Part shown: piece by piece, positions 1 to 64,000 of the stretch
Position numbering within the stretch: the stretch's first letter is position 1
Layout of the letters: each line of letters opens with the position of its first letter
From: Chloroflexota bacterium
GTDB taxonomy: Bacteria > Chloroflexota > Dehalococcoidia > Lucifugimonadales > UBA3495
DNA length: 64,000 nucleotides
NCBI GenBank assembly: GCA_009840165.1
Contig: VXOG01000028.1
Coordinates: 91,937-155,936, forward strand
Direction: 5' to 3'
Notes under the pieces: model-generated
Database searches by the model: none
What the model saw: only the letters and a program-made list of their open reading frames with translations
Told to the model about the DNA's origin: nothing
Position numbers and translations under genes: made by a program

Positions 1-808
1 CCCAGCCCTGCAACACCCCGACCCCGGTGGTGAACATCACAAAGGTCGGCAGAAACGCCACGAACTGCGAATTGCGCAGCGTGTCCTTGAATCCCTGCCA
101 GAAGTGCACTTCTGCCGGCGAAATGTCTCGCGGCGCTCGGTTCCACACCGCGCGCAGCGATAAGTAGCGAAATACCAGCGCCACCACCGCGAAAAAGGTC
201 CCGGCAACCTGGAACCCAAAGGCATCCTTGATGAACCCTCCGGCCACTAGCCCCAGCCCGGCGCCGCCAACGGCGAACAGGAAGATCAGGCTCACCACGC
301 TCATGCGGTCGCGCGCCGTCCTGGTCAATTCCGGCACCAGTGCCTCCAAAGCGCCGCTGGACATCGTCGCCGCCGTGAAGAACAGTTCCAGCATCAGCAC
401 GAAGTACAGCGCATTCCACCAACTGCTGCCCTCCACGGGCAGCGACCAGATCAAAGCTCCGAACAGCGCATAAAACGGAGTGGAGAACATGATGAACGGA
501 ATGCGCCGCCCCCACCGGCTCCGCGTCCGGTCACTCCACCAGCCAATCAGCGGATCCGTGAATGCGTCGATGAAGCGTCCCGCGAAAATCAGAACTCCCG
601 CCAACACCCGGGCGTCTATGTCGAAACCCAGCAACGACACGTCAGGAACCCGGCTCATTCCCTCAATTGCCGGCGGCGCCAGGAAAAATAGCACCCACTG
701 TTGCCGAAAATAGCTTATTGCCTGCAAACCCACGTGATCCGCAGAGAAAAGCATTTTGTTAAGCAGCGGCATTCGCGGCGCCGCTTGTCCCGCCGTATCC
801 GTAGTCAT
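1..808 (-). CDS. MFS sugar/cation symporter of the GPH (MelB-like) type, 3'-truncated by the window edge
   Basis: The minus strand reads as one open frame with no stop to the window edge, so only about 269 N-terminal residues of a family that is usually around 450 residues are present. After a short hydrophilic start (PLLNKMLFSADHVGLQ) come hydrophobic segments and the motif GRFIDAFTDPLIGWWSDRTR, which is the typical first cytoplasmic-loop signature of glycoside-pentoside-hexuronide:cation symporters. It is an inner-membrane solute transporter; the substrate cannot be told. The start is uncertain: ATG at 808 has no clear ribosome site, and an in-frame ATG at 772 is the alternative. The ORF track misses this gene because its stop lies outside the window. 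It is divergent from the peroxiredoxin gene. Confidence 0.85.
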   Translation of the reverse strand, partial: MTTDTAGQAAPRMPLLNKMLFSADHVGLQAISYFRQQWVLFFLAPPAIEGMSRVPDVSLLGFDIDARVLAGVLIFAGRFIDAFTDPLIGWWSDRTRSRWGRRIPFIMFSTPFYALFGALIWSLPVEGSSWWNALYFVLMLELFFTAATMSSGALEALVPELTRTARDRMSVVSLIFLFAVGGAGLGLVAGGFIKDAFGFQVAGTFFAVVALVFRYLSLRAVWNRAPRDISPAEVHFWQGFKDTLRNSQFVAFLPTFVMFTTGVGVLQGW

Positions 809-956
809 TGCATAAGCTGCCAACCACTCATTCGGGCCGCAATGTACCACATCCGGGTTGTCCCGCAAGCCGGTGTGATAAGATAACTACCGTCGTTTTC
901 GAGTCAGATCGACTGCTTATCAACCTCCCTAATCAGCGCCCAACAGAGGTTTCAAC

Positions 957-1430
957 ATGGCCATCACCGTAGGACAGCCCGCCCCCGACTTCACTCTCCA
1001 CGAAAACCCCGCCACACAGCACAGCCTCAGCGACTACCGTGGCAAGAACGTCGTTATCGCCTTCTTCCCCGGCGCTTTCACCGGCGTCTGCACCACCGAG
1101 ATGTGCGCCTTCCGAGACCGGATTGACGATTTCAACGGCCTGAACGCCGTCGTCCTCGGAATCACCGTTGACCCACCCTTCGCCCAAGCCGCTTGGAAAG
1201 CCGCCAACAACGTCGAGTACACCTTCCTCAGCGACTACAACCGCGAGGTCGTCAACGCCTACGATGTCGCCCTGCCCGGCCTCGCCGGAATGCAGGGTTA
1301 CGTCGCCGCCAAGCGCGCCGTTACCATCGTGGACGGCGAAGGCGTCGTCCGCTATCACTGGGTATCCGAATCGCCCGCTAACGAGCCGGACTACGACGAG
1401 GTGCGCGCCGCCGTCGCCGCCCTCAGCTAA
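957..1430 (+). CDS. Peroxiredoxin, AhpE/Bcp-like
   Basis: This 157-residue thioredoxin-fold peroxidase reduces hydrogen peroxide or organic peroxides. The peroxidatic cysteine is Cys45 in PGAFTGVC, followed by TTEMC with a second cysteine at 50; a downstream Arg/Trp-containing C-terminal half completes the redoxin domain. Length matches the family (150-160). The start is supported by AGAGGT six bases upstream. Cys50, five residues from Cys45, could act as an intramolecular resolving residue as in some Bcp proteins, but that is inference. The gene is monocistronic, and a palindromic repeat that could act as a terminator follows shortly after the stop. Confidence 0.9.
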   Translation: MAITVGQPAPDFTLHENPATQHSLSDYRGKNVVIAFFPGAFTGVCTTEMCAFRDRIDDFNGLNAVVLGITVDPPFAQAAWKAANNVEYTFLSDYNREVVNAYDVALPGLAGMQGYVAAKRAVTIVDGEGVVRYHWVSESPANEPDYDEVRAAVAALS

Positions 1431-1457
1431 ACTACTCGCCGGCTGGAACCATTCGGC

Positions 1458-1484
1458 GTAGGGGCGAATAATCATTCGCCCCTA
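1458..1484. repeat. Palindromic intergenic repeat, family A copy 1
   Basis: An almost perfect palindrome with half-site GTAGGGGCGAAT and its complement, followed by TTTT. It lies between the convergent peroxiredoxin and nucleoside hydrolase genes. Related copies occur near 6.1, 32.9 and 49.7 kb. The hairpin plus T-run could terminate transcription. Confidence 0.85.
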
Positions 1485-1499
1485 TTTTCATATCGACTG

Positions 1500-2462
1500 T
1501 CACGAGTGGCTGACCAGCCGCTCCACCACCATCTCCGTCAACCGTCCCGCATCCACCCCCAGGCACACGTTCACGTTCGCCTCCCGCCCGGTCATGCTGT
1601 ACCAGTCCACCACCGTCTGCCCCCGCGTCAGTTCGCCGCCCGTATCCACCGCCACTGCCAGCCGTTCCGTCTCAAACAGTGTCGGATCTACCGCGTATGC
1701 CACTGCTGGCACGTCGTTGTAGCGCACTGCCTCGCCCTCCGCCAGCCGGCCCAATCGCCGGTACGCCGCCCGCGTATATTCCGACGCCGACACCAACAGC
1801 CGCACCGCCGGGGCCGGACATTCAACCAGCCGAGCGAACTGTTCATCGGAAAACCCGCAGTGGTCGCAAACGTCCAACCCCACCTGCACGATCCGCACTC
1901 CGGAGTCATACAGAATCGCCGCCGCTTCCGGGTCCTCGTGTATGTTGGCCGTCGCTACGGGCGATACGTTGCCCGGAACTCGCACCGCGCCCCCCATCAC
2001 CACCACCTCCGCCAGCGCATCCGCGATCTCCGGCGCCAACCGCAACGCGAGGGCCACATTAGTCATCCTCCCCAACGCCAGCAGGGTAATTTCCCCGGGC
2101 GATTCCGAAGCCCGCCGCGCAATCTCCACCGCCGCGTGCTGCGTAATTCCATCGCCGTCATCCGAACCTCGTAAATCGCCCGCCGTCGCTCCTCCCAGCG
2201 CATCCCCGCCGTGAATATGCGCGGCCCAACCTTCGTTGGCCTTACGCAGCAAGGGCCCTTGGGCGCCCGGATACACCGGCACGTCGCCTCGGCCTGCAAC
2301 CTTCAGGATGTGCCGCGCGTTGGCCGCGCACTGTTCCATCGACCCGTTGCCGTAGCTGATGGTCAACGCCTCTACCTGCAATTCCGGGCTGGCCAACGCC
2401 AGCAGAATCGCAGCCAAGTCATCAACGCCGGGATCAGTATCAATTATCACGCGCTTGGGCAT
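1500..2462 (-). CDS. Inosine/uridine-preferring nucleoside hydrolase
   Basis: A cytoplasmic hydrolase that cleaves the N-glycosidic bond of ribonucleosides. The N-terminus PKRVIIDTDPGVDDLAAILL carries the DxDPGxDD calcium-binding signature that defines the IUNH family, and the later motif GGAVRVPGN is also typical. The ORF track extends 34 codons further upstream, but the start here is ATG preceded by GGAGGAG nine bases upstream, giving 320 residues, the family's normal length. The upstream extension is mostly repeat DNA. It is divergent from the MscR-like dehydrogenase gene. Substrate preference within the family cannot be read from sequence. Confidence 0.9.
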   Translation of the reverse strand: MPKRVIIDTDPGVDDLAAILLALASPELQVEALTISYGNGSMEQCAANARHILKVAGRGDVPVYPGAQGPLLRKANEGWAAHIHGGDALGGATAGDLRGSDDGDGITQHAAVEIARRASESPGEITLLALGRMTNVALALRLAPEIADALAEVVVMGGAVRVPGNVSPVATANIHEDPEAAAILYDSGVRIVQVGLDVCDHCGFSDEQFARLVECPAPAVRLLVSASEYTRAAYRRLGRLAEGEAVRYNDVPAVAYAVDPTLFETERLAVAVDTGGELTRGQTVVDWYSMTGREANVNVCLGVDAGRLTEMVVERLVSHS

Positions 2463-2483
2463 TGATCTCGTCTCCTCCGCCGC

Positions 2484-2531
2484 CAATCCTGTGAATCTTC
2501 CAATCCGGCAAATCCTGATTCTGACAATCCC
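2484..2531. repeat. Short-period degenerate repeat (CAGGATT-type)
   Basis: Read on the minus strand, the motif (C)GGATT or AGATT recurs about every 11-12 bases (CAGAATCAGGATTTG, CCGGATTGG, CACAGGATTGG). The AATCCTGATTC core returns at the direct repeats near 4.7 and 5.26 kb. It lies just upstream of the nucleoside hydrolase start and is non-coding. Confidence 0.5.
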
Positions 2532-2538
2532 CGGCCTT

Positions 2539-2567
2539 TTGACGATGCTACCGGGTTGAGGCATTAT
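2539..2567 (+). promoter_or_regulatory. Candidate sigma-70 promoter for the MscR-like gene, overlapping a minus-strand TATAAT
   Basis: TTGACG and CATTAT are separated by 17 bases on the plus strand, about 50 bases before the dehydrogenase start. The same DNA read on the minus strand gives a perfect TATAAT (2568-2563), but with a weak -35, facing the nucleoside hydrolase. The two genes may therefore share an overlapping divergent promoter. Confidence 0.4.
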
Positions 2568-2617
2568 AGCCGCTGCAATTCGCTCGCCATCGGCGGACGA
2601 TTTCGGAGGGAATATTA

Positions 2618-3706
2618 ATGGCGGTTAATGAAGTTAAAGGTGTCATCTCCAGGGCCAAAGGCGCGGGCGTCGAGTTGGTCACTATCCACGTGCCCGACCC
2701 CGGCGAGGGCGAGGCTCTCGTGCGCGTTCAGGCTTGCGGCGTCTGCCACACTGACCTGCACTACCGGGAAGGCGCAATCAACGACGACTTCCCCTTCCTG
2801 CTCGGACACGAAGCGGCGGGAGTCGTCGAAAAAATCGGCGACGGCGTAACCAACGTGCAGCCCGGCGATTTTGTGATCCTCGCCTGGCGCGCCCCTTGCG
2901 GAAACTGCCGCTCCTGCTACCGCGGTCGTCCGTGGTACTGCTTCGCCAGCCGCAACGCCCAGCAGAAAATGACCCTGCCCGACGGCTCGCCCCTATCGCC
3001 CGCCCTCGGCATCGGCGCATTCTGCGAGCTCACCCTCGTGGACGCTTTGCAGGCCGTGAAGGTTGACCCGGCCGCCAGCCCGCTGGCCGCCGGCCTTATC
3101 GGTTGCGGCGTCATGGCCGGCCTGGGCGCTGCCATGAACACCGGCGGCGTCGGCCGCGGGGATTCCGTCGCCGTCATCGGATGCGGCGGCGTGGGCAACG
3201 CCGCAATCGCCGGCTCCCGGCTCGCCGGCGCCCACACCATCATAGCGGTGGACATCGACGACCGCAAGCTGGAGTGGGCCAAGGGCTTCGGCGCAACCCA
3301 CACCGTCAACTCCACGCAGACCGACGCTGTGGAAGCCATCCGCGCGCTCACCGATGGCAACGGCGCCAACGTCACCATCGAGGCCGTCGGCAATCCCGCC
3401 ACCTATGAGCAGGCTTTCTACGCCCGCGACCTGGCCGGAACCGTCGTCCTGGTAGGCGTGCCGGATCCCACCATGAAAATTGAACTGCCCTTAATCGAAG
3501 TATTCGGACGCGGCGGCTCTCTGAAATCCTCGTGGTACGGCGACTGTCTCCCCACCCGCGACTTCCCCATGCTCATCGACCTCTACATGCAGGGGCGGCT
3601 CGATCTCGATGCCTTCGTCAGCGAACGCATCGGCATCGGCGACGTGGAAGAAGCCTTCACCAGCATGGAGCGCGGTGAAGTCCTCCGCTCCGTCGTAGTT
3701 ATGTAA
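2618..3706 (+). CDS. mscR: Zinc-dependent alcohol dehydrogenase, S-(hydroxymethyl)mycothiol dehydrogenase-like
   Basis: A 362-residue medium-chain dehydrogenase. Catalytic zinc ligands are visible at Cys40 ([14 protein letters not shown]) and His64 (LLGHEAAG); the structural zinc site is Cys94, Cys97, Cys100 and Cys108. A Rossmann NAD motif ([12 protein letters not shown]) follows, and [10 protein letters not shown] near the C-terminus is typical of the mycothiol-dependent formaldehyde dehydrogenases of actinobacteria, which it resembles along its whole length. The expected reaction is NAD-dependent oxidation of a thiol-formaldehyde adduct. Whether this host makes mycothiol is unknown, so the cosubstrate could be another thiol. 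The start has GGAGGG eight bases upstream. Confidence 0.85.
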
Positions 3707-3721
3707 AGACACCACAACAAA

Positions 3722-3792
3722 CTCCCTCTCCCCTGCCACATCGCGCCATTTGCTCCCTCTCCCCTGGTGGGAGAGGGTTGGGTGAGGGGGAA
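3722..3792. repeat. GC-skewed hairpin repeat, family C copy 1
   Basis: Contains CCCTCTCCC, a five-base loop and GGGAGAGGG (9-bp stem), followed by TTGGGTGAGGGGG. A partial CTCCCTCTCCCCT precedes it. A second copy lies near 5.0 kb. It fills the gap between the dehydrogenase and the alpha/beta hydrolase gene. Confidence 0.7.
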
Positions 3793-3812
3793 ATCCTGTT
3801 AAGGAATCGAGT

Positions 3813-4550
3813 ATGGCAACCTTCCTCCTCGTCCACGGCGCATGGCACGGCGGCTGGTGTTGGTGGAAAACCGCGCCGCCGCTGCGCGACGCCGGTCATC
3901 TCGCCTACGCGCCCAGCCTCACCGGCCTGGGCGACCGCGAGCACCTGGCACGCCTGATACCGCCGGCCGTCCTGAATCTCGACCTCCATATCCGCGACAT
4001 CGTCCAGCTGCTGGACTCCGAAGATCTTTCAGATGTGGTTCTGGTTGGCCACGCCTACGCCGGCATGGTAATCACCGGGGTTGCGGAACTGCGACCGGAA
4101 CGCATCGCCGCGCTGGTTTATGTCAACGGAGTCGCCCCGGCCGACGGCGAAGCGATGATCGACCAACTGGCCGCCGTCCGCGGCCCCGAGTTCGTCGCCC
4201 GAATCCGGCAGCATATCGACGATGGCGAGCCGTTCATGGCCCAACCCACAACGGCCCCGGAAATCGCCCAGCGATGGGCCATCACCGACCCGGCTGACCA
4301 GGCATTCGCCCTGCCCAGGCTCTCGCCACAGCCCACCTTGACCTTCGCCCAGCCGGTCCGCACGGGCCGCGCCGAGGCCGCCAGTATCCGCCGTGAGTTC
4401 ATCCTGTGCAGCGAATCCGGGTTTGAATCGGTGGCCGAACACGCCGCCGCCAGCGGCTGGGGCGTCCACCACATCGACACCGGCCACGACCCCATGGTCA
4501 CTGAACCCGAACAACTATCCCAAATCCTGCTCAACATTGCCGCCGACTAA
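3813..4550 (+). CDS. Alpha/beta hydrolase-fold protein lacking the nucleophile serine
   Basis: This 245-residue protein has the fold signature of the plant-type esterase/hydroxynitrile-lyase group: FLLVHGAWHGGWCWWK at the N-terminus and the oxyanion-loop HGAWHG. The nucleophile elbow, normally GHSxGG, reads GHAYAG: Ala81 (codon GCC) replaces serine. The place where the family has its acidic residue (C-T-E-D) reads C-S-E-S, while the histidine is retained in TGHDPMVTEP. It is therefore probably not a normal esterase; it may be a binding protein, a lyase using other residues, or a decaying gene. The frame is otherwise intact. AAGGA lies upstream of the ATG. It follows the MscR-like gene in the same orientation after a repeat. 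Confidence 0.85.
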   Translation: MATFLLVHGAWHGGWCWWKTAPPLRDAGHLAYAPSLTGLGDREHLARLIPPAVLNLDLHIRDIVQLLDSEDLSDVVLVGHAYAGMVITGVAELRPERIAALVYVNGVAPADGEAMIDQLAAVRGPEFVARIRQHIDDGEPFMAQPTTAPEIAQRWAITDPADQAFALPRLSPQPTLTFAQPVRTGRAEAASIRREFILCSESGFESVAEHAAASGWGVHHIDTGHDPMVTEPEQLSQILLNIAAD

Positions 4551-4560
4551 TGTCCGTCCG

Positions 4561-4586
4561 TCATTCCCGCGAAAGCGGGAATCCAG
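4561..4586 (+). repeat. REP-like hairpin, family B copy 1
   Basis: TCATTCCCGCGAAAGCGGGAATCCAG-type element: TTCCCGC and GCGGGAA form a stem around a GAAA-like loop. It lies just after the stop of the alpha/beta hydrolase gene. Other copies are near 18.2, 21.5 and 45.0 kb. Confidence 0.8.
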
Positions 4587-4666
4587 ACACCCCATACACA
4601 GGCAGTGCGGAGGGAAACATCGGCCCAAATGAACCAACATCCCGAATCTCCGAAATCCCAAAATAA

Positions 4667-4708
4667 CGTCACCACGTACTTGATACGGGGCCAGTAAATA
4701 CTGATTCA
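4667..4708 (+). repeat. Direct repeat family D, copy 1
   Basis: Shares GTACTTGATACGGGGCC and a following TAAAT-CTGATTCA with the copy near 5.23 kb. The CCCCGTA...TACGGGG hairpin of copy 2 is degraded here by one base. Confidence 0.7.
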
Positions 4709-4999
4709 GAGAAATGACACCCGCCTGTTGCGCCAAACCGTCCATACGTTCTATCCTACTTGTGTCAGGTTTCCCGCCGGGCCCTCGAGAACCCGGCGGA
4801 ACTAGCCGCATCGCATGCAGCGGCAAGCCACCGAAACTACTACACATAGCGAGGTGTCATCGGTTCGGGTCGCTCAACGGCCTGTCGGTTACCCAAAAGC
4901 AGAATTCGGTTCCCCAGGAGCCTAGAGTCGGTCTATTCCCCGACCAAGCTCCCGGAACCCGGCGGGTGCCATCACCGCCCCACGAGGGCCGTCAATAGC

Positions 5000-5047
5000 C
5001 CCCTCCCCTGGTGGGAGAGGGTTGGCGAGGGGGCAAAAGCCCTCGCC
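5000..5047. repeat. GC-skewed hairpin repeat, family C copy 2
   Basis: CCCTCCCCTGGTGGGAGAGGG followed by a second hairpin, GCGAGGG and CCCTCGC around GGCAAAAG. Related to the element near 3.76 kb. Confidence 0.65.
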
Positions 5048-5224
5048 ACTAGGGCGGCCAGCACGTGGAAGTCTAGGGCTATATCTCTCTGCGCAAGCAA
5101 AAAACAGTGTTGGCCGTGCTCCGACACGCAACCCGAACCGCAAACCTGACACCAAAATCCTCAAAACCCAAGCAGCCAAGCCCAGTTGAGGTGAACCTGA
5201 GCAAATTCCCCATCCTTGAAATAG

Positions 5225-5265
5225 CGTCACCCCGTACTTGATACGGGGCCGTAAATCCTGATTCA
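5225..5265 (+). repeat. Direct repeat family D, copy 2
   Basis: Contains CCCCGTA, five bases, TACGGGG, then TAAATCCTGATTCA. It is the better preserved of the two copies. Confidence 0.7.
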
Positions 5266-5320
5266 AACAATCCTGTGCTACGATACTTGGTGTAACCCAT
5301 ACGCTAAGGAGAATCCCAAC

Positions 5321-6046
5321 ATGGCCGACTCAGCTTTGGGCCTGGACGTCCGGGCCTGCATTTTCGATGTCTTCGGCACCGTCGTCGATTGGCGTTCCAG
5401 CATCACCGAACAGTGCGCCAACATGGGCCGCATCAAGGGTATCGACCGCGACTGGGGCGCATTCGCTGACGCCTGGCGCGGCAAGTATCGCCCCTACATG
5501 GACAAGGTACGCAACGGCGCGTTGCCCTGGACCAACCTGGACGCTCTGCACCGTATGTCGCTGGACGAGGTTCTCGACGAGTTTGAGATCAGCGGCTTCA
5601 GCGACGACGAAAAGATGGAAGTCGCTTATTTCTGGCACAACCTCCGTCCCTGGGCCGACAGCGTGCCCGGCCTCTACCGCCTCAAAAACAAGTTCGTCAT
5701 CGCGCCCATGTCCAACGGCAACATCGCCCTGATGACCAACATGGCCAAGAACGGCGGTATGCCGTGGGACTGCATCCTCGGCGCAGAGGTCGCCCAGCAC
5801 TACAAGCCCGACCCGGAAAGCTACGGCACCGCCGTTAAACTGCTCGGCCTCAAAGCCGAACAGGTGATGATGGTCGCCGCCCATCAGGGCGACTTGCTGG
5901 CCTCCGCCAAAGTCGGCCTTCGCACGGCGTTCGTCCCCCGGCCACGCGAGCACGGCCCCGACCGCACGCCGGATCCCACTCCGGACCCGTCCTTCAACGT
6001 CGTCGCCGAAAACTTCGTTGACCTCGCCGCCAAGCTCGGCGCATAG
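5321..6046 (+). CDS. HAD-superfamily hydrolase, haloacid dehalogenase type II-like
   Basis: A 241-residue cytoplasmic HAD protein. The nucleophile Asp16 sits in motif I (IFDVFGTVVDWR), which has the DxFGTxxDW form of L-2-haloacid dehalogenases. Motif II is PMSNGN, motif III lysine is in QHYKPDPESY, and the acidic motif IV is AAHQGDLLAS. Between motifs I and II lies the helical cap expected for type II enzymes. It may dehalogenate short-chain 2-haloacids or act on a related phosphoester; the sequence cannot decide. AAGGAG lies nine bases before the ATG. It stands alone between repeat-rich gaps. Confidence 0.85.
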   Translation: MADSALGLDVRACIFDVFGTVVDWRSSITEQCANMGRIKGIDRDWGAFADAWRGKYRPYMDKVRNGALPWTNLDALHRMSLDEVLDEFEISGFSDDEKMEVAYFWHNLRPWADSVPGLYRLKNKFVIAPMSNGNIALMTNMAKNGGMPWDCILGAEVAQHYKPDPESYGTAVKLLGLKAEQVMMVAAHQGDLLASAKVGLRTAFVPRPREHGPDRTPDPTPDPSFNVVAENFVDLAAKLGA

Positions 6047-6078
6047 AAATCCCGGCTCAAGGATCTGCCCGGAACTCC

Positions 6079-6106
6079 GTAGGTGCGAGGCATGCCTCGC
6101 ACCTAC
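6079..6106. repeat. Perfect 28-bp palindrome, family A variant
   Basis: Half-site GTAGGTGCGAGGCA followed directly by its reverse complement. It has the same outer frame (GTAGG-GCG) as family A but a changed core. Confidence 0.8.
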
Positions 6107-6148
6107 CTTTACCGACAACATCCAAGAGGCAAATAGCGTCAGGGGAGC

Positions 6149-6177
6149 GTAGGGGCGGGTTTCAAACCCGCCCCTAC
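6149..6177. repeat. Palindromic repeat, family A copy 3
   Basis: Half-site GTAGGGGCGGGTTT, one central base, then the exact complement, followed by CTTTTCT. It lies between two convergent genes and could act as a bidirectional terminator. Confidence 0.8.
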
Positions 6178-6191
6178 TTTTCTCACCGCGC

Positions 6192-7232
6192 TTACGCCTC
6201 CGCCATAGGCTCCAACCCGCACACCTCGGCCACCAGCTCATAAGAACGCAGCCGGTCCTCAAAGTGGTAGCAGATGGTCACTACGCTCAGGTCTCGCGTC
6301 TGGTAGTCTTCTGCCACCTTTTCCAACCCGGTCTTCACCTGTTCCGGGTCTCCGTCCACGCAGTTCCGCATGTACTGCTGGATGAACTGCCACTCGTTGG
6401 TCAGGTACTTGTAATTCGCCGCCAGCTCGGGGGATGGGATACCCTTGGCGCGCCCGGTTACCGAACGCAGCCGACCAAGGTTCCGGCTTGACGCAATGCG
6501 CACCGCTTCTTCCTCTGTCTCCGCACATAGCACCTGCACTCCCACGTTCACCAACGGCTCTGACAGGTATTCTGAAGGCTCAAAATTCTGGCGGTAGGAT
6601 TCCACAATCTGCGGCCCGTCCGTCGCCCCCATCCCGAAGAAGTGGGCATACGCGAACGGCAGACCCATCTTGGCCGCCATGAACGCCGATTCGTACCGCG
6701 ACCCCAGCAGCCATACCTGCGGCGCAGTGTCCGTCTCTTCGTCCGGCGACGCCATCACCTCATTGAATGGATGGTCGTCCGGCTGCGTGTCTTCCAGGTA
6801 GTTGATCACGTCCCGCACCTGCTGCGGAAAATGCCGCACGTCCTTGGGCATGCTCGGGTACGCCAGCGCCGCCGCCGTTATATGGTCGCTCCCCGGCGCC
6901 CGGCCAATGCCCAGGTCAATCCGGTCCGGGTACAGTGAATCCAGTATCCGAAAAGTCTCCGCCACCTTCAGCGCGCTGTAGTGCGGCAGCATCACGCCGC
7001 CCGAACCTACCCGTATCCGCTTGGTGTGGGCCGCGATCTGTCCCACCATCACCTCCGGGGCCGTGCCGGCAAAGTTGGGCAGGTTGTGGTGTTCCGCCAC
7101 CCAGTACCGTTGGTAGCCTAGCCTTTCCGTGGCCACGGCCAACTCGATGGTCTCCCTCAGCGCCGTGCCGGAGTTGCTGCCCTCCCGCATCGGCGACTGG
7201 TCAACCACGCTCAGTTGCAGTTTCTCGCTCAA
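6192..7232 (-). CDS. LLM-class flavin-dependent oxidoreductase (YhbW/MsnO8-like)
   Basis: A 346-residue luciferase-like TIM-barrel monooxygenase that would use reduced FMN. The N-terminal LSVVDQSPMREG and RYWVAEHHNLPNFAGTAPEV motifs are typical of the YhbW/MsnO8 subgroup, and LGIGRAPGSD is the flavin-phosphate loop. Length matches the family. The substrate is unknown. It faces the haloacid dehalogenase-like gene across two palindromes and is divergent from the phosphate transporter operon, so its promoter region overlaps that operon's leader region. Confidence 0.9.
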   Translation of the reverse strand: MSEKLQLSVVDQSPMREGSNSGTALRETIELAVATERLGYQRYWVAEHHNLPNFAGTAPEVMVGQIAAHTKRIRVGSGGVMLPHYSALKVAETFRILDSLYPDRIDLGIGRAPGSDHITAAALAYPSMPKDVRHFPQQVRDVINYLEDTQPDDHPFNEVMASPDEETDTAPQVWLLGSRYESAFMAAKMGLPFAYAHFFGMGATDGPQIVESYRQNFEPSEYLSEPLVNVGVQVLCAETEEEAVRIASSRNLGRLRSVTGRAKGIPSPELAANYKYLTNEWQFIQQYMRNCVDGDPEQVKTGLEKVAEDYQTRDLSVVTICYHFEDRLRSYELVAEVCGLEPMAEA

Positions 7233-7316
7233 TTTTTACCCCTGTTCGCCCCGAATCCGCAGTCGCACGACGGCAATTGTCCGGCGGCGCTATCTGGTTT
7301 ATTTGAAATTCGCAGG

Positions 7317-7345
7317 TTGCCGAAACTAACCCGCCGGCTTATTAT
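7317..7345 (+). promoter_or_regulatory. Candidate sigma-70 promoter of the pst operon
   Basis: TTGCCG and TATTAT separated by exactly 17 bases, 80 bases before the ATG chosen for pstC. The ORF track extends pstC upstream through this element, which argues for the shorter start. No PHO box is recognised. Confidence 0.6.
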
Positions 7346-7424
7346 AGTATTGTCAAACGGCATACGCAGTGGCTGGAATCGAACCCGACCCCGAAAGCTG
7401 CCCTTCTTGCTCTTCGATAAAATT

Positions 7425-8741
7425 ATGCGCGCGAAACCGGGAGTGACCAAAACCCCGGCTGTCGAAAAACCGCTAACCGCCAGCGGTAGCAAGTACCTAC
7501 TTGAACGTATCGTCAAGTGGGTGCTTTTTCTTTTGGCGACCGTTTCCGTCCTGACCACCGTCGGCATCATATCCGTCCTGCTCTACGAGGGCATTCAGTT
7601 CTTCACTTCCGACTTCTACCAGGAGAAGCACAGCGAGCTGGAGGTCACCGGCGAGGCGGCTGGGCTCGCCGCCGAATCGGCTCCAACGACCCTGGCCCCC
7701 GGCATCGTGCCCAGGGTGGTCGTGCGTTCAACCACCGATGCGCTGATCTTCGTCAACTGGGATGCGCCGACCGTAGGCCGGGCCCCAGTCTATTACGACG
7801 TAGCCATCACTCCCAACCTCGGCCTGGACTTGACCGACTGCGCCAATCTCTCCGCCGAGCGCACCTCGTGCGTTATATCCGACGCCGGTCTCGGCCGTTC
7901 CTACAAGGTCTCGGTGGCCGCGGTCGCCGGCGTGAGCAAAGGAGTCGCGCTGGAAACTGAGTCCTTCCAGGTCCCCGAAAAGGTCCGATGGCACCGCTAC
8001 TTCACCGACACCAAATGGCGTACCCTGCTGGTGCCTCGTTCCTACGGAATCTGGCCCCTGCTGGTCGGCACCATGATGATCGCCGTCCTCGCCATGCTGG
8101 TCGCCGTCCCCCTCGGCCTCCTCAGCGCCATCTTCCTCAGCGAATATGCCCATCCCAGGCTGCGCGCCATCGCGAAGCCAATACTGGAAGTCCTCGCCGG
8201 CGTTCCTACGGTCGTTTATGGCTTCTTCGCCCTCTTCTTCATCACCCCGCTGCTCCGGACCATCAGCGACGACGTGGGCATCTTCAACGCCCTGTCCGCC
8301 GCCATCGTGATGGGCGTGATGATTGTTCCCATGGTCTCCAGTTTGAGCGAAGACGCCATGCGTGCCGTTCCCATCTCCCTCCGCGAGGGCGCTTACGCCC
8401 TCGGCGCGACCAAGGTGGAAGTTGCCACCAAGGTGGTGGTTCCCGCCGCCCTCTCCGGCATCGTCGCCGCCTTCATCCTGGGCATGTCCCGCGCTGTCGG
8501 AGAAACCATGATCGTTTTCATCGCCGCCGGCCAGAACGAAAAACTCACCTTCAACCCTCTCGACCCGGTCAACACCATGACCGGCTTCATGGCCACCACC
8601 AACTTCAGCGACAACGCCATACCCGGAACCGCCCAGTTCCAGGCTCTGTTTGCCGTTGGCATCACCCTGTTTGTCATCACCCTGTTGATGAACCTGCTGA
8701 GCCAGTTACTGGTCGCCCGATTCCGTGAGGTTTACGAATAA
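7425..8741 (+). CDS. pstC: Phosphate ABC transporter permease PstC with an extracytoplasmic insertion
   Basis: A 438-residue membrane subunit of the high-affinity phosphate importer. Residues about 31-54 form the first membrane helix. Residues about 64-186 are an insertion absent from usual PstC proteins (about 300 residues); its core (TTDALIFVNWDAP, PVYYDVAI, GRSYKVSVAAVAG) has the strand pattern of a fibronectin type III domain and two cysteines 10 residues apart. From about residue 190 the normal permease follows (YGIWPLLVGTMMIA, the EAA loop REGAYALGATKVE, RAVGETMIV). The ATG was chosen because a promoter lies inside the longer ORF-track version. It overlaps pstA by one base (TAATG). Confidence 0.9.
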   Translation: MRAKPGVTKTPAVEKPLTASGSKYLLERIVKWVLFLLATVSVLTTVGIISVLLYEGIQFFTSDFYQEKHSELEVTGEAAGLAAESAPTTLAPGIVPRVVVRSTTDALIFVNWDAPTVGRAPVYYDVAITPNLGLDLTDCANLSAERTSCVISDAGLGRSYKVSVAAVAGVSKGVALETESFQVPEKVRWHRYFTDTKWRTLLVPRSYGIWPLLVGTMMIAVLAMLVAVPLGLLSAIFLSEYAHPRLRAIAKPILEVLAGVPTVVYGFFALFFITPLLRTISDDVGIFNALSAAIVMGVMIVPMVSSLSEDAMRAVPISLREGAYALGATKVEVATKVVVPAALSGIVAAFILGMSRAVGETMIVFIAAGQNEKLTFNPLDPVNTMTGFMATTNFSDNAIPGTAQFQALFAVGITLFVITLLMNLLSQLLVARFREVYE

Positions 8742-9643
8742 TGGCAGTCGTGCTTGAACAGGACTACAATCGCCGGCTTTCGGCCCGGAAGCGCAGGGCC
8801 AGGATGTTCTACGCCGTCTGCGTGGCTGCCGTCGTCATCGCCCTTGTTATGCTGGTCGCGCTGCTCTACAGCGTGATTTCGGAGGCCGTCCACTGGTACA
8901 GCCTGGAAGGTACCTCGTTGAACACTCTGTTCACGGAAGGGCCGTCCAGCAAGGCCATCAAGTCGGGTCTTTTCCCCGCCATCATAGGGACCCTTTGGGT
9001 CATGGCAATCTGCGTGTTCGTTTCGTTCACCGTTGGCGTTTCTGCGGCGGTCTATCTCGAGGAGTATTCCGGCGGCAGCCGCATCGCCGAGTTGATCCAG
9101 ATCAACATCCAGAACCTGGCCGCCGTCCCGTCAATCGTGTATGGTATCCTCGGGCTCAGCATATTCGTGGCCCTCTTTGCCCTCGGCAAGAGCACCCTCG
9201 CCGCCGGCCTTACCCTGGCTCTGCTGATCATGCCCGTGGTGATCGTGTCGTCCCAGGAGGCCATACGCGCTGTGCCGTCGTCCATCCGCGAGGGCGGCTA
9301 CGCTCTGGGCGGAACCCGATGGCAAGTCATTTGGCGTCTAGTCCTTCCCCAGGCCATGCCAGGCATCTTGACCGGCATCATCCTTGCAGTCAGCCGCGCT
9401 ATGGGGGAGGCCGCGCCATTGGTCATCATGGGCGCCCTGTCCTTTGTGTCCTTCGCGCCCGCCCATCCGCTCGACCGCTTCACCGTGCTTCCCATTCAGG
9501 TCTACGTGTGGATTTCCAAACCGCAGGAGGAGTTCCACCAACTGGCCGCCGCCGGCATCATCGTGCTGCTCATCATGCTGCTCGGCATGAACGCCTTTGC
9601 CATCTTCCTTCGCAACCGACTCCAAAAGAACCAACGGGGGTAG
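8741..9643 (+). CDS. pstA: Phosphate ABC transporter permease PstA
   Basis: A 300-residue inner-membrane permease that pairs with PstC. A basic N-terminus is followed by a first helix (FYAVCVAAVVIALVMLVALL), and the binding-protein-dependent transport domain contains the EAA loop REGGYALGGTRWQVIWRLVLP that docks on PstB, then SRAMGEAAPLVIMGA. Its ATG overlaps the pstC stop by one base, indicating translational coupling. The next gene, pstB, begins six bases after the stop. Length and order match canonical pst operons. Confidence 0.95.
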   Translation: MAVVLEQDYNRRLSARKRRARMFYAVCVAAVVIALVMLVALLYSVISEAVHWYSLEGTSLNTLFTEGPSSKAIKSGLFPAIIGTLWVMAICVFVSFTVGVSAAVYLEEYSGGSRIAELIQINIQNLAAVPSIVYGILGLSIFVALFALGKSTLAAGLTLALLIMPVVIVSSQEAIRAVPSSIREGGYALGGTRWQVIWRLVLPQAMPGILTGIILAVSRAMGEAAPLVIMGALSFVSFAPAHPLDRFTVLPIQVYVWISKPQEEFHQLAAAGIIVLLIMLLGMNAFAIFLRNRLQKNQRG

Positions 9644-9649
9644 TCCCAA

Positions 9650-10435
9650 ATGGCTGCAAGCGCAGTTGCAACCCGTCCCGCTATTCGCGCCATCGACGTC
9701 GGGGTCTATTACGGCTCTAACAAGGTCATCGAAGGCGTGACGATGGACATGCCGGAAAACGAAATCACCGCCATCATCGGCCCCAGCGGCGCCGGCAAAA
9801 GCACTCTGCTCCGCTGCATCAACCGTATGAACGACCTAATCGAAATCTTCCGCATGGAGGGCGAGATGTGGTTCGGCGATTTCAACCTCTACGCGCCCGA
9901 TTCCGATCCCACCCAGATCCGCTACCGCATCGGAATGGTGTTCCAGCGCCCCAACCCTTTCCCGAAGTCAATCTACGAAAACGTAGCTTTCGGGCCCAAG
10001 ATCAACGGGTTCACCGGCAGTATGGACGACATCGTGGAGCAGTCCCTACAGGGTGCGGCCCTTTGGGACGAGGTCAAGGATCGCCTCAGGGAGTCGGCTT
10101 TGGCGCTTTCCGGCGGCCAGCAGCAGCGCCTGTGCATCGCCCGTGCGTTGGCCGTCGAACCCAGCGTCATCCTCATGGACGAACCTTGCTCGGCCCTGGA
10201 CCCCATCGCCACCCTGGCCATCGAAGAGCTGATGCAGGAGCTGAAAAAGCGCTACAGCATCGTCATCGTAACCCACAACATGCAGCAGGCGGGCCGCGTC
10301 TCCGACAAGACCGCGTTCCTGATGCCAGACGAGAACCGGGTCGCCCACCTCATCGAGTTTGGCGACACCCGCACCCTTTTCACCAACCCCTCCTACGAAC
10401 GCACCGAAGCATACATCACCGGGCGGTTCGGCTAA
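9650..10435 (+). CDS. pstB: Phosphate ABC transporter ATP-binding protein PstB
   Basis: A 261-residue ATPase. Walker A is GPSGAGKST at residues 44-52, the Q-loop region is [21 protein letters not shown] (a PstB hallmark), the ABC signature is LSGGQQQR, and Walker B is [13 protein letters not shown], followed by the switch histidine in VTHNMQQA. It drives phosphate import by PstC/PstA on the cytoplasmic face. It sits six bases after pstA, and phoU follows after 55 bases. Length matches the family. Confidence 0.96.
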
Positions 10436-10490
10436 CCTTCCACTCGCCGGGCCGGCCGCGCAGACACGGGAACCATCGGGAGACGCTGAA

Positions 10491-11165
10491 ATGCTACGCT
10501 CCGACTACGACCGCAATCTGACCGACCTGCAAACTGACCTGGCCGAAATGGGCAGCCTGGTGGAATCGGCTACCCAATTGGCTCTTAGTGCCCTCGAATC
10601 CCAAAACGTCGGGCTGGCTCAACAGGTTATTGACGCCGACGACGACATCGACCGCCTGCAAGACGCTCTTGAAAGCAAGTGCGTCATGCTCTTGGCTACT
10701 CAGCAGCCGGCCGCCACCGACTTAAGGGCCGTTTTGTGCGCTGTCCACATCGCCGCCGAGCTGGAGCGCATGGGAGACTACGCCGAGGGCATCGCAAAAA
10801 TCTGCATCCGCATCGGCGATCAGCCTCTGGTCAAGCCGCTGATTGATATTCCGCGAATGGCTGAACTCGCGTTGAAGATGCTTGACGAGAGCTTGCTGGC
10901 GTACACCAGCCGGGACGAATGGCTGGCCCGCAAAGTGTGCGCCGATGACGATGCGATTGACGACCTGTACAATCAGATCTACCGCGAATTGCTGACCTAC
11001 ATGCTCTCCGATCCCAGGACCATTGAGCGCGCTACCTATTTGCTGTGGGTCGCCCACAACCTGGAGCGCATCGCCGACCGGGCCACCAACATCGGCGAGC
11101 GCGTTCTATGGCTGGTCACCGGCAATACCGTGGGCAATCGCCCCGAAAACCGGTCGTTGCGGTAG
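10491..11165 (+). CDS. phoU: Phosphate signalling regulator PhoU
   Basis: A 224-residue all-helical protein with two PhoU repeats, each with the E/DxxxD metal-binding pattern (IDADDDIDRLQ; ADDDAIDDLYNQIYRELLTYM), and the typical LERMGDYAEGIAKI and NLERIADRATNIGERV motifs. It normally links the Pst transporter to the phosphate two-component system. The ORF track starts 44 codons earlier, inside pstB; the ATG used here follows CGGGAGA and begins with the usual family N-terminus. No PhoB/PhoR pair is in the window. Confidence 0.93.
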   Translation: MLRSDYDRNLTDLQTDLAEMGSLVESATQLALSALESQNVGLAQQVIDADDDIDRLQDALESKCVMLLATQQPAATDLRAVLCAVHIAAELERMGDYAEGIAKICIRIGDQPLVKPLIDIPRMAELALKMLDESLLAYTSRDEWLARKVCADDDAIDDLYNQIYRELLTYMLSDPRTIERATYLLWVAHNLERIADRATNIGERVLWLVTGNTVGNRPENRSLR

Positions 11166-11191
11166 ATCCGAAAAATTCGCTCCGGCCAGCG

Positions 11192-11220
11192 TTGACAATT
11201 CCCGACCCCGGCAGTATAGT
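11192..11220 (+). promoter_or_regulatory. Consensus sigma-70 promoter of the sulfite reductase leader
   Basis: TTGACA and TATAGT with a 17-base spacer, the best promoter match in the window. Transcription would be expected to begin about 6-9 bases after the -10 box, which is at or next to the ATG of the cysteine-rich leader ORF (11229). It lies 27 bases after phoU. Confidence 0.8.
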
Positions 11221-11228
11221 TTTCGCAA

Positions 11229-11303
11229 ATGCAAAGTAGTTGCAAAACCGTCGCCTTCTGCACTTGTTCTTGTCCACGCACATTGGGGGCAGGACTACCC
11301 TAA
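11229..11303 (+). CDS. Cysteine-rich leaderless leader peptide (24 residues)
   Basis: This short ORF, too small for the ORF track, begins with ATG eight bases after the -10 box, so the mRNA is predicted to be leaderless. It encodes 24 residues, four of them cysteine (Cys5, 11, 13 and 15; SSCKTVAFCTCSCP), and ends at TAA. It is followed by an intrinsic terminator and then by the sulfite reductase gene. Clustered codons for the end product of the downstream pathway are the hallmark of a ribosome-mediated attenuator: slow cysteinyl-tRNA supply would stall the ribosome within FCTCSC. Mycobacteria are known to use leaderless polycysteine ORFs in this way. Function here is inferred from arrangement only. 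Confidence 0.75.
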   Translation: MQSSCKTVAFCTCSCPRTLGAGLP

Positions 11304-11333
11304 CTTGACCCGTACAGGCGCCGCCCGCTCCCA
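11284..11333 (+). promoter_or_regulatory. Predicted antiterminator pairing of the cysteine attenuator
   Basis: TGGGGGC inside the end of the leader ORF (11284-11290) can pair with GCTCCCA (11327-11333) through seven base pairs, one of them G-U, plus two more after a mismatch. The right arm overlaps the left arm of the terminator, so the two structures exclude each other. A ribosome stalled at the early cysteine codons leaves the left arm free; one that reaches the stop covers it. Confidence 0.55.
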
Positions 11334-11365
11334 CCGATTTTGCCATTGGCACGGTGGGATTTTTT
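11329..11365 (+). terminator. Intrinsic terminator in the sulfite reductase leader
   Basis: TCCCACCG (11329-11336) pairs with CGGTGGGA (11352-11359), with an inner TGCC-ATT-GGCA extension, and is followed directly by TTTTTT. It stands between the leader ORF and the GAGGAGGA ribosome site of the reductase gene, with no gene of its own to terminate, so it must act as an attenuator. Confidence 0.8.
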
Positions 11366-11388
11366 GTGTCACAACCGAGGAGGACACC

Positions 11389-13224
11389 TTGACCACCCAA
11401 GCCCAATCCCCCAGCCTGGAAGACATCCACGCATCCAGCCTCAAGCTGGCGGAAGACGCCGGCGCCATCATCCCGTTCATGGAGGATGAAATTCAGCGTT
11501 TCGACGGTGAGGTCGATCGCTTCCGCACGGGCGAGCTGGACAACACTGTCTTCACCCCGTTCCGCCTGCGTCAAGGCGTGTATGGCCAGCGCCAAGCCGA
11601 TGTGCAGATGATCAGGGTCAAGTTGCCCGGCGGCATCATCTCCGCGGATATGCTCGACTGCTTCGGGGAAATCTCCGAAAAATACGCTCCCCTGAAGAAG
11701 GGGCACATCACCACCCGCGAAAACATCCAGCTCCACCACATCCCGCTGGAGCAAACCTCTGAAGTGCTGCTCGAACTGGGCCGCGTGGGCCTCTCCACCC
11801 GCGAAGCGTGCGGCAACACCGTTCGCAACGTGGTCGGCCCCGCCACAGCCGGCGTGAGTCCAGAGGAAGTGTTTGACCCCACGCCCTACCTGACCGCATA
11901 CGTCCGTTTCGGCGTCCGTCACCCCATCACCCAGAACTTCCCCCGCAAGTTCAAGTCGGCTTTCACCGGCAACGACAAGCGGGACGAAGTGGCGGCGGCG
12001 ATCCAGGACTTGACCTTCGTTTCGCAATACCAGGAAGTGGACGGCGAGCAGCGTAAGGGCTTCAAGGTCTATTGCGGCGGCGGAACGTCCATCATGCCCC
12101 GGCTGGCCAAGCCCCTCTACGAATGGGTATCCGAGGACGACTACCTTCGCGTAGCTCTCGCGGTATGGACCGTTTTCAACAACGCCGACATCCTCCGCAA
12201 GAACCGCATGATGGCCCGCCTCAAGGTGTTGATCGACAAGATCGGCCTGGACGAGTTCCGCACTATGGTGGACGCCGAGTTGGCCAACATAGGCCCCATC
12301 GACTTCCGGCCCCTGATGGCCGCCGAAGAAATCCAGCGCGAAGACCCGCCCACGCAGCCTGCTTCATCCAACGGCAATGATTCCAGCCCGGAATACCAGG
12401 CATGGCTCAACTCCAACGTGGAATCGCAGCGGCAGGATGGCTACCACGTCATCTACATTAAGGCCGTCCGCGGCGACCTCAATCCGGCCCAGTTCCACGG
12501 CCTGGCGGATATAGTCCGCAAGTACACCGGCGGCAAGGCCCGCACCACCCAGGAACAGAACATCGTCCTCCGCTGGGTTCCCACGGGATACCTGCACGAC
12601 GTGTGGGAAGCGCTCAAAGAACTGGAACTCGCCGAAGCCGGCCACAACCACATCAGCAACGTGGTCTCCTGCCCCGGCACCGACAGCTGCAAACTGGGCA
12701 TCACTGCGTCAATGGGATTGGCTAAAGCCCTCCGGGATGAAATGTCGAACTGGAACGGCCTCGCTGATGACGCCGGCGTCGGCGACATCAAAATCAAAAT
12801 GAGCGGCTGCCCCAACGGCTGCGGCCTCCATCACATCGCCAACATCGGGTTCCACGGCGCGGCGGTCAAGGGCGTGGACGCCCAGCAGATACCGTCCTAC
12901 GAACTGTTCCTTGGCGGCAACTACGGCGACAACCAAGTTGAGGACTCTCGGATTGGCACTCGCGTCCCCAAGGTCAAGGTGCCCGCGAAGTTGGTCCCGT
13001 CGGTGCTGAAAGACATCGTCACCTACTACAAGGACAACCGCAGCGACGACTCCGAGAGTTTCAACGACTTCCTTGACCGCGTGGGCCTCGAAGAGCTTAC
13101 TTCGGTCGCTGCCCGCGCCCAGGAAGTTGGACACGAAGCCGAGGGCGGCGGCGAGATGTACTTCGACTGGGAGCGCACCAATCAGTACGTGCTGGAACGC
13201 GGCGAAGGCGAATGCGCCGTCTAG
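11389..13224 (+). CDS. sir: Ferredoxin-type nitrite/sulfite reductase (siroheme, 4Fe-4S)
   Basis: A 611-residue siroheme protein with two ferrodoxin-like/haem-binding halves. The 4Fe-4S-siroheme ligands are Cys428 and Cys434 (SCPGTDSC) and Cys474 and Cys478 (GCPNGC). GHITTRENIQLHHIP and REACGNTVRNVVG in the first half are typical of assimilatory sulfite/nitrite reductases. The start is TTG with GAGGAGGA five bases upstream; the ORF track's 122-residue extension would run through the promoter, leader ORF and terminator and is rejected. The cysteine leader upstream favours sulfite over nitrite as substrate. hemD follows after 21 bases, fitting a need for siroheme. Confidence 0.9.
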   Translation: MTTQAQSPSLEDIHASSLKLAEDAGAIIPFMEDEIQRFDGEVDRFRTGELDNTVFTPFRLRQGVYGQRQADVQMIRVKLPGGIISADMLDCFGEISEKYAPLKKGHITTRENIQLHHIPLEQTSEVLLELGRVGLSTREACGNTVRNVVGPATAGVSPEEVFDPTPYLTAYVRFGVRHPITQNFPRKFKSAFTGNDKRDEVAAAIQDLTFVSQYQEVDGEQRKGFKVYCGGGTSIMPRLAKPLYEWVSEDDYLRVALAVWTVFNNADILRKNRMMARLKVLIDKIGLDEFRTMVDAELANIGPIDFRPLMAAEEIQREDPPTQPASSNGNDSSPEYQAWLNSNVESQRQDGYHVIYIKAVRGDLNPAQFHGLADIVRKYTGGKARTTQEQNIVLRWVPTGYLHDVWEALKELELAEAGHNHISNVVSCPGTDSCKLGITASMGLAKALRDEMSNWNGLADDAGVGDIKIKMSGCPNGCGLHHIANIGFHGAAVKGVDAQQIPSYELFLGGNYGDNQVEDSRIGTRVPKVKVPAKLVPSVLKDIVTYYKDNRSDDSESFNDFLDRVGLEELTSVAARAQEVGHEAEGGGEMYFDWERTNQYVLERGEGECAV

Positions 13225-13245
13225 CAACTCCCACACGGTAACGCA

Positions 13246-14070
13246 ATGGCTGCGGCATCCCTGAACGGAAGAGTGCTGGCCTTTGTCGAGGCTCGAATGC
13301 CCGACGAAATGGCCAGCCTCATTCGCCGGCATGGTGGCGTCCCCTATGGCGCGCCTGTCCTCCAGGAACACTACCTCAAGGACAGCCCGGAGGTTCAGCA
13401 GGCGATCACGGATGTTTGCGAAGGTCGGGTTGACACCGCCGTCTTTCTAACCGGCGTGGGCGCTAACGCCATGATGGGCATCGCCGAGGCGATGGGACGC
13501 CTGCCGGAGTTTGAGGACGCGCTGCGCGATATTACGGTGGTAGCGCGCAGTCCCAAGCCCGGCCGTGTTCTGCGACGCCACAAAATCCCCATTACCATCA
13601 TGCCGCCCGAACCCTACACTTCCTCGGATCTGACTGCTGCCATGGCGGCGCTGGACCTCAGCGGCAAGAGGGTAGTTTTCCAGCGATACGGCGGTCCCGA
13701 CTCCGAGCTACCGACATACCTGCGCGAACAGGGAGCGAACTACCAGGAACTGACCCTGTATGATTGGGGTCTGCCCGACGACACCAGCCCGGTCGTCAAG
13801 TTGATCGACCGCATAGAACGCGGAGAGGTGGACGCCCTGGCGTTCACCAGCCGACCCCAGGTGCCCAACTTGTTGGACATCGCCACCCAAGCCGGCAAGG
13901 AGGAGTCGCTCAGGAGCAGCCTTGCCGGCTCCGTTGCCGTCGCGTCGGTGGGGCCCGTCTGCACCCGCAAGCTTCTGGAGCAAGGAATCAACGTTGACAT
14001 CGAGCCGGAGCACCCCCACATGGGCAACCTGGTAATGGCCGTAGCCGACTATTTCGACGGCCGCTCCTAG
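13246..14070 (+). CDS. hemD: Uroporphyrinogen-III synthase-like protein
   Basis: A 274-residue cytoplasmic protein with the bilobal HemD pattern: an N-terminal half with VDTAVFLTGVGANAMM and a C-terminal half with VDALAFTSRPQVPNLLD, the paired F-T/L-T-S-x-x-x-v motifs of the family. It cyclises hydroxymethylbilane to uroporphyrinogen III, the precursor of siroheme and haem. It is 21 bases behind the sulfite reductase in the same orientation, suggesting cofactor supply. No sirohaem-forming methyltransferase is in the window. Its stop overlaps the end of the convergent cupin gene by four bases. Confidence 0.85.
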   Translation: MAAASLNGRVLAFVEARMPDEMASLIRRHGGVPYGAPVLQEHYLKDSPEVQQAITDVCEGRVDTAVFLTGVGANAMMGIAEAMGRLPEFEDALRDITVVARSPKPGRVLRRHKIPITIMPPEPYTSSDLTAAMAALDLSGKRVVFQRYGGPDSELPTYLREQGANYQELTLYDWGLPDDTSPVVKLIDRIERGEVDALAFTSRPQVPNLLDIATQAGKEESLRSSLAGSVAVASVGPVCTRKLLEQGINVDIEPEHPHMGNLVMAVADYFDGRS

Positions 14071-14399
14071 TATTTGAACTCTTCCCGCACCGGGCTGAAT
14101 ATGTCCAGGGCGATGGCTTTGGTTTCCTGCCCTTTGGCATAGTGCTCCACGTCGCCGGGGATTATGTACATATCCCCCGGCTTGAGCACTCTCACCTCGC
14201 CGCCGATTCCCATTTCCAGCTCGCCCTCGACTATGATGCCGCCCTGTTCATGCGGGTGGGTGTGCAACGGCACCAAGGCGCCGGCCTCCACTTCCACCAA
14301 AGAGAACAGCATCTGCGCCCCCCAGAATGTCCGCGTGCGCGCGCCCTCCGCCAACTCTTTGTAGCCACGGCCGCTCGGCTCCAGAAAATACTTGCTCAT
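14067..14399 (-). CDS. Cupin-domain protein
   Basis: A 110-residue single-domain cupin. Motif 1 is HTHPHEQGGIIVEGELEMGI, with metal ligands His-x-His-x4-Glu-like spacing, and motif 2 is PGDMYIIPGDVEHYAKG with the final histidine. Such small proteins are isomerases, dioxygenases or binding proteins; the role here is unknown. Its end overlaps hemD by four bases on the opposite strand. It is the last gene of a minus-strand run, 24 bases after radC. Confidence 0.85.
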   Translation of the reverse strand: MSKYFLEPSGRGYKELAEGARTRTFWGAQMLFSLVEVEAGALVPLHTHPHEQGGIIVEGELEMGIGGEVRVLKPGDMYIIPGDVEHYAKGQETKAIALDIFSPVREEFKY

Positions 14400-14423
14400 A
14401 GGTCGTCTCCTTATTGGTTGCAG

Positions 14424-15284
14424 TCAGTCAAACCCCAACCCTTTTTCCTTCAGGCTGCTGAAGCGTCCGCCCTGTCCTATTATCAAGTGGTCCAGCAGTT
14501 CAATGTCCATCAATTTGCCGGCGGATACCAGGTCGCGGGTAACCGCCACGTCCTCGGCGCTTGGCGTCGGGTCACCCGATGGGTGGTTGTGCACCACGAT
14601 GATCGAAGGGGCGTTCTCCCGCACTGCCGGCCGTAGAACCTCCGCAGGGCGTACCGCGCTGCTGTTCACGGTGCCGATGTAGATTTGACGCTTGGCTACA
14701 ACCTGATTGCGCGTATTCAGCAACAGGACAACCAGGTGCTCTTGCGCCAAAAGCGACATCTCCGCCGCCACCAGGTTCGCGGCGTCCTGAGGACAGGAGA
14801 TCTGCGCCCTTTCCTCCGGCGCCAGCGACGCGATGCGCCGGCCCAACTCCAGGGCCGCCAGGATCTCGCAGGTCTTGGCGTCGCTCAGGCCGCGCTGGCT
14901 ATTGAGTTCAGCGTAGCCCACTCGCGCCAGCCCTCCCAGCCCCTCAAACTCCGCCAGCACCCGCGTCGCCAGGCTGATGGCGTTTTCCCCGGCGATACCC
15001 GTCCGGAGCAGAATCGCAACCAGTTCGGCGTTGTTCAGGTAGCGCGGGCCGTGCTCCCGCAGTCGTTCCCGTGGCCGTTCCTGCGCCGGCATTTGCCGAA
15101 TAGTGGGCTGGTAGGAAGGACGCTCCGGGCGACGGGGCGCTGGTTTAGCAGGGGAGGAACCCACCGGCCCGGAATTGCCGGGAGCCTCGGGATCCTTTGC
15201 TGAGACGCCGGCGATGATTTCCTCAAGATAGGCCCGGAAATCATCCAGCGCAGCGGCTTCGGCGGCCGATCCAGCTATGACCAT
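14424..15284 (-). CDS. radC: RadC/MPN(+) JAMM-domain protein
   Basis: A 286-residue protein with an unusual, proline-rich 60-residue N-terminal extension, then a RadC helix-hairpin-helix region (ERPRERLREHGPRYLNNAELVAILLRTG) and the C-terminal JAMM metalloprotease-like domain with HNHPSGDPTPSAED, which keeps the HxHx7SxxD zinc motif. Its exact role is unsettled in the family; it was once called a DNA repair protein. The ATG was preferred to the ORF-track GTG because GGAG lies six bases before it. An internal start at the family's usual N-terminus (MPAQERPR) is also possible. Confidence 0.9.
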   Translation of the reverse strand: MVIAGSAAEAAALDDFRAYLEEIIAGVSAKDPEAPGNSGPVGSSPAKPAPRRPERPSYQPTIRQMPAQERPRERLREHGPRYLNNAELVAILLRTGIAGENAISLATRVLAEFEGLGGLARVGYAELNSQRGLSDAKTCEILAALELGRRIASLAPEERAQISCPQDAANLVAAEMSLLAQEHLVVLLLNTRNQVVAKRQIYIGTVNSSAVRPAEVLRPAVRENAPSIIVVHNHPSGDPTPSAEDVAVTRDLVSAGKLMDIELLDHLIIGQGGRFSSLKEKGLGFD

Positions 15285-15344
15285 CGTCTTCTCCGGCACA
15301 AAATAGCGTCGCCGGCCAGTCTAAATCGGCTCCCTTCCATTGCG

Positions 15345-16466
15345 CTACAGTGTGCTGTCATCAATGTATCGGCCCGGCAAAAATTCGTGGGCGTCCAGGT
15401 CATCGATGGCGGTCAAGGTGCGAGTCAAGAATACTTCGGCCAGTTGTAGGCTGCGGTCGCTAGAGAAGTCGAGCTGCCCGCCGGCGACAATCGGAGTCAG
15501 GAAGCACCCCAGCATAACCTGGCGATAGCTGCGCCAGCATTCCTCGAACGTGAAGTCTTCCACCCCGGTACTGCGAAGGACTTGGTGGTATTCGGACAGT
15601 ACCTCCCGCTCAATCTCCCGGCGAACTCCGGGGGCAACGCTGGATGACAGGAAGTAGGCCACGTCGTACAGCCCACTGGATATGCCGCAAACCTGCCAGT
15701 CAACGACGGCGAAATCATCGCTGTCGGCGCTGAAGAACATGTTGTCCAGCCTGAAATCGCCGTGGGAAAACGTTCTCGACCCGGCGGCTACGGCGTCCAG
15801 GTGCTCAACGATACTTCGCCCGTATTCCTCGGCGAGCCACCGCATCGGGTCCGGGAAAAGGTGCCCGAAACGGTTGAGAGCGGCCGGCAGGCTGGCCTGA
15901 TATACCGCGCGAACCAGCGGACGGCGTTCCGGGCTCGTGGAATCATGAAAACCCGATATGGGCGGTTCGTCCACCTTGTTCCAGTAGCGTCCGTGCAGGC
16001 GGGCCACCGCCCGGATGGCGGTCTTCGCCTGCTCCGGGCTGGCACCGTCGAGCTGGTCCACCGACGCCATCTCGCGTAAATCCTCCAACACCAGCACAAA
16101 GCGATGACTGCTGTCATCGAAGTCGCCATACAGGAGGGCCGGTGATCGGACCGGGACATGGTGCGCCACCTGGCGGTAATAGGCATACTCCCGGTAGTAC
16201 AACCCCAGCGTGCGCGCGGTCTGTGCCGTTTCCGGGTGCGAACTGGGCAGTTTGACGATGACGGTTTGGGGGCCGGCGGAGTCAACATCCCGGTACGACA
16301 GGTGACAGCGCAGGATTTTCCCCACCAGGCCAACGCCGCTGCCGATTTCCTCGACAACGGCGTTTTGGATTTCCGGCGAATCACTGTCGCCGCCGTCGGA
16401 CAACGCCCGCGCCAGCCAGTCAGTGGTTAGTTCGCTTTCCGTTCCGGGTATGCCGAGGCTGACCAT
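15345..16466 (-). CDS. Aminoglycoside phosphotransferase/choline kinase-like kinase
   Basis: A 373-residue protein-kinase-fold small-molecule kinase. The Brenner motif is SHGDFRLDNMFF with the catalytic aspartate, followed by the metal aspartate in FAVVDWQVCG; VIVKLPSS carries the ATP-binding lysine. It belongs to the ecdysteroid-kinase/CHK-like group often found in catabolic operons of soil and marine bacteria. The substrate is unknown. Its ATG overlaps the stop of the upstream ThDP enzyme by one base (TGATG), so the two are translationally coupled and probably act in one pathway. Confidence 0.85.
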   Translation of the reverse strand: MVSLGIPGTESELTTDWLARALSDGGDSDSPEIQNAVVEEIGSGVGLVGKILRCHLSYRDVDSAGPQTVIVKLPSSHPETAQTARTLGLYYREYAYYRQVAHHVPVRSPALLYGDFDDSSHRFVLVLEDLREMASVDQLDGASPEQAKTAIRAVARLHGRYWNKVDEPPISGFHDSTSPERRPLVRAVYQASLPAALNRFGHLFPDPMRWLAEEYGRSIVEHLDAVAAGSRTFSHGDFRLDNMFFSADSDDFAVVDWQVCGISSGLYDVAYFLSSSVAPGVRREIEREVLSEYHQVLRSTGVEDFTFEECWRSYRQVMLGCFLTPIVAGGQLDFSSDRSLQLAEVFLTRTLTAIDDLDAHEFLPGRYIDDSTL

Positions 16467-18112
16467 CAGTCAAATCGGAACTTGGAGAACGTGCCTTCTT
16501 CCTTGGTAATGAATTCCAGCAGCGCCGGCCGGCCCTCGGCGTTGGCCTGCATCGCCCGCTGCATGGCCGGCTTGATTTCGTCCGGTGTGTGGATCTGTTC
16601 CGCGTAAGCGCCCAGGGCCACGGCCACCTGGTAGAAATCGCCGCTCAAGTCCTTGAGGCCGTAGCGTTCCACTGCTGTCGGAATGCGGCTGTCGGGGTAG
16701 ATGGCCATGGTGGAGTTATTCATCACCACCGTGGTAATCGGGATGTTGGCGCGAACCGCGGTTTCCACGTCCAGCCCCACCATGCCAAACGCGGCATCTC
16801 CCATGAAGTTGATAACCATTTTTTCGGGGGCCGCCATCTTTGCGCCCATGGCCAGGCCCAGGCTGTAGCCCAGCTGCGTGGACTTGCCCCATCCGATGAA
16901 ACTGCGCGGCGCGCGGGCTTCCCAGAACGGCGACACCTGTTCGCGCGGGCTGCCGGATTCATGGGTGACGATGGTGTTATCCAGGTCAACGGTGTGCATG
17001 ATGTCCCACACCACCCGGTACGGGTTCAGCGGCACCTCGTCGCTGGTGAGCCGGGGCAGCCACTCGGCCATCCAGGCTTCCCGGCTGGCGGTGATTTCGC
17101 CGGCAAGCTCCTGGTTCGGGGCACGTTGCTGCGCCCCTTGCGCCTTCAATTCATCGATGAACTGGCGCAGTGCCAGCTTGGCGTCGCCGAGGATGGGATA
17201 CTCCGTGCGGTAGTCCTTGTTTATGTCGCCGTCGCCGTTGGTGAGGTGGATCAGCGTTTTGCCTGCGGGGATCGGCACCGTGAAACTGCTCTTGGTGAAA
17301 CTGACGCCAGCCCCAAACACCACGTCGCAGTTGGTGAGGAACCGATGCACCGGCCCGGTTTGGCTGGAACCGCCCACTCCCAACGATAGCGGATGATTCT
17401 CCGGGAAGGCGCTCTTGCCTTCCAACGTGGTCAGCACCGGAATCTGCAAAAACTCGGCCAGTTCCAGCAACTCGTCCGTGGCCTCGGCATACAGAACCCC
17501 CTGGCCGGCCATTATCACCGGACGCTGCGCCGTCAGGAATCCGCGCGCCGCGCGGGTCACCGCCGCCGGGTCGGCCGCCACCCGCATCTGCACCGGCGGC
17601 ACGTAGTCGAAATCCTCTTCGCTGATCTGATCGGACACCAGGTCCGACGGAATTTCCAACAGCACCGGCCCCGGCTTGCCCGAGCGCAATTTGGTGAAAG
17701 CCTGTCGAAACAGTTCCGGCACCCGGTCCGCAAAGTTCACGTGGGCGGCCCACTTGGTGATCGAGTCGTAAGCCTGCACCGGGTGAAAGTTGGGCTCGAC
17801 TCCAAGACGATTCCGGGCCACGCCGGCCGGCAGGACCAGGATAGGCACCGAGTCCGCATACGCCTGGGCAACCCCACCGAATGCGTTTTCCGCGCCCGGT
17901 CCGTTCTGGGCCAGGAAAATTCCGGTCTTCTTGCCGTTGGTGATCCTGGAGAATCCATCGGCCATGTGTACGCCGGTGCGTTCCTGGCGGCAAACCACCG
18001 GCCGGATACCGGCAATGGCGGCGGCTTCGATGAGGGGATTGGACGGCATGACTGCGATCCAGTCCACGCCCTCCATCTTCAATACGTTGGCTACAGCGGT
18101 AACTCCGTCCAC
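16466..18112 (-). CDS. Thiamine-diphosphate-dependent enzyme (acetolactate synthase-like)
   Basis: A 548-residue ThDP enzyme with the usual three domains. The N-terminal Pyr domain has the catalytic glutamate in CRQERTGVHMADGFSR, the central domain follows, and the C-terminal PP domain has GDAAFGMVGLDVETAVRANIP...MNN for Mg-ThDP. It could be a 2-oxoacid decarboxylase, carboligase or acetolactate synthase large-subunit relative; no small subunit is adjacent. The start is GTG (residue 17 of the ORF-track version), because AGGAGGAA lies seven bases upstream and the longer version would begin at a REP element. It is coupled to the downstream kinase gene. Confidence 0.88.
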   Translation of the reverse strand: MDGVTAVANVLKMEGVDWIAVMPSNPLIEAAAIAGIRPVVCRQERTGVHMADGFSRITNGKKTGIFLAQNGPGAENAFGGVAQAYADSVPILVLPAGVARNRLGVEPNFHPVQAYDSITKWAAHVNFADRVPELFRQAFTKLRSGKPGPVLLEIPSDLVSDQISEEDFDYVPPVQMRVAADPAAVTRAARGFLTAQRPVIMAGQGVLYAEATDELLELAEFLQIPVLTTLEGKSAFPENHPLSLGVGGSSQTGPVHRFLTNCDVVFGAGVSFTKSSFTVPIPAGKTLIHLTNGDGDINKDYRTEYPILGDAKLALRQFIDELKAQGAQQRAPNQELAGEITASREAWMAEWLPRLTSDEVPLNPYRVVWDIMHTVDLDNTIVTHESGSPREQVSPFWEARAPRSFIGWGKSTQLGYSLGLAMGAKMAAPEKMVINFMGDAAFGMVGLDVETAVRANIPITTVVMNNSTMAIYPDSRIPTAVERYGLKDLSGDFYQVAVALGAYAEQIHTPDEIKPAMQRAMQANAEGRPALLEFITKEEGTFSKFRFD

Positions 18113-18163
18113 GGTACGGTTCCTCCTATCCTTCTGCTCTGTTGTTCCGGTCCTTCTCATCTG

Positions 18164-18190
18164 TCATTCCGGCGAAAGCCGGAATCCGGA
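18164..18190 (+). repeat. REP-like hairpin, family B copy 2
   Basis: TCATTCCGGC-GAAA-GCCGGAATCCGGA, with a compensated stem change relative to copy 1 (GGC/GCC for CGC/GCG). It separates the hydrolase and ThDP enzyme genes. Confidence 0.8.
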
Positions 18191-18214
18191 ACGTATTTCG
18201 CAATCAAAATCCCG

Positions 18215-18928
18215 TCAGCCAATCTCGGCGAGGAAAGCGTCCATCGCGGCGTTGAATTCGCCGGGCTTTTCAACCATGGGGAAGTGGCCCGCGTCCTTCA
18301 TCTTGATGAGCTTGGAGCCGGGAACGGCGCGGTGAATTTCCTCTTCATAATCGCCAGTGGCCAACGGGTCGTCCACGCCCTGGATTAGCAACAGCGGAGT
18401 TTCTAGCGTGTGGATGCGGTCACGCACGTCGAACCGATCAATCACTACCAGGTCGTGGTGTTGCGCCGCCGGGCCGACCTCACGATGCCGTTGCAGCAGT
18501 TTCTCGCGCAGTTCCGGTTCGATGAAGTGCATAATGCCGTCCATCATCCCCAGCCACTTCTCATACGTTGCTGCGTCGGCGGCCGCGTCAAGACGGAACT
18601 GCAAGTCTTCGGGACGCCTCCGCTTGGGCCGCATGGCAATCGTCATCAAGGCCAGCCCCTTTAATTCTTGGGGATAGTCAAGGGCGTACTGCAACGCGAT
18701 ACATGCCCCCAGCGTGAAGCCGCTCAACACGAGGTCGTGGTCGTGTCCTTGAGCGTGCAGCCAGCCACGCAGCCAGTCGGTGTACCGCTCCACGCTGCTA
18801 CAGGGAGTCCCACCTAGGTGGCCAGGTAAATGAGGGGCCAAGCTGCCCGGATAATGCGCCAACTGGTTGACGTAGGAATCCGCGCATCCGCCCGCGCCGG
18901 GGCCGTGAATGAAAACCAATTGCGCCAT
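18215..18928 (-). CDS. Alpha/beta hydrolase with threonine in the nucleophile position
   Basis: A 237-residue alpha/beta hydrolase. FIHGPGAGG forms the oxyanion region, and the acid (GVDDPLATGDY) and histidine (DAGHFPMVEKP) of the triad are present. The elbow normally read GxSxG is SGFTLGA, with codon ACG, so threonine replaces serine. A threonine nucleophile is rare in this fold; the protein may be slow, altered or non-catalytic. GAGG lies five bases before the ATG. It is placed between a PPOX flavoprotein gene upstream and the ThDP enzyme downstream, all on the minus strand. Confidence 0.85.
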   Translation of the reverse strand: MAQLVFIHGPGAGGCADSYVNQLAHYPGSLAPHLPGHLGGTPCSSVERYTDWLRGWLHAQGHDHDLVLSGFTLGACIALQYALDYPQELKGLALMTIAMRPKRRRPEDLQFRLDAAADAATYEKWLGMMDGIMHFIEPELREKLLQRHREVGPAAQHHDLVVIDRFDVRDRIHTLETPLLLIQGVDDPLATGDYEEEIHRAVPGSKLIKMKDAGHFPMVEKPGEFNAAMDAFLAEIG

Positions 18929-18983
18929 CGTAACCTCGCCGGCGTAAGGGCTGCGGGCATTCTAGGCGCGGGGGCGAATCGGG

Positions 18984-19427
18984 TCAACTCCCGGACCACC
19001 CCGTAGTTCGCTCCGGAGTAATCTTGATTACCGGGTTGCTCTCCAGATCCATCTCACGGTACTGCGGATACTTAACACGGAGCAAGGCGAGGGCATCCGC
19101 CTGTTCCGCGCCGGGCTCCAGCAACTCGGCGCGGCCCTGCACCAGCAGATACCACAGTCTCGACCAGTCCGCTTCATAATGGTCAATCACTACTGAAACC
19201 TGTGGGTTTTCCAGGATGTTGCGGACCCGACGCAGTCCCCTCAAATTTCCGCTTTTCGGTTTGGCGTCCAGCGCCGAGTAAACGCTCTGACCATCGCAGG
19301 CGAAGCAGAACGGGATGACGTGGGGCCGTCCCGCATTATCGGCGGTAGCCAAATGACCAACCGGGATTTGATTCAACAATTCAACTTGCCGTTGGCTAAG
19401 CACCGCCTCATCGCGTTTTCCTGCCAT
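18984..19427 (-). CDS. PPOX-class (pyridoxamine oxidase-like) F420/FMN-binding oxidoreductase
   Basis: A 147-residue split-barrel flavoprotein. IPVGHLATADNAGRPHVIPFCFACDG is the typical first strand pair, KPKSGNLRGLRRVRNILENPQVSVVIDHY binds the cofactor phosphate region, and WSRLWYLLVQGRAELL follows. The pattern matches the actinobacterial/Chloroflexota group often annotated as F420-dependent. Substrate unknown. The ATG chosen lies two bases beyond the end of the nnr stop and follows GAGGGT; the ORF-track TTG start seven codons earlier overlaps nnr. Confidence 0.8.
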   Translation of the reverse strand: MAGKRDEAVLSQRQVELLNQIPVGHLATADNAGRPHVIPFCFACDGQSVYSALDAKPKSGNLRGLRRVRNILENPQVSVVIDHYEADWSRLWYLLVQGRAELLEPGAEQADALALLRVKYPQYREMDLESNPVIKITPERTTGWSGS

Positions 19428-19428
19428 A

Positions 19429-20997
19429 TCACCCTCGCAGCCGCTCAATAATCATAGGAATATGCAGCAACAGGTCACTCGCCACGACGCCCGCCCTGCC
19501 CATACTGTTCCGCGCTACCTCGCCAGCCGTTCCATGAAGGTAGCCCCCTAGCGCGGTGGCGTCGTATGGTGCTAGGCCCTGGGCCATCAGGCCGCCGATA
19601 ATGCCGGTCAAAACGTCCCCGGTTCCGCCGGCGGCCAGCGCAGGATTGGCGAAAGGCAAGATACATTGCGCGCCGGTCGGCGATGCGACGATGCTGTGGG
19701 CTCCTTTCAGCAGCACTGTTTGGCCCCACTTATCCGCCGAACTGCCGGCAATGCCAAGTCGGTCTGCTTGCACTTCGATAGTGGATTGGCCGGTAAGCGT
19801 AGCCATTTCGCCGGGGTGTGGTGTCAGCACTGTAGGGCCGCGCAAACGGGCCGGCCAAGCGTCGCAGCGGGCAAGGTTGCTCAACCCGTCGGCATCAATC
19901 ACCGACGGCGGCATAGGCAAGTCGGCGTTGGCCAATAGCAGCCGCTCCACGAACGCCGTCGTTCCTGGCGACAAGCCAAGTCCACAACCTACCGCCAATG
20001 CTGAGTACCCCCCGAGACGTTCCCTGATTAGCTCCGCAGCTGTGGCATCAATACGCCCGTCGGAATCTTCCGGCAGGGGCAGATGGATAGTTTCAGTCAG
20101 TTTCGAGGCCGCTATGGGGTACACGGACTCCGGCGTTGCCAGAGTAACCAGCCCGGCGCCAACCCGGTGCGCCGACATTGCGGCCAGAACCGATGCGCCG
20201 ACGAAGTTCCGGGAACCGGCGACGATCAAGAGGTGTCCGTAGGTGCCTTTATGTGAATCCAGCGGGCGGGCGGGCAGCAAATCAGCGGCTGCCGAATCAG
20301 ACATCCACTCGACCGACAGGTCAATGCCGTCAAGGGCTCCTGTCGGCAACCCGATACCCAACACAACTATCCGGCCGGCATAGGCGGCGCCAGGAAAGGT
20401 GGCGATACCCAACTTGGGGTAACACAAGGCCAGCGTTACGTCGGCAACGAGCGTGTTCTCGTCCGCTGATCCGGTATCTGGGTTCACGCCGGTGGGCAAA
20501 TCCACGGCCACCACGCGCAAATCTGCGCGGTGGCGACGGTGCCGATTGGCCAATGCGGCAACATCGCTCATCACCCCTTCCAAAGGACGATAGCGACCCG
20601 CTCCCAGGATGGCGTCAACTACTACATGACAACTTGCCAGCAATTCGCCTAACTTTGACAAGTCGGCGTCGTCAGCCGCGTCCAATACCGCCACGTCGTA
20701 GGACAGGGCGTCAGCCATCTTGGGATCGTGGTCAGGGCGGCCCCGAACGACGTAGCAGTAAACCTCGGCGCCCCAACGCCGGAGATGTCGCGCTATCACC
20801 AGGCCGTCCGCGCCGTTATTACCCGGTCCAATCAGGAGAAGGGCTTTGCGACCTGCTGTGCCGCCCATACCCTGGCGTATCTGCTGCGCGCAGGCCAGGC
20901 CGGCGTTTTCCATCAAAGTGTCTTTGCTTATGCCGACCCGTTCCGATGCGTCCTCCAGCGCCTGCATCTGGGCGACGGTTACGACTTTGACTGTCAT
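19429..20997 (-). CDS. nnr: Bifunctional NAD(P)H-hydrate epimerase and ADP/ATP-dependent dehydratase
   Basis: A 522-residue metabolite-repair fusion. Residues 1 to about 225 form the YjeF_N epimerase domain (LLIGPGNNGADGLVIARHLRRWG; VAVDLPTGVNPDTG). The rest is a ribokinase-fold dehydratase domain (HKGTYGHLLIVAGS, VLTPHPGEMATLTG, and AAGGTGDVLTGIIGGLMAQG for nucleotide binding). It repairs hydrated NADH and NADPH. It overlaps the upstream acpS gene by four bases (ATGA), and the PPOX gene follows at once. The acpS-nnr pairing is common in bacteria. Confidence 0.95.
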   Translation of the reverse strand: MTVKVVTVAQMQALEDASERVGISKDTLMENAGLACAQQIRQGMGGTAGRKALLLIGPGNNGADGLVIARHLRRWGAEVYCYVVRGRPDHDPKMADALSYDVAVLDAADDADLSKLGELLASCHVVVDAILGAGRYRPLEGVMSDVAALANRHRRHRADLRVVAVDLPTGVNPDTGSADENTLVADVTLALCYPKLGIATFPGAAYAGRIVVLGIGLPTGALDGIDLSVEWMSDSAAADLLPARPLDSHKGTYGHLLIVAGSRNFVGASVLAAMSAHRVGAGLVTLATPESVYPIAASKLTETIHLPLPEDSDGRIDATAAELIRERLGGYSALAVGCGLGLSPGTTAFVERLLLANADLPMPPSVIDADGLSNLARCDAWPARLRGPTVLTPHPGEMATLTGQSTIEVQADRLGIAGSSADKWGQTVLLKGAHSIVASPTGAQCILPFANPALAAGGTGDVLTGIIGGLMAQGLAPYDATALGGYLHGTAGEVARNSMGRAGVVASDLLLHIPMIIERLRG

Positions 20998-21437
20998 ATT
21001 TCAGTCGGCGCGAGGGGTGCAGTATCATCGCCCCGCAGGATAGCTGCGGCGGCTTGCCGCGATTCTTCAGTGTCGGGTCGGGAGGCAACGGCGACCACCA
21101 TGGCGTAGCCGCGGGAATGGGTCAAGCTGATTGCGATTTCGGTCACGCCGAGGCGTTCGGCCCGGCGCAAAGCCCTACCGTGTAACCTGGGACTGGGCGC
21201 GCCGCTGGGCGCCCGCACCACTTCAACATCCCGCCAACCGACGCCGCGGAATCCGGTGCCCAGTGATTTCATCACCGCTTCCTTGGCGGCGAAACGAGCG
21301 GCCAGGTTGGGGGCGCGGCCACGACAGTAGGCTATCTCGCCGGGGGTGAACACACGCCGCAGAAACCGGTCGCCATAGCGGTCCAGCACGCTGGCAACCC
21401 GTTCGATTTCGATGAAATCCACTCCGGTAGTGAGCAT
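20994..21437 (-). CDS. acpS: Holo-[acyl-carrier-protein] synthase
   Basis: A 147-residue 4'-phosphopantetheinyl transferase that activates acyl carrier protein using CoA. GVDFIEIERVASVLDRYGDRFLRRVFT is the N-terminal Mg-binding motif and LAARFAAKEAVMKSLGTG is the second family signature. It has about 20 more C-terminal residues than short AcpS proteins. The start is ATG. It overlaps nnr by four bases and lies about 100 bases behind metF, with a REP-like element in the gap. Confidence 0.93.
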   Translation of the reverse strand: MLTTGVDFIEIERVASVLDRYGDRFLRRVFTPGEIAYCRGRAPNLAARFAAKEAVMKSLGTGFRGVGWRDVEVVRAPSGAPSPRLHGRALRRAERLGVTEIAISLTHSRGYAMVVAVASRPDTEESRQAAAAILRGDDTAPLAPTEI

Positions 21438-21488
21438 TTTTTACATCGATGGATAGGATGGACAGGATTTTGGCCGAACGCGGCTGTG

Positions 21489-21513
21489 GACTTCCCGCTT
21501 TCGCGGGAATGAT
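21489..21513 (-). repeat. REP-like hairpin, family B copy 3 (minus orientation)
   Basis: TTCCCGC-TTTC-GCGGGAA in the metF-acpS gap. A GGATAGGATGGACAGGATT stretch, of the CAGGATT repeat type, precedes it at 21448-21468. Confidence 0.75.
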
Positions 21514-21539
21514 GGGGCAAGGCAGGAATGCTGGGGGTG

Positions 21540-22418
21540 TTATTCGCCGGTGTGCCCGGCGATGTTCAAGTCTCTCAGGATGTGGGACACGGAATAACGC
21601 CGGTTCAGCACGTAAAAATGAATGCCCGGGACACCGTTGGCCCAGAGGTCTTCAGCTTGGCGCGTAGCGTGTTCCACTCCGATTTCGCGCACGGCGCGGT
21701 TGTCGTCGGAGAACCGTTCCAGGCGCTCGTCCAATTCCGCGGGGATGGTTGCTCCACAAAGCGAAGTGAACCTCCGAATCTGGGGAGTGCTGAGGATGGG
21801 GAGAACGCCGGGGATCACGGGTACTGTGATTCCGGCGGCGGCGGCTCGCTCCTGGAAGCGGTAGAAGTAGTCGTTGTCATAGAACAGCTGCGTGATCAGG
21901 AAGTCTGCGCCCAAGTCCTGCTTCATGCGGGAGTATTCGATATCCGTGTCCAGATCCGCGGATTCGGTGTGTCCTTCCGGGTAACAGGCTCCCGCGATCC
22001 CAAAATCGAAGTTATCCGTGATGTGGGTTATCAAATCGGTGGCGTGGGGAAATTCGTCAACTCCCGGCGCGGTCTCGTTGCTGTCCGCCGGCCGGTCACC
22101 GCGCAGGGCGATCACGTTTTCGATTCCCGCCCCTTGCAGTCTCTCCAGAACGCCGTGGACCTCGCCGCGAGTCTGGGCCACGCAGGTGAGGTGGGCCATC
22201 ACTTCGAGATCAGTCTCGGCCCTGATCCTCATGGTGATTTCTTCGGTGAAGGCGCGGGTGCCCCCTCCGGCGCCGTAGGTAACCGATACGAAATCGGGAC
22301 TGAACTGCTGCAATCCCTTGATTACATCTATGACGGCCGGAACGCCGTCCGCCTCTCTGGGCGGGAAGAACTCGAATGAAATGGTACGTCGTTCGTTTAG
22401 TATTTTTTTGATCTTCAA
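21540..22418 (-). CDS. metF: Methylenetetrahydrofolate reductase
   Basis: A 292-residue FAD-dependent TIM-barrel enzyme that reduces 5,10-methylene-tetrahydrofolate for methionine synthesis. TISFEFFPPRE is the diagnostic N-terminus with the catalytic glutamate, followed by FVSVTYGAGGGTR, HLTCVAQTR, NVIALRGDRP and the FAD-binding FLITQLFYDNDYF. The start is TTG, with CAGGAGA just upstream; no nearby ATG gives a complete protein. It lies 28 bases after the enoyl-CoA hydratase gene and probably shares its transcript. Confidence 0.95.
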   Translation of the reverse strand: MKIKKILNERRTISFEFFPPREADGVPAVIDVIKGLQQFSPDFVSVTYGAGGGTRAFTEEITMRIRAETDLEVMAHLTCVAQTRGEVHGVLERLQGAGIENVIALRGDRPADSNETAPGVDEFPHATDLITHITDNFDFGIAGACYPEGHTESADLDTDIEYSRMKQDLGADFLITQLFYDNDYFYRFQERAAAAGITVPVIPGVLPILSTPQIRRFTSLCGATIPAELDERLERFSDDNRAVREIGVEHATRQAEDLWANGVPGIHFYVLNRRYSVSHILRDLNIAGHTGE

Positions 22419-22446
22419 ACCGTCTCCTGGTGTTGTGTCGTTTGGT

Positions 22447-23226
22447 TCAAAATTCGGGCTGGCGCTTTTCCTTGAACGCGGTGATGCCTTCCCTGGGATG
22501 CGGCGACGTTCCGAAAAGGTGTGTGAACGTCGCTCCTTCCAGCGCTATGCCATCGCGAAGAGGAACGTCCTGGCTGGCGCGGGCGAGGGATTTCATCAGC
22601 GCGAGGCCAGTGCGACTCTTGGTTCGCAAACCGGCAAGGATGGTTTCCAGCTCAATATCCAGCGATTCCGCCGGCGCCGACCGCAGGGCAAGCCCCCATG
22701 CCACGGCTTCGGAACCGGAAAGCCAGCGTCCGGTGGTCAGCAATTCCATGGCTCGCGGCATTCCGACGCGGCGCGGCAGCCGCTGGGTCGAGCCGCCGCC
22801 GGGGATCAGGCCGAAATTAGCGTGCTGGTCGCCAATACGAGCGTCTTCGGCGACGACCGCCATGTCGCAGGCCATCATCAGCTCCATGCCGCCCGCCAGG
22901 GCGTAACCATGCACCGCCGCTATCGTCGGTATGGGCAATTCCTCCAAAGAGAATAGCGCGGCGTTCAAGTCCCGCACGTATTCCGGCAGCAGCGACAGGT
23001 CGTCCAATGCCTGGTCAAAGTAGAGCAGATCGGCTCCGGCGCAGAATCCCCGTCCTTCTCCCCGCACAACCAGCGCTTTGAGGGTTCGGTCTTCGGATAC
23101 TTCCTCGGTAGCCTGCGAAAATTCGCAAAGCAAATCGGGGCTCAGTGCGTTCAGCGCGTCGGGTCGATTCAATCGAATCGTTGCAACCCTATCGTTCCGT
23201 GCCAGTGTAATATTGCTATACTGCAT
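22447..23226 (-). CDS. Enoyl-CoA hydratase/isomerase family protein
   Basis: A 259-residue crotonase. GFCAGADL forms the first oxyanion-hole strand and HGYALAGGMELMMACDMAVVAEDARIGD the second; NFGLIPGGGSTQRLPRRVG has a glycine where hydratases often have the second catalytic glutamate, so the exact reaction (hydratase, isomerase or other) is open. It is the first gene of the minus-strand run that continues with metF. A likely extended -10 (TGGTATAGT, about 23271-23279 on the minus strand) precedes it. Confidence 0.9.
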   Translation of the reverse strand: MQYSNITLARNDRVATIRLNRPDALNALSPDLLCEFSQATEEVSEDRTLKALVVRGEGRGFCAGADLLYFDQALDDLSLLPEYVRDLNAALFSLEELPIPTIAAVHGYALAGGMELMMACDMAVVAEDARIGDQHANFGLIPGGGSTQRLPRRVGMPRAMELLTTGRWLSGSEAVAWGLALRSAPAESLDIELETILAGLRTKSRTGLALMKSLARASQDVPLRDGIALEGATFTHLFGTSPHPREGITAFKEKRQPEF

Positions 23227-23355
23227 CCAGTGCTCCAGTCGCTACGGGCATGGTAGCGTGCCCGCAGCCAATACTATACCAGACCTTGAATTCGCTGGTT
23301 TATGCCCAAGCTACACGCAGCCCCCCTGAAGCTGCATATTGATTCGGAGAGGCCC

Positions 23356-23835
23356 ATGCAAGACAGTTTCCGCAACTTCAGCTGGATTTTACACGGTTCA
23401 CTGGCCGGCTCGATGGGTCCAATGGACCGTCGTCATCTCATTTACTTCGAACGGCATGACATCACGGCCCTGGTACGCATGGAAGAGAATACCATCTCAG
23501 GCGAGCCCTGGGGTTTCACGGAACTCTTTGAGCCGGTGCCTGATTTCCAGGCGCCCACCATGGAGCAAATCGACCGGATTGTGAACTTCGTCGAGCAGCA
23601 GATCGAGACCTGGGAGCGTCCCACGGTGGTTACCTGCGCTGCCGGCATCGGGCGCACCGGTACGATTCTGGCCTCCTATCTGGTGAACACCGGATACGAT
23701 CCCGACGAAGCCATCGCCTACATTCGGCAATTGCGGCCGGGTTCCATACAGACGCCGGACCAGGAAAATGCGGTCCGGGAATACGCGAAATTCGTGCAGG
23801 AGCGAAACGCCAACCGGCCGCGGCGTTACCGATAA
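23356..23835 (+). CDS. Dual-specificity protein phosphatase (DUSP23/VHZ-like)
   Basis: A 159-residue cysteine phosphatase. The CX5R P-loop is CAAGIGRTGT, and the general-acid aspartate is in EPVPDFQAPTMEQID, both as in DUSP23/VHZ and archaeal PTP-like proteins. It may remove phosphate from protein Tyr/Ser/Thr or from small molecules. The ORF track's first 18 codons are dropped because GGAGAGG precedes the internal ATG and the family begins there. It stands alone, divergent from the enoyl-CoA hydratase gene and convergent with a zinc-ribbon gene. Confidence 0.88.
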   Translation: MQDSFRNFSWILHGSLAGSMGPMDRRHLIYFERHDITALVRMEENTISGEPWGFTELFEPVPDFQAPTMEQIDRIVNFVEQQIETWERPTVVTCAAGIGRTGTILASYLVNTGYDPDEAIAYIRQLRPGSIQTPDQENAVREYAKFVQERNANRPRRYR

Positions 23836-23839
23836 AGCA

Positions 23840-23887
23840 AATCATACGGGGCCGACTCGCCAATGCGGTCAGCCCCGATGTATGATT
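23840..23887. terminator. Hairpin terminator between convergent genes
   Basis: AATCATAC and GTATGATT, plus GGGGC and GCCCC, pair around a short bulge. On the minus strand it is followed by TGCTTTAT. It lies between the phosphatase gene and the first zinc-ribbon gene and could end both transcripts. Confidence 0.65.
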
Positions 23888-23902
23888 CCGGCTCCCGGGG
23901 GA

Positions 23903-24145
23903 TCAGGCGATCATAAGCTCCTCGCTCACTCGCTCTGCCGGGCGAGTTGCAACCGCCTCATGGAGCGTCGCCGTCAACTCCGCCGGCTCAACCTCCCGGC
24001 TGCACTGTAGGCACTGCAAGTAAGCTCCGTAGATGTCGCGAATCTTGCGCACGTTGCCGCCGCAGTGTGGGCACGCGCGCAGTTCTGCGCGGCGGCGACG
24101 CGCGCCCTGGGAAAACCGTTCGATGCTGACTCTGCTCTCCATCAT
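23903..24145 (-). CDS. Mini zinc-ribbon protein, paralogue 1
   Basis: An 80-residue protein of unknown function. A basic N-terminus (SIERFSQGARRRR) leads into CPHCGG...CLQC, a treble-clef or ribbon with two CxxC knuckles 19 residues apart, and then an acidic C-terminal tail. The core CPHCGGNVRKIRDIYGAYLQC is clearly related to the next gene (CPRCGGDVCRMRDTFGFYHQC). AAGGAG lies just upstream of two adjacent ATG codons. Basic arm plus ribbon suggests nucleic-acid binding, but this is inference. Confidence 0.65.
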   Translation of the reverse strand: MMESRVSIERFSQGARRRRAELRACPHCGGNVRKIRDIYGAYLQCLQCSREVEPAELTATLHEAVATRPAERVSEELMIA

Positions 24146-24248
24146 GCGTCTCCTTACTTGATGGTGAATGTTGAAAGCGCTAGGTCAGGTGGTCGTCGTT
24201 ATCGGGTTTCGTTCTGAGGTTGAGCGGTCAATCTACGGTTAAATTGAA

Positions 24249-24278
24249 AACGGCCTCGGAGACAAGTCCGAGGCCGTT
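24249..24278 (-). terminator. Intrinsic terminator after zinc-ribbon paralogue 2
   Basis: A perfect 12-bp stem (AACGGCCTCGGA with TCCGAGGCCGTT) around a six-base loop, followed on the minus strand by TTTTCAATTT. It separates the two zinc-ribbon genes, so they are independent transcription units. Confidence 0.85.
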
Positions 24279-24308
24279 GCCTGCGGGTTGTCTGTCCGTC
24301 TGCGATGG

Positions 24309-24524
24309 TCACACCATCACTGGCTCTTTATGTTCGGTCGGATTGGTCGGTGCGTCGATGGTCGTGGGCGGTACTGTCGCCGTTGTCGGTCGGCGGAACT
24401 CGCGTCCACATTGGGCGCACTGGTGATAAAATCCGAAGGTATCCCTCATCCGGCAAACGTCGCCGCCGCAACGTGGGCACGCCTTGCGCAATAGGGACTT
24501 GCGGGTACTGATCTGCGTCTGCAT
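24309..24524 (-). CDS. Mini zinc-ribbon protein, paralogue 2
   Basis: A 71-residue protein (the ORF track gives 93). A basic arm (STRKSLLRKA) precedes CPRCGG...CAQCGRE, then a threonine/proline-rich tail. It shares the CPxCGGxVxxxRDxxGxYxQCxQCxRE pattern with the neighbouring gene. ATG at 24524 was chosen because AGGA lies nine bases upstream; an ATG at 24533 is possible. A strong terminator follows, which supports real transcription. Confidence 0.65.
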   Translation of the reverse strand: MQTQISTRKSLLRKACPRCGGDVCRMRDTFGFYHQCAQCGREFRRPTTATVPPTTIDAPTNPTEHKEPVMV

Positions 24525-24685
24525 TTTCCTCATTCCTGGTAAATTGCCGATACCGCTGTTTCGCGCCGCTGGCTCCCACGGTGATTTCATTTTACCGCCA
24601 CTGTATTACCGGAGTATTACGGCTATACCAGCAAAAGCGCGCGAATCAGCATATCATCTTACGCATTTCGTAACAAGGGGGTTTA

Positions 24686-25180
24686 ATGACGAATTTCACG
24701 AATCCGATGCACATACCCGGCCAAGTCCTGTTAGCGGTGTATCGAGAAGCGCGCGCGGCGTTCCCGGCGGAGTGTTGCGGGTGGCTCACCGGCCCCGCTG
24801 CCGGCGACGGTGTGGACTCCATCAGGCCGGCGGAAAACGCCCAGGACGCCGATGCCCTCATTCCTATAGCCGGCAGAACCAGCGAACGGGCCTACTCTTT
24901 CAACTTCGATGACGTTCGCGCTCTCGATGAAAGTTTCGCGTCCGCGACGCCGGCTAGAATCATCTACCATTCCCATCCCAACGGCCAGGCGTATTTTTCC
25001 GAAACCGACCGGCAATTGGCTACGCAGCCGCCGGGGTGGGGTGAAGGCCCGGTATTTCCCGTGCAGCAACTGGTAGTGGGAATAGACGCTGAGCGAGTGG
25101 TGGAAGCCGCGCTGTTCGGTTGGGACGACGACGCCGCAGGGTTCGTAGAACTGGCCCGCTACGAAGGATCTGAGATCTAG
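24686..25180 (+). CDS. JAB/MPN JAMM-domain metalloprotease
   Basis: A 164-residue stand-alone Mov34/MPN protein. The JAMM zinc motif is complete: glutamate in FPAECCGWLTG, then YHSHPNGQAYFSETD with His-x-His-x7-Ser-x2-Asp. Bacterial relatives remove C-terminal residues from ubiquitin-like sulfur carriers such as CysO, ThiS or MoaD, or act as cysteine-releasing peptidases. No sulfur carrier or E1-like gene is next to it. AAGGGGG precedes the ATG. Its stop overlaps the convergent exchanger gene by four bases. Confidence 0.85.
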   Translation: MTNFTNPMHIPGQVLLAVYREARAAFPAECCGWLTGPAAGDGVDSIRPAENAQDADALIPIAGRTSERAYSFNFDDVRALDESFASATPARIIYHSHPNGQAYFSETDRQLATQPPGWGEGPVFPVQQLVVGIDAERVVEAALFGWDDDAAGFVELARYEGSEI

Positions 25181-26193
25181 GCGGTAGGCGTTCCCAACAT
25201 GGCGACCCAGACTGCTCCAACTATGTAGGCGCCGGCCATCAGGGCCAATCCGCCCAGCAGCAGCGGTTGCGGCAGGCGGTTTCTTCCCCACAACAGCAAC
25301 CCGCCGAACAAAATCAGGCAGACGGCGAAGATTCCGGCCACAAAGTGCTCCGGTTCGGGGTGGTTCAGTATGATGCCTTTCCGGTAGAACGGGTCGGCGA
25401 AGGACAGGATAGTAACGTTGAAAACGCAACTGCCGTACAATCCGGCCACTCCGAGGTCGGCGGCGCCCATCCGGGCCGCTGCGACCGTAGCCGAAGCTTC
25501 CGGCATCGTGGTCACGATGGATACGGCCAGGATGCCGAGGACGCCGGAGGAGATGCCGGTCAAATCCGCAACCCGGTCCACGCTCTGGGCCAGGAACACG
25601 CCGGCGATGATAACGCCGATGGAGACCAGGCTGAACATCAGCCACGCCTTGCTCAGCGTCATGCCCGGGTCTTCCACTTCCTCGTCGTCCCCGACGGCCG
25701 GACGGCGCTGGTACACAATCCACATTCCGGCTACATAGACCGCGAGCAGTATGATGGACGACAAGCCGATTTGCCAGACGTTAACCCCGTTCTTGACGCC
25801 GGCGAACAGCACGGCCAATCCGGTCAAAACAGCCGCCAGCACTATGAGGTAGCCCTGCTCCGGGGCAACCCGCTGGAGGAACCGTTTGCCCCCGAACACC
25901 AGCGCCACCATGGCCATGGTGAACATATTGATCATGTTGGCGCCCACCACGTTGCCCAACGCCAACTGTGGGTTGTCGATCTGCACCGCCGTGATGTTGT
26001 TGGAAAGTTCAGGCAGCGATGTCGCCAGCGCCACCAGAATGCTCCCAACGAACAGGCGGCCCCAGCCGGTCAAGGACGCCAACGCATCCCCATACTTGGC
26101 CAACTGGACGCCGAGGAATACCACCGCCACGGCGCTGGCGAGGAAAACGACGATGGCAACGGTGAGGCCAACGCTGCCCAGCAAGTTGAACAC
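25177..26193 (-). CDS. Calcium/sodium:cation antiporter (CaCA family)
   Basis: A 338-residue inner-membrane exchanger with about ten membrane helices. The two alpha-repeats that form the ion pathway are visible: VALATSLPELSNNITAV with GNVVGANMINM in the first half and SIVTTMPEASATVAAARMG with GLYGSCVFN in the second. An acidic loop (GDDEEVEDPG) separates them and may bind calcium. It moves Ca2+ or another cation against Na+ or H+. It lies 17 bases behind leuB on the same strand. Confidence 0.9.
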   Translation of the reverse strand: MFNLLGSVGLTVAIVVFLASAVAVVFLGVQLAKYGDALASLTGWGRLFVGSILVALATSLPELSNNITAVQIDNPQLALGNVVGANMINMFTMAMVALVFGGKRFLQRVAPEQGYLIVLAAVLTGLAVLFAGVKNGVNVWQIGLSSIILLAVYVAGMWIVYQRRPAVGDDEEVEDPGMTLSKAWLMFSLVSIGVIIAGVFLAQSVDRVADLTGISSGVLGILAVSIVTTMPEASATVAAARMGAADLGVAGLYGSCVFNVTILSFADPFYRKGIILNHPEPEHFVAGIFAVCLILFGGLLLWGRNRLPQPLLLGGLALMAGAYIVGAVWVAMLGTPTA

Positions 26194-26210
26194 GGTCCGG
26201 CTCCGCAGCT

Positions 26211-27302
26211 CTAGCCAATGGCCTGCGCGATGAGATCACCCATGCCTACGGTGCTGGTAACCGTTTCGCCGGACGTAGCGATATCGGCGGTTCGATAGCC
26301 ATTCTCCAGAACGCTCTGCACTGCCCGGTCGATGGCCGCCGCCTCTTCGGTTAAACCGAGCGAATAGCGCAGCATCATGGCAGCGCTGAGGATGGACCCG
26401 CAGGGGTTGGCAATACCCTGGCCGGCGATGTCGGGCGCCGTACCGTGTATCGGCTCGTAGAATCCCGGCGTGGTGGCTCCGGCCTGGGGAACTCCGGACA
26501 GGCTGGCAGAAGGCAGGAGGCCCATGGATGCCGCCAGGATCGCTGCCTCGTCGGTCAGTATGTCGCCAAAGGTGTTCTCCGCTACGATCACGTCGTAAGA
26601 TGACGGGCGCAACACGATCTGCATGGCGCAAGCGTCCACCAGCGCGTGCTCCAGTTCAACGTCGGGGTAATCTGCCGCCACCCGGGTCGCGGTGGCCCGC
26701 CACAGCCTTGACGTTTCCAGGACGTTGGCCTTGTCAACAGAGGTCAGCTTTTTCCGCCGCCCTCGGGCTAGTTCAAAGCCGACGCGAAGCACACGCTCGA
26801 TTTCGGCTTCCGAATATCGCATGGTGTCAACGCCAACGATGCCCTGCGGCGTTTCAGTCCGTCCCTTGGGCTGTGCGTAGTACAAGCCGCCGGTAAGTTC
26901 CCTCACCACCACCATGTCCACGTTCTCAAGGACGTGGGGCTTCAGTACGCTGGATCCCGTGAGTTCCGGATATACCTTTACGGGCCGGATATTGGCAAAG
27001 ACGTTAAGGTGAGCGCGAAGGGCTAAAAGCCCGTCTTCCGGGCGGGTTGGAGCCGACGGGTCATCCCATTTGGGTCCGCCGACGGCCCCGAACAGCACCG
27101 CGTCGGCGTCAGTAGCCAGGTCTCTTACCGTGTCGGTAAGGGGGGTTCCGTGGCGGTCAATGGAAACACCGCCCACGTCCCCGTATTCCAATAAAAAGTT
27201 ATGTCCGAAGGCGCGGCCCACGGCTTCCAGGGCCTTGACCCCCTCCGCCGTAACTTCGGGCCCGATGCCGTCGCCGCCGAGAACGGCGATGTTAAAATCC
27301 AT
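26211..27302 (-). CDS. leuB: 3-isopropylmalate dehydrogenase
   Basis: A 363-residue beta-decarboxylating dehydrogenase of leucine synthesis, NAD- and Mg/Mn-dependent. Motifs: [20 protein letters not shown] at the N-terminus, the substrate loop [17 protein letters not shown], the catalytic lysine in [10 protein letters not shown], metal aspartates in [12 protein letters not shown], and [24 protein letters not shown] lies nine bases before ATG, and a good promoter precedes it. No other leucine genes are adjacent; the cation exchanger follows in the same orientation. Confidence 0.95.
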
Positions 27303-27366
27303 AGAAATCTGCTCCTGGCCACCGGCCCATTATGTAAAAAAGCCAAGCCGGAACGAGCCGACGGGT

Positions 27367-27395
27367 AGTATAGCCTACGGGTTGGCGGGTATCAA
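27367..27395 (-). promoter_or_regulatory. Sigma-70 promoter of leuB
   Basis: On the minus strand TTGATA and TATACT are separated by exactly 17 bases. The predicted 5' leader to leuB is about 60 bases, and no leucine-rich leader peptide is seen in it. Confidence 0.7.
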
Positions 27396-27597
27396 ACGCC
27401 AGGGCAATTGTGTTGTTCACACACCATAGGGTTATGGGGACAGTTTACCGGACCACCGGACGCCGTTAGGGTCGCTTTACTTGGCGGACACTACGCAGAT
27501 TTACCCGTAGACACGCGGTTCAAACCATTCGGTGCGAATGGAGCGGTAGGTAGCCCGAATGGTGATGGGCGACACCATCGGCCAGATGGTGTGCTTG
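27396..27597. other. Gene-free gap with one hairpin
   Basis: About 200 bases between the leuB promoter and the end of the RCC1-like gene. It contains ACACCATC-GGCCA-GATGGTGT (27572-27592), an 8-bp hairpin just after the RCC1-like stop that may end its transcript, although no T-run follows. Nothing else recognised. Confidence 0.45.
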
Positions 27598-29730
27598 CTA
27601 CGGATTGCCTGCCGGTGGCACAGCTTGACCGTAATAATCGTTGGTGCCCCTTTTGGTATATCGGTAGGCGTCGTTGTTTGCGCCCCAGCAGATAGCGCGG
27701 CCGTCGGTTCGGATTCCGCAAGTGTGCACTCCACCGGCCGCCACGGTAAGGAATGTTCCTGGCGGCGGGTCGGCTTGGCCGTAGTGTGTTTCAGAAACGT
27801 GACTCGTTGAAAATGCCCAATCGCTAGTGCTGGTGATCCGGATCTTGTTCGGCCCCCAGCAGGCAAGAGTATCGTCAACCTTGATGCCGCAGGCATGCGC
27901 GCTGCCGACGCTGACCGATCTGAACTTGCCCCGAGGCGGAGAGGTGTTCCCGTCCACATCGTAGCCCCAGCAGGCGACCTTTCCAGAAACCCGGATGGCG
28001 CAGGCGAGGGCACTTCCGAGGCTCACGGACTGGTACTGGCCGTCCGGGGGCGGCCGCGTGATCGCGCCGTGGCGCTGGCCCGCGAGAGACTGGTACTGGC
28101 CGTCCGGGGGCGGCACTTCCAATTCTCCAAATCCGTACTGCCAGCAAATCAGAGAATTATCGTTCCTGACGCCGCAGGCATTGTTCCCATGTACGCTGAT
28201 GTGTCGGAATGTTCCCCTCGGTGAGCGTCTCGGATTGCTGAAGCCATATCCCCAGCAACGAACCGAATCGTCGGATAGGATTCCGCAGAAGGAAGGCGGT
28301 CTGTTGTAAACCTGTCCCCCGCTTACGGAAGAAAACTCCCCGGATGGTGGTGCAATCCCGTCTTCGAGAAGGTCAGGATGCCAGCAGGACAAAGCCCCGT
28401 CCACTGTTACCGCGCAGCCGTGGGCTATGGATTTGAACGTGCCTTCCGGCGGAGTGTTGGTTTGACCCCAACAAACGATGGTGGCGGAGTCGGTCAAGGC
28501 GCATGTGTTCGCGTCGCCGGCGATGATGTCAGTGAACCCGTTGGGGACCGGTATCCCCGGCGGCGTGTCGGAGTTGGGCACGGCGTTTTTGTTCCAGCAA
28601 ATGCCAACTGGCGATTGTTCACAAAGATAATCGGCGCCGTTACTGGACATGGCGACGTAACCGGGTGCGTTGTTCTGCAATGAAGCGCTGTAACCCCAGC
28701 AAATGACGGTCCCATCCTGCCGAACAGCGCAGTTGTGGCTGATGCCGGCGCTAACGGAGCGGAACGCGCCGTTGGGCGGAGTCAGCTGTCGTTCGCTGAT
28801 GGGAGGCTCTCCTTCCCACGCCCTGAGGGAACCCCAACAAGCCAGAGAGCCATCGGTCTTGATGCCGCAAGTGTGGTCAAAACCCGCGCTGACAAGTTGG
28901 AACGGGCCGGCGGGAGGTAATGCCTGGCCTTCCTCGACAGTGGCTTGCTCCGGAACAGATGTCGTTGTGTCCTGATTCTGGACGCCGGCTGGCTTTGTCG
29001 CCGGGCCAGGGTTGCGTTCGAGCAAGTCCCCAGCCGGTTCATTGCTGCCCCAGCAGACTACGGAGCCGTCGGTTTGCACTCCACAGGTGTGGCGACTGCC
29101 GGCGCTAACGGAGCGAAATGAGCCCTCGGTAGGGCTTGACTGGCCGAATTCGTTATCTCCCCAGCAGAGCGCGGCGCCATCGTCTGTTACCCCACAGGTG
29201 TGGTAGGTTCCGGCGCTGACCGAGCGAAAGGAACCTGATCCCACGGGGGGAATATCCTGGCCTATGGGGTGCACCGGGTGGTAGAGGACGTCGGAAAACC
29301 AGCACTCTATCGTTCCGTTTTCTCGCAGCCCGCAGATATGTGACTCGCCGGAGCTGACGGCAGTGAAAGGGCCGGGGCGCCAATCGGTTGCGTAGCCGAA
29401 GGGGCTCCAGCAACCAATTTCACCGTCTTTAGTGACGGCACAGATATATACGTCACCGACGTCGACAGACTGGAATTCCGGATCGACGGAACCGCGAGTG
29501 AGAATGTCCCCAGCGAGAATGTCTCCGGATTGTCCCCAACAAGCGATCCGTTCGTCCACCCTGAGGCTGCAGGAATATGAACCGCCGGCACTGACGTCGA
29601 TGGCAGGACTGGCTGGGATAGGATGCAGTGGCGGGGGCTTAGTAGTAACCGAACCGCAAGCGACGAGTCCCACGGTCATCAACGCGACCACCAACAGCAG
29701 AAGTGCACACGGGCATCGGGGAGGGCACAT
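27598..29730 (-). CDS. RCC1-like beta-propeller lipoprotein
   Basis: A 710-residue exported protein. The N-terminus has a signal sequence with a lipobox-like VGLVACGS, predicting membrane anchoring. The rest is about a dozen repeats of roughly 40-50 residues with the pattern F-x-SVSAG-x2-HTCG-(I/V)-x2-DG-x-(V/I)-x-CWG-x-N-x2-GQ-x2-PP-x-G, as in RCC1-type propellers. Such proteins are thought to be surface binding scaffolds; no catalytic residue is evident. Conserved cysteines in CG and CWG recur in each repeat. One repeat carries a 28-bp internal duplication. It is monocistronic and divergent from the DUF1501 operon. Confidence 0.88.
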   Translation of the reverse strand: MCPPRCPCALLLLVVALMTVGLVACGSVTTKPPPLHPIPASPAIDVSAGGSYSCSLRVDERIACWGQSGDILAGDILTRGSVDPEFQSVDVGDVYICAVTKDGEIGCWSPFGYATDWRPGPFTAVSSGESHICGLRENGTIECWFSDVLYHPVHPIGQDIPPVGSGSFRSVSAGTYHTCGVTDDGAALCWGDNEFGQSSPTEGSFRSVSAGSRHTCGVQTDGSVVCWGSNEPAGDLLERNPGPATKPAGVQNQDTTTSVPEQATVEEGQALPPAGPFQLVSAGFDHTCGIKTDGSLACWGSLRAWEGEPPISERQLTPPNGAFRSVSAGISHNCAVRQDGTVICWGYSASLQNNAPGYVAMSSNGADYLCEQSPVGICWNKNAVPNSDTPPGIPVPNGFTDIIAGDANTCALTDSATIVCWGQTNTPPEGTFKSIAHGCAVTVDGALSCWHPDLLEDGIAPPSGEFSSVSGGQVYNRPPSFCGILSDDSVRCWGYGFSNPRRSPRGTFRHISVHGNNACGVRNDNSLICWQYGFGELEVPPPDGQYQSLAGQRHGAITRPPPDGQYQSVSLGSALACAIRVSGKVACWGYDVDGNTSPPRGKFRSVSVGSAHACGIKVDDTLACWGPNKIRITSTSDWAFSTSHVSETHYGQADPPPGTFLTVAAGGVHTCGIRTDGRAICWGANNDAYRYTKRGTNDYYGQAVPPAGNP

Positions 29731-30213
29731 GAAATTTATCCGCTAAACCCTAATCCACCGAAAGGATGAATGTGGTGGTGTGCTGAGAGGGTGAGAAAGT
29801 GCTGCCGGCTTCGGGGATGATGGTTTTTGCGACATCAAACCAACCAGCCAGATGTCAATCACTAAACCGGAATTATCGGCGAGTGATCTCAGGACGTCAA
29901 TCTGGTGAAAGTAGTCAGTAACATAGGCCGGGAGACCGCTGTCATGTGCCGTTGTCCTGGGCGGTCTGTTCAAGTCTGGGAATTCGTCACGTCTTGCCTC
30001 ATCTATATCGCGACGTGAGCCATGCCTCAACATCACGGAAATGAACAATTTCCTGCGTAATCACCAATACGGAGAGGCCGCTGTCGACCAACGGGCACGC
30101 CTCGCAGGAATACAACGAATATTCGATGGTGTGTAAACAACATAATTGCCAACGCCAGCGTCAATTGTGGAGCTGTGCAAACCCGTCATTGCGTGCGCAG
30201 CGTGGCAAGTTCG
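29731..30213. other. Intergenic stretch, no gene recognised
   Basis: About 480 bases between the divergent RCC1-like and DUF1501 genes. A 101-codon minus-strand ORF inside it is weak (see rejected items). Base composition is less GC-rich than the neighbouring genes. No repeat family or RNA gene was recognised. Confidence 0.5.
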
Positions 30214-30242
30214 TTGACAGACCCGGCCCCAATCCTTAAACT
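30214..30242 (+). promoter_or_regulatory. Candidate sigma-70 promoter of the DUF1501 operon
   Basis: A perfect TTGACA, 17-base spacer and TAAACT, about 63 bases before the DUF1501 start codon. Confidence 0.6.
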
Positions 30243-30304
30243 GGCACTATCAGCCAGTTTGCGCTGGCGCTTTTCGTTGTACTCATTAAGGAGGCCCTCG
30301 CAAG

Positions 30305-31435
30305 ATGACCACCACCAATAACAGCCGGTCCCTCGTGGTAATCCAGTTGGCTGGCGCGAATGACCCGCTGAACACCGTTGTCCCCTACACAGATGGACAT
30401 TATTACGACTTCCGCCCCAACGTAGGAATCCCCACTGATCAGGTGATTCCCATTGACGGGCGTCTCGCTTTCAACCCCAACATGGCGCCCATCAAGGCCC
30501 TTTGGGACGAAGGCAAAGTCGCCGTTGTCAACGGCATTGGGTATCCCAACCCGAACCGTTCGCACTTCCGCAGCATGGACATCTGGCACACCTGCGAGCC
30601 GGAAAAAATCGCCACCGAAGGTTGGCTGGGCCGCGTAATCCGCGACCTTGATCCCCAGGGACAGAACGTCATCACCGGCGTGAACTTTGGCCGCGGCCTG
30701 CCCAGGTCCATGGGCGCGCCGGGCGTTCCGGTAGCGTCGGTAGGCAATCTGGAAACCTACGGCCTGTTCCCCGACGTTGAAGAGGAGCGCATTCGCGGCC
30801 TCTGCCTCGACGCTTTCGGAAAGATGTACGGCGGCACGATCCAGGACGCTGTGATGGACTACCTGGGCCAGACCGGACGCGACGCGCTCAAAGGCGCGGA
30901 CATCCTTCGCACCGCTCCCGAGAGCTATTCTTCCACCGTCGAATACGCCGACAACCCCATCGCCCAGGCCCTCAAGAACGCCGCCCAGGTGATGACCGCC
31001 GACCTCGGCACCCGCATCTACTACACCCAGCACGGCAGTTTCGACACCCACGGCGACGAGGTGAAGGTTCACGGTGGCCTATGGAACCAGGTTGCCGGCG
31101 CAGTCAGCGACTTCATGGCTGACCTGGATGAGCACGGCAAGGCCGACGATGCCATCGTCCTCATCTGGACCGAGTTCGGTCGCCGCATCCGCGACAACGG
31201 TTCCGGAACCGACCACGGGTCGGGCGGAACCGCTTTCATCATCGGAAACCAGGTGAATGGCGGCTTCTACGGTGAATACCCGTCGCTGGCGGAACGCGAC
31301 CAGCTGGACGGCGATCTGCACTTCAACAACGACTTCCGCTCCACCTATTCCACCATTGCCGATAAATGGCTCGGCCTGGACGCCGCGCCCATCGTCAATG
31401 GTCAGTTCGAGCAGTGGGACTTCATCCGTAACTAG
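30305..31435 (+). CDS. DUF1501 family protein (sulfatase-like fold)
   Basis: A 376-residue member of DUF1501, an alkaline-phosphatase/sulfatase-like family of unsettled function. LVVIQLAGANDPLNTVVPY is the usual family N-terminal core, SHFRSMDIWHT and YYTQHGSFDTHGDE carry conserved histidines, and IWTEFGRRIRDNGSGTDHGSGG is the C-terminal signature. Most family members begin with a Tat signal; this one starts almost directly at the core and appears cytoplasmic. AAGGAGG lies ten bases upstream. It is 50 bases ahead of a DUF1800 gene, its usual partner. Confidence 0.9.
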   Translation: MTTTNNSRSLVVIQLAGANDPLNTVVPYTDGHYYDFRPNVGIPTDQVIPIDGRLAFNPNMAPIKALWDEGKVAVVNGIGYPNPNRSHFRSMDIWHTCEPEKIATEGWLGRVIRDLDPQGQNVITGVNFGRGLPRSMGAPGVPVASVGNLETYGLFPDVEEERIRGLCLDAFGKMYGGTIQDAVMDYLGQTGRDALKGADILRTAPESYSSTVEYADNPIAQALKNAAQVMTADLGTRIYYTQHGSFDTHGDEVKVHGGLWNQVAGAVSDFMADLDEHGKADDAIVLIWTEFGRRIRDNGSGTDHGSGGTAFIIGNQVNGGFYGEYPSLAERDQLDGDLHFNNDFRSTYSTIADKWLGLDAAPIVNGQFEQWDFIRN

Positions 31436-31485
31436 GTTCCCACGCGGATCGTCAAGTCAAGCAAGCGAAATTCTAGGAGGCAATT

Positions 31486-32901
31486 ATGAGCAATGCCGAC
31501 GTTGCCTTGATGGCTCACCTGATGCGGCGGGCCGGATTCGGCGCCAGCCGAGATGAACTGGAACAAAAGGTGGCCCAGGGCTACGAAGCCGTGGTGGAGG
31601 ACCTGCTGCAACCCGGCAGCGCCAATGCCATGCCCGATGACGTGATCCGTCGCTACCATTCGGAAATGGGCGAGATGCGCGAGCTGAACAGCGCCGGAGC
31701 CTACTGGATGTATCGGATGGTCACCACCGACAACCAGTTGGAGGAGAAACTTGCCCTGTTCTGGCACGGTTTGTTCGCCACCGGCTACGCGAAGCTGAAC
31801 CAGGCGAGCGCGCTGACCAACCAGATCAACACATTCCGTCGGAACGCCCTGGGTTCCTTCCGTACCATTCTGGTGGAACTGTCCAAGGACCCGGCCATGA
31901 TCATCTGGCTGGACAACCACGACAACCACAAGGACGACATCAACGAGAACTACGGTCGTGAGTTGCTGGAACTATTCTCCATGGGCATCGGCAACTACAC
32001 CGAGGACGATGTCAAGGAATGCGCCCGGGCTTTCACCGGATGGACGCTGGGCAACGCTGAATACATGTCCACCCGCGCCAGCCGTGATTCCATCTGGCCG
32101 TACAGCCGTATCAACTGGCACTTCAACTACCGCGAATACGATCACGACGACGGCGAAAAGACGTTCCTGGGCCGCACCGGGAATTTCAACGGCGATGACA
32201 TCATTGACATCATCGTGCAACAGGAAGCCACGGCGCGCTTCATCAGCACTCGCCTGTTCCAATACTTCGCCGCCGACGAGGTTGATGAATCGGGAGAGGC
32301 CGTTATCGAAGAGATGGTTCAGTCCTACTTCGCTTCGGACTATGAAATCCGCTCAGTCCTGCGCACGCTGTTCAACTCGGACTACTTCAAGTCGGAGGAT
32401 GCCAGGTTCGCTCGCGTGAAGGGACCGGTGGAGCTCGTGGTAGGCGCGGTGAGAATGGCCGGCACTTACCAGCAGCCGACATTTGGCGCTGACCAACTGG
32501 CCCGCCAAACCATGTACATGGGTCAGGGCATCTTCCAGCCGCCCAGCGTGGAAGGTTGGCACGAGGGAGCCGAGTGGATCGACAGCGGCGCCCTGGTGGA
32601 AAGGGTCAACTTCGTAGGTCAGGAACTGGGCGATCCTTCGCACCCTGGAGTCAAATCCATCATTGACCGGCTGGCCCAGCATGGGAACGGTCTGCTCTCC
32701 CCTGAAGAACAGGTGGCAGGGTGCGCCGATCTCATCGGCCCGCTGGAACTCTCGGAAGCGACCAGCCTGTCCATCAACCAGTTCGCCAGCCAGCAGGGCG
32801 ATGCCGACCTGCGTGAAGGCACTCGCAGCGAAGCCGACGACCAGCGTATCGCCAACCTGCTGCGCCTGCTGACGGCAACGCGGGAGTACCAGTTGGCTTA
32901 G
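31486..32901 (+). CDS. DUF1800 family protein
   Basis: A 471-residue member of DUF1800, the regular neighbour of DUF1501 genes. HLMRRAGFGASRDELE at the N-terminus, FWHGLFATGYAKL, WLDNHDNHKDDINENYGRELLELFSMGIGNYTEDDVKE and FTGWTLGN are family hallmarks. No signal peptide is visible. Function is not known; the pair is often proposed to work on extracellular or cell-wall substrates, which the missing signals here do not support. AGGAGG precedes the ATG closely. The NHL gene follows beyond a palindromic repeat. Confidence 0.9.
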   Translation: MSNADVALMAHLMRRAGFGASRDELEQKVAQGYEAVVEDLLQPGSANAMPDDVIRRYHSEMGEMRELNSAGAYWMYRMVTTDNQLEEKLALFWHGLFATGYAKLNQASALTNQINTFRRNALGSFRTILVELSKDPAMIIWLDNHDNHKDDINENYGRELLELFSMGIGNYTEDDVKECARAFTGWTLGNAEYMSTRASRDSIWPYSRINWHFNYREYDHDDGEKTFLGRTGNFNGDDIIDIIVQQEATARFISTRLFQYFAADEVDESGEAVIEEMVQSYFASDYEIRSVLRTLFNSDYFKSEDARFARVKGPVELVVGAVRMAGTYQQPTFGADQLARQTMYMGQGIFQPPSVEGWHEGAEWIDSGALVERVNFVGQELGDPSHPGVKSIIDRLAQHGNGLLSPEEQVAGCADLIGPLELSEATSLSINQFASQQGDADLREGTRSEADDQRIANLLRLLTATREYQLA

Positions 32902-32934
32902 CACAGCTGAGCAATCCAGACGGCACCGGACGAT

Positions 32935-32962
32935 GTAGGGGCGAATGATCATTCGCCCCTAC
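32935..32962. repeat. Perfect 28-bp palindrome, family A copy 4
   Basis: Half-site GTAGGGGCGAATGA followed by its complement, 20 bases before the NHL-protein ATG. Only a weak AGGAG lies between, so the repeat is in the 5' untranslated region of that gene. Confidence 0.85.
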
Positions 32963-32982
32963 GCAAAACAGGAGAGGCTGCA

Positions 32983-34017
32983 ATGACTACCGCAACTGCG
33001 GTAAGTGCCGGACCGATGGAGTACGTGAAGACCATCGGCCTCACCACCAACCAGAGCGGTCGGGGTTTCATCAACCCCTACGACTGCGGTTTCACCAACG
33101 ACGGGCGAATCCTGGTACTCAACCACGCCGACGCCGCCCGCGCCGCGCTCATCCGTATCGGTGTCCTCAATTGGGACGAGGATTACCTGGGCGAGTACAG
33201 CAAGGGCACTGGCCGGGGCGAGGGTCAGTGGATGCTACCCATCGGCATGGCCATCAGCGCCGACCAGCGCGTCCACATCACCGACGAGCATCTGCATCGC
33301 GTTACGGTACTCGATACTAGTGGGGAATTCATCCGCATGTGGGGCGAGCAGGGTGATGCTTTAGGACAACTCAACGGCCCCTCGGGAATTTCCGTTGCTC
33401 CTGATGGCACTGTGTACGTAGCCGAACAGCATAACCACCGTGTTCAGGTTTTCACGCCGGAGGGCGATCCGGTCGCGCAATGGGGCGAACCCGGCGACGG
33501 CCCGGGCCAGTTCAATATGCCTTGGGGCATCGGGCTGGACACCGACGGCAACGTATTCGTCGCCGACTGGCGCAACGACCGCATTCAGAAATTCACCGCA
33601 GACGGACAGCACCTGGCGACCTACGGCTCTTCCGGCTCAGGAGACGGAGAATTCAGCCGGCCATCGGGCGTTTGCGTCGATTCGGACGGGTACATCTATG
33701 TCTCCGACTGGGGCAACGAGCGGGTGCAGCTTTTGGACCCGGAAGGCAACTTCGTCCAAACTCTACGAGGGCAGGCTACCCTGTCCAAGTGGGCCCAGGA
33801 TTTCATGTCAGTGAACCCCGACGAATACAACACGCGGCAGATTGCCAACCTGGTTCCCGACCTGCCAGACCACCTCGATACCCCTTATCTCATCTCTGCC
33901 CAGACCGAACCGTACTTCTGGGGCCCGGTGTCCATCCGCCTGGACCCTGAAGGGCGCTTGTTCGTGGTGGAAGCGAACCGGCACCGCATCCAGGTGTACC
34001 AACGCCGCAAGGACTGA
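32983..34017 (+). CDS. NHL-repeat beta-propeller protein
   Basis: A 344-residue propeller of about six blades. Repeats such as LNGPSGISVAPDGTVYVAEQHNHRVQVF, FNMPWGIGLDTDG and FSRPSGVCVDSDGYIYVSDWGNERVQ match the NHL consensus (P-x-G-(I/V)-x-(V/L)-D-x-D-G-x-(I/L)-Y-V-x-D-x-x-N-x-R-(I/V)-Q). Propellers of this kind bind ligands or act as lyases/lactonases; which is unclear. No signal peptide. It lies between the DUF1800 gene and glcD, whose TTG start is eight bases past its stop, so it is probably co-transcribed with the glycolate oxidase genes. Confidence 0.85.
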   Translation: MTTATAVSAGPMEYVKTIGLTTNQSGRGFINPYDCGFTNDGRILVLNHADAARAALIRIGVLNWDEDYLGEYSKGTGRGEGQWMLPIGMAISADQRVHITDEHLHRVTVLDTSGEFIRMWGEQGDALGQLNGPSGISVAPDGTVYVAEQHNHRVQVFTPEGDPVAQWGEPGDGPGQFNMPWGIGLDTDGNVFVADWRNDRIQKFTADGQHLATYGSSGSGDGEFSRPSGVCVDSDGYIYVSDWGNERVQLLDPEGNFVQTLRGQATLSKWAQDFMSVNPDEYNTRQIANLVPDLPDHLDTPYLISAQTEPYFWGPVSIRLDPEGRLFVVEANRHRIQVYQRRKD

Positions 34018-34024
34018 TCGAGAG

Positions 34025-35458
34025 TTGGCAAACAGCGACATCCTTACCGAGATAAGAGCGGTCGTTGGCGGTGATTATGTAATTGATCACCGTGAGGACC
34101 TGCTGGTGTACGAATACGACGGGTCAGTTGACCGCTCGATGCCTCGAGCGGTCGTTCTGCCGGCGAACACCGGGGAGGTAAGCCAGGTGATGGCTCTGGC
34201 CTACGAGGCCGGCATCACGGTTGTCGGCCGAGGCAGCGGCACCGGCCTCAGCGGCGGCGCCATCACGCCGCCCGATGGCCTCCAGATAGCCTTTCCTCGG
34301 ATGAATCGAATCCTGGAAGTGGATACGACCAACCGCACTGCATTGGTGGAGCCGGGGGTAATCAACCTGGACCTGGACAACCACGTCCGCCAATTCGGCA
34401 TGAGATACGCTCCGGATCCGTCCAGCCAACGCGCCTGTAGCCTGGGCGGAAACATTGCGGAGAACGCCGGCGGTCCGCATTGCCTGGCCTACGGCGCGAC
34501 CACCAACCATGTTGTCGGCATGGAGGTGGTGCTTGAGGATGGCGAAGTAGTCTATCTAGGCAGTCAAGCTCGGGAAGCAGCCGGATATGACTTGCGCGGG
34601 GCGTTCGTGGGTTCCGAAGGAACCTTTGGCATCGCCACGAAAATACTGGTGCGGTTGCTGCCCGCGCCCGAATCGGTTCGCACCTTCCTGGGAATATTCC
34701 CCGACATAGACTCCGCCTGTACTGCGGTATCCGCGGTAATTGGTTACGGAATCGTACCGGCTGCCCTGGAAATGATTGACGCTCTGAGCATCCGCGCCGT
34801 CCAGAACGTCACCGATGCCGGCTACCCCAACGACGCCGGAGCGGTGCTGCTGATTGAACTGGAGGGTCTGCGCGAGGAGGTGGAGGAAGTTACTCAGGAC
34901 GTGGAATCCGCGCTTTGGGATACCGGCGCTGCCGACGTGCGGATAGCCGAGGATGACGCGGAGCGGGAGCGGTTGTGGGTTGGTCGTAAGACTGCTTTCG
35001 GCGCGTTCGGCACTATCGCTCCAAACTATTATCTGGTGGACGGCGTCGTACCGCGAACCCGATTGACTCAGATGTTGCGCAAAGTCAACGAGGTCAGCGA
35101 ACGCTACGGCATCACCATCGCCAATGTCTTTCACGCCGGCGATGGCAATCTTCACCCATGTATGCTGTTTGACGCTCGCGAGCCTGGGGTCATGGACAGC
35201 GCAATGGCCGCTGCCGCGGAACTGATGGAAGAATGTGCGGCGCTGGGTGGCACACTGAGCGGCGAGCACGGCATCGGTCTGGAAAAGAAGGAATTCATGC
35301 CGCTGGTGTACGCCAACGATGACATGGTGGCGATGCAGAGAGTGCGGGAGGCTTTCGCTCCGCAAAATCGCCTGAATCCGGGAAAGATCTTCCCCGACGG
35401 AAGCTATTATCGCCCGGCGCCACACCCTGCGGCGCACACCGCCGGCCTGTACGCGTGA
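34025..35458 (+). CDS. glcD: Glycolate oxidase FAD-binding subunit GlcD
   Basis: A 477-residue PCMH-type flavoprotein. The FAD-binding domain shows VVGRGSGTGLSGGAITP, PDPSSQRACSLGGNIAENAGGPHCLAYG and GSEGTFGIATKI; the C-terminal cap has NVFHAGDGNLHP, a metal-binding motif, and SGEHGIGLEKKEFM. With GlcE and GlcF it oxidises glycolate (or D-lactate) to glyoxylate and passes electrons to the quinone pool. The start is TTG, eight bases after the NHL gene; the ORF track's 61-residue extension overlaps that gene in another frame and is rejected. The ribosome site is weak (AAGGA, 12 bases away). Confidence 0.92.
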   Translation: MANSDILTEIRAVVGGDYVIDHREDLLVYEYDGSVDRSMPRAVVLPANTGEVSQVMALAYEAGITVVGRGSGTGLSGGAITPPDGLQIAFPRMNRILEVDTTNRTALVEPGVINLDLDNHVRQFGMRYAPDPSSQRACSLGGNIAENAGGPHCLAYGATTNHVVGMEVVLEDGEVVYLGSQAREAAGYDLRGAFVGSEGTFGIATKILVRLLPAPESVRTFLGIFPDIDSACTAVSAVIGYGIVPAALEMIDALSIRAVQNVTDAGYPNDAGAVLLIELEGLREEVEEVTQDVESALWDTGAADVRIAEDDAERERLWVGRKTAFGAFGTIAPNYYLVDGVVPRTRLTQMLRKVNEVSERYGITIANVFHAGDGNLHPCMLFDAREPGVMDSAMAAAAELMEECAALGGTLSGEHGIGLEKKEFMPLVYANDDMVAMQRVREAFAPQNRLNPGKIFPDGSYYRPAPHPAAHTAGLYA

Positions 35459-35461
35459 TGC

Positions 35462-36811
35462 ATGACGGCACTGCCTGATCTCGGTCGGGATATTTCCGCC
35501 CAACTTGCGGCCCTTATCGGCCAAAACCGTGTGGTTAGCGATAGCCGCGTGTCAGATTACTCCATTGGGCCATTCGTTCCTTCAGCAATCGCGTACCCGT
35601 CAGAAATCGAAGAGGTCTCCGCGGTGTTGGCATGGGCACACCGTAACGACATCGCGGTTTATCCCAGCGGGGGCCGGACGCTCAGCAGTCTGGGGAACAC
35701 GCCGAGTCGTCCCGGGATTGCGCTGGACATGACTCGTCTGAATAGTATGATCGACTTTCAGCCGGCGGACCTCACCGTGCGCGTCCAGGCCGGCATGACT
35801 ATCAGCCAGCTCGATTCCACGTTGAGCCGGGACGGAAAGTATGTCCCGCTCGCTCCGCCTCTGGCGCATCGAGCCACCATTGGCGGCACATTGGCTACCG
35901 GCGTCAGCGGGCCAATGCGCTTTGCTTACGGGTTGCCCAGGGATTGGCTCATCGGGATCAGCGTCGTCGGAGCCGACGGAACCATGAGCAAGGCCGGCGG
36001 ACAGGTAGTCAAAAACGTAACGGGCTATGACCTGAACCGCCTGTACACCGGCTCCCTGGGCACGTTGGCCGTGATCACAGAAGCCACTTTCAAGATTACG
36101 CCGGCGCCGACGGCATGGGCAGCGACAATCGCCACGTTCCAAAACAATTCGGGTGTGGTGGCGGCGTGCCGAAACCTACTGTCTCAGCATATCGCTCCGC
36201 AGGGCCTGCACGTCCTGAGTTCGGCGGCAGCCCGAAGGATACAAAATTCCGACCTGCCCAGCGGGTCCGGGCCAATGGCGATTGCCCTGATCGCCGGCAG
36301 GCCGGCGTCAGTGAAGCGTAGGGTGGAAGATACGGTCTCGGCTTGGCGGGACACTGACACCACATTCCAGGTCGCCGGGCAAGAGGCCGTCGAACTGGTC
36401 GAAAAATTAGCGGACTTTCCGGTCAACCCTGCTGATCCACCGTCCGTATGCGTTCGACTGAATGCGCCGCCCGATGCTTTGGAAAAACTCTTGGCGTTGG
36501 ATGAGCAGGACATCGGTGTAGAAGTCCCGGGCGTAGTCGCCGACGCCGGCTTCGGCGGAGGCCGAGTGATGTGGTGGCGCGATATTTCCAGCGAAGACTC
36601 CGTTCGCGTCGCCGAACGCCTCCGGCAGATTCAATCCACAGCGGTGAGCTTGGGCGGCGACGCCATCGTAGAGACCTGCCCGCAGGCGGTAAGAGAGCTG
36701 ATCGACGTTTGGGGACCGGCGCCGTCGGGAATGGAAATTATGCGTCGGATCAAGCGCCAATTTGACCCCAAGAATCTGCTAAACCCCGGACGCTTTATCG
36801 GAGGACTGTAA
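35462..36811 (+). CDS. glcE: Glycolate oxidase FAD-binding subunit GlcE
   Basis: A 449-residue second PCMH flavoprotein. The N-terminal FAD domain has AVYPSGGRTLSSLGN, DLTVRVQAGMTISQLDSTL, RATIGGTLATGVSGPMRFAYGLPRDWLIG and GGQVVKNVTGYDLNRLYTGSLGTLAVITEA, which are typical of GlcE rather than GlcD. The C-terminus RRIKRQFDPKNLLNPGRF is also conserved. It begins three bases after glcD and its stop overlaps the glcF ATG (TAATG), so the three genes form a tight operon. It is somewhat longer than E. coli GlcE (about 350). Confidence 0.9.
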   Translation: MTALPDLGRDISAQLAALIGQNRVVSDSRVSDYSIGPFVPSAIAYPSEIEEVSAVLAWAHRNDIAVYPSGGRTLSSLGNTPSRPGIALDMTRLNSMIDFQPADLTVRVQAGMTISQLDSTLSRDGKYVPLAPPLAHRATIGGTLATGVSGPMRFAYGLPRDWLIGISVVGADGTMSKAGGQVVKNVTGYDLNRLYTGSLGTLAVITEATFKITPAPTAWAATIATFQNNSGVVAACRNLLSQHIAPQGLHVLSSAAARRIQNSDLPSGSGPMAIALIAGRPASVKRRVEDTVSAWRDTDTTFQVAGQEAVELVEKLADFPVNPADPPSVCVRLNAPPDALEKLLALDEQDIGVEVPGVVADAGFGGGRVMWWRDISSEDSVRVAERLRQIQSTAVSLGGDAIVETCPQAVRELIDVWGPAPSGMEIMRRIKRQFDPKNLLNPGRFIGGL

Positions 36812-38211
36812 TGGTCAGCGGCGCAGATCCCAAGACGGGCGAGGTTCAGCATTTGGGCGGCGGAATCGACGCTGGACACGGCTTCCCGTACGGTGTTCCT
36901 TTTGAGGGTTCGCTGAACGACGGGCCCGGATTCGTCGGCAGCGATGCGCCGGCGGAGGCCGATCTATACCGCTGCGTCCACTGCGGCCTGTGCCTCAGCG
37001 CCTGCCCCACGTATGTGGAAACACGGCTGGAAACGGAATCGCCAAGGGGCCGTATCGCCTTGATGAAAGCGGTCCATGAGGGTCGGACCGGGATCAGCGA
37101 ACGCTTGGTGTCCCACTGGGAACTGTGCCTACAGTGTCGAGCGTGCGAGGCCGTGTGCCCATCCGGAGTGCCATACGGCCGGCTGATGGAGCACACGCGG
37201 GCGCAGGTGCGGGAAAGCAATCTCGAGAGTCCCGAACTGAACCGGCTCTCTCGTCTGTTCCTGACGGCCGCTCTGCCCCACAACGGACGGCTGAGACTGG
37301 CGGGTCATCTGATGCGCTTGTACCAGAAGTCGGGCTTGCAAGGGCTGGTACGTCGTACCGGCCTTCTGAAAGCTCTCCCCGGCGGGTTGGACCAAATGGA
37401 AGCGCAAATGCCCGTGATGGGCAATCACTTCTTCACTCCGAGCAGCCAGGTTTATCCGGCGCAGGGCGAACGGCGGATGACCGTCGGACTGCTGTCCGGG
37501 TGTGTCATGCCCATGATGCAGGGTGAGGCGATGCGAGCGGCGGTTCGTGTGTTACAGCGCAACGGCTGCGACGTTGTGATACCGACTGGGCAAGGCTGCT
37601 GCGGCGCGCTTAACCTGCACGCGGGGGATCTGGAGTTGGGGCGACAGTTGGCGAGGCGGAACATCGACGCTTTCCGCGCCGCCGGCGTTGATTCAATCAT
37701 CACGGCTTCAGCCGGTTGCGGCTCCTCCATGAAAGAATACGGCGACTTGCTGCGCGACGACGCGGCCTACGCGGATGTGGCCCACGAGTTCGCGGAAAGC
37801 ACGCGGGACATCAACGAATTTCTGGCCGGCTTGCCCGTGGATCCACCCCGATCTGAACTATCTTGGCGAGTGACTATGCAGGACCCTTGCCACCTGGCCC
37901 ACGCTCAACGGATCACCGAGGCCCCTCGCCAGGTTCTGCGTAGTATCCCGGGGTTGCAACTGACGGAGATGGCCGAATCGTCGCTTTGCTGCGGGTCGGC
38001 GGGGTTCTACTCGCTGCTGCAGCGGGATATGTCCCAGCGACTCCAACGGCGCAAGATAGGAAACGCGCTGGCAACCGAAGCTCAGGTCATCGCTTCCGCC
38101 AACCCCGGCTGCATGGCGCAGTTGGAACAGGGATTGCGAGACGCCGCATCCGACATGCGGGTAATGCACGTGGTAGAAATACTCGACGCGGCGTACAGAA
38201 TCGAACGCTGA
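36811..38211 (+). CDS. glcF: Glycolate oxidase iron-sulfur subunit GlcF
   Basis: A 466-residue iron-sulfur protein. Two 4Fe-4S motifs lie near the N-terminus (CVHCGLCLSACPT and CLQCRACEAVCPSG), followed by two CCG domains: GCCGALNLHAGD and LCCGSAGFYSLLQ, with SGCVMPMMQ and DPCHLAHAQR. It carries electrons from the flavin subunits towards the membrane. The first 45 residues, rich in glycine, are an extension before the first cluster. It overlaps glcE by one base and converges with the aminotransferase gene one base after its stop. Confidence 0.93.
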   Translation: MVSGADPKTGEVQHLGGGIDAGHGFPYGVPFEGSLNDGPGFVGSDAPAEADLYRCVHCGLCLSACPTYVETRLETESPRGRIALMKAVHEGRTGISERLVSHWELCLQCRACEAVCPSGVPYGRLMEHTRAQVRESNLESPELNRLSRLFLTAALPHNGRLRLAGHLMRLYQKSGLQGLVRRTGLLKALPGGLDQMEAQMPVMGNHFFTPSSQVYPAQGERRMTVGLLSGCVMPMMQGEAMRAAVRVLQRNGCDVVIPTGQGCCGALNLHAGDLELGRQLARRNIDAFRAAGVDSIITASAGCGSSMKEYGDLLRDDAAYADVAHEFAESTRDINEFLAGLPVDPPRSELSWRVTMQDPCHLAHAQRITEAPRQVLRSIPGLQLTEMAESSLCCGSAGFYSLLQRDMSQRLQRRKIGNALATEAQVIASANPGCMAQLEQGLRDAASDMRVMHVVEILDAAYRIER

Positions 38212-38212
38212 T

Positions 38213-39415
38213 CTAACTGGCAATGCCGTTGTTCGCAAAACTCCGCTGGGCGGCCGCTACGCTGGCTCCAAACGCAACCTCGTAGCCGGAATCAGCCAGG
38301 ATCATCTCGAGGGCCGACAGCACGGATAGCACGTTGCTCTCCCGGGCCCCTTCGCCCATCATGCCGATGCGCCAGACCCGGTTGCGGAACTCACCGAGGC
38401 CACCGCTGACCTCGATATTGTAGTCGTTGAGCAATCGGCCACGCACTGCTGCCTCGTCAATTCCCTCCGGGGACTTGACGACGGTGATGGGATTCAGCTG
38501 ATAGTCCTCCGCAGTGGTCAACTCCAACCCCATAGCAGCCAGTCCGGCTCGGAGACCGGCGGCGACATGGGCGTGGCGAGCGTGTCGCTGATCAATTCCC
38601 TCCTCCATCATCATGCGCAGCGATTCGCGCATGGCGTAGGTCATGGTGATGGGGCTGGTGTGGTGATAGACGCGCTGGGTTTCATTCCAGTACTCGGCAA
38701 CTCCCTGGAGGTTGAAGTAAAAGCTCTCGACCCTGGTGGAACGCTTGTTGATGGCGTCCATGGCCCGCTCGCCAAAGCTGATGGGCGCCAATCCCGGAGG
38801 CGCTCCCAGGCACTTCTGGCTGGCGCTGTAGCACACGTCGATGTCCCAGTCATCCACACGTACCTCGTGGCTGCCAAGAGAAGTAACGGCATCGACTACC
38901 ACCAATGCGCCGTAGCGGTGCGCCATGTCGATGGCGTGCTGCAACGGAGTGATCGCGCCGGTCGAGGTTTCCGCATGAACCAGGCCGACCATCTTGGTTC
39001 CCGGGTTGGCCTTCAGCGCATCCTCCAAAGCATTGAGGTCCGCCGGCTCGCCCCACGGAGAATCAACCATGACGGTGTTTGCGCCGCACCGCTCGGCAAT
39101 GTCGGCCAGCCGCACACCGAAATAACCGTTGCGACAGACGATAGCCGTATCGCCTCGTTCGAGGATGTTTACGCACGCAGTTTCCATGGCGCCGGTTCCG
39201 GTGGCCGAAATGGGCATGGTCACGTAGTTTTCGGTGTGAAAGACTCGTCGGAGCATCTCGCACACGTCGTCCATGATCTGGAAAAAGAGCGGGTCAAGGT
39301 GCCCCACCACGGGCTGGGTCATGGCGCGCAGTACGCGAGGGTGGACGGTACAGGGACCCGCTCCCAGCAGCAGCCGGTTCGGGGCTTCAAATTCATCGAA
39401 GTATGATTCGTTCAC
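38213..39415 (-). CDS. Class V aminotransferase (alanine/serine-glyoxylate aminotransferase)
   Basis: A 400-residue fold-type I PLP enzyme. LLLGAGPCTVHPRVLRAM is the N-terminal signature, ISATGTGAMETACVNIL binds the cofactor phosphate, VVVDAVTSLGSHEV carries the PLP aspartate, and the Schiff-base lysine is in SASQKCLGAPPG. The family moves amino groups from serine or alanine to glyoxylate, giving glycine. Position facing glcDEF suggests it handles the glyoxylate made by glycolate oxidase. The start is GTG with GGAG six to seven bases upstream. Confidence 0.9.
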   Translation of the reverse strand: MNESYFDEFEAPNRLLLGAGPCTVHPRVLRAMTQPVVGHLDPLFFQIMDDVCEMLRRVFHTENYVTMPISATGTGAMETACVNILERGDTAIVCRNGYFGVRLADIAERCGANTVMVDSPWGEPADLNALEDALKANPGTKMVGLVHAETSTGAITPLQHAIDMAHRYGALVVVDAVTSLGSHEVRVDDWDIDVCYSASQKCLGAPPGLAPISFGERAMDAINKRSTRVESFYFNLQGVAEYWNETQRVYHHTSPITMTYAMRESLRMMMEEGIDQRHARHAHVAAGLRAGLAAMGLELTTAEDYQLNPITVVKSPEGIDEAAVRGRLLNDYNIEVSGGLGEFRNRVWRIGMMGEGARESNVLSVLSALEMILADSGYEVAFGASVAAAQRSFANNGIAS

Positions 39416-39462
39416 TGTAATCTCCGCTTTTCAAACTCTCAAGAGGTCCCGGCACGGCGGAA

Positions 39463-40260
39463 CTACACTACCGCCGACGCGCCGCCATCGATGTTGATGG
39501 CCACTCCGGTGAGGTAGCTGGCGCGTTCCGAAGCAAGGAAAGCGATCACGTCACCGGCTTCGGCTCCTTCGCCGACCCGACCCAGCGGCACACCGCGGCC
39601 GGCGGCCAACTGGGCATAGAAATCGTCCATGTCCAGATCGGGCTCGTTATTGATCCGTGTGTCGTACCGCCGCTGGTGCTGGCCGCTCTTGATGAGGCCG
39701 ATGCAAACGGTGTTGACCAAAATGTTGTCGGAGGCCAGATCCTTTGACAGGCCCTTGGTGATGGCGATGCCGGCAGCCCGTGAGATGGACGTGGGCATCG
39801 AGTTGGCGCCGGGAGTGCGCCCGCCGAGGTTGGTGACGTTGATAATGCGACCGCCGCCGACCTTGCGCATTTCGGGGATGGACGCCCGAATCAGGCGGAC
39901 GGCGCCCCATACCTTGAGCTCGAAATCGAACTCCCAGTCGTCATCGCTCACGTCCTCAAACCCTTTGGCCATGGAGGTGCCGGCGTTGTTCACCAGGATG
40001 TCCACACGTCCATATCTCTCGATAGCAGTGTTGACCACTTGAGCCGCAGTATAGCGGTCGGTAACATCGGCGGACAGAGGCAGCACCTCGCCCTCCGTAG
40101 CAGTGCGGATCTCATCTGCCGCTGCATCCAGGACGTCCTGCCGCCGGGCCACGATAATAACGTTGGCTCCCTCACCGGCCATACGCAAAGCGGCTGCTTT
40201 GCCAATGCCTTCACTGCCGCCGGTTACGATTGCTACCTTCCCATCCAAGCCCAACTCCAT
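39463..40260 (-). CDS. Short-chain dehydrogenase/reductase-fold protein without the YxxxK motif
   Basis: A 265-residue Rossmann-fold SDR. Cofactor binding is normal (VTGGSEGIGKAAALRMAG; DILVNNAGTSMAKG) and the C-terminal YLTGVAINIDGGASAVV is intact. The catalytic Tyr-x3-Lys is replaced: at the site normally read YSASKAA the sequence is TSISRAAG. Divergent SDRs of this kind are known in actinobacteria and proteobacteria and their chemistry is poorly defined. AAGGAGG precedes the ATG. It is upstream of the aminotransferase on the same strand, 47 bases apart. Confidence 0.87.
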   Translation of the reverse strand: MELGLDGKVAIVTGGSEGIGKAAALRMAGEGANVIIVARRQDVLDAAADEIRTATEGEVLPLSADVTDRYTAAQVVNTAIERYGRVDILVNNAGTSMAKGFEDVSDDDWEFDFELKVWGAVRLIRASIPEMRKVGGGRIINVTNLGGRTPGANSMPTSISRAAGIAITKGLSKDLASDNILVNTVCIGLIKSGQHQRRYDTRINNEPDLDMDDFYAQLAAGRGVPLGRVGEGAEAGDVIAFLASERASYLTGVAINIDGGASAVV

Positions 40261-40354
40261 CGCTCGCCTCCTTGTAAAAACCCGGATAATGTGACGGTAT
40301 CCGGGCGCAATTGTGTCGATAACCGACGGGGATTATAGCACAGGGCTGCCGGCG

Positions 40355-41128
40355 CTATTCCGATCGCGCTCCCGTCAGCCCCCACGAACCTTCGTGATCA
40401 CACGTGCCCAACATCTCTTTCAAGGCTTCCACCTCAGCCCTGCTAACCGTTAGCTCCCACTGTGCCTTGACCGACACCCAATCGGAAGCGTACCGACACC
40501 ACCCGGCGGTGTCCTCAGGCCGCCATTGGTCGGGCGGCTGCTTCCCCTTGGAGCGGTTCAGCGATGATTCGGTGACTTGGAGGCTGGCGGGATGATTCAG
40601 GTCGTTTGCATAGGCGCGCTTGCGCTCCTTATCCCAATCCCAACCGCCGGACTCGTGGGCGTGGCCCAGAGGCACATGATGGTCAATGTCCACGTCTCCA
40701 GCGTCGGTGAACACTTGGCCGCTCCATGGCCCGAGCCATTCGCCTCCCGTTACGCGGCATTCCTCATCGCCGGCAAAGGCGACCGCGGCAAGGCTTTCGG
40801 CAATCAGGGCCTCGGCCCGCGTGTCCTGGCAATCCTGGTCGGCGTCCACCCAATGCCGCCAGTCCCTCCGGTCGTACTCGATTTCGCTGCCCCGCTCGGC
40901 AACCGGCAAGTCATCCAGAACGGCAACTACTTCCTGCACATCCGATGGTAAGGGACGATCAAGGGCGGAACCACCGCCGGGCGTCGATGATTCGGCATCA
41001 GCCAACCGGGATATGCCATCGGCAACCCGTCCTGCCGTTTTAACTGCTTTGACGCCGGAATCACATGCCAACGACACCAATATCGCCAGCAGCATAAGCC
41101 CCAGGGCGATAGTGCAGGCACTTCTCAA
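40355..41128 (-). CDS. Exported HNH-family nuclease-like protein (DUF1524/GmrSD C-terminal type)
   Basis: A 257-residue protein. The N-terminus is a hydrophobic signal with a possible lipobox (LVSLACDS). The C-terminal domain has VDIDHHVPLGHAHESGG, followed by KRAYANDL and SSLNRSKGKQPPDQWRP, the H-H-N pattern of secreted HNH proteins of the DUF1524 type, ending with CRYASDWVSVKAQWELTVSRAEVEAL. It would be a cell-surface or secreted nuclease. The start is doubtful: TTG at 41128 lies directly after AAAGG, and ATG 11 codons later is possible. It begins six bases after trpB, in the slot where trpA is common. Confidence 0.78.
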   Translation of the reverse strand: MRSACTIALGLMLLAILVSLACDSGVKAVKTAGRVADGISRLADAESSTPGGGSALDRPLPSDVQEVVAVLDDLPVAERGSEIEYDRRDWRHWVDADQDCQDTRAEALIAESLAAVAFAGDEECRVTGGEWLGPWSGQVFTDAGDVDIDHHVPLGHAHESGGWDWDKERKRAYANDLNHPASLQVTESSLNRSKGKQPPDQWRPEDTAGWCRYASDWVSVKAQWELTVSRAEVEALKEMLGTCDHEGSWGLTGARSE

Positions 41129-41133
41129 CCTTT

Positions 41134-42342
41134 CTAAACCCCGAAGCCTTCCCGCTCGGCAATGGACGGCACGTCTTTATCGCCGCGGCCGCTGAGGCAA
41201 ACCACGATAATGTTGTCCGAAGGCATGTCGGCAGCCATGCGGCTAACGTGATAGATGGCGTGAGCGGATTCCAATGCGGGAATGATGCCCTCGGTTTGAC
41301 ACAGCAGGCGGAACCCTTCCAGAGCCTCGTCGTCCGTCACGGATAGGTATTCGGCGCGGCCCGTGGCCTTCAGCCAGCTGTGCTCCGGCCCGACACCAGG
41401 GTAGTCAAGACCGGCCGAGATGCTGTGCGCCTCCTGAATCTGACCGTGCTCGTCCTGCAAAAGGTACGACATTGAGCCGTGCAGCACACCGGGTCGGCCG
41501 GCCGACAGGGTGGCTGAGTGTTTGCCAGTTTCAACCCCCTCCCCCGCAGCTTCCACTCCCACCAACCGGACATCTCCATCGCCGATGAATTCATAGAACG
41601 TACCGATGGCGTTGCTGCCGCCGCCAACACAGGCGGCTACTGCGTCGGGCAGGCGTCCTTCTACGTCCAGGATCTGTTGCCGGGCTTCGTATCCAATTAC
41701 CGACTGGAAATCCCGGACCAGCATCGGGTACGGGTGAGGGCCGACCACACTGCCAATCAGATAGTGTGTGTTTTCAACGTTCGTAACCCAATCCCGGATG
41801 GCCTCATTGATGGCGTCTTTCAGCGTTCGCGTGCCGGATTCCACCCCGATGACCTCCGCCCCCAGCAGGCGCATCCGGTACACGTTTAGCGCTTGCCGCA
41901 CCGTATCCTCAACCCCCATATAGACGATGCACTGCAAACCCAGCATGGCGCACACTGTTGCGGTGGCGACACCGTGCTGTCCGGCGCCGGTTTCTGCGAT
42001 TATGCGCTGCTTGCCCATCCGCTGCGCCAGCAGGCATTGTCCCAGGGCGTTGTTAATCTTGTGCGCTCCGGTGTGGGCCAAATCCTCACGCTTCAGGTAG
42101 ATTCGGGCGCCGCCGCAATGTCGAGTCAGGTTCTCGGCGTAGTACAGCGCAGTGGGCCGGCCGGCGTAGTTTCGCATCAGGTGGTCAAGCTGCTCAGCGA
42201 AACCGGCGTCGTCCTGGGCAGCGCGGTAAGCCGTTTCCAGTTCGGTGAGGGCGGCCATCACCGTTTCGGGAACGAATTTCCCGCCGAAATCACCGAAGCG
42301 GCCCCGTTCGTCCGGGAGGTTAGTCTGGGTGGTAACTACCAT
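41134..42342 (-). CDS. trpB: Tryptophan synthase beta chain
   Basis: A 402-residue PLP enzyme that joins indole and serine. [16 protein letters not shown] is the N-terminal signature, the PLP lysine is in [19 protein letters not shown], the glycine-rich phosphate loop is [15 protein letters not shown], and the C-terminal LSGRGDKD is intact. Motifs match TrpB1, the form that normally partners TrpA, although no trpA is in the window. ATG was preferred to the ORF-track GTG because GGAG lies six bases before it. It is the fourth gene of the trpDCFB run. Confidence 0.95.
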
Positions 42343-42363
42343 GGGGGACTCCACTGCTGTCGA

Positions 42364-43020
42364 TCAACCGCCACTGCGAGCATTGGCGACGAATTGCCTG
42401 ATTTTTGCGCGGTCTTGTGCGCCGTCGGTTTCTACACCGCTGGAAACGTCCACGCCCCAGGGGTTCACTTGGGCCGCCGCGTCAGCCACGTTCTCCGGAG
42501 TCAGCCCGCCCGCCAGCAGGAACTGTCGCCCGCTCTCGGCCAACTTCGCGGCAATACTCCAGTCAAAAGACTGCCCTGTACCCCCGTGCAACCCGGACAC
42601 CTGGCTATCCAGCGTAATGGCGCAGCCGGCGGCGGCGTAGGCATCGATCAACTCAACCATCCCGGCAATGTCGGCGTCATCCGCGACATGCAAGACCTTG
42701 ATAACGCCGGCGTGTTGCCGCACGCGCCGGCAGTCGTCTGGCGATTCGTCGCCGCACAACTGCACACAGTCCAGGCCGGCGGCAGCGATAGTATCCAGCA
42801 CTTCCTCCACTGGCTGATCGCCAAACAGCCCAACGGAGCGGGGGGCGTCCGGCCCAAGTTCGCCCAGCGCGTCGGTGATTACTCGGGCCGCTGCCGGTTC
42901 GATACATCTCCGCCGTCCGGGGACGAATACCATGCCTATGTAGTCTGCCCCGGCTTCTGCGGCCACCAGGGCGTCTTCCAGCCGGCGCACGCCACAGATT
43001 TTTACCGTCGATACCGGCAT
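42364..43020 (-). CDS. trpF: Phosphoribosylanthranilate isomerase
   Basis: A 218-residue TIM barrel that performs the Amadori rearrangement of tryptophan synthesis. The catalytic cysteine is in VKICGVRRLEDALVAAEAGADYIGMVF; SVGLFGDQPVEEV, VQLCGDES, FLLAGGLTPENV and GVDVSSGVET with the phosphate-binding residues follow. Length is typical. It begins five bases after trpC and is followed by trpB within about 20 bases, so it is clearly part of the trp operon. Confidence 0.95.
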   Translation of the reverse strand: MPVSTVKICGVRRLEDALVAAEAGADYIGMVFVPGRRRCIEPAAARVITDALGELGPDAPRSVGLFGDQPVEEVLDTIAAAGLDCVQLCGDESPDDCRRVRQHAGVIKVLHVADDADIAGMVELIDAYAAAGCAITLDSQVSGLHGGTGQSFDWSIAAKLAESGRQFLLAGGLTPENVADAAAQVNPWGVDVSSGVETDGAQDRAKIRQFVANARSGG

Positions 43021-43025
43021 CAGCG

Positions 43026-43832
43026 TCAGCGGACGGATAGCACGGGAGCGCCGGTCAACGAACGCACTTTGGCGGCGGTATCGTCGGCGGTTACTAGCGC
43101 CTCGCCGACCAGCACCGCGTTGACCCCGTAGGGTTGCAGCCGCAGCAGGTCGTTGGGCGTGCTGATTCCGCTCTCGCTCACGATGACCCTGTCTGTCGGA
43201 ATTAGCGGGGCGAGTGACTCGGTGGTCGCCAGGTCGGTAACAAAGGTGTGCAGGTCCCGGTTATTGATGCCTATGACTTCGGCGCCTGCGCCAACCGCCG
43301 TAGCAATCTCATCGGCGTCATGGGTTTCCACCAACGGCGTCATACCCAGCGCCCGGCCCACGTCGATCAACTCGGACAACTGCGTTGGAGAAAGGATATC
43401 GACAATCAGCAGGTAGGTGTCTGCCCCAATGGCCCTTGCCTCATAAACCTGGTACGGGTCGAACAAAAAGTCCTTCCGGAGCACCGGCACACTGCCAGAC
43501 GCTCCACTTTCCTTGACCGCCGTAAGGTGCCCCGGCTCGCCCAGGAAATGCCCGTCGGTAATGACGGAAACCGCCGAGGCCCCGTTCTGGACGTAGGTAC
43601 CAGCCAGCTCAGTGGGCTGGAAGTCTTCCCGGAGGAGGCCCTTGGATGGAGAGGCTTTCTTCACTTCCGCAATCAGGCTAATCCCTTCCGCGCGCAGCGC
43701 GCCAGCGAAATCCAGCGCGGCCGGCCTGCTGGCAATCCGTTCCTGCAAGGTGCTCAAGGGAGTAGCGGACATCGCAGCCGCAAGTTCTTCGCGCTTCTTG
43801 GCAACGATTCGGTTAAGGATGCTTGCCGGCAT
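43026..43832 (-). CDS. trpC: Indole-3-glycerol phosphate synthase
   Basis: A 268-residue TIM barrel that closes the indole ring. ILNRIVAKKREELA is the N-terminal signature; LIAEVKKASPSKGLLREDF holds the catalytic lysine, VLRKDFLFDPYQVYEARAIGAD the second lysine, then VIGINNRDLHTF and VSESGISTPNDL. All catalytic residues of the family appear to be present. It starts one base after the trpD stop and ends five bases before trpF. Confidence 0.96.
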   Translation of the reverse strand: MPASILNRIVAKKREELAAAMSATPLSTLQERIASRPAALDFAGALRAEGISLIAEVKKASPSKGLLREDFQPTELAGTYVQNGASAVSVITDGHFLGEPGHLTAVKESGASGSVPVLRKDFLFDPYQVYEARAIGADTYLLIVDILSPTQLSELIDVGRALGMTPLVETHDADEIATAVGAGAEVIGINNRDLHTFVTDLATTESLAPLIPTDRVIVSESGISTPNDLLRLQPYGVNAVLVGEALVTADDTAAKVRSLTGAPVLSVR

Positions 43833-43833
43833 T

Positions 43834-44853
43834 CTATTCTGTCCTCAACTGTTGTGTCAGCGAGATCATGGCGTCCAGTTTTTCGGTGGCCTTGCCGTCG
43901 GCGATTGACGCTCTGGCCAGCTCGATGCCTTCCGAAAGCGTGCCGGCCATATCACCCGCGACCAGCGCCGCGGCACTGTTCAGAACCACCGCGTCGCTGA
44001 TCGGCCCGGCAACGCCGGCCAGAACGCTGCGCATGGTAGCAGCGTTGGTAGCCGGGTCGCCGCCGCGCAGGTCGTCAGGCGTAGCGGCAGACAAACCCAA
44101 GCGGCCGGGCTGCACCACGTAGGGCCGGATGGTGCCGTCCAGCACCTCCCAGCCGTTGGTGTCGCTGCCTAAGGAAATCTCATCCATACCGTCATCGCTA
44201 TGCACGATGATGGCGTGGTGCGTACCGAACAACCGCAAAGCCTCGGCCATCTTTTCCCCGACCTCGGGGTAACCTACGCCGATCAACTGGCAAGACACGC
44301 CGGCCGGGTTGGTGATGGGCCCCAAAACGTTGAACACGGTGCGTATCCCGATTTCGCGGCGCACGGGCGCGGCGTAGCGCATGGCAGGGTGATAGGCAGG
44401 AGCGAACATGAACCCGATGCCGATTTCGCGCAGGCATCGCTCCACCCCTTCCGGCGGCAGTTCGATCTGGATGCCCAAGGCTTCCAGCACGTCGGCGCTG
44501 CCGCAATCCCCGGACGCGGCCCGGTTGCCGTGCTTGGCGACGGTCAGGCCGGCCCCGGCCACCACGAATGCCGCGGCGGTCGAGATATTGAACGTACCCT
44601 TGCGGTCCCCGCCGGTTCCGCAAGTGTCAATAGCGGTTCCGCCAGGATCTACCCGAAGGGATTTTTCCCGCATCACCGTGGCGAATCCGGCGATTTCCTC
44701 GGGAGTTTCGCCCTTGAGCGCCAGCGCAGTCAGATAGGATCCCAACTGAGCCGGCGTAGCTTCGCCCTCCATGACTTCGCGCATCACCTCGATGGCATCG
44801 TTCATGGACAGGGATTCGCCGGCCACCGCCGCGGATATGGCTTCACGAATCAT
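43834..44853 (-). CDS. trpD: Anthranilate phosphoribosyltransferase
   Basis: A 339-residue enzyme that joins anthranilate to PRPP. DTCGTGGDRKGTFNISTAAAFVVAGAG holds the PRPP-binding KGTFNIS, followed by KHGNRAASGDCGSADVLEALG and FAPAYHPAMRYAAPVRREIGIRTVFNVLGPITNP, all diagnostic. The ORF track starts 15 codons earlier at GTG, but a promoter -10 (TATATT) lies in those codons, and the family N-terminus (MIREAISAAVAG) begins at this ATG. Start of trpDCFB; trpE and trpG are elsewhere. Confidence 0.95.
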   Translation of the reverse strand: MIREAISAAVAGESLSMNDAIEVMREVMEGEATPAQLGSYLTALALKGETPEEIAGFATVMREKSLRVDPGGTAIDTCGTGGDRKGTFNISTAAAFVVAGAGLTVAKHGNRAASGDCGSADVLEALGIQIELPPEGVERCLREIGIGFMFAPAYHPAMRYAAPVRREIGIRTVFNVLGPITNPAGVSCQLIGVGYPEVGEKMAEALRLFGTHHAIIVHSDDGMDEISLGSDTNGWEVLDGTIRPYVVQPGRLGLSAATPDDLRGGDPATNAATMRSVLAGVAGPISDAVVLNSAAALVAGDMAGTLSEGIELARASIADGKATEKLDAMISLTQQLRTE

Positions 44854-44885
44854 CTGGCACCGCGATTCGGTTAGAATTGTCGGCA

Positions 44886-44915
44886 AATATAATAGCACGC
44901 CTGCTGATGCTTCAA
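44886..44915 (-). promoter_or_regulatory. Candidate promoter of the trpDCFB operon
   Basis: Minus strand TTGAAG and TATATT, 18-base spacer. The predicted transcript begins about 25 bases before the trpD ATG, leaving no room for a tryptophan leader peptide. Confidence 0.5.
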
Positions 44916-44937
44916 TCGACTTTCCGGTGCCACCGCT

Positions 44938-45004
44938 GTCACTCTCGCACCACCACCGTCACTCCCGCACCACCACCGTCATTCCCGCGAACGCGGGAAT
45001 CCAG
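44938..45004 (+). repeat. 20-bp tandem repeat ending in a REP-like hairpin (family B copy 4)
   Basis: Units of 20 bases, GTCACTCTCGCACCACCACC then GTCACTCCCGCACCACCACC, lead into GTCATTCCCGCG-AA-CGCGGGAATCCAG. The tandem units look like half of the REP element copied and diverged. It lies between the divergent trpD and amidohydrolase genes. Confidence 0.75.
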
Positions 45005-45021
45005 CAACGAGGTAACTACCC

Positions 45022-45822
45022 ATGCGCGTTGACGTTCACACCCATGTTTGGCCCGACCGCATTGCCGATGCCGTCGCCGAAAATATGGAAGCCGACCTGG
45101 GTTTCACCCCCATCGCGGCCAACACGGTGGCCGGCATCAAGGCGCACATGGCGGCGTCCGGTGTTGACAAGTCCATCGTACTGGGTGTGGCGGCGCGGCC
45201 GGATCAGGTAAGGCGCGCCAATGATTGGCTGATTTCCATAACCGACGATAACCTGGTTCCTTTCGGCGCCGTTCACCCCGACCTGGCCGACAAGGCCGGA
45301 GAAATCCGCTATTTGCGCGAGAACGGCGTCAAGGGCATTAAGATGCACCCGGTAATCAACGGTTTCTATCCCGACGATCCGCAGTGGTTCCCGGTGTACG
45401 AGGAACTTGGCGATGATATGACCCTCGCGATCCACGCCGGCCGGCTGCCCCATCAAGGAGCGGACGCGCCGCTGTACGCCGCACCGGAGCGCATCGCCAA
45501 CATCGTCCAGCGGTTTCCGAAACTCAAGGTGATCGCCCTGCACCTGGGCGGGTTCTACATGCTGGACGAAGCGGAGCGCGCGCTGATGGGACACGAAAAC
45601 GTGCTGGTGGACACCACCTGGCCGCCGTCCATCAGGGAACTCACCGCCGAAACCCTGACGGCCATCATCGGCAAGCACGGGGCGCACAAAGTTTGCTTCG
45701 GCACCGACTACCCGCTGGTGGACATGGGCAGCGAGTCCGATTACCTCGCGTCGCTGCCCCTCACTTCAGGCCAGGTGGAGGGCATCCTGGGAGAAAACGC
45801 CCGGCGATTTGTCGGGCTCTAG
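45022..45822 (+). CDS. Amidohydrolase 2 (ACMSD-like) family protein
   Basis: A 266-residue metal-dependent TIM barrel. Metal ligands: VDVHTHVW (His6, His8), LAIHAGRLPHQG, VIALHLGGFYML and the aspartate in VCFGTDYPLVDMG. This order matches the amidohydrolase_2 group of decarboxylases and lactonases. KGIKMHPVINGFYP holds the lysine-histidine pair seen in the group. Substrate unknown. Its stop overlaps the end of the convergent oligopeptidase gene by four bases. Confidence 0.88.
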   Translation: MRVDVHTHVWPDRIADAVAENMEADLGFTPIAANTVAGIKAHMAASGVDKSIVLGVAARPDQVRRANDWLISITDDNLVPFGAVHPDLADKAGEIRYLRENGVKGIKMHPVINGFYPDDPQWFPVYEELGDDMTLAIHAGRLPHQGADAPLYAAPERIANIVQRFPKLKVIALHLGGFYMLDEAERALMGHENVLVDTTWPPSIRELTAETLTAIIGKHGAHKVCFGTDYPLVDMGSESDYLASLPLTSGQVEGILGENARRFVGL

Positions 45823-47885
45823 TCCACCATCCCGCAGGCGTTCAGCACAAAGGCGTATTCCTCAGCCACTTCCTTGATGCGCTCAAACCGCCCGGAGGCT
45901 CCCGCATGGCCGGAATCCATGTGGATTTTCAGCAGCAGCGGGTTGTTATCCGTGCGCGTCGCCCGCAGCTTGGCGACCCACTTGGCCGGCTCCCAGTAGG
46001 TAACCCGTGGGTCGCTGATCCCCCCCGTCACCAGCATGGGCGGATACCGCTGCTCGCGCACGTTGTCGTAGGGCGAGTAAGTGCGGATGTACCGATAATA
46101 TCCCTCATCGTTGGGGTTGCCCCACTCGTTGTACTCCATGGTGGTCAGGGGCAGCGTGTCGTCCAGCATCGTGTTGAGCACGTCCACAAAGGGCACGTGA
46201 GCCACCACGCAGCCGAACAGGTCGGGACGCTCGTTGACCACCGCGCCCATCAGCATCCCGCCCGCGCTCCCGCCGGCGGCGGCGATGCGTCCCGCCGACG
46301 TGTAGCCCTCTGCAATCAGGTAGTCCGCGCAGTCGATGAAGTCGTTGAACGTGTTCCGCTTGTTCAGCAGCTTTCCGTTCTCATACCAGTCCCAGCCCAT
46401 TTCCATTCCGCCCCGGATGTGGGCAATGGCGAAGATAAACCCCCGATCCACCAGGCTGAGGGCCGAAATGCTGAAACTCGCCTCCATGTTCAACCCGTAG
46501 CTCCCGTATCCGTAAAGATACAGCGGCGCGCTGCCGTCAACGGGCGTACCCTTCCGCATCAGCACGCTGATGGGAACCGCAGTGCCATCCCGGGCCAATG
46601 CCCAGATGCGCCGGGTTTCGTATTCGTCGCCGTCGTAGCCGGACGGTATCTCCTGCTGCTTCCGCAGCACCCGCTCCTGCGTTTCCATGTCGTAGTCGTA
46701 CACCGACGCCGGGGTCTTCATGGAGGTGTACCCAAAACGCAGGGAGGCGGTATCGAATTCACGTCCGCTGCGCGGCGATATGGCGAAGTCTTCTTCCTCT
46801 ATGCCGGAAATGTAGTGGCTATCCCCGTTGTCCAGGCGGAGGATCATCACCTGTGGCAACCCATCCTTCCGGCAGCCAACCACCAGGTGATCCCGGTAGG
46901 CATCAACGCCCCGTATCGGTCTGCCCGGTTCGTGAGCCATGAACTCCGTCCAATGCTCCCAACCCGGCGCAGTGATGTCCGTTGTGGACAGCATGAAATC
47001 GCGAGCCCCATCTCCGTTATGCCGGATGAAAAAACGGTCGCCGTGATCCACAACGTCGTACTCAAAATCGCTCGCCCTGGGCTCAATCAGCGTGAGTTCG
47101 GCATCCGGGTCGTTGGCGTCCAGGAAACGCCATTCGGACATATTGTTGCCGCCCGCCACCACGTAGATGAACCGTCCGCTGTTCGACTTGCCGCAACCGA
47201 CGAAAAAGCGCGGATCATCTTCGTGATAGACCACCGGGTCGTTACCCGGATCTTCCCCCAGCGTGTGCCGGTGGATGCTCACCGGCCTGTGGTGCTCGTC
47301 CAGCACGGAGTAATAAAAGGTGCGGCTGTCATTGGCCCATTCCAGGCTGTAGTAGGTGTTGGGTATAGTATCGGGCAGCGTCTCGCCGGTAGCCAGATCC
47401 ACGACCCTGATGGTGTACTGCTCCGACCCATCGAAATCAGCGCCATAAGCCACCAGCTGATGATCAGGGCTGTTCTCGAACACGCCAACTCGCGTGTAGT
47501 CGTGGCCTTCGGCAAGGGCGTTCACGTCCAGCAGAATTTCCTCCCTGCCCTCTTCGCTCCCGTATTTCCGGCAGTAAATCGGATACTGGCCGCCCTCTTC
47601 GTAGCGGACGTAGTAATAGTAATCGCCGTCTTTCTCCGGCACCGTGTTGTCGTCCTCCTTGATGCGGCCCCGAATCTCATCGTAGATGGTGGCTTGCAGC
47701 GATTGCAGCGGCTCCAAAAAGGCTTCGGTAAAGGCGTTCTCGGCCCGCAAGTGTTCCATGGTGGCCGGATCGTCCTGCTCGCGGAGCCAGTGCCAGGGAT
47801 CTGCCCAGGAATCCCCATGGACTTCCACCAAGTGCGAACGACGGGGGGCTGAGGGTTCAGCCGGTGGCTGGTCAGGCGTCTGCAT
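45819..47885 (-). CDS. Oligopeptidase B (S9 prolyl oligopeptidase family)
   Basis: A 688-residue serine peptidase with an N-terminal beta-propeller (residues to about 400) and a C-terminal alpha/beta hydrolase domain. The catalytic serine is in AAAGGSAGGMLMGA, the aspartate in TGGISDPRVTYWEPAKW and the histidine in MDSGHAGASGRFE. YLYGYGSYGLNMEASFS is a further S9A signature. It cuts short peptides after basic residues. ATG was chosen because AGGAGA lies six bases upstream and overlaps the end of the SRPBCC gene; the ORF track's 32 extra codons read through that gene in another frame. Confidence 0.92.
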   Translation of the reverse strand: MQTPDQPPAEPSAPRRSHLVEVHGDSWADPWHWLREQDDPATMEHLRAENAFTEAFLEPLQSLQATIYDEIRGRIKEDDNTVPEKDGDYYYYVRYEEGGQYPIYCRKYGSEEGREEILLDVNALAEGHDYTRVGVFENSPDHQLVAYGADFDGSEQYTIRVVDLATGETLPDTIPNTYYSLEWANDSRTFYYSVLDEHHRPVSIHRHTLGEDPGNDPVVYHEDDPRFFVGCGKSNSGRFIYVVAGGNNMSEWRFLDANDPDAELTLIEPRASDFEYDVVDHGDRFFIRHNGDGARDFMLSTTDITAPGWEHWTEFMAHEPGRPIRGVDAYRDHLVVGCRKDGLPQVMILRLDNGDSHYISGIEEEDFAISPRSGREFDTASLRFGYTSMKTPASVYDYDMETQERVLRKQQEIPSGYDGDEYETRRIWALARDGTAVPISVLMRKGTPVDGSAPLYLYGYGSYGLNMEASFSISALSLVDRGFIFAIAHIRGGMEMGWDWYENGKLLNKRNTFNDFIDCADYLIAEGYTSAGRIAAAGGSAGGMLMGAVVNERPDLFGCVVAHVPFVDVLNTMLDDTLPLTTMEYNEWGNPNDEGYYRYIRTYSPYDNVREQRYPPMLVTGGISDPRVTYWEPAKWVAKLRATRTDNNPLLLKIHMDSGHAGASGRFERIKEVAEEYAFVLNACGMVD

Positions 47886-48393
47886 TACTATCTCCTGAAT
47901 GTGGATCCGCATCGGGTTGGTCTTCGGCAACCGGCTCGGCGCGCACCGATTCCGCCGCCGAAACGATAGCAGCCAGCTCATCTTCCAGATAGCGTCCGCA
48001 AGCGCCCGGTCTCATTTTGGCGACCAGGCTGCCTAGCCATCCGCCATATTCGGCGCGTATCGAGATGAAAGCCAAGCCGAAGTCCTCGTTGGTGTATCCC
48101 GGGTCAAGCTCGTCGCACATTCTGATCCGGTAAGAATACTCTGCCCAAAAACCAGGGCCGATGGTGCGATGGGAAAGGCTGCTGGGTTTCTGCACAGACG
48201 TGATTATGCTGGTGAACCTGTCACGTCCGATGTGCAGCAAAATTCGGTGCCCCGGCATAGGTTCCTTTCCGTCCGGTAAATCCGACCTCCGGTAGCGGCT
48301 GCTGTGTATGGTGCGACTGGGAAAATCGGCGACTGCCTCCCACGCTTCGTCCGGCTGGCAGGGCAATATCTTGGTGATTTCAAATACGGGCAT
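47872..48393 (-). CDS. SRPBCC/polyketide cyclase-like protein
   Basis: A 173-residue START/Bet-v1-like protein. PVFEITKILPCQPDEAWEAVADFPSR is the typical N-terminal strand-helix of SRPBCC proteins, followed by a central beta-rich part (GHRILLHIGRDRFTSIITSV; WAEYSYRIRMCDE) and a long C-terminal helix ending in an acidic tail. It probably binds a hydrophobic ligand. The start is the ATG following GGAAAG; the ORF track's 52 extra codons overlap the CoA-transferase leader. Its end overlaps the oligopeptidase start by 14 bases. Confidence 0.7.
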   Translation of the reverse strand: MPVFEITKILPCQPDEAWEAVADFPSRTIHSSRYRRSDLPDGKEPMPGHRILLHIGRDRFTSIITSVQKPSSLSHRTIGPGFWAEYSYRIRMCDELDPGYTNEDFGLAFISIRAEYGGWLGSLVAKMRPGACGRYLEDELAAIVSAAESVRAEPVAEDQPDADPHSGDSNADA

Positions 48394-48505
48394 GCGACTT
48401 TCCAAACTCTGCCACCCACTGGGCAGCCAATTTGACCCCAACGACGTTTTATGCAATTGTAGCGCAGGCCCCTTTTCCGGCGGATGCTGTAGCAGGAACA
48501 GAACT

Positions 48506-49762
48506 ATGCCAAACGGAGCTCTGACCGGTCTTAAAGTCCTTGACTTCACCCACTACGTCGCCGGGCCTTATTGCACCAAACTTTTGGCTGACTACGGAGC
48601 GGACTTGATCAAGGTAGAGGCGCCCTCCGGCGATGGAGCGCGGCAAATTGGCCCGTTCCCCGATGATGTGCCGCACCTGGAGAAAAGCGGGCTTTTCCTG
48701 CACCTGAACACCAACAAGCGCGGCGTTGTCATCAACCTGAAGCGGGATGAAGCGGCTGACCTAGTTTGTAGCCTGGCATCTTGGGCGGACGTGGTCGTCG
48801 AAAATTTCAGACCCGGCGTCGCAACGCGGCTTGGCGTCGGGTACGAGCAGCTATCAGCCATCAATCCCCGGCTTATCTACACCAGCATTTCCAATTTCGG
48901 GCAGACCGGCCCCTATCGAGATTACAAAGGCTCCGAGATAGTTTTCTACGGAATGGGCGGCGAGATGCACTCAACTGGACTCGCCGACCGGGAACCCCTC
49001 AAACTCGGCGGCAACGTCGGACTCTACCAGGCTGGAGCGGTGGCGGCCGTGGCCACAATGGGCGCCATTCTGGCCGGTTCTTTCGCCCCGGATGGTGCCG
49101 ATGCGCCAGGCCAGCACATCGACGTATCCATCCTCGAGACTCAACTCGGCTCCGTGGACCGTCGGCAGAGCGCCCTCCTGGCCCACCAGTACACCGGCGA
49201 ATTGAGCCATCGACCGGCATCCGGCGGTTCCGGCGGCTATCCCAACGCCGTGTACCCGACCGCAGACGGTTATTTGCAGATCAACGGCAGTAGGATGTAT
49301 TGGCCGCGCACTGTCGCCATGCTCGGCAACCCGCCGGAACTGAACACGGAACGCTGGCGAGACCCGGCATCCCAGGGCGACCCGGACATGCAGATCGAGT
49401 TTGAATCGGCGCATTTTTTGCCCTGGCTGCTGGAACGCACCAACGCCGAGGCGTGGCAAGCCGCCCAGACCCACCACGTACTCTCCGGCCCGATTAACAC
49501 CATGGCCGACCTGGATGTTGACCCATCGTTCAATGCTCGGGACGTTTTTGCCAAGGCCGACCATCCCGCCGCCGGCCCGCTGCGTTACCCCGGCCGGCCG
49601 TTCATTATGAACCAGTCACCCTGGCAACTCCGACACACGGCTCCGTTGCTGGGCCAGCACACGCAGGAAGTGCTAATCGAATTGGGCTACTCCAAATCCC
49701 ACATCAGCGCTCTGGCAAAAGCCGGCACAATCCTTACCAATGCGCCATGTAGGGGCGAATAA
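48506..49762 (+). CDS. CaiB/BaiF (class III) CoA-transferase, copy 1
   Basis: A 418-residue class III CoA-transferase, which moves CoA between carboxylic acids in the cytoplasm. GLKVLDFTHYVAGPYCTKLLADYGADLIKVEAPSGDGAR is the family N-terminus; GVVINLKRDEAADLV, ISNFGQTGPYRDYKG and the active-site region HIDVSILETQ follow (Glu at the usual acidic position). ATG with AGGAA upstream was chosen; the ORF track's 66 extra codons lie over the divergent SRPBCC gene. The last four residues and the stop are read from a palindromic repeat, so the native C-terminus has been altered. Confidence 0.9.
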   Translation: MPNGALTGLKVLDFTHYVAGPYCTKLLADYGADLIKVEAPSGDGARQIGPFPDDVPHLEKSGLFLHLNTNKRGVVINLKRDEAADLVCSLASWADVVVENFRPGVATRLGVGYEQLSAINPRLIYTSISNFGQTGPYRDYKGSEIVFYGMGGEMHSTGLADREPLKLGGNVGLYQAGAVAAVATMGAILAGSFAPDGADAPGQHIDVSILETQLGSVDRRQSALLAHQYTGELSHRPASGGSGGYPNAVYPTADGYLQINGSRMYWPRTVAMLGNPPELNTERWRDPASQGDPDMQIEFESAHFLPWLLERTNAEAWQAAQTHHVLSGPINTMADLDVDPSFNARDVFAKADHPAAGPLRYPGRPFIMNQSPWQLRHTAPLLGQHTQEVLIELGYSKSHISALAKAGTILTNAPCRGE

Positions 49763-49776
49763 TTATTCGCCCCTAC
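49749..49776. repeat. Perfect 28-bp palindrome, family A copy 5, overlapping a coding end
   Basis: Half-site GTAGGGGCGAATAA plus its complement. The first half supplies the last codons and the TAA of the upstream CoA-transferase; the second half is 18 bases before the next CoA-transferase ATG. Confidence 0.85.
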
Positions 49777-49794
49777 GCTAGGATAGGAACTATC

Positions 49795-51093
49795 ATGCCA
49801 CGCCTGCCATTAGAGGGCCTGCGCGTCCTGGAGATCACCGTAGTTTGGGCCGGCCCTTACTGTGGTTCCTTTCTCGCTGACTTGGGCGCGGAGGTAATTC
49901 GCGTCGAGTCCACCAAGACATTCATTCCCTTGACGCGCGGGGCCGCGCCGCATCCTTCCCAGGACGTCATCGACAACCTTCCTCTGTACTCCGGCGGCGT
50001 TCCGGACCGCATTCCCGGCGAGCGTCCCTTCAATCGCTCACCCATGTTCAACTCCCATGCTCGGAACAAGCTCAGCATGACGGTCAACCTGCTGGATCCC
50101 GGAGGACGGGAGATTTTCGACCGCCTGGTCGCCATCAGCGACGTCCTGGTGGAAAACAACCCCACCGAAACCATGGAAAAGCTGGGCATTTCCTACGAAT
50201 CGCTGAAGGCCGTCAAGGACGACATCATCATGCTGCGGATGCCGGCCTACGGAAGCACCGGGCCTTATCGGGATTTCCGTGCCCACGGCGTCCATATTGA
50301 GGGTGTCGTCGGCCACACCATGCTCCGCGGCTACGAGGATACCGACCCTTCGTACAACACGACGGTTCTAATGTCCGACGCGGCTGCCGGCGCCCAGGGC
50401 GCTTTCGCGGTGCTGGCCGCGCTGCATCACCGGAAACGAACCGGCGAGGGCCAGTTGGTGGAATTGGGTCAAGCGGAGAACGTATTTCCGTATATGGGTG
50501 AATACTACCTGGACTATCTGATGAACGGGCGGACGCATAGCCCCACGGGTAACCGCCACCCGTCGGCGCTGCAAAACTGTTACCCGTGCGCCGGAGAAAA
50601 TCGATGGGTAGTCATCACCGTTTATGACAATAGCCAATGGCGTGCGCTGTGCGAAATCATCGGCGCGCCGGATTTGGCGTCTGATACTGAGTTGTCAGAT
50701 CATGCAGCCCGGCGCACCCGCCAGGACGAAATCGATCACCGCATCGCTTCCTGGACACTCACGCAAACCCCCGATTCTGCCATGCATACGCTGCAACAAC
50801 GCGGCATCCCTGCCGGCGCGGTGATGAACCAGGCCGATGCTTTCGCGGATTCACATATCCAGAACCGACAATTCTTCCGCGAAGCTTACCAGGAAGACTG
50901 CGGCACTCACCTCTACCCCGGCCCGCTGTACAAGATGTCCGCAACCCCTCTGGGCATAAGGCGCGGACCCTTTATGTTCGGCCAGGATAACGAGTACGTG
51001 TATCGTGAACTGCTGGGTTACAGCGCTGAGGAATGCGCCGCATTTGAAGCGGCCGGCCATATCGGCGCCGATTACGCAGAGGGAGTGGGCTGA
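49795..51093 (+). CDS. CaiB/BaiF CoA-transferase, copy 2
   Basis: A 432-residue class III CoA-transferase. PLEGLRVLEITVVWAGPYCGSFLADLGAEVIRVES is the N-terminal signature, then KLSMTVNLLDPGGREIF, MPAYGSTGPYRDF and QLVELGQAENVFPYMGEY, where Glu stands in the acidic active-site position. TGNRHPSALQNCYPCAGENRWVVITV and AGAVMNQADAFADSHIQNRQFF complete the domain. It is only moderately similar to the other two copies in the cluster, so they are probably not recent duplicates and differ in substrate. AGGA lies upstream of the ATG. Confidence 0.92.
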   Translation: MPRLPLEGLRVLEITVVWAGPYCGSFLADLGAEVIRVESTKTFIPLTRGAAPHPSQDVIDNLPLYSGGVPDRIPGERPFNRSPMFNSHARNKLSMTVNLLDPGGREIFDRLVAISDVLVENNPTETMEKLGISYESLKAVKDDIIMLRMPAYGSTGPYRDFRAHGVHIEGVVGHTMLRGYEDTDPSYNTTVLMSDAAAGAQGAFAVLAALHHRKRTGEGQLVELGQAENVFPYMGEYYLDYLMNGRTHSPTGNRHPSALQNCYPCAGENRWVVITVYDNSQWRALCEIIGAPDLASDTELSDHAARRTRQDEIDHRIASWTLTQTPDSAMHTLQQRGIPAGAVMNQADAFADSHIQNRQFFREAYQEDCGTHLYPGPLYKMSATPLGIRRGPFMFGQDNEYVYRELLGYSAEECAAFEAAGHIGADYAEGVG

Positions 51094-51167
51094 GTCCTGT
51101 CCTCTACAAACGTCGGCTGCGGTGTTACGATAGGGCTGCACAAACACCCTTGAGCGAGGTAACACCT

Positions 51168-52118
51168 ATGCCCACCAAACGCATCGGTATCCATGCCGGC
51201 GCACCCAACGCCGAAGCGTCCCTTGATCTCATGCGCCGCGCAGAGGCAGCCGGCGTTCAGGCCGCCTGGCTGACTACGGGAGGAACTGGCCTGGATGCCC
51301 TGACGCTCTTCTCCGCTGCCGCCGTCCAAACCGACAACATCCTGTTCGGTACTTCCATTGTTCCCACCTATCCGCGCCATCCAATCGTGGTAGCGCAACA
51401 AGCTCAGGTAATTGACCAACTGGCCCCGGGACGGCTGCGGATCGGAGTCGGACCAAGCCACCGGCCACCGATGAGGGCCATGTTCGGGTTCAACCTGAGG
51501 GCGCCGCTCACCAACCTGCGCGAGTACCTCCAGATCCTGCGGGCGCTGCTGCAGGATGGTTCAGTTGACTTCGACGGCCAGGAATACACTGCCCACGCCA
51601 GCATCCCGCGCCCGGTCAACGTGGCGGTGATGGCGTCGGCATTGCAGGAAGGCTCTTACGAGCTGTGCGGCGAGCTTGCTGACGGCGCGATCAGTTGGGT
51701 CAGCCCGGCGGTGTACCTGCGGGATAGAGCGCTGCCGGCCATGCGCCGGGGTTCCGACCAGGCGGGACGCGACACACCCCCGCTAATCGCCCACGCCCCC
51801 GTTTGCATCAGCACGGATACCGACGCCACGCGGCTGGCGGTTCAACAACAGCTATCCAATTACCCCCGCCTGCCGTTCTATCAGCAGATGTGGGCCGCCG
51901 CCGGACACCCGGAAGCTGCCGAAGAAACGTGGAGCGATGGCATGATCGAGGCCACGGTGCTGACCGGCGACGCCGACAGCGTCGGCGAGCGCATGGTCGC
52001 CATGCTCGACATGGGTATCAGCGAGTTGCTGGTTACTCCCGTTACCGCTGGCGACGACCCCGCCGCCGATATGGAGCAGACTATCCAATTACTGGGCAAA
52101 GTTGCCCTGTCGTTGTAA
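51168..52118 (+). CDS. LLM-class flavin/F420-dependent oxidoreductase, short form
   Basis: A 316-residue luciferase-like barrel, shorter than the typical 340-360. Fold features: RIGIHAGAPNAEASLDLMRRAEAAGVQAAWL at the start, ILFGTSIVPTYPRHPIVVAQQAQVIDQLAPGRLRIGVGPSH, and an IGDADSVGERM-like end (LTGDADSVGERMVAML). The motif pattern fits the F420-dependent methylene-H4MPT-reductase-like group, but FMN cannot be excluded. ATG follows GAGGT by eight bases; the ORF-track TTG is seven residues upstream. The next LLM gene begins 14 bases after its stop. Confidence 0.85.
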   Translation: MPTKRIGIHAGAPNAEASLDLMRRAEAAGVQAAWLTTGGTGLDALTLFSAAAVQTDNILFGTSIVPTYPRHPIVVAQQAQVIDQLAPGRLRIGVGPSHRPPMRAMFGFNLRAPLTNLREYLQILRALLQDGSVDFDGQEYTAHASIPRPVNVAVMASALQEGSYELCGELADGAISWVSPAVYLRDRALPAMRRGSDQAGRDTPPLIAHAPVCISTDTDATRLAVQQQLSNYPRLPFYQQMWAAAGHPEAAEETWSDGMIEATVLTGDADSVGERMVAMLDMGISELLVTPVTAGDDPAADMEQTIQLLGKVALSL

Positions 52119-52132
52119 CCCGGAGTAGAACC

Positions 52133-53236
52133 ATGAAACTCGGGTTGTTCAATATGCCGTTGCATCCGCCGGGTCGATTGCACGCTGATACCTACGACGA
52201 AGACCTGGAGTTGATGGCGCTTGCCGACGAACTCGGTTACTCCGAGGCCTGGATCGGTGAGCACTTCACCACCGAATGGGAGAACATGCCCGCGCCGGAC
52301 CTGTTCATAGCCAGGGCGTTGGGAGTCACGAAAAATCTCGTGATGGGAACCGGAGTGTCTCTACTGGCGTTTCACGATCCGATCATGATCGCACACCGGA
52401 TTGCCATGCTGGACCACTTGGCGCGGGGCCGCTTCTTCTTCGGAATCGGCTCGGGAGGCGTACCTACCGATTCGGAAATGTTCCAACTGGACCGTCAATC
52501 AGGGCAGCAACGCAACCTGATGCGCGAAGCCGCTGAATTGATCGTCAATATGTGGACTGCCGAGGAACCTGGAAAGTTCCACCACCGCGGAGAGCATTAC
52601 GACGTCAAGTTGCCGTCTCCTCGCCCGGAAATGGGCCTGTCGTTTCATATGCGGCCATACCAACAGCCGCATCCGCCCATCGCGGTAGCCGGCAGCAGCC
52701 CATCGTCGCAGACGTTGGAGGTTGCAGGGGAATTGGGTTGGTGGCCGATGAGCACCTTTTTCCTGCATTCCTCAAACCTGCCGATGCACTGGGAAGCCTA
52801 CGCCAAAGGAGCTAGCGCCGCCGGACGCGCGGTTTCGCGTTCTCAATGGCGGATCGCCCGCGAGATATATGTCGCGGACAACACTGAGCAAGCGATTAGC
52901 GACGTCATGGACGGCCCGCCGGCCCACACATTCACCAACTATTTTCTCCCTCTGCTGGGCCAGGGTCTGCGGGGATTGGATGGCATCAGGACAACGCCGG
53001 ACGTGCCGGACTCTGCCCTGACACCGGAGTACATGCTGGAGAATTTCTGGATCGTGGGCGACCCTGACGCCTGCGCTGAGAAAATTCGGCAACTCTACCA
53101 GGACACGGGCGGATTCGGCACACTGCTGATACTGTGCCACGATTGGGGCAACGACCGAGCCAAGGGACTGCGCTCTCTGGAATTGCTGGCCAAAGAAACC
53201 CTGCCTCAACTGGAAGATTTAACACCGTCCCACTAG
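52133..53236 (+). CDS. LLM-class flavin-dependent monooxygenase, long form
   Basis: A 367-residue luciferase-like monooxygenase. KLGLFNMPLHPPGR, LGYSEAWIGEHFTTEWENMPAPDLFIA, VSLLAFHDPIMIAHRIAMLDHLARGRFFFGIGSGG and RGEHYDVK are typical of flavin-dependent monooxygenases of the limonene/alkanal type. The C-terminus NFWIVGDPDACAEKIRQL is also conserved. The ORF track's 110-residue extension overlaps the preceding LLM gene and is rejected; GGAG lies seven bases before this ATG. The small ABM protein gene follows after 32 bases. Confidence 0.9.
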   Translation: MKLGLFNMPLHPPGRLHADTYDEDLELMALADELGYSEAWIGEHFTTEWENMPAPDLFIARALGVTKNLVMGTGVSLLAFHDPIMIAHRIAMLDHLARGRFFFGIGSGGVPTDSEMFQLDRQSGQQRNLMREAAELIVNMWTAEEPGKFHHRGEHYDVKLPSPRPEMGLSFHMRPYQQPHPPIAVAGSSPSSQTLEVAGELGWWPMSTFFLHSSNLPMHWEAYAKGASAAGRAVSRSQWRIAREIYVADNTEQAISDVMDGPPAHTFTNYFLPLLGQGLRGLDGIRTTPDVPDSALTPEYMLENFWIVGDPDACAEKIRQLYQDTGGFGTLLILCHDWGNDRAKGLRSLELLAKETLPQLEDLTPSH

Positions 53237-53268
53237 TGCCGCACGCAATGCTTGTCGAAGGAGGAATT

Positions 53269-53595
53269 ATGTTCATCGCCACCAACCGCATCAAAGTTAA
53301 GACTGGCTACGGGGACACCTTGGAGCAGATGTTCAAAGCGCGTGGCGCCGTTCAGGACCACCCCGGCTTCATCAGCTTCGAGCTTTGGAAGATGAACAAA
53401 ACCCCCGATCACGAAGAATTCCTCGTAGTAACCCATTGGGAAGCCGAGGAACACCACAACACCTGGACTCGCAGCGACGCCTTCCGTTCGGCCCATGCCG
53501 GCGGCCCGCCCGACTTCCTGCTCGGCCCCGGTGAGTTTCACACCTACCAGGTAGTGCATCGCTTGGAAGCGGCGGCGACCGCGGCGGCGGATTAG
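53269..53595 (+). CDS. ABM-domain (antibiotic biosynthesis monooxygenase/HmoA-like) protein
   Basis: A 108-residue dimeric ferredoxin-like protein. MFIATNRIKVKTGYGDTLEQMFKARGAVQDHPGFISFELWK is the ABM N-terminal half, and FLVVTHWEAEEHHNTWTRSDAFRSAH the second. Relatives open haem or oxidise quinol-type substrates without a cofactor. Asn6 and the tryptophan pair match the haem-degrading subgroup, but the assignment is tentative. AAGGAGG sits five to six bases before the ATG, the strongest ribosome site in the cluster. The ORF-track start 45 codons upstream overlaps the LLM gene. Confidence 0.85.
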   Translation: MFIATNRIKVKTGYGDTLEQMFKARGAVQDHPGFISFELWKMNKTPDHEEFLVVTHWEAEEHHNTWTRSDAFRSAHAGGPPDFLLGPGEFHTYQVVHRLEAAATAAAD

Positions 53596-53625
53596 GTCCG
53601 TCAGGGTTTCGCCAAGGAGTTCGCC

Positions 53626-54267
53626 ATGACGACTGCTCCGAAAGCTCGCATCGTCCCGGACGACGCGCTGGTCATAAACCTGCGCGATCTGGGTGTCTTG
53701 GCAACCGGGCCGGAACTGGACAGGCTGTTCGCCAAGTTTTGCGACCGGAACAGTCAGAGCGTTTGGCAGTATGAGCTCACGCCGGAAGGGGAGATAGTCG
53801 TCTTGCCGCCCATAAACCATCCCGGCGGGCTACATGAAAACGAGACTGCCACTGAATTGAATATCTGGAGGCGCGGCTTTGGAGGAATGGCGACGGGTTC
53901 CAACGCCTTTTACCGGATGCCCATCACGGGGGGTGTTCTGGTGCCTGATGCCGCGTGGGTTTCGCCCGAACGGTTATCCGAGCATCCCCCTGTTCCTGGG
54001 GATCCGATTCCTATTTGCCCGGATTTCGTCATTGAAATCCGTTCGGGCACCGACAACCTGGCGCCTCTACACGCCAAAATGCGCCTCTATATGCAAAATG
54101 GCGCCCTGCTGGGCTGGTTGATCGACCCGATCAACAGGCGAGTTTATATCTACCGCTACGGGCAAACGGAAGCCGAACCGTTGGAAAATCCGCTGATCCT
54201 ATCCGGAGAGGACGTTCTCCCCGGTTTCACCTTTGACGTTGCTCGCTGGATTTTCGACCGGACGTAG
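53626..54267 (+). CDS. Uma2-family (DUF820) endonuclease-like protein, paralogue 1
   Basis: A 213-residue PD-(D/E)xK-fold protein. Active-site residues: the aspartate in CPDFVIEIRSGTDNLAPLHAKMRLYMQNG with the D-x-ExK-like acidic pair and lysine, then GALLGWLIDPINRRVYIYR. Uma2 proteins are abundant in Cyanobacteria, Chloroflexota and Deinococcus and their targets are unknown. It is about 55-60% identical by eye to the copy 1.3 kb downstream; the two flank a CoA-transferase gene. The N-terminus matches in both copies, which supports the ATG used. Confidence 0.88.
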   Translation: MTTAPKARIVPDDALVINLRDLGVLATGPELDRLFAKFCDRNSQSVWQYELTPEGEIVVLPPINHPGGLHENETATELNIWRRGFGGMATGSNAFYRMPITGGVLVPDAAWVSPERLSEHPPVPGDPIPICPDFVIEIRSGTDNLAPLHAKMRLYMQNGALLGWLIDPINRRVYIYRYGQTEAEPLENPLILSGEDVLPGFTFDVARWIFDRT

Positions 54268-54288
54268 TTTCAGGAAATGAGGGCGTAG

Positions 54289-55536
54289 ATGGATCCGTCC
54301 GAACCTACTTTATTGGCCGAACAGTTCGGCCCCTTGCAGGGGGTTCGCATACTGTCCACCGGCACCATCGTGGCCGAGCCCTTTGCTGCCGTGATGGCGG
54401 CCGAAATGGGCGCCGAGGTGATCCATATCGAGCGCCCCGGCAAGGGCGAGGACTGGCGGGTGGCCGAGTTCCCCATCCAAGCTCCCAGCGGGGATCTGGT
54501 AGCCAGTTCCTGGCTCCAGGATCACCGGAACATGTACCACACCACCCTGGACTTCAGCACAGCCGAGGGGCGGGATATCTTCCTCAAGTTGGTGGAGCGG
54601 GCTGATATTTGGATGGAGAGTTCCAAAGCCCGCACCTACGACAAGTGGGGACTGGACGACGCCACCGTCTTGGCGGCCAACCCGAGCATAGTGATCTGCC
54701 ATATATCCGGATACGGGCAGGATGGCGACCCGGAATACGTGGGCCGGGCGTCTTACGATTTCACCGCCCAGGCGTTCGGCGGCATGATGAATCTCATGGG
54801 CAATCCCGAACCCGACCCGCCGACTCGTGCGGTGCCCTGGACCGCGGACTACATCACCGGTCTGTTCTGTATGTGGTCGTCCCTGGCGGCGTACATTCAC
54901 GCGCAACGCACCGGAGAAGGCCAGGTCATCGACTTGGCTCAGTTCGAGGCGGTCCATCGCATCTTGTCCGGGACTATGGTCGCCTACAACGAGTTGGGTA
55001 TGGTACGCGAGAGGGCCGGCAATAAGGCCGGCAACGCTCAGCCTTGGGACACCTTTCAGGCCAGCGATGGCTGGGTTGTCATCGCCGCCGTCGGTCCAGC
55101 TGTGTACGCCAGGGTCTGCCGCGTGCTGGATTTGGACCCGGATGACGAGAAGTGGGTCAAGGCCCGTCGGGAGGTAAACTCGCCCGAAGGCATTGAGTTC
55201 GACGCCGTCCTGCGCGGCTGGGTAGAAGACCGAACGGTGGACGAGGTGGTGAGGATATTCAACGAAGCCCAGGTGGGCTGCAGCCGGATCATGAACGCGC
55301 GGGAGATGGCTGAGAATCCCCATTATCGCGCCCGGGAAGTGCACCTGGAATGGGAAGACCAACAACTGGGAAAAACGGTAAAGGGAGTGGGCATAGTGCC
55401 CAAGCTCTCCGGGACACCGGGCAAGATCTGGCGCGGCTCAGTCCCCGTAGGCCACGACAACCACCTGGTCTATGGCGACCTGCTCGGAATCAGCCCCGAC
55501 ACGCTCCACGAACTGGCGGAGCGAGGCGTTATCTAA
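54289..55536 (+). CDS. CaiB/BaiF CoA-transferase, copy 3
   Basis: A 415-residue class III CoA-transferase. GPLQGVRILSTGTIVAEPFAAVMAAEMGAEVIHIERPGKGEDWR begins the domain; YHTTLDFSTAEGRDIFLKLVERADIWMESSKARTYDKWGL, ISGYGQDGDPEYVGR and GQVIDLAQFEAVHRIL with Glu in the acidic position follow. NKAGNAQPWDTFQASDGWVVIAAVGPAVYARVC and VGCSRIMNAREMAENPHYRAREVHLEWEDQQLGKTVKG complete it, resembling carnitine-type CaiB more than formyl-CoA transferase. It lies between the two Uma2 genes, 21 bases after the first. Confidence 0.92.
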   Translation: MDPSEPTLLAEQFGPLQGVRILSTGTIVAEPFAAVMAAEMGAEVIHIERPGKGEDWRVAEFPIQAPSGDLVASSWLQDHRNMYHTTLDFSTAEGRDIFLKLVERADIWMESSKARTYDKWGLDDATVLAANPSIVICHISGYGQDGDPEYVGRASYDFTAQAFGGMMNLMGNPEPDPPTRAVPWTADYITGLFCMWSSLAAYIHAQRTGEGQVIDLAQFEAVHRILSGTMVAYNELGMVRERAGNKAGNAQPWDTFQASDGWVVIAAVGPAVYARVCRVLDLDPDDEKWVKARREVNSPEGIEFDAVLRGWVEDRTVDEVVRIFNEAQVGCSRIMNAREMAENPHYRAREVHLEWEDQQLGKTVKGVGIVPKLSGTPGKIWRGSVPVGHDNHLVYGDLLGISPDTLHELAERGVI

Positions 55537-55561
55537 GGGCCACGGGAGAGGAGTACGAATC

Positions 55562-56203
55562 ATGACCACCGCCGCGGAAAGCAGTATCGCCCCGGACAGC
55601 GCCTTGGTAATCCACCCGCAGAGCTTGGGCGTTACTGCAACCGGTTGCGAACTGGAAAAACTGTTCATCGAGTTTTGCAACCAGAACAGTCAAAGCGCTT
55701 GGCGGTTTGAGCTCAGTCCACAAGGAGAAATCATCATTATGCCGCCCGTTCATCACCCCGGCGATGGCCACGAGCACGACTTGGGCATCGAGCTGGGGTT
55801 GTGGGCGCGGGAGTTTGGCGGAGTGGCTAGAGGTTCCAGCGCCGCTTTTCAAATGCCGGCAACCGGCGGCACCCTCTCGCCTGATGCTTCATGGACAACG
55901 CAAGAAAAATGGGACTTCCACCCGCATTTGGCTGGCGATTCGCACCCATTCTGTCCCGATTTCGTCGTTGAAATCCGCTCCACCTACGACAACTTGGCCC
56001 CACTCCACGCCAAGATGCAAATCTATATGCGAAACCATGCGCTGCTGGGCTGGCTCATTGACCCACCCAACCGCCGCGTTTATATCTACCGCGTAGGTCG
56101 GACTGAGCCGGAACTGCTGGAAGGCCCGCCCACGCTATCAGGCGAAAACATACTGCCCAGATTCACTTTTGACGTTGCGCGCTGGATCTTCGACCGCAGC
56201 TAA
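55562..56203 (+). CDS. Uma2-family (DUF820) endonuclease-like protein, paralogue 2
   Basis: A 213-residue protein of exactly the same length as paralogue 1, with the same active-site block (CPDFVVEIRSTYDNLAPLHAKMQIYMRNHALLGWLIDP) and the same C-terminus (FTFDVARWIFDRS). The ORF track's 30 extra residues overlap copy 3 of the CoA-transferase and are rejected; GGAGAGGAG precedes the ATG. It is the last gene of the plus-strand run and is followed by a bidirectional terminator. Confidence 0.88.
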   Translation: MTTAAESSIAPDSALVIHPQSLGVTATGCELEKLFIEFCNQNSQSAWRFELSPQGEIIIMPPVHHPGDGHEHDLGIELGLWAREFGGVARGSSAAFQMPATGGTLSPDASWTTQEKWDFHPHLAGDSHPFCPDFVVEIRSTYDNLAPLHAKMQIYMRNHALLGWLIDPPNRRVYIYRVGRTEPELLEGPPTLSGENILPRFTFDVARWIFDRS

Positions 56204-56237
56204 CTAGTTCTTGCCCCACCGCCCAGCGGACACAAAA

Positions 56238-56257
56238 GCCCCGGCATATGCCGGGGC
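56238..56257. terminator. Perfect palindromic bidirectional terminator
   Basis: GCCCCGGCATATGCCGGGGC is a 20-base palindrome with CACAAAA on its left and CGACTTTTA on its right, so both strands give a hairpin followed by U-rich RNA. It separates the Uma2 gene from the tRNA/23S unit. Confidence 0.85.
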
Positions 56258-56271
56258 CGACTTTTATCTTT

Positions 56272-56346
56272 TGGTAGCGGGGGTTGGACTCGAACCAACG
56301 ACCTTCGGGTTATGAGCCCGACGAGCTGCCACTGCTCCACCCCGCA
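56272..56346 (-). tRNA. Initiator tRNA-Met (CAU)
   Basis: A full cloverleaf including an encoded CCA. The acceptor 5' strand is GCGGGG after an unpaired first base, matching the initiator feature of no 1:72 pair (U1, U72). The anticodon stem carries the three G-C pairs (GGG-CTCATAA-CCC) specific to initiators, and the T-arm is GGTTCGAGTCC. The D-loop is a little short. It lies downstream of the 23S gene and may be processed from the same transcript. Confidence 0.9.
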
Positions 56347-56356
56347 TTGTTGTTGA

Positions 56357-56404
56357 GGGTTACGAACCCGATCCGCTTCTGGCGGACCACTGCTCCACCC
56401 CGCA
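56357..56404 (-). pseudogene. Partial tRNA 5' half, duplicate of the initiator tRNA
   Basis: The first 19 bases match the initiator tRNA exactly (GCGGGGTGGAGCAGTGG), then come a changed D-arm and an anticodon-like stem-loop GGGTTCGTAACCC in which the anticodon would be CGU. No T-arm or acceptor 3' strand follows. It seems to be a duplicated, decayed tRNA half between the 23S and the intact tRNA. Confidence 0.6.
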
Positions 56405-56415
56405 TCGTCCGTAGG

Positions 56416-56486
56416 AAGAAACTGAAATAGGAAGTTTGAACCGTTTTGTCGAGAACCGAGCCAGAAGAATTAGAAGCTCCTGGCGT

Positions 56487-56496
<10 letters not shown>
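56416..56496. repeat. Left arm of an inverted repeat flanking the 23S gene
   Basis: About 80 bases that match the reverse complement of the other arm at 59546-59621. Shared blocks include AATAGGAAGTTTGAAC, AGAACCGAG and GCGTGGGTCAAAT. In the precursor RNA the arms would form a long processing stalk closing the 23S, with a 13-bp perfect inner stem. Confidence 0.75.
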
Positions 56497-59545
<3,049 letters not shown>

Positions 59546-59554
<9 letters not shown>

Positions 59555-59621
59555 ACGCTAGGAACTTCAAATTCTCTAGACTCGGTTCTTTTATGCAGTT
59601 CAAACTTCCTATTCAGTTTTT
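59546..59621. repeat. Right arm of the inverted repeat flanking the 23S gene
   Basis: Matches the left arm in reverse complement. On the minus strand its outer part reads GTTAAAAACTGAATAGG, like the boxA-type antitermination region that precedes 23S genes in many bacteria. Confidence 0.75.
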
Positions 59622-59715
59622 AACGTGCTCTAACCGTTCGTGGCCTGCCCGACTCGTTCGCCGGTGGCGCTGCCGCATCCGTAGAAGGCGACTTCCGTTC
59701 AGTTGGCGGAAATGG

Positions 59716-59744
59716 AGTATAGGGCCAATCACGCTTTCCGTCAA
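59716..59744 (-). promoter_or_regulatory. Strong promoter of the orphan 23S gene
   Basis: Minus strand TTGACG and TATACT with a 17-base spacer. Predicted start about 150 bases before the mature 23S 5' end. It lies directly downstream of the enoyl-CoA hydratase gene, showing that the 23S is transcribed on its own. Confidence 0.75.
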
Positions 59745-59779
59745 GCATTTCAGACCGGCCAATTGGCGTTATAGCGATT

Positions 59780-60631
59780 TCAGCGGCCAACGAACGGGGG
59801 CATGCCCCGATTCTTGTCCAGGAACCACTGGACAGCGATCTTGTGATCCTCGGTTTTCCTGACGTGCTCCTGCGCCGCCGACGCCAGCTCCAGGGCTTCC
59901 CGGAAAGAGAGGTCCATGCTCTCCTGCACCAGGTACTTGGTAAGCGAATGGGCCACCGTGGGACCTTTGCCGATTCGCGTCGCCAGTTCCATCGCGCCTT
60001 CCATGAGTTGGTCGTCTGGGAAGCATTTGCTGGCGAGGCCCATCCGCACTGCGTCCTCACCACCCATCCAATCCCCGGTGTACTGCAACAGCAACGTGTT
60101 GCTGGTGCCGATCAGCTTGGGCAACTGCCAGCAGCTACCGTCGCCGGGGATGAGGCCATTAAGCACGAACCGCTCCGAGAGCCGGCCGGTTTCCCCCACG
60201 ATCCGGATGTCGCAGGACAGGGCGAGTCCGCAGCCAACCCCGGCGGCCGGACCGTTGACCACCGCGATAGACGGCTTTTGCAAGTCGTGAATCCGGAGGG
60301 GAACGAAATTTACCCTGGGGCCGCTTTCAACGCGGCTCTGTCGGCCCTTCATGTATTCCATTTTTCCCCAGGTCAGCGGTTCAGGTTCCGTTTCCGCTTC
60401 CCTCTCATCGATCCTGCGCCGAAACCCGCGCACGTTTGCGCCGGAGCAGAAGGACGGCTCGGTGCCCGTCAGGACCAGCACCCGTTCCTCCGGGTTGTTT
60501 TCAAACTCGTCCAGCCGCTCGAACATCTCCGCAGCCATGTCCGGCCCCAGCGCGTTGCGCGTTGGCGGATCGTGCATCGTCATAACCAGCACGCCGTCAA
60601 CCACGTCGGTCTTGATAAATTCGTATGCCAT
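59780..60631 (-). CDS. Enoyl-CoA hydratase/isomerase family protein, second copy
   Basis: A 283-residue crotonase. Oxyanion-hole strands: SFCSGANVRGFRRR and NGPAAGVGCGLALSCDIRIVG; FVLNGLIPGDGSCWQLPKLIG covers the third region, with aspartate (GDGSC) where hydratases carry the second glutamate. A charged loop (EREAETEPEPLTWG) is inserted after the first strand. Reaction uncertain. ATG was chosen because the family begins at MAYEFIKTDVVDGV and GAGGTTAGG lies upstream. It is separated from the 23S gene by the latter's promoter and is divergent from the MOSC gene. Confidence 0.9.
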   Translation of the reverse strand: MAYEFIKTDVVDGVLVMTMHDPPTRNALGPDMAAEMFERLDEFENNPEERVLVLTGTEPSFCSGANVRGFRRRIDEREAETEPEPLTWGKMEYMKGRQSRVESGPRVNFVPLRIHDLQKPSIAVVNGPAAGVGCGLALSCDIRIVGETGRLSERFVLNGLIPGDGSCWQLPKLIGTSNTLLLQYTGDWMGGEDAVRMGLASKCFPDDQLMEGAMELATRIGKGPTVAHSLTKYLVQESMDLSFREALELASAAQEHVRKTEDHKIAVQWFLDKNRGMPPFVGR

Positions 60632-60829
60632 CGGCCTAACCTCGCCGACCCCGGCCTCAATCGCCGGGGTGAAAGTTGCGCCCATTCTACCCGGCGCAAT
60701 TCGAGCCGGCTACCGCTGCCAGCGCTGGCTACCGGAGGCGGTTTGCCAAGTAAGTGGTCATATCCTAAAATCGGCCTATCCTACCGGAACGTTCACATCC
60801 ATACACCGCCAACCCGCTGGAGTCGCATC

Positions 60830-61267
60830 ATGCAATCGGGAACTATCGTCAATCTCCATATCGCCCGTGTTAAAGGAACCCCCTCAGATCCGGTCGAAGC
60901 GGCGCGGGCCATTTCCGCCGAGGGACTGGAAGGCGACCGGAGCCGCAACCCCCGGAACCTTCGGCAAGTCCTGGTGATGGACAAGGAAACCCTTGACCAC
61001 TACGGGCTCGAGCCGGGACAAATCAAAGAGAATCTCACCGTGACCGGTTTGGACTTGTCGCAAGCGCGTCAGGGCCACGTCTTTTTCATCGGTGACGACG
61101 AAAACCACGTTACCCTGGAAGTGACTGGGGATTGCGAGCCGTGCCAGAAGATGGACGCTCTGATACCCGGGCTGCGCGAGGAGATCTTCGGCAAGCGCGG
61201 CATCCTGACAGTGGTTCTGCAAGGCGGCGAAATCAAGGTGGGCGACGCGATCAGATTGGAACCGTAG
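60830..61267 (+). CDS. Single-domain MOSC protein
   Basis: A 145-residue MOSC domain. The ligand cysteine is in TGDCEPCQKMD, close to the C-terminus as in the MOSC family, and GLEGDRSRNPRNLRQVLVMDKETLDHYGLEPGQIKENLTVTGLDL is the N-terminal core. MOSC proteins carry molybdenum cofactor or a persulfide, and single-domain forms are thought to be oxidoreductase or sulfur-transfer components. The ORF track runs 329 codons further upstream, through the reverse strand of the hydratase gene; the ATG here, after GGAG, gives the family's normal length. It is followed by amt after 58 bases. Confidence 0.88.
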   Translation: MQSGTIVNLHIARVKGTPSDPVEAARAISAEGLEGDRSRNPRNLRQVLVMDKETLDHYGLEPGQIKENLTVTGLDLSQARQGHVFFIGDDENHVTLEVTGDCEPCQKMDALIPGLREEIFGKRGILTVVLQGGEIKVGDAIRLEP

Positions 61268-61325
61268 CCGGATTGGAGCAGGAATCAGATTAGGCTTCTC
61301 AAATCCATTTACGGTGAGATTGACG

Positions 61326-62717
61326 ATGCGCTTCTCAATGAATCTTCCTTCCCATCGACTTCGCACTGTTGCCATTGCCACCGCATTCGCGCTTCCGGCC
61401 ATCGCGCTTGTAGCCTGGCCGCGCGCGGCTCATGCCGCCGGCGTCGATACCGAAACCCAGTTCGTGCTCAACACCTTCGCCTTTCTCATCTGGGGCGCGC
61501 TGGTGATGTGGATGTGCGCAGGGTTCACCATGCTGGAAGCCGGCTCCGTAAGGACAAAAAACGCCTCGATGATCTGCTTGAAGAACATCGGCCTTTACTC
61601 CATCGCCGGGCTGGCCTTCTATTTCATCGGTTACAACCTGATGTACAACAACGTCCAGCAGGTGATCGGGACGGTGGTGTGGCCGCTGTATGGGCCGTCC
61701 GGGGACGAGATGGCCCTGCTCAGCGGGGACGAATCCGCGCTGGCCGCGGTGGTCGACAACGGATACTCGGTGATGTCGGACTGGTTCTTCCAGATGGTGT
61801 TCGTTGCCACCACGGCGTCCATAATCTCCGGGGCGCTGGCCGAGCGGGTCAAGATGTGGAGCTTCTTCCTGTTCACTCTGCTGCTGACTGCGCTGATCTA
61901 CCCTATCATCGGTTCTTGGACGTGGGGTGGCGGCTGGCTGTACGGTATGGGTTTCCAGGACTTCGCGGGCTCCACCATCGTGCATAGCACCGGAGGTTGG
62001 GCTGCGCTGGCCGGCGCGCTGGTGGTCGGGCCCCGGCTGGGCAAGTTCCGGCGAGACGGCTCGGCAAGAGCCACACCACCTTCCAACGTGGTGCTGGTAA
62101 CTCTGGGCGTGTTCGTCCTCTGGTTCGGCTGGTTCGGATTCAATGGCGGTTCTCAACTGGCGTTGGGTTCAGCCTTTGACGCAGTGGCTATGAGCAACGT
62201 TCTGGTCAATACTAACCTGGCGGCGGCGGCCGGGGTGATCACCGCGCTGTCTCTGTCCAGGCTGGTGTTCGGACGGATCGACCTCTTGGTTGGCCTGAAC
62301 GGAGGTTTGGCCGGCTTGGTATCGATCACAGCCGGGCCGGACATAGTTCCGCACGCCTGGTCGGTGCTCATCGGCATAGTGGGCGGCGCGATCTGTACCG
62401 GCGGGATCAAGTTCCTGGAGATCGTCAAGGTTGACGACGTAGTGGGCGCGGTGCCGGTTCACCTGTTCGCCGGCATCTGGGGCACGATTGCCGTGTGCAT
62501 CGCGGCCGGCGGTAACTTCGTTACGCAGTTGATCGGCATACTCTCAATCGGCGCATTCGTGTTCGGCCTGTCCTGGGCGGTCTGGTTCGCCATCGAAAAG
62601 ACCATCGGCGTCAGGGTGTCCGAGGTGACGGAGCGGTTGGGGCAAGATACTGCCGAGCTGGGTATGGAGTCCTACCCCGAGTTCGTGCTGATGCCCGAGC
62701 CAATGGACGACGACTAG
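61326..62717 (+). CDS. amt: Ammonium transporter, Amt/MEP/Rh family
   Basis: A 463-residue inner-membrane ammonium channel with an N-terminal signal (ATAFALPAIALVAWPRAAHA) and about eleven membrane helices. GFTMLEAGSVRTKNASMICLKN is the diagnostic Amt segment, the first pore histidine is in STIVHSTGGWAALAGA and the second in VVGAVPVHLFAGIWGTIAV. The C-terminal tail is longer and more acidic than in E. coli AmtB. ATG (with GGTGA upstream) was preferred to the ORF-track GTG four codons earlier. No glnK/PII gene is adjacent. A clear terminator follows. Confidence 0.93.
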   Translation: MRFSMNLPSHRLRTVAIATAFALPAIALVAWPRAAHAAGVDTETQFVLNTFAFLIWGALVMWMCAGFTMLEAGSVRTKNASMICLKNIGLYSIAGLAFYFIGYNLMYNNVQQVIGTVVWPLYGPSGDEMALLSGDESALAAVVDNGYSVMSDWFFQMVFVATTASIISGALAERVKMWSFFLFTLLLTALIYPIIGSWTWGGGWLYGMGFQDFAGSTIVHSTGGWAALAGALVVGPRLGKFRRDGSARATPPSNVVLVTLGVFVLWFGWFGFNGGSQLALGSAFDAVAMSNVLVNTNLAAAAGVITALSLSRLVFGRIDLLVGLNGGLAGLVSITAGPDIVPHAWSVLIGIVGGAICTGGIKFLEIVKVDDVVGAVPVHLFAGIWGTIAVCIAAGGNFVTQLIGILSIGAFVFGLSWAVWFAIEKTIGVRVSEVTERLGQDTAELGMESYPEFVLMPEPMDDD

Positions 62718-62747
62718 ACCAATTCCTACGAGACCGCAGCACCAAAG

Positions 62748-62773
62748 AGGGGAGGCTGGTCGGCCTCCCCTTT
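62748..62773 (+). terminator. Intrinsic terminator of amt
   Basis: AGGGGAGGC and GCCTCCCCT form a 9-bp stem around a six-base loop, followed by TTTAT. It lies 31 bases after the amt stop, between it and the convergent MmgE/PrpD gene. Confidence 0.85.
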
Positions 62774-62798
62774 ATGCTTGGCTGTATCTGGTGCTGGT

Positions 62799-64000
62799 TC
62801 AGCGAACCAAGGTATCCCGGATGGCGGCGCCCACGTTGCCAACCTGCGTCACATCCTGCCACTGCCGGACCGCGTCCTCAACGCGATTCTCCGACAGCAC
62901 CAGCCCAACGTTTTCCCGGAACTTGCCGGCGATGTTGTCCATGCCCCAGGGGTTGGCCTGACTGCCCAGGATAGATCCGCGCGCCGTTTCGTGCTCAATG
63001 ACCCGGCCGTCCTTCAGGGTTACCCGGATCGGTACGCCCTTGGATACCGTGCCGCCACCCTGCTCAAACTTGGATTGGACGCGGATGTTCACCCGTTCCA
63101 TCATGTCCGTCACCTCCGTGTCAACAATCTTCTCGTCGGTGAACGTGTCGATGCCTATCCGGCCGTCAACCAGGGCCGCCGCCATGTTGTACTTCGCGCT
63201 GAACTTGCCCTTGAGGTCGCTTTCGGGCTCCTCGTAAAGCATCACCGTCGAAGCGTAGGACTGCACAATCTCGGCGTTGGCCACTTCCTCGTACCCAAAT
63301 TCGTGCTCACGCATCAGGCCCAACACGCTGTCCAGCATGGCGTGGTTGCCGCCGCAGGAGGGGTACTTCTTGATCATCAGCGCATCCTGCACGTGGAAGG
63401 GCTTGCCCAATTTATCGGCCGCTTCCTCCAGGTCCGTGTGTTCGTCCCCGATAACGGTGGCGGTAAACCCGACCGGGTGCTCAAGGATCTGATCGCCGGC
63501 CGTAAATCCCCGTTGCGCGAGCTGGGCCGCCATCACGCCGTCGCGGCAGGTCATGCCTGCATGCAGGGGCTTGGTCATGGTGCCGAAATTGTGGATCACG
63601 CCGCCGGCCATGGAACCCGCCATGCCCAGAGCCATCGTTGTCTGCCCTTCGTCCAGCTTCAAAAGCTTGGCGCACGCAGCCGCGGCAGCCAACCTTCCAA
63701 GGATGGCCGTGCTGTGAAATCCGCGGTGCATCTGCTGACCGTGGTAGTGGGTAGCGTAGTCCACGGCCAGACCGACCTCGCAGCCCACAACGTAAGCCTC
63801 CATGAGGTCGCGCCCGGTGGCCCCGATGCTTTCGCCGAGAGCCAGGAGGGCCGGGAAAATCGCGACTGTAGGATGCCCGAAGCCGCCGAAGTCGTCGTAG
63901 TCGAGCGCGTGGCCCATCGTGCCGTTCACCAGAGCGGCGTTGAGCGCCGAGGTACGTTCTCCGGTGGCCAGAATAGTCGCCTCCTCGGTCCCGCCCAGTT
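62799..64000 (-). CDS. MmgE/PrpD family protein, 5'-truncated by the window edge
   Basis: About 400 residues of a 2-methylcitrate dehydratase/aconitate decarboxylase-like protein. The frame is open from its stop to the window edge; the ORF track begins at an internal GTG, but the sequence upstream still translates well (LGGTEEATILATGERTSALNAAL), as the family demands. MNGTMGHALDYDDFGGFGHPT holds the active-site HALDxDD-like motif, and MHRGFHSTAILGRLAAAAAC, NFGTMTKPLHAGM and YPSCGGNHAMLD are further family hallmarks. Substrate unknown. Confidence 0.9.
   Translation of the reverse strand, partial: LGGTEEATILATGERTSALNAALVNGTMGHALDYDDFGGFGHPTVAIFPALLALGESIGATGRDLMEAYVVGCEVGLAVDYATHYHGQQMHRGFHSTAILGRLAAAAACAKLLKLDEGQTTMALGMAGSMAGGVIHNFGTMTKPLHAGMTCRDGVMAAQLAQRGFTAGDQILEHPVGFTATVIGDEHTDLEEAADKLGKPFHVQDALMIKKYPSCGGNHAMLDSVLGLMREHEFGYEEVANAEIVQSYASTVMLYEEPESDLKGKFSAKYNMAAALVDGRIGIDTFTDEKIVDTEVTDMMERVNIRVQSKFEQGGGTVSKGVPIRVTLKDGRVIEHETARGSILGSQANPWGMDNIAGKFRENVGLVLSENRVEDAVRQWQDVTQVGNVGAAIRDTLVR

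Follow-up and report, generated by a model that had tools for sequence, protein, structure and literature searches.

Background

Proteobacteria and Actinobacteria provide the best-known leader-peptide attenuators. In mycobacteria, leaderless ORFs rich in cysteine codons have been described explicitly as lacking conserved terminators (PMC1262725), and leaderless polycysteine ORFs were reported by Canestrari et al. 2020, here as cited in passages of PMC9031893 and PMC13236596. Streptomyces has the leaderless attenuators leuL, trpL and ilvL, and in several cases hairpins and a U-rich stretch follow the leader (PMC8079986). In the literature we found no report that joins Chloroflexi to leader-peptide transcription attenuation, and no description of cysteine-codon attenuation by intrinsic termination.

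We analyzed a stretch of 64,000 nucleotides from a Chloroflexota bacterium (the window) and conclude that positions 11192-11365 very probably form a transcription attenuator of classical, trp-like design that responds to cysteine and acts on a predicted leaderless mRNA. Among the members of the order to which the genome belongs are SAR202-type bacteria from sponges and the deep ocean; nearly all that is known of them comes from metagenome-assembled genomes (MAGs). The close relatives by sulfite reductase (83-99% identity) are MAGs labelled Dehalococcoidia, Chloroflexi or "SAR202 cluster bacterium bin87".

Anatomy of the leader and the genes downstream

All features of the locus lie on the plus strand. 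We detected a sigma-70 type promoter (TTGACA-17-TATAGT, 11192-11220) with 11 of 12 consensus matches and a spacing as in relatives; shuffled sequence of the region holds 0.3 promoter sites on average. The ATG of a short leader ORF (11229) lies 8 nt past the -10 box, which predicts a leaderless mRNA with transcription expected to start at about 11227-11229. The ORF (11229-11303) has 24 codons, encodes MQSSCKTVAFCTCSCPRTLGAGLP and ends with a TAA stop (11301-11303); homologous ORFs with a Cys-x-Cys core are found in relatives. Its cysteine codons are codons 5, 11, 13 and 15 (at 11241, 11259, 11265 and 11271), and that of Cys15 (11271-11273) is closest to the hairpin.

The intrinsic terminator (11329-11365), identified by folding and by covariation in 35 relatives, has a stem formed by TCCCACCG (11329-11336) and CGGTGGGA (11352-11359) with an inner 4-bp helix (8+4 bp in all), followed by TTTTTT (11360-11365). 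The competing antiterminator pairs arm 2 (TGGGGGC.GG, 11284-11293), recognized by ribosome-masked folding and by a 14-nt cysteine spacing in relatives, with arm 3 (CC.GCTCCCA, 11324-11333), recognized by masked folding and by a test of cognate against swapped arms. Since both structures use the 5 nt at 11329-11333, common to the 3' arm of the antiterminator and the 5' arm of the terminator, they are mutually exclusive, as an earlier note on this DNA had proposed. All the elements named in that note (TGGGGGC, GCTCCCA, the terminator arms, the T-run and the leader ORF) are present. TGGGGGC (11284-11290), which it had placed at the end of the ORF, in fact occupies codons 19-21 of 24, and its helix with GCTCCCA (11327-11333) is longer than described by 2 bp (11292-11293 with 11324-11325).

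The first gene after the terminator (11389-13224, TTG start; PF01077 and PF03460) encodes a NirA-type ferredoxin-dependent sulfite/nitrite reductase whose closest solved chain is Mycobacterium tuberculosis NirA (1zj8). Its Shine-Dalgarno sequence, GAGGAGG (11377-11383), read directly from the DNA, lies outside the hairpins. Judged by sequence, the enzyme, a member of the NirA family, might be a nitrite reductase instead; sulfite is favoured as the substrate because of the cysteine leader and the neighbouring gene for uroporphyrinogen-III synthase of the siroheme pathway (hemD, 13246-14070). This second gene probably forms one operon with the reductase gene. Elsewhere in the window, a 23S rRNA gene and one tRNA are located at 56275-59553; 16S and 5S rRNA had no match in the 64 kb, and the rRNA genes appear to be unlinked.

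Folding with the ribosome in place

The nascent RNA was folded with everything 5' of the leading edge of the ribosome kept single-stranded, the edge being set 16 nt from the P-site codon. When the A site holds the codon of Cys13 or Cys15, completion of arm 3 is enough for TGGGGGC and GCTCCCA, plus the two additional base pairs, to form a helix of -16.3 kcal/mol, and for a stall at Cys15 the antiterminator has a probability of 0.94-0.97 at transcript ends from 11333 to 11354. Once the stop codon occupies the A site, the antiterminator is absent (probability 0; -3.1 kcal/mol) and the terminator hairpin (-17.8 kcal/mol) forms on completion of arm 4. The predicted folds switch with ribosome position, and the suggestion that a ribosome at the stop codon covers TGGGGGC is supported. 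Stalling had been assigned to Cys11 or Cys13; Cys13 fits, and the conserved and best placed codons are those of Cys13 and Cys15, not Cys11. The same protocol applied to Escherichia coli trpL gave -15.0 kcal/mol when the ribosome was placed on the second Trp codon versus -4.4 kcal/mol at the stop codon, in agreement with the proposal that the geometry is that of classical attenuators.

For the full-length leader, equilibrium folding prefers the terminator in every ribosome state. The earlier note had regarded a terminator that wins regardless of the leader as evidence against the switch; we do not count this result as a refutation, since full-length trpL also gives the terminator in both ribosome states. 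The equilibrium energy test does not discriminate, the choice between the folds being kinetic, and full-leader equilibrium folding was dropped as a test.

Within the window alone, 62 of 200 permutations of the 14-nt arm 2 gave an antiterminator at least as stable as the native one, which is uninformative because the arm is G-rich. When arm 2 (14 nt) was permuted within each of 40 leaders, the native arm beat the permuted mean in 36 of them (mean z -1.46). It is the comparison with relatives, rather than the window sequence alone, that lifts the antiterminator above chance. In most relatives arm 1 is CCCCC and can form a protector hairpin with arm 2 (1:2, CCCCC/GGGGG); in the clade of the window (L001-L004) it is CCACG or similar. 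The protector hairpin is expected to secure termination when the leader is not translated; the state without translation is ambiguous in this clade because the hairpin is eroded and weak there.

Conservation and covariation in relatives

Upstream regions anchored by tblastn were collected from 49 relatives, of which 13 readable ones belong to the genus, 20 readable ones to the rest of the family and 16 to other families of the order. The element precedes the sulfite reductase gene in all 33 readable members of the family (13/13 in the genus, 20/20 in the rest) and in 11 of the 16 relatives from other families. In the class outside the order the leader is mostly absent. The single exception is a lone leader, MNIWMLSDLCSCTCWP, followed by a stop codon, with the same architecture upstream of a sulfite reductase gene in another order of the class (L093, genome G064), which may have been acquired by horizontal transfer or be a remnant.

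The promoter spacer is 17 nt in 40 of 44 upstream regions. In 36 of the 44 the start codon lies 8-9 nt after the -10 box (scan window 3-12 nt), as fits the leaderless prediction. Despite varying leader length and stop position, 30 of 40 leaders have exactly 14 nt between the last cysteine codon and the GGG of arm 2, so that a ribosome with this codon in the A site has its leading edge immediately ahead of that arm. Most stop codons lie in a stretch from 7 nt upstream to 16 nt downstream of the point where arm 2 begins, and a ribosome at the stop therefore covers the arm. The leaders were anchored on their last cysteine codon, which is Cys by definition in 33/33 sulfite reductase (sir) leaders and in 26/26 leaders found upstream of moeB (see below); two codons further 5', cysteine is found in 31/33 and 26/26, respectively. 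This penultimate cysteine is written TGT in 14 and TGC in 12 of the moeB leaders, with no other codon; what is conserved is cysteine as an amino acid rather than one invariant DNA word. In the family of the window only the Cys-x-Cys codons of the leader peptide are kept, and the remaining residues vary. The hairpin and the T-run are conserved in 40 leaders.

Among 35 relatives, the terminator stem covaries, with 10 double-change cells (reached in 0 of 500 shuffles) and 94% pairing versus 39-46% in slid versions. For the antiterminator, 79% of cells are paired versus 47-59% when slid; its two-sided changes in the alignment are not above shuffles, because both arms are nearly invariant. We also compared, free of any alignment, the pairing of each arm 2 with its own arm 3 and with the arm 3 of other genomes, using statistics that ignore phylogeny. 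Own arms paired more stably in 27 divergent leaders (-13.6 versus -11.2 kcal/mol; 0/5000 permutations, phylogeny ignored), in all 40 sulfite reductase leaders (-15.4 versus -13.9 kcal/mol; 0/5000, likewise) and in 26 moeB leaders (-12.4 versus -11.4 kcal/mol; 4/5000, likewise). The covariation that the earlier note had called for is strong for the terminator and, for the antiterminator, not significant in the alignment but supported by the exchange of arms.

A second copy and a possible wider regulon

From 35 sulfite reductase leaders we built a covariance model; its search of 60 relatives detected one second site beyond the training loci in most genomes of the family. All of the second sites read with moeB downstream (28/28, in 28 genomes) have a short ORF ending in Cys-x-Cys, a TAG stop and a G-rich arm, followed by moeB/thiF and a cysteine synthase gene. 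The window's own genome is one of them and has such a second putative cysteine attenuator upstream of moeB-cysM (G000:C84:37846-37981; L149/L184, 37814-37981), with the leader MLPTRRLILTCACPGT, a stop codon and the same promoter type as the sulfite reductase leader. A gene for an Rrf2-family regulator is located directly upstream of this copy. As the same device occurs at the sulfite reductase and at moeB-cysM, the two would form a small cysteine regulon.

In other families, weaker model matches precede genes for TauE with PAPS/APS reductase (twice), rhodanese with YeeE/YedE, sulphur transport, DsrE-like proteins and peroxiredoxin. Because the covariance model is blind to downstream genes, it supports sulfur or cysteine as the signal without bias. 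One match (L220, E 0.026) lacks a leader ORF and was taken as chance.

Two further elements were seen on minus strands of the window's genome. The first (G000:C73:213265-213303; L146, L185), in front of a DAHP synthase gene, combines a leaderless-type ORF, MVSANGHITVGYCRPFYFYAYRRPVSVNPACEAR, with a terminator-like hairpin behind it, and looks like a Phe/Tyr attenuator. The second (G000:C77:37421; L147, L186), before an apparently IscA-like gene, has a leaderless-type promoter, a 19-codon ORF and a hairpin with a T-run, and may be due to chance.

Leaders with a conserved peptide

Order- and class-level relatives also have leaders of the form R[FY]xDDLFHLC with one or two cysteines (L032, L036, L070, L072, L074, L214, L216 and L221-L235), with four copies in one genome (G362) and two in another (G402). 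DDLFHLC was itself the search pattern, the first seven cases having come from the sulfite reductase and covariance-model searches. The genes downstream encode sulfite reductase, MoeB, PAPS reductase, rhodanese, 1-Cys peroxiredoxin, DUF454 and an uncharacterised lipoprotein, and a terminator-like hairpin follows each leader. One pattern match in another class (L236) lacks a leader context and was taken as chance. Within the DDLFHLC codons entropy is zero at non-degenerate positions and reaches 1.9 bits at third positions; synonymous codons change freely, which indicates selection on the peptide itself. R[FY]xDDLFHLC is thus a possible arrest peptide.

More tentatively, and with considerable doubt, we propose for this order of Dehalococcoidia (SAR202-type) a sulfur-assimilation regulon under leaderless leader-peptide attenuators, in some families of which the sensor may have changed from the counting of cysteine codons to the arrest peptide RFxDDLFHLC, spread before at least six kinds of genes. 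The DDLFHLC offshoot offers a test case for a codon sensor that perhaps turns into a peptide sensor.

Proposed mechanism and alternative explanations

From the sequence elements, their conservation and geometry and the alternative folds we infer a leaderless start, ribosome stalling, cysteine as the signal and the efficiency of termination. Transcription would begin at or beside the ATG of the leader ORF. With ample Cys-tRNA the ribosome would reach the stop codon, its footprint would lie over arm 2 (11284-11293) and arm 3 would be left free; the terminator (11329-11359) would then form and RNA polymerase would halt at the T-run, upstream of the sulfite reductase gene. With scarce Cys-tRNA the ribosome would stall at Cys13 or Cys15 with its leading edge just before arm 2, which would pair with arm 3 while the polymerase is still on arm 4; the terminator would be blocked and sulfite reductase-hemD transcribed. 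The moeB-cysM genes elsewhere in the genome would be under the same device.

A translated, cysteine-responsive leader might instead act on translation or on Rho-dependent termination, the hairpin being incidental. Leaderless cysteine-rich ORFs without terminators do precede mycobacterial sulfur genes (PMC1262725; Canestrari 2020 as cited in a passage of PMC9031893), but here a covarying hairpin with a T-run is kept in 40 leaders, its arm 3 is common to the antiterminator, and the Shine-Dalgarno sequence of the reductase gene itself lies about 75 nt past the leader stop and outside any hairpin, which makes this explanation improbable. The terminator might also merely close the upstream pst-phoU operon, with the reductase promoter elsewhere and the short ORF a product of chance. 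The proximity of phoU, which ends about 60 bp upstream of the leader ORF on the same strand, speaks for this; against it, a strong promoter separates phoU from the terminator, the element persists next to differing upstream sequence and recurs before moeB-cysM, and at least four cysteines in 23 codons have a chance of about 1e-4 (at 1% Cys). We regard a simple operon terminator as very improbable.

There is also a small chance of an arrest-peptide switch, in which the ribosome is stalled by the nascent peptide, on a signal from a sulfur metabolite, and not through the supply of Cys-tRNA, as the leaders of other families, with RFxDDLFHLC, one or two cysteines and freely changing synonymous codons, could suggest; a pattern search found that peptide absent from the window's genome, whose family keeps just the Cys-x-Cys codons. 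In Firmicutes, SAM riboswitches or Cys T-boxes stand before amino-acid sulfur genes, and the position of our leader would suit either. The conserved part is coding, however, and Rfam searches of 11150-11450 up to E 5 gave no match except a chance lncRNA hit on the opposite strand, so that a metabolite riboswitch or T-box has a next to negligible probability. The leader peptide had no match in NCBIfam. Regulation through cysteine codons, as first suggested, is supported by the anatomy, the masked folding, the order-wide conservation and the independent moeB-cysM copy. It gives such cells a possible route for the control of sulfite reduction and cysteine synthesis, and the simple sequence signature of the leader can be used to find sulfur genes of unknown role.

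Comparison with known systems

Like the mycobacterial polycysteine ORFs (Canestrari et al. 2020, as represented in the citing passages; Seliverstov et al. 2005), the Chloroflexota leader is a cysteine-rich short ORF, predicted leaderless, before sulfur assimilation genes. It belongs to another phylum and has a conserved intrinsic terminator and an antiterminator, whereas the mycobacterial type is without conserved terminators (PMC1262725) and is characterized by an effect on downstream translation. The Streptomyces attenuators (PMC8079986) share the leaderless leader peptide predicted here; they are actinobacterial, and none of the eight listed there is a cysteine leader. The locus shares with E. 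coli trpL-type attenuators regulatory codons in a leader ORF (here cysteine in 4 of 24), an intrinsic terminator with a T-run, a competing antiterminator set by ribosome position and the ribosome geometry, and, as in classical attenuators, the sulfite reductase and cysteine synthase operons that it would control supply its own amino acid. It differs from trpL in its cysteine codons, arranged as Cys-x-Cys, in its predicted leaderless transcript and in the eroded protector hairpin of the window's clade. The type of attenuation is itself known; what appears new, against the literature searched, is probable classical attenuation for cysteine, on a predicted leaderless transcript and by intrinsic termination, in Chloroflexota and as a regulon.
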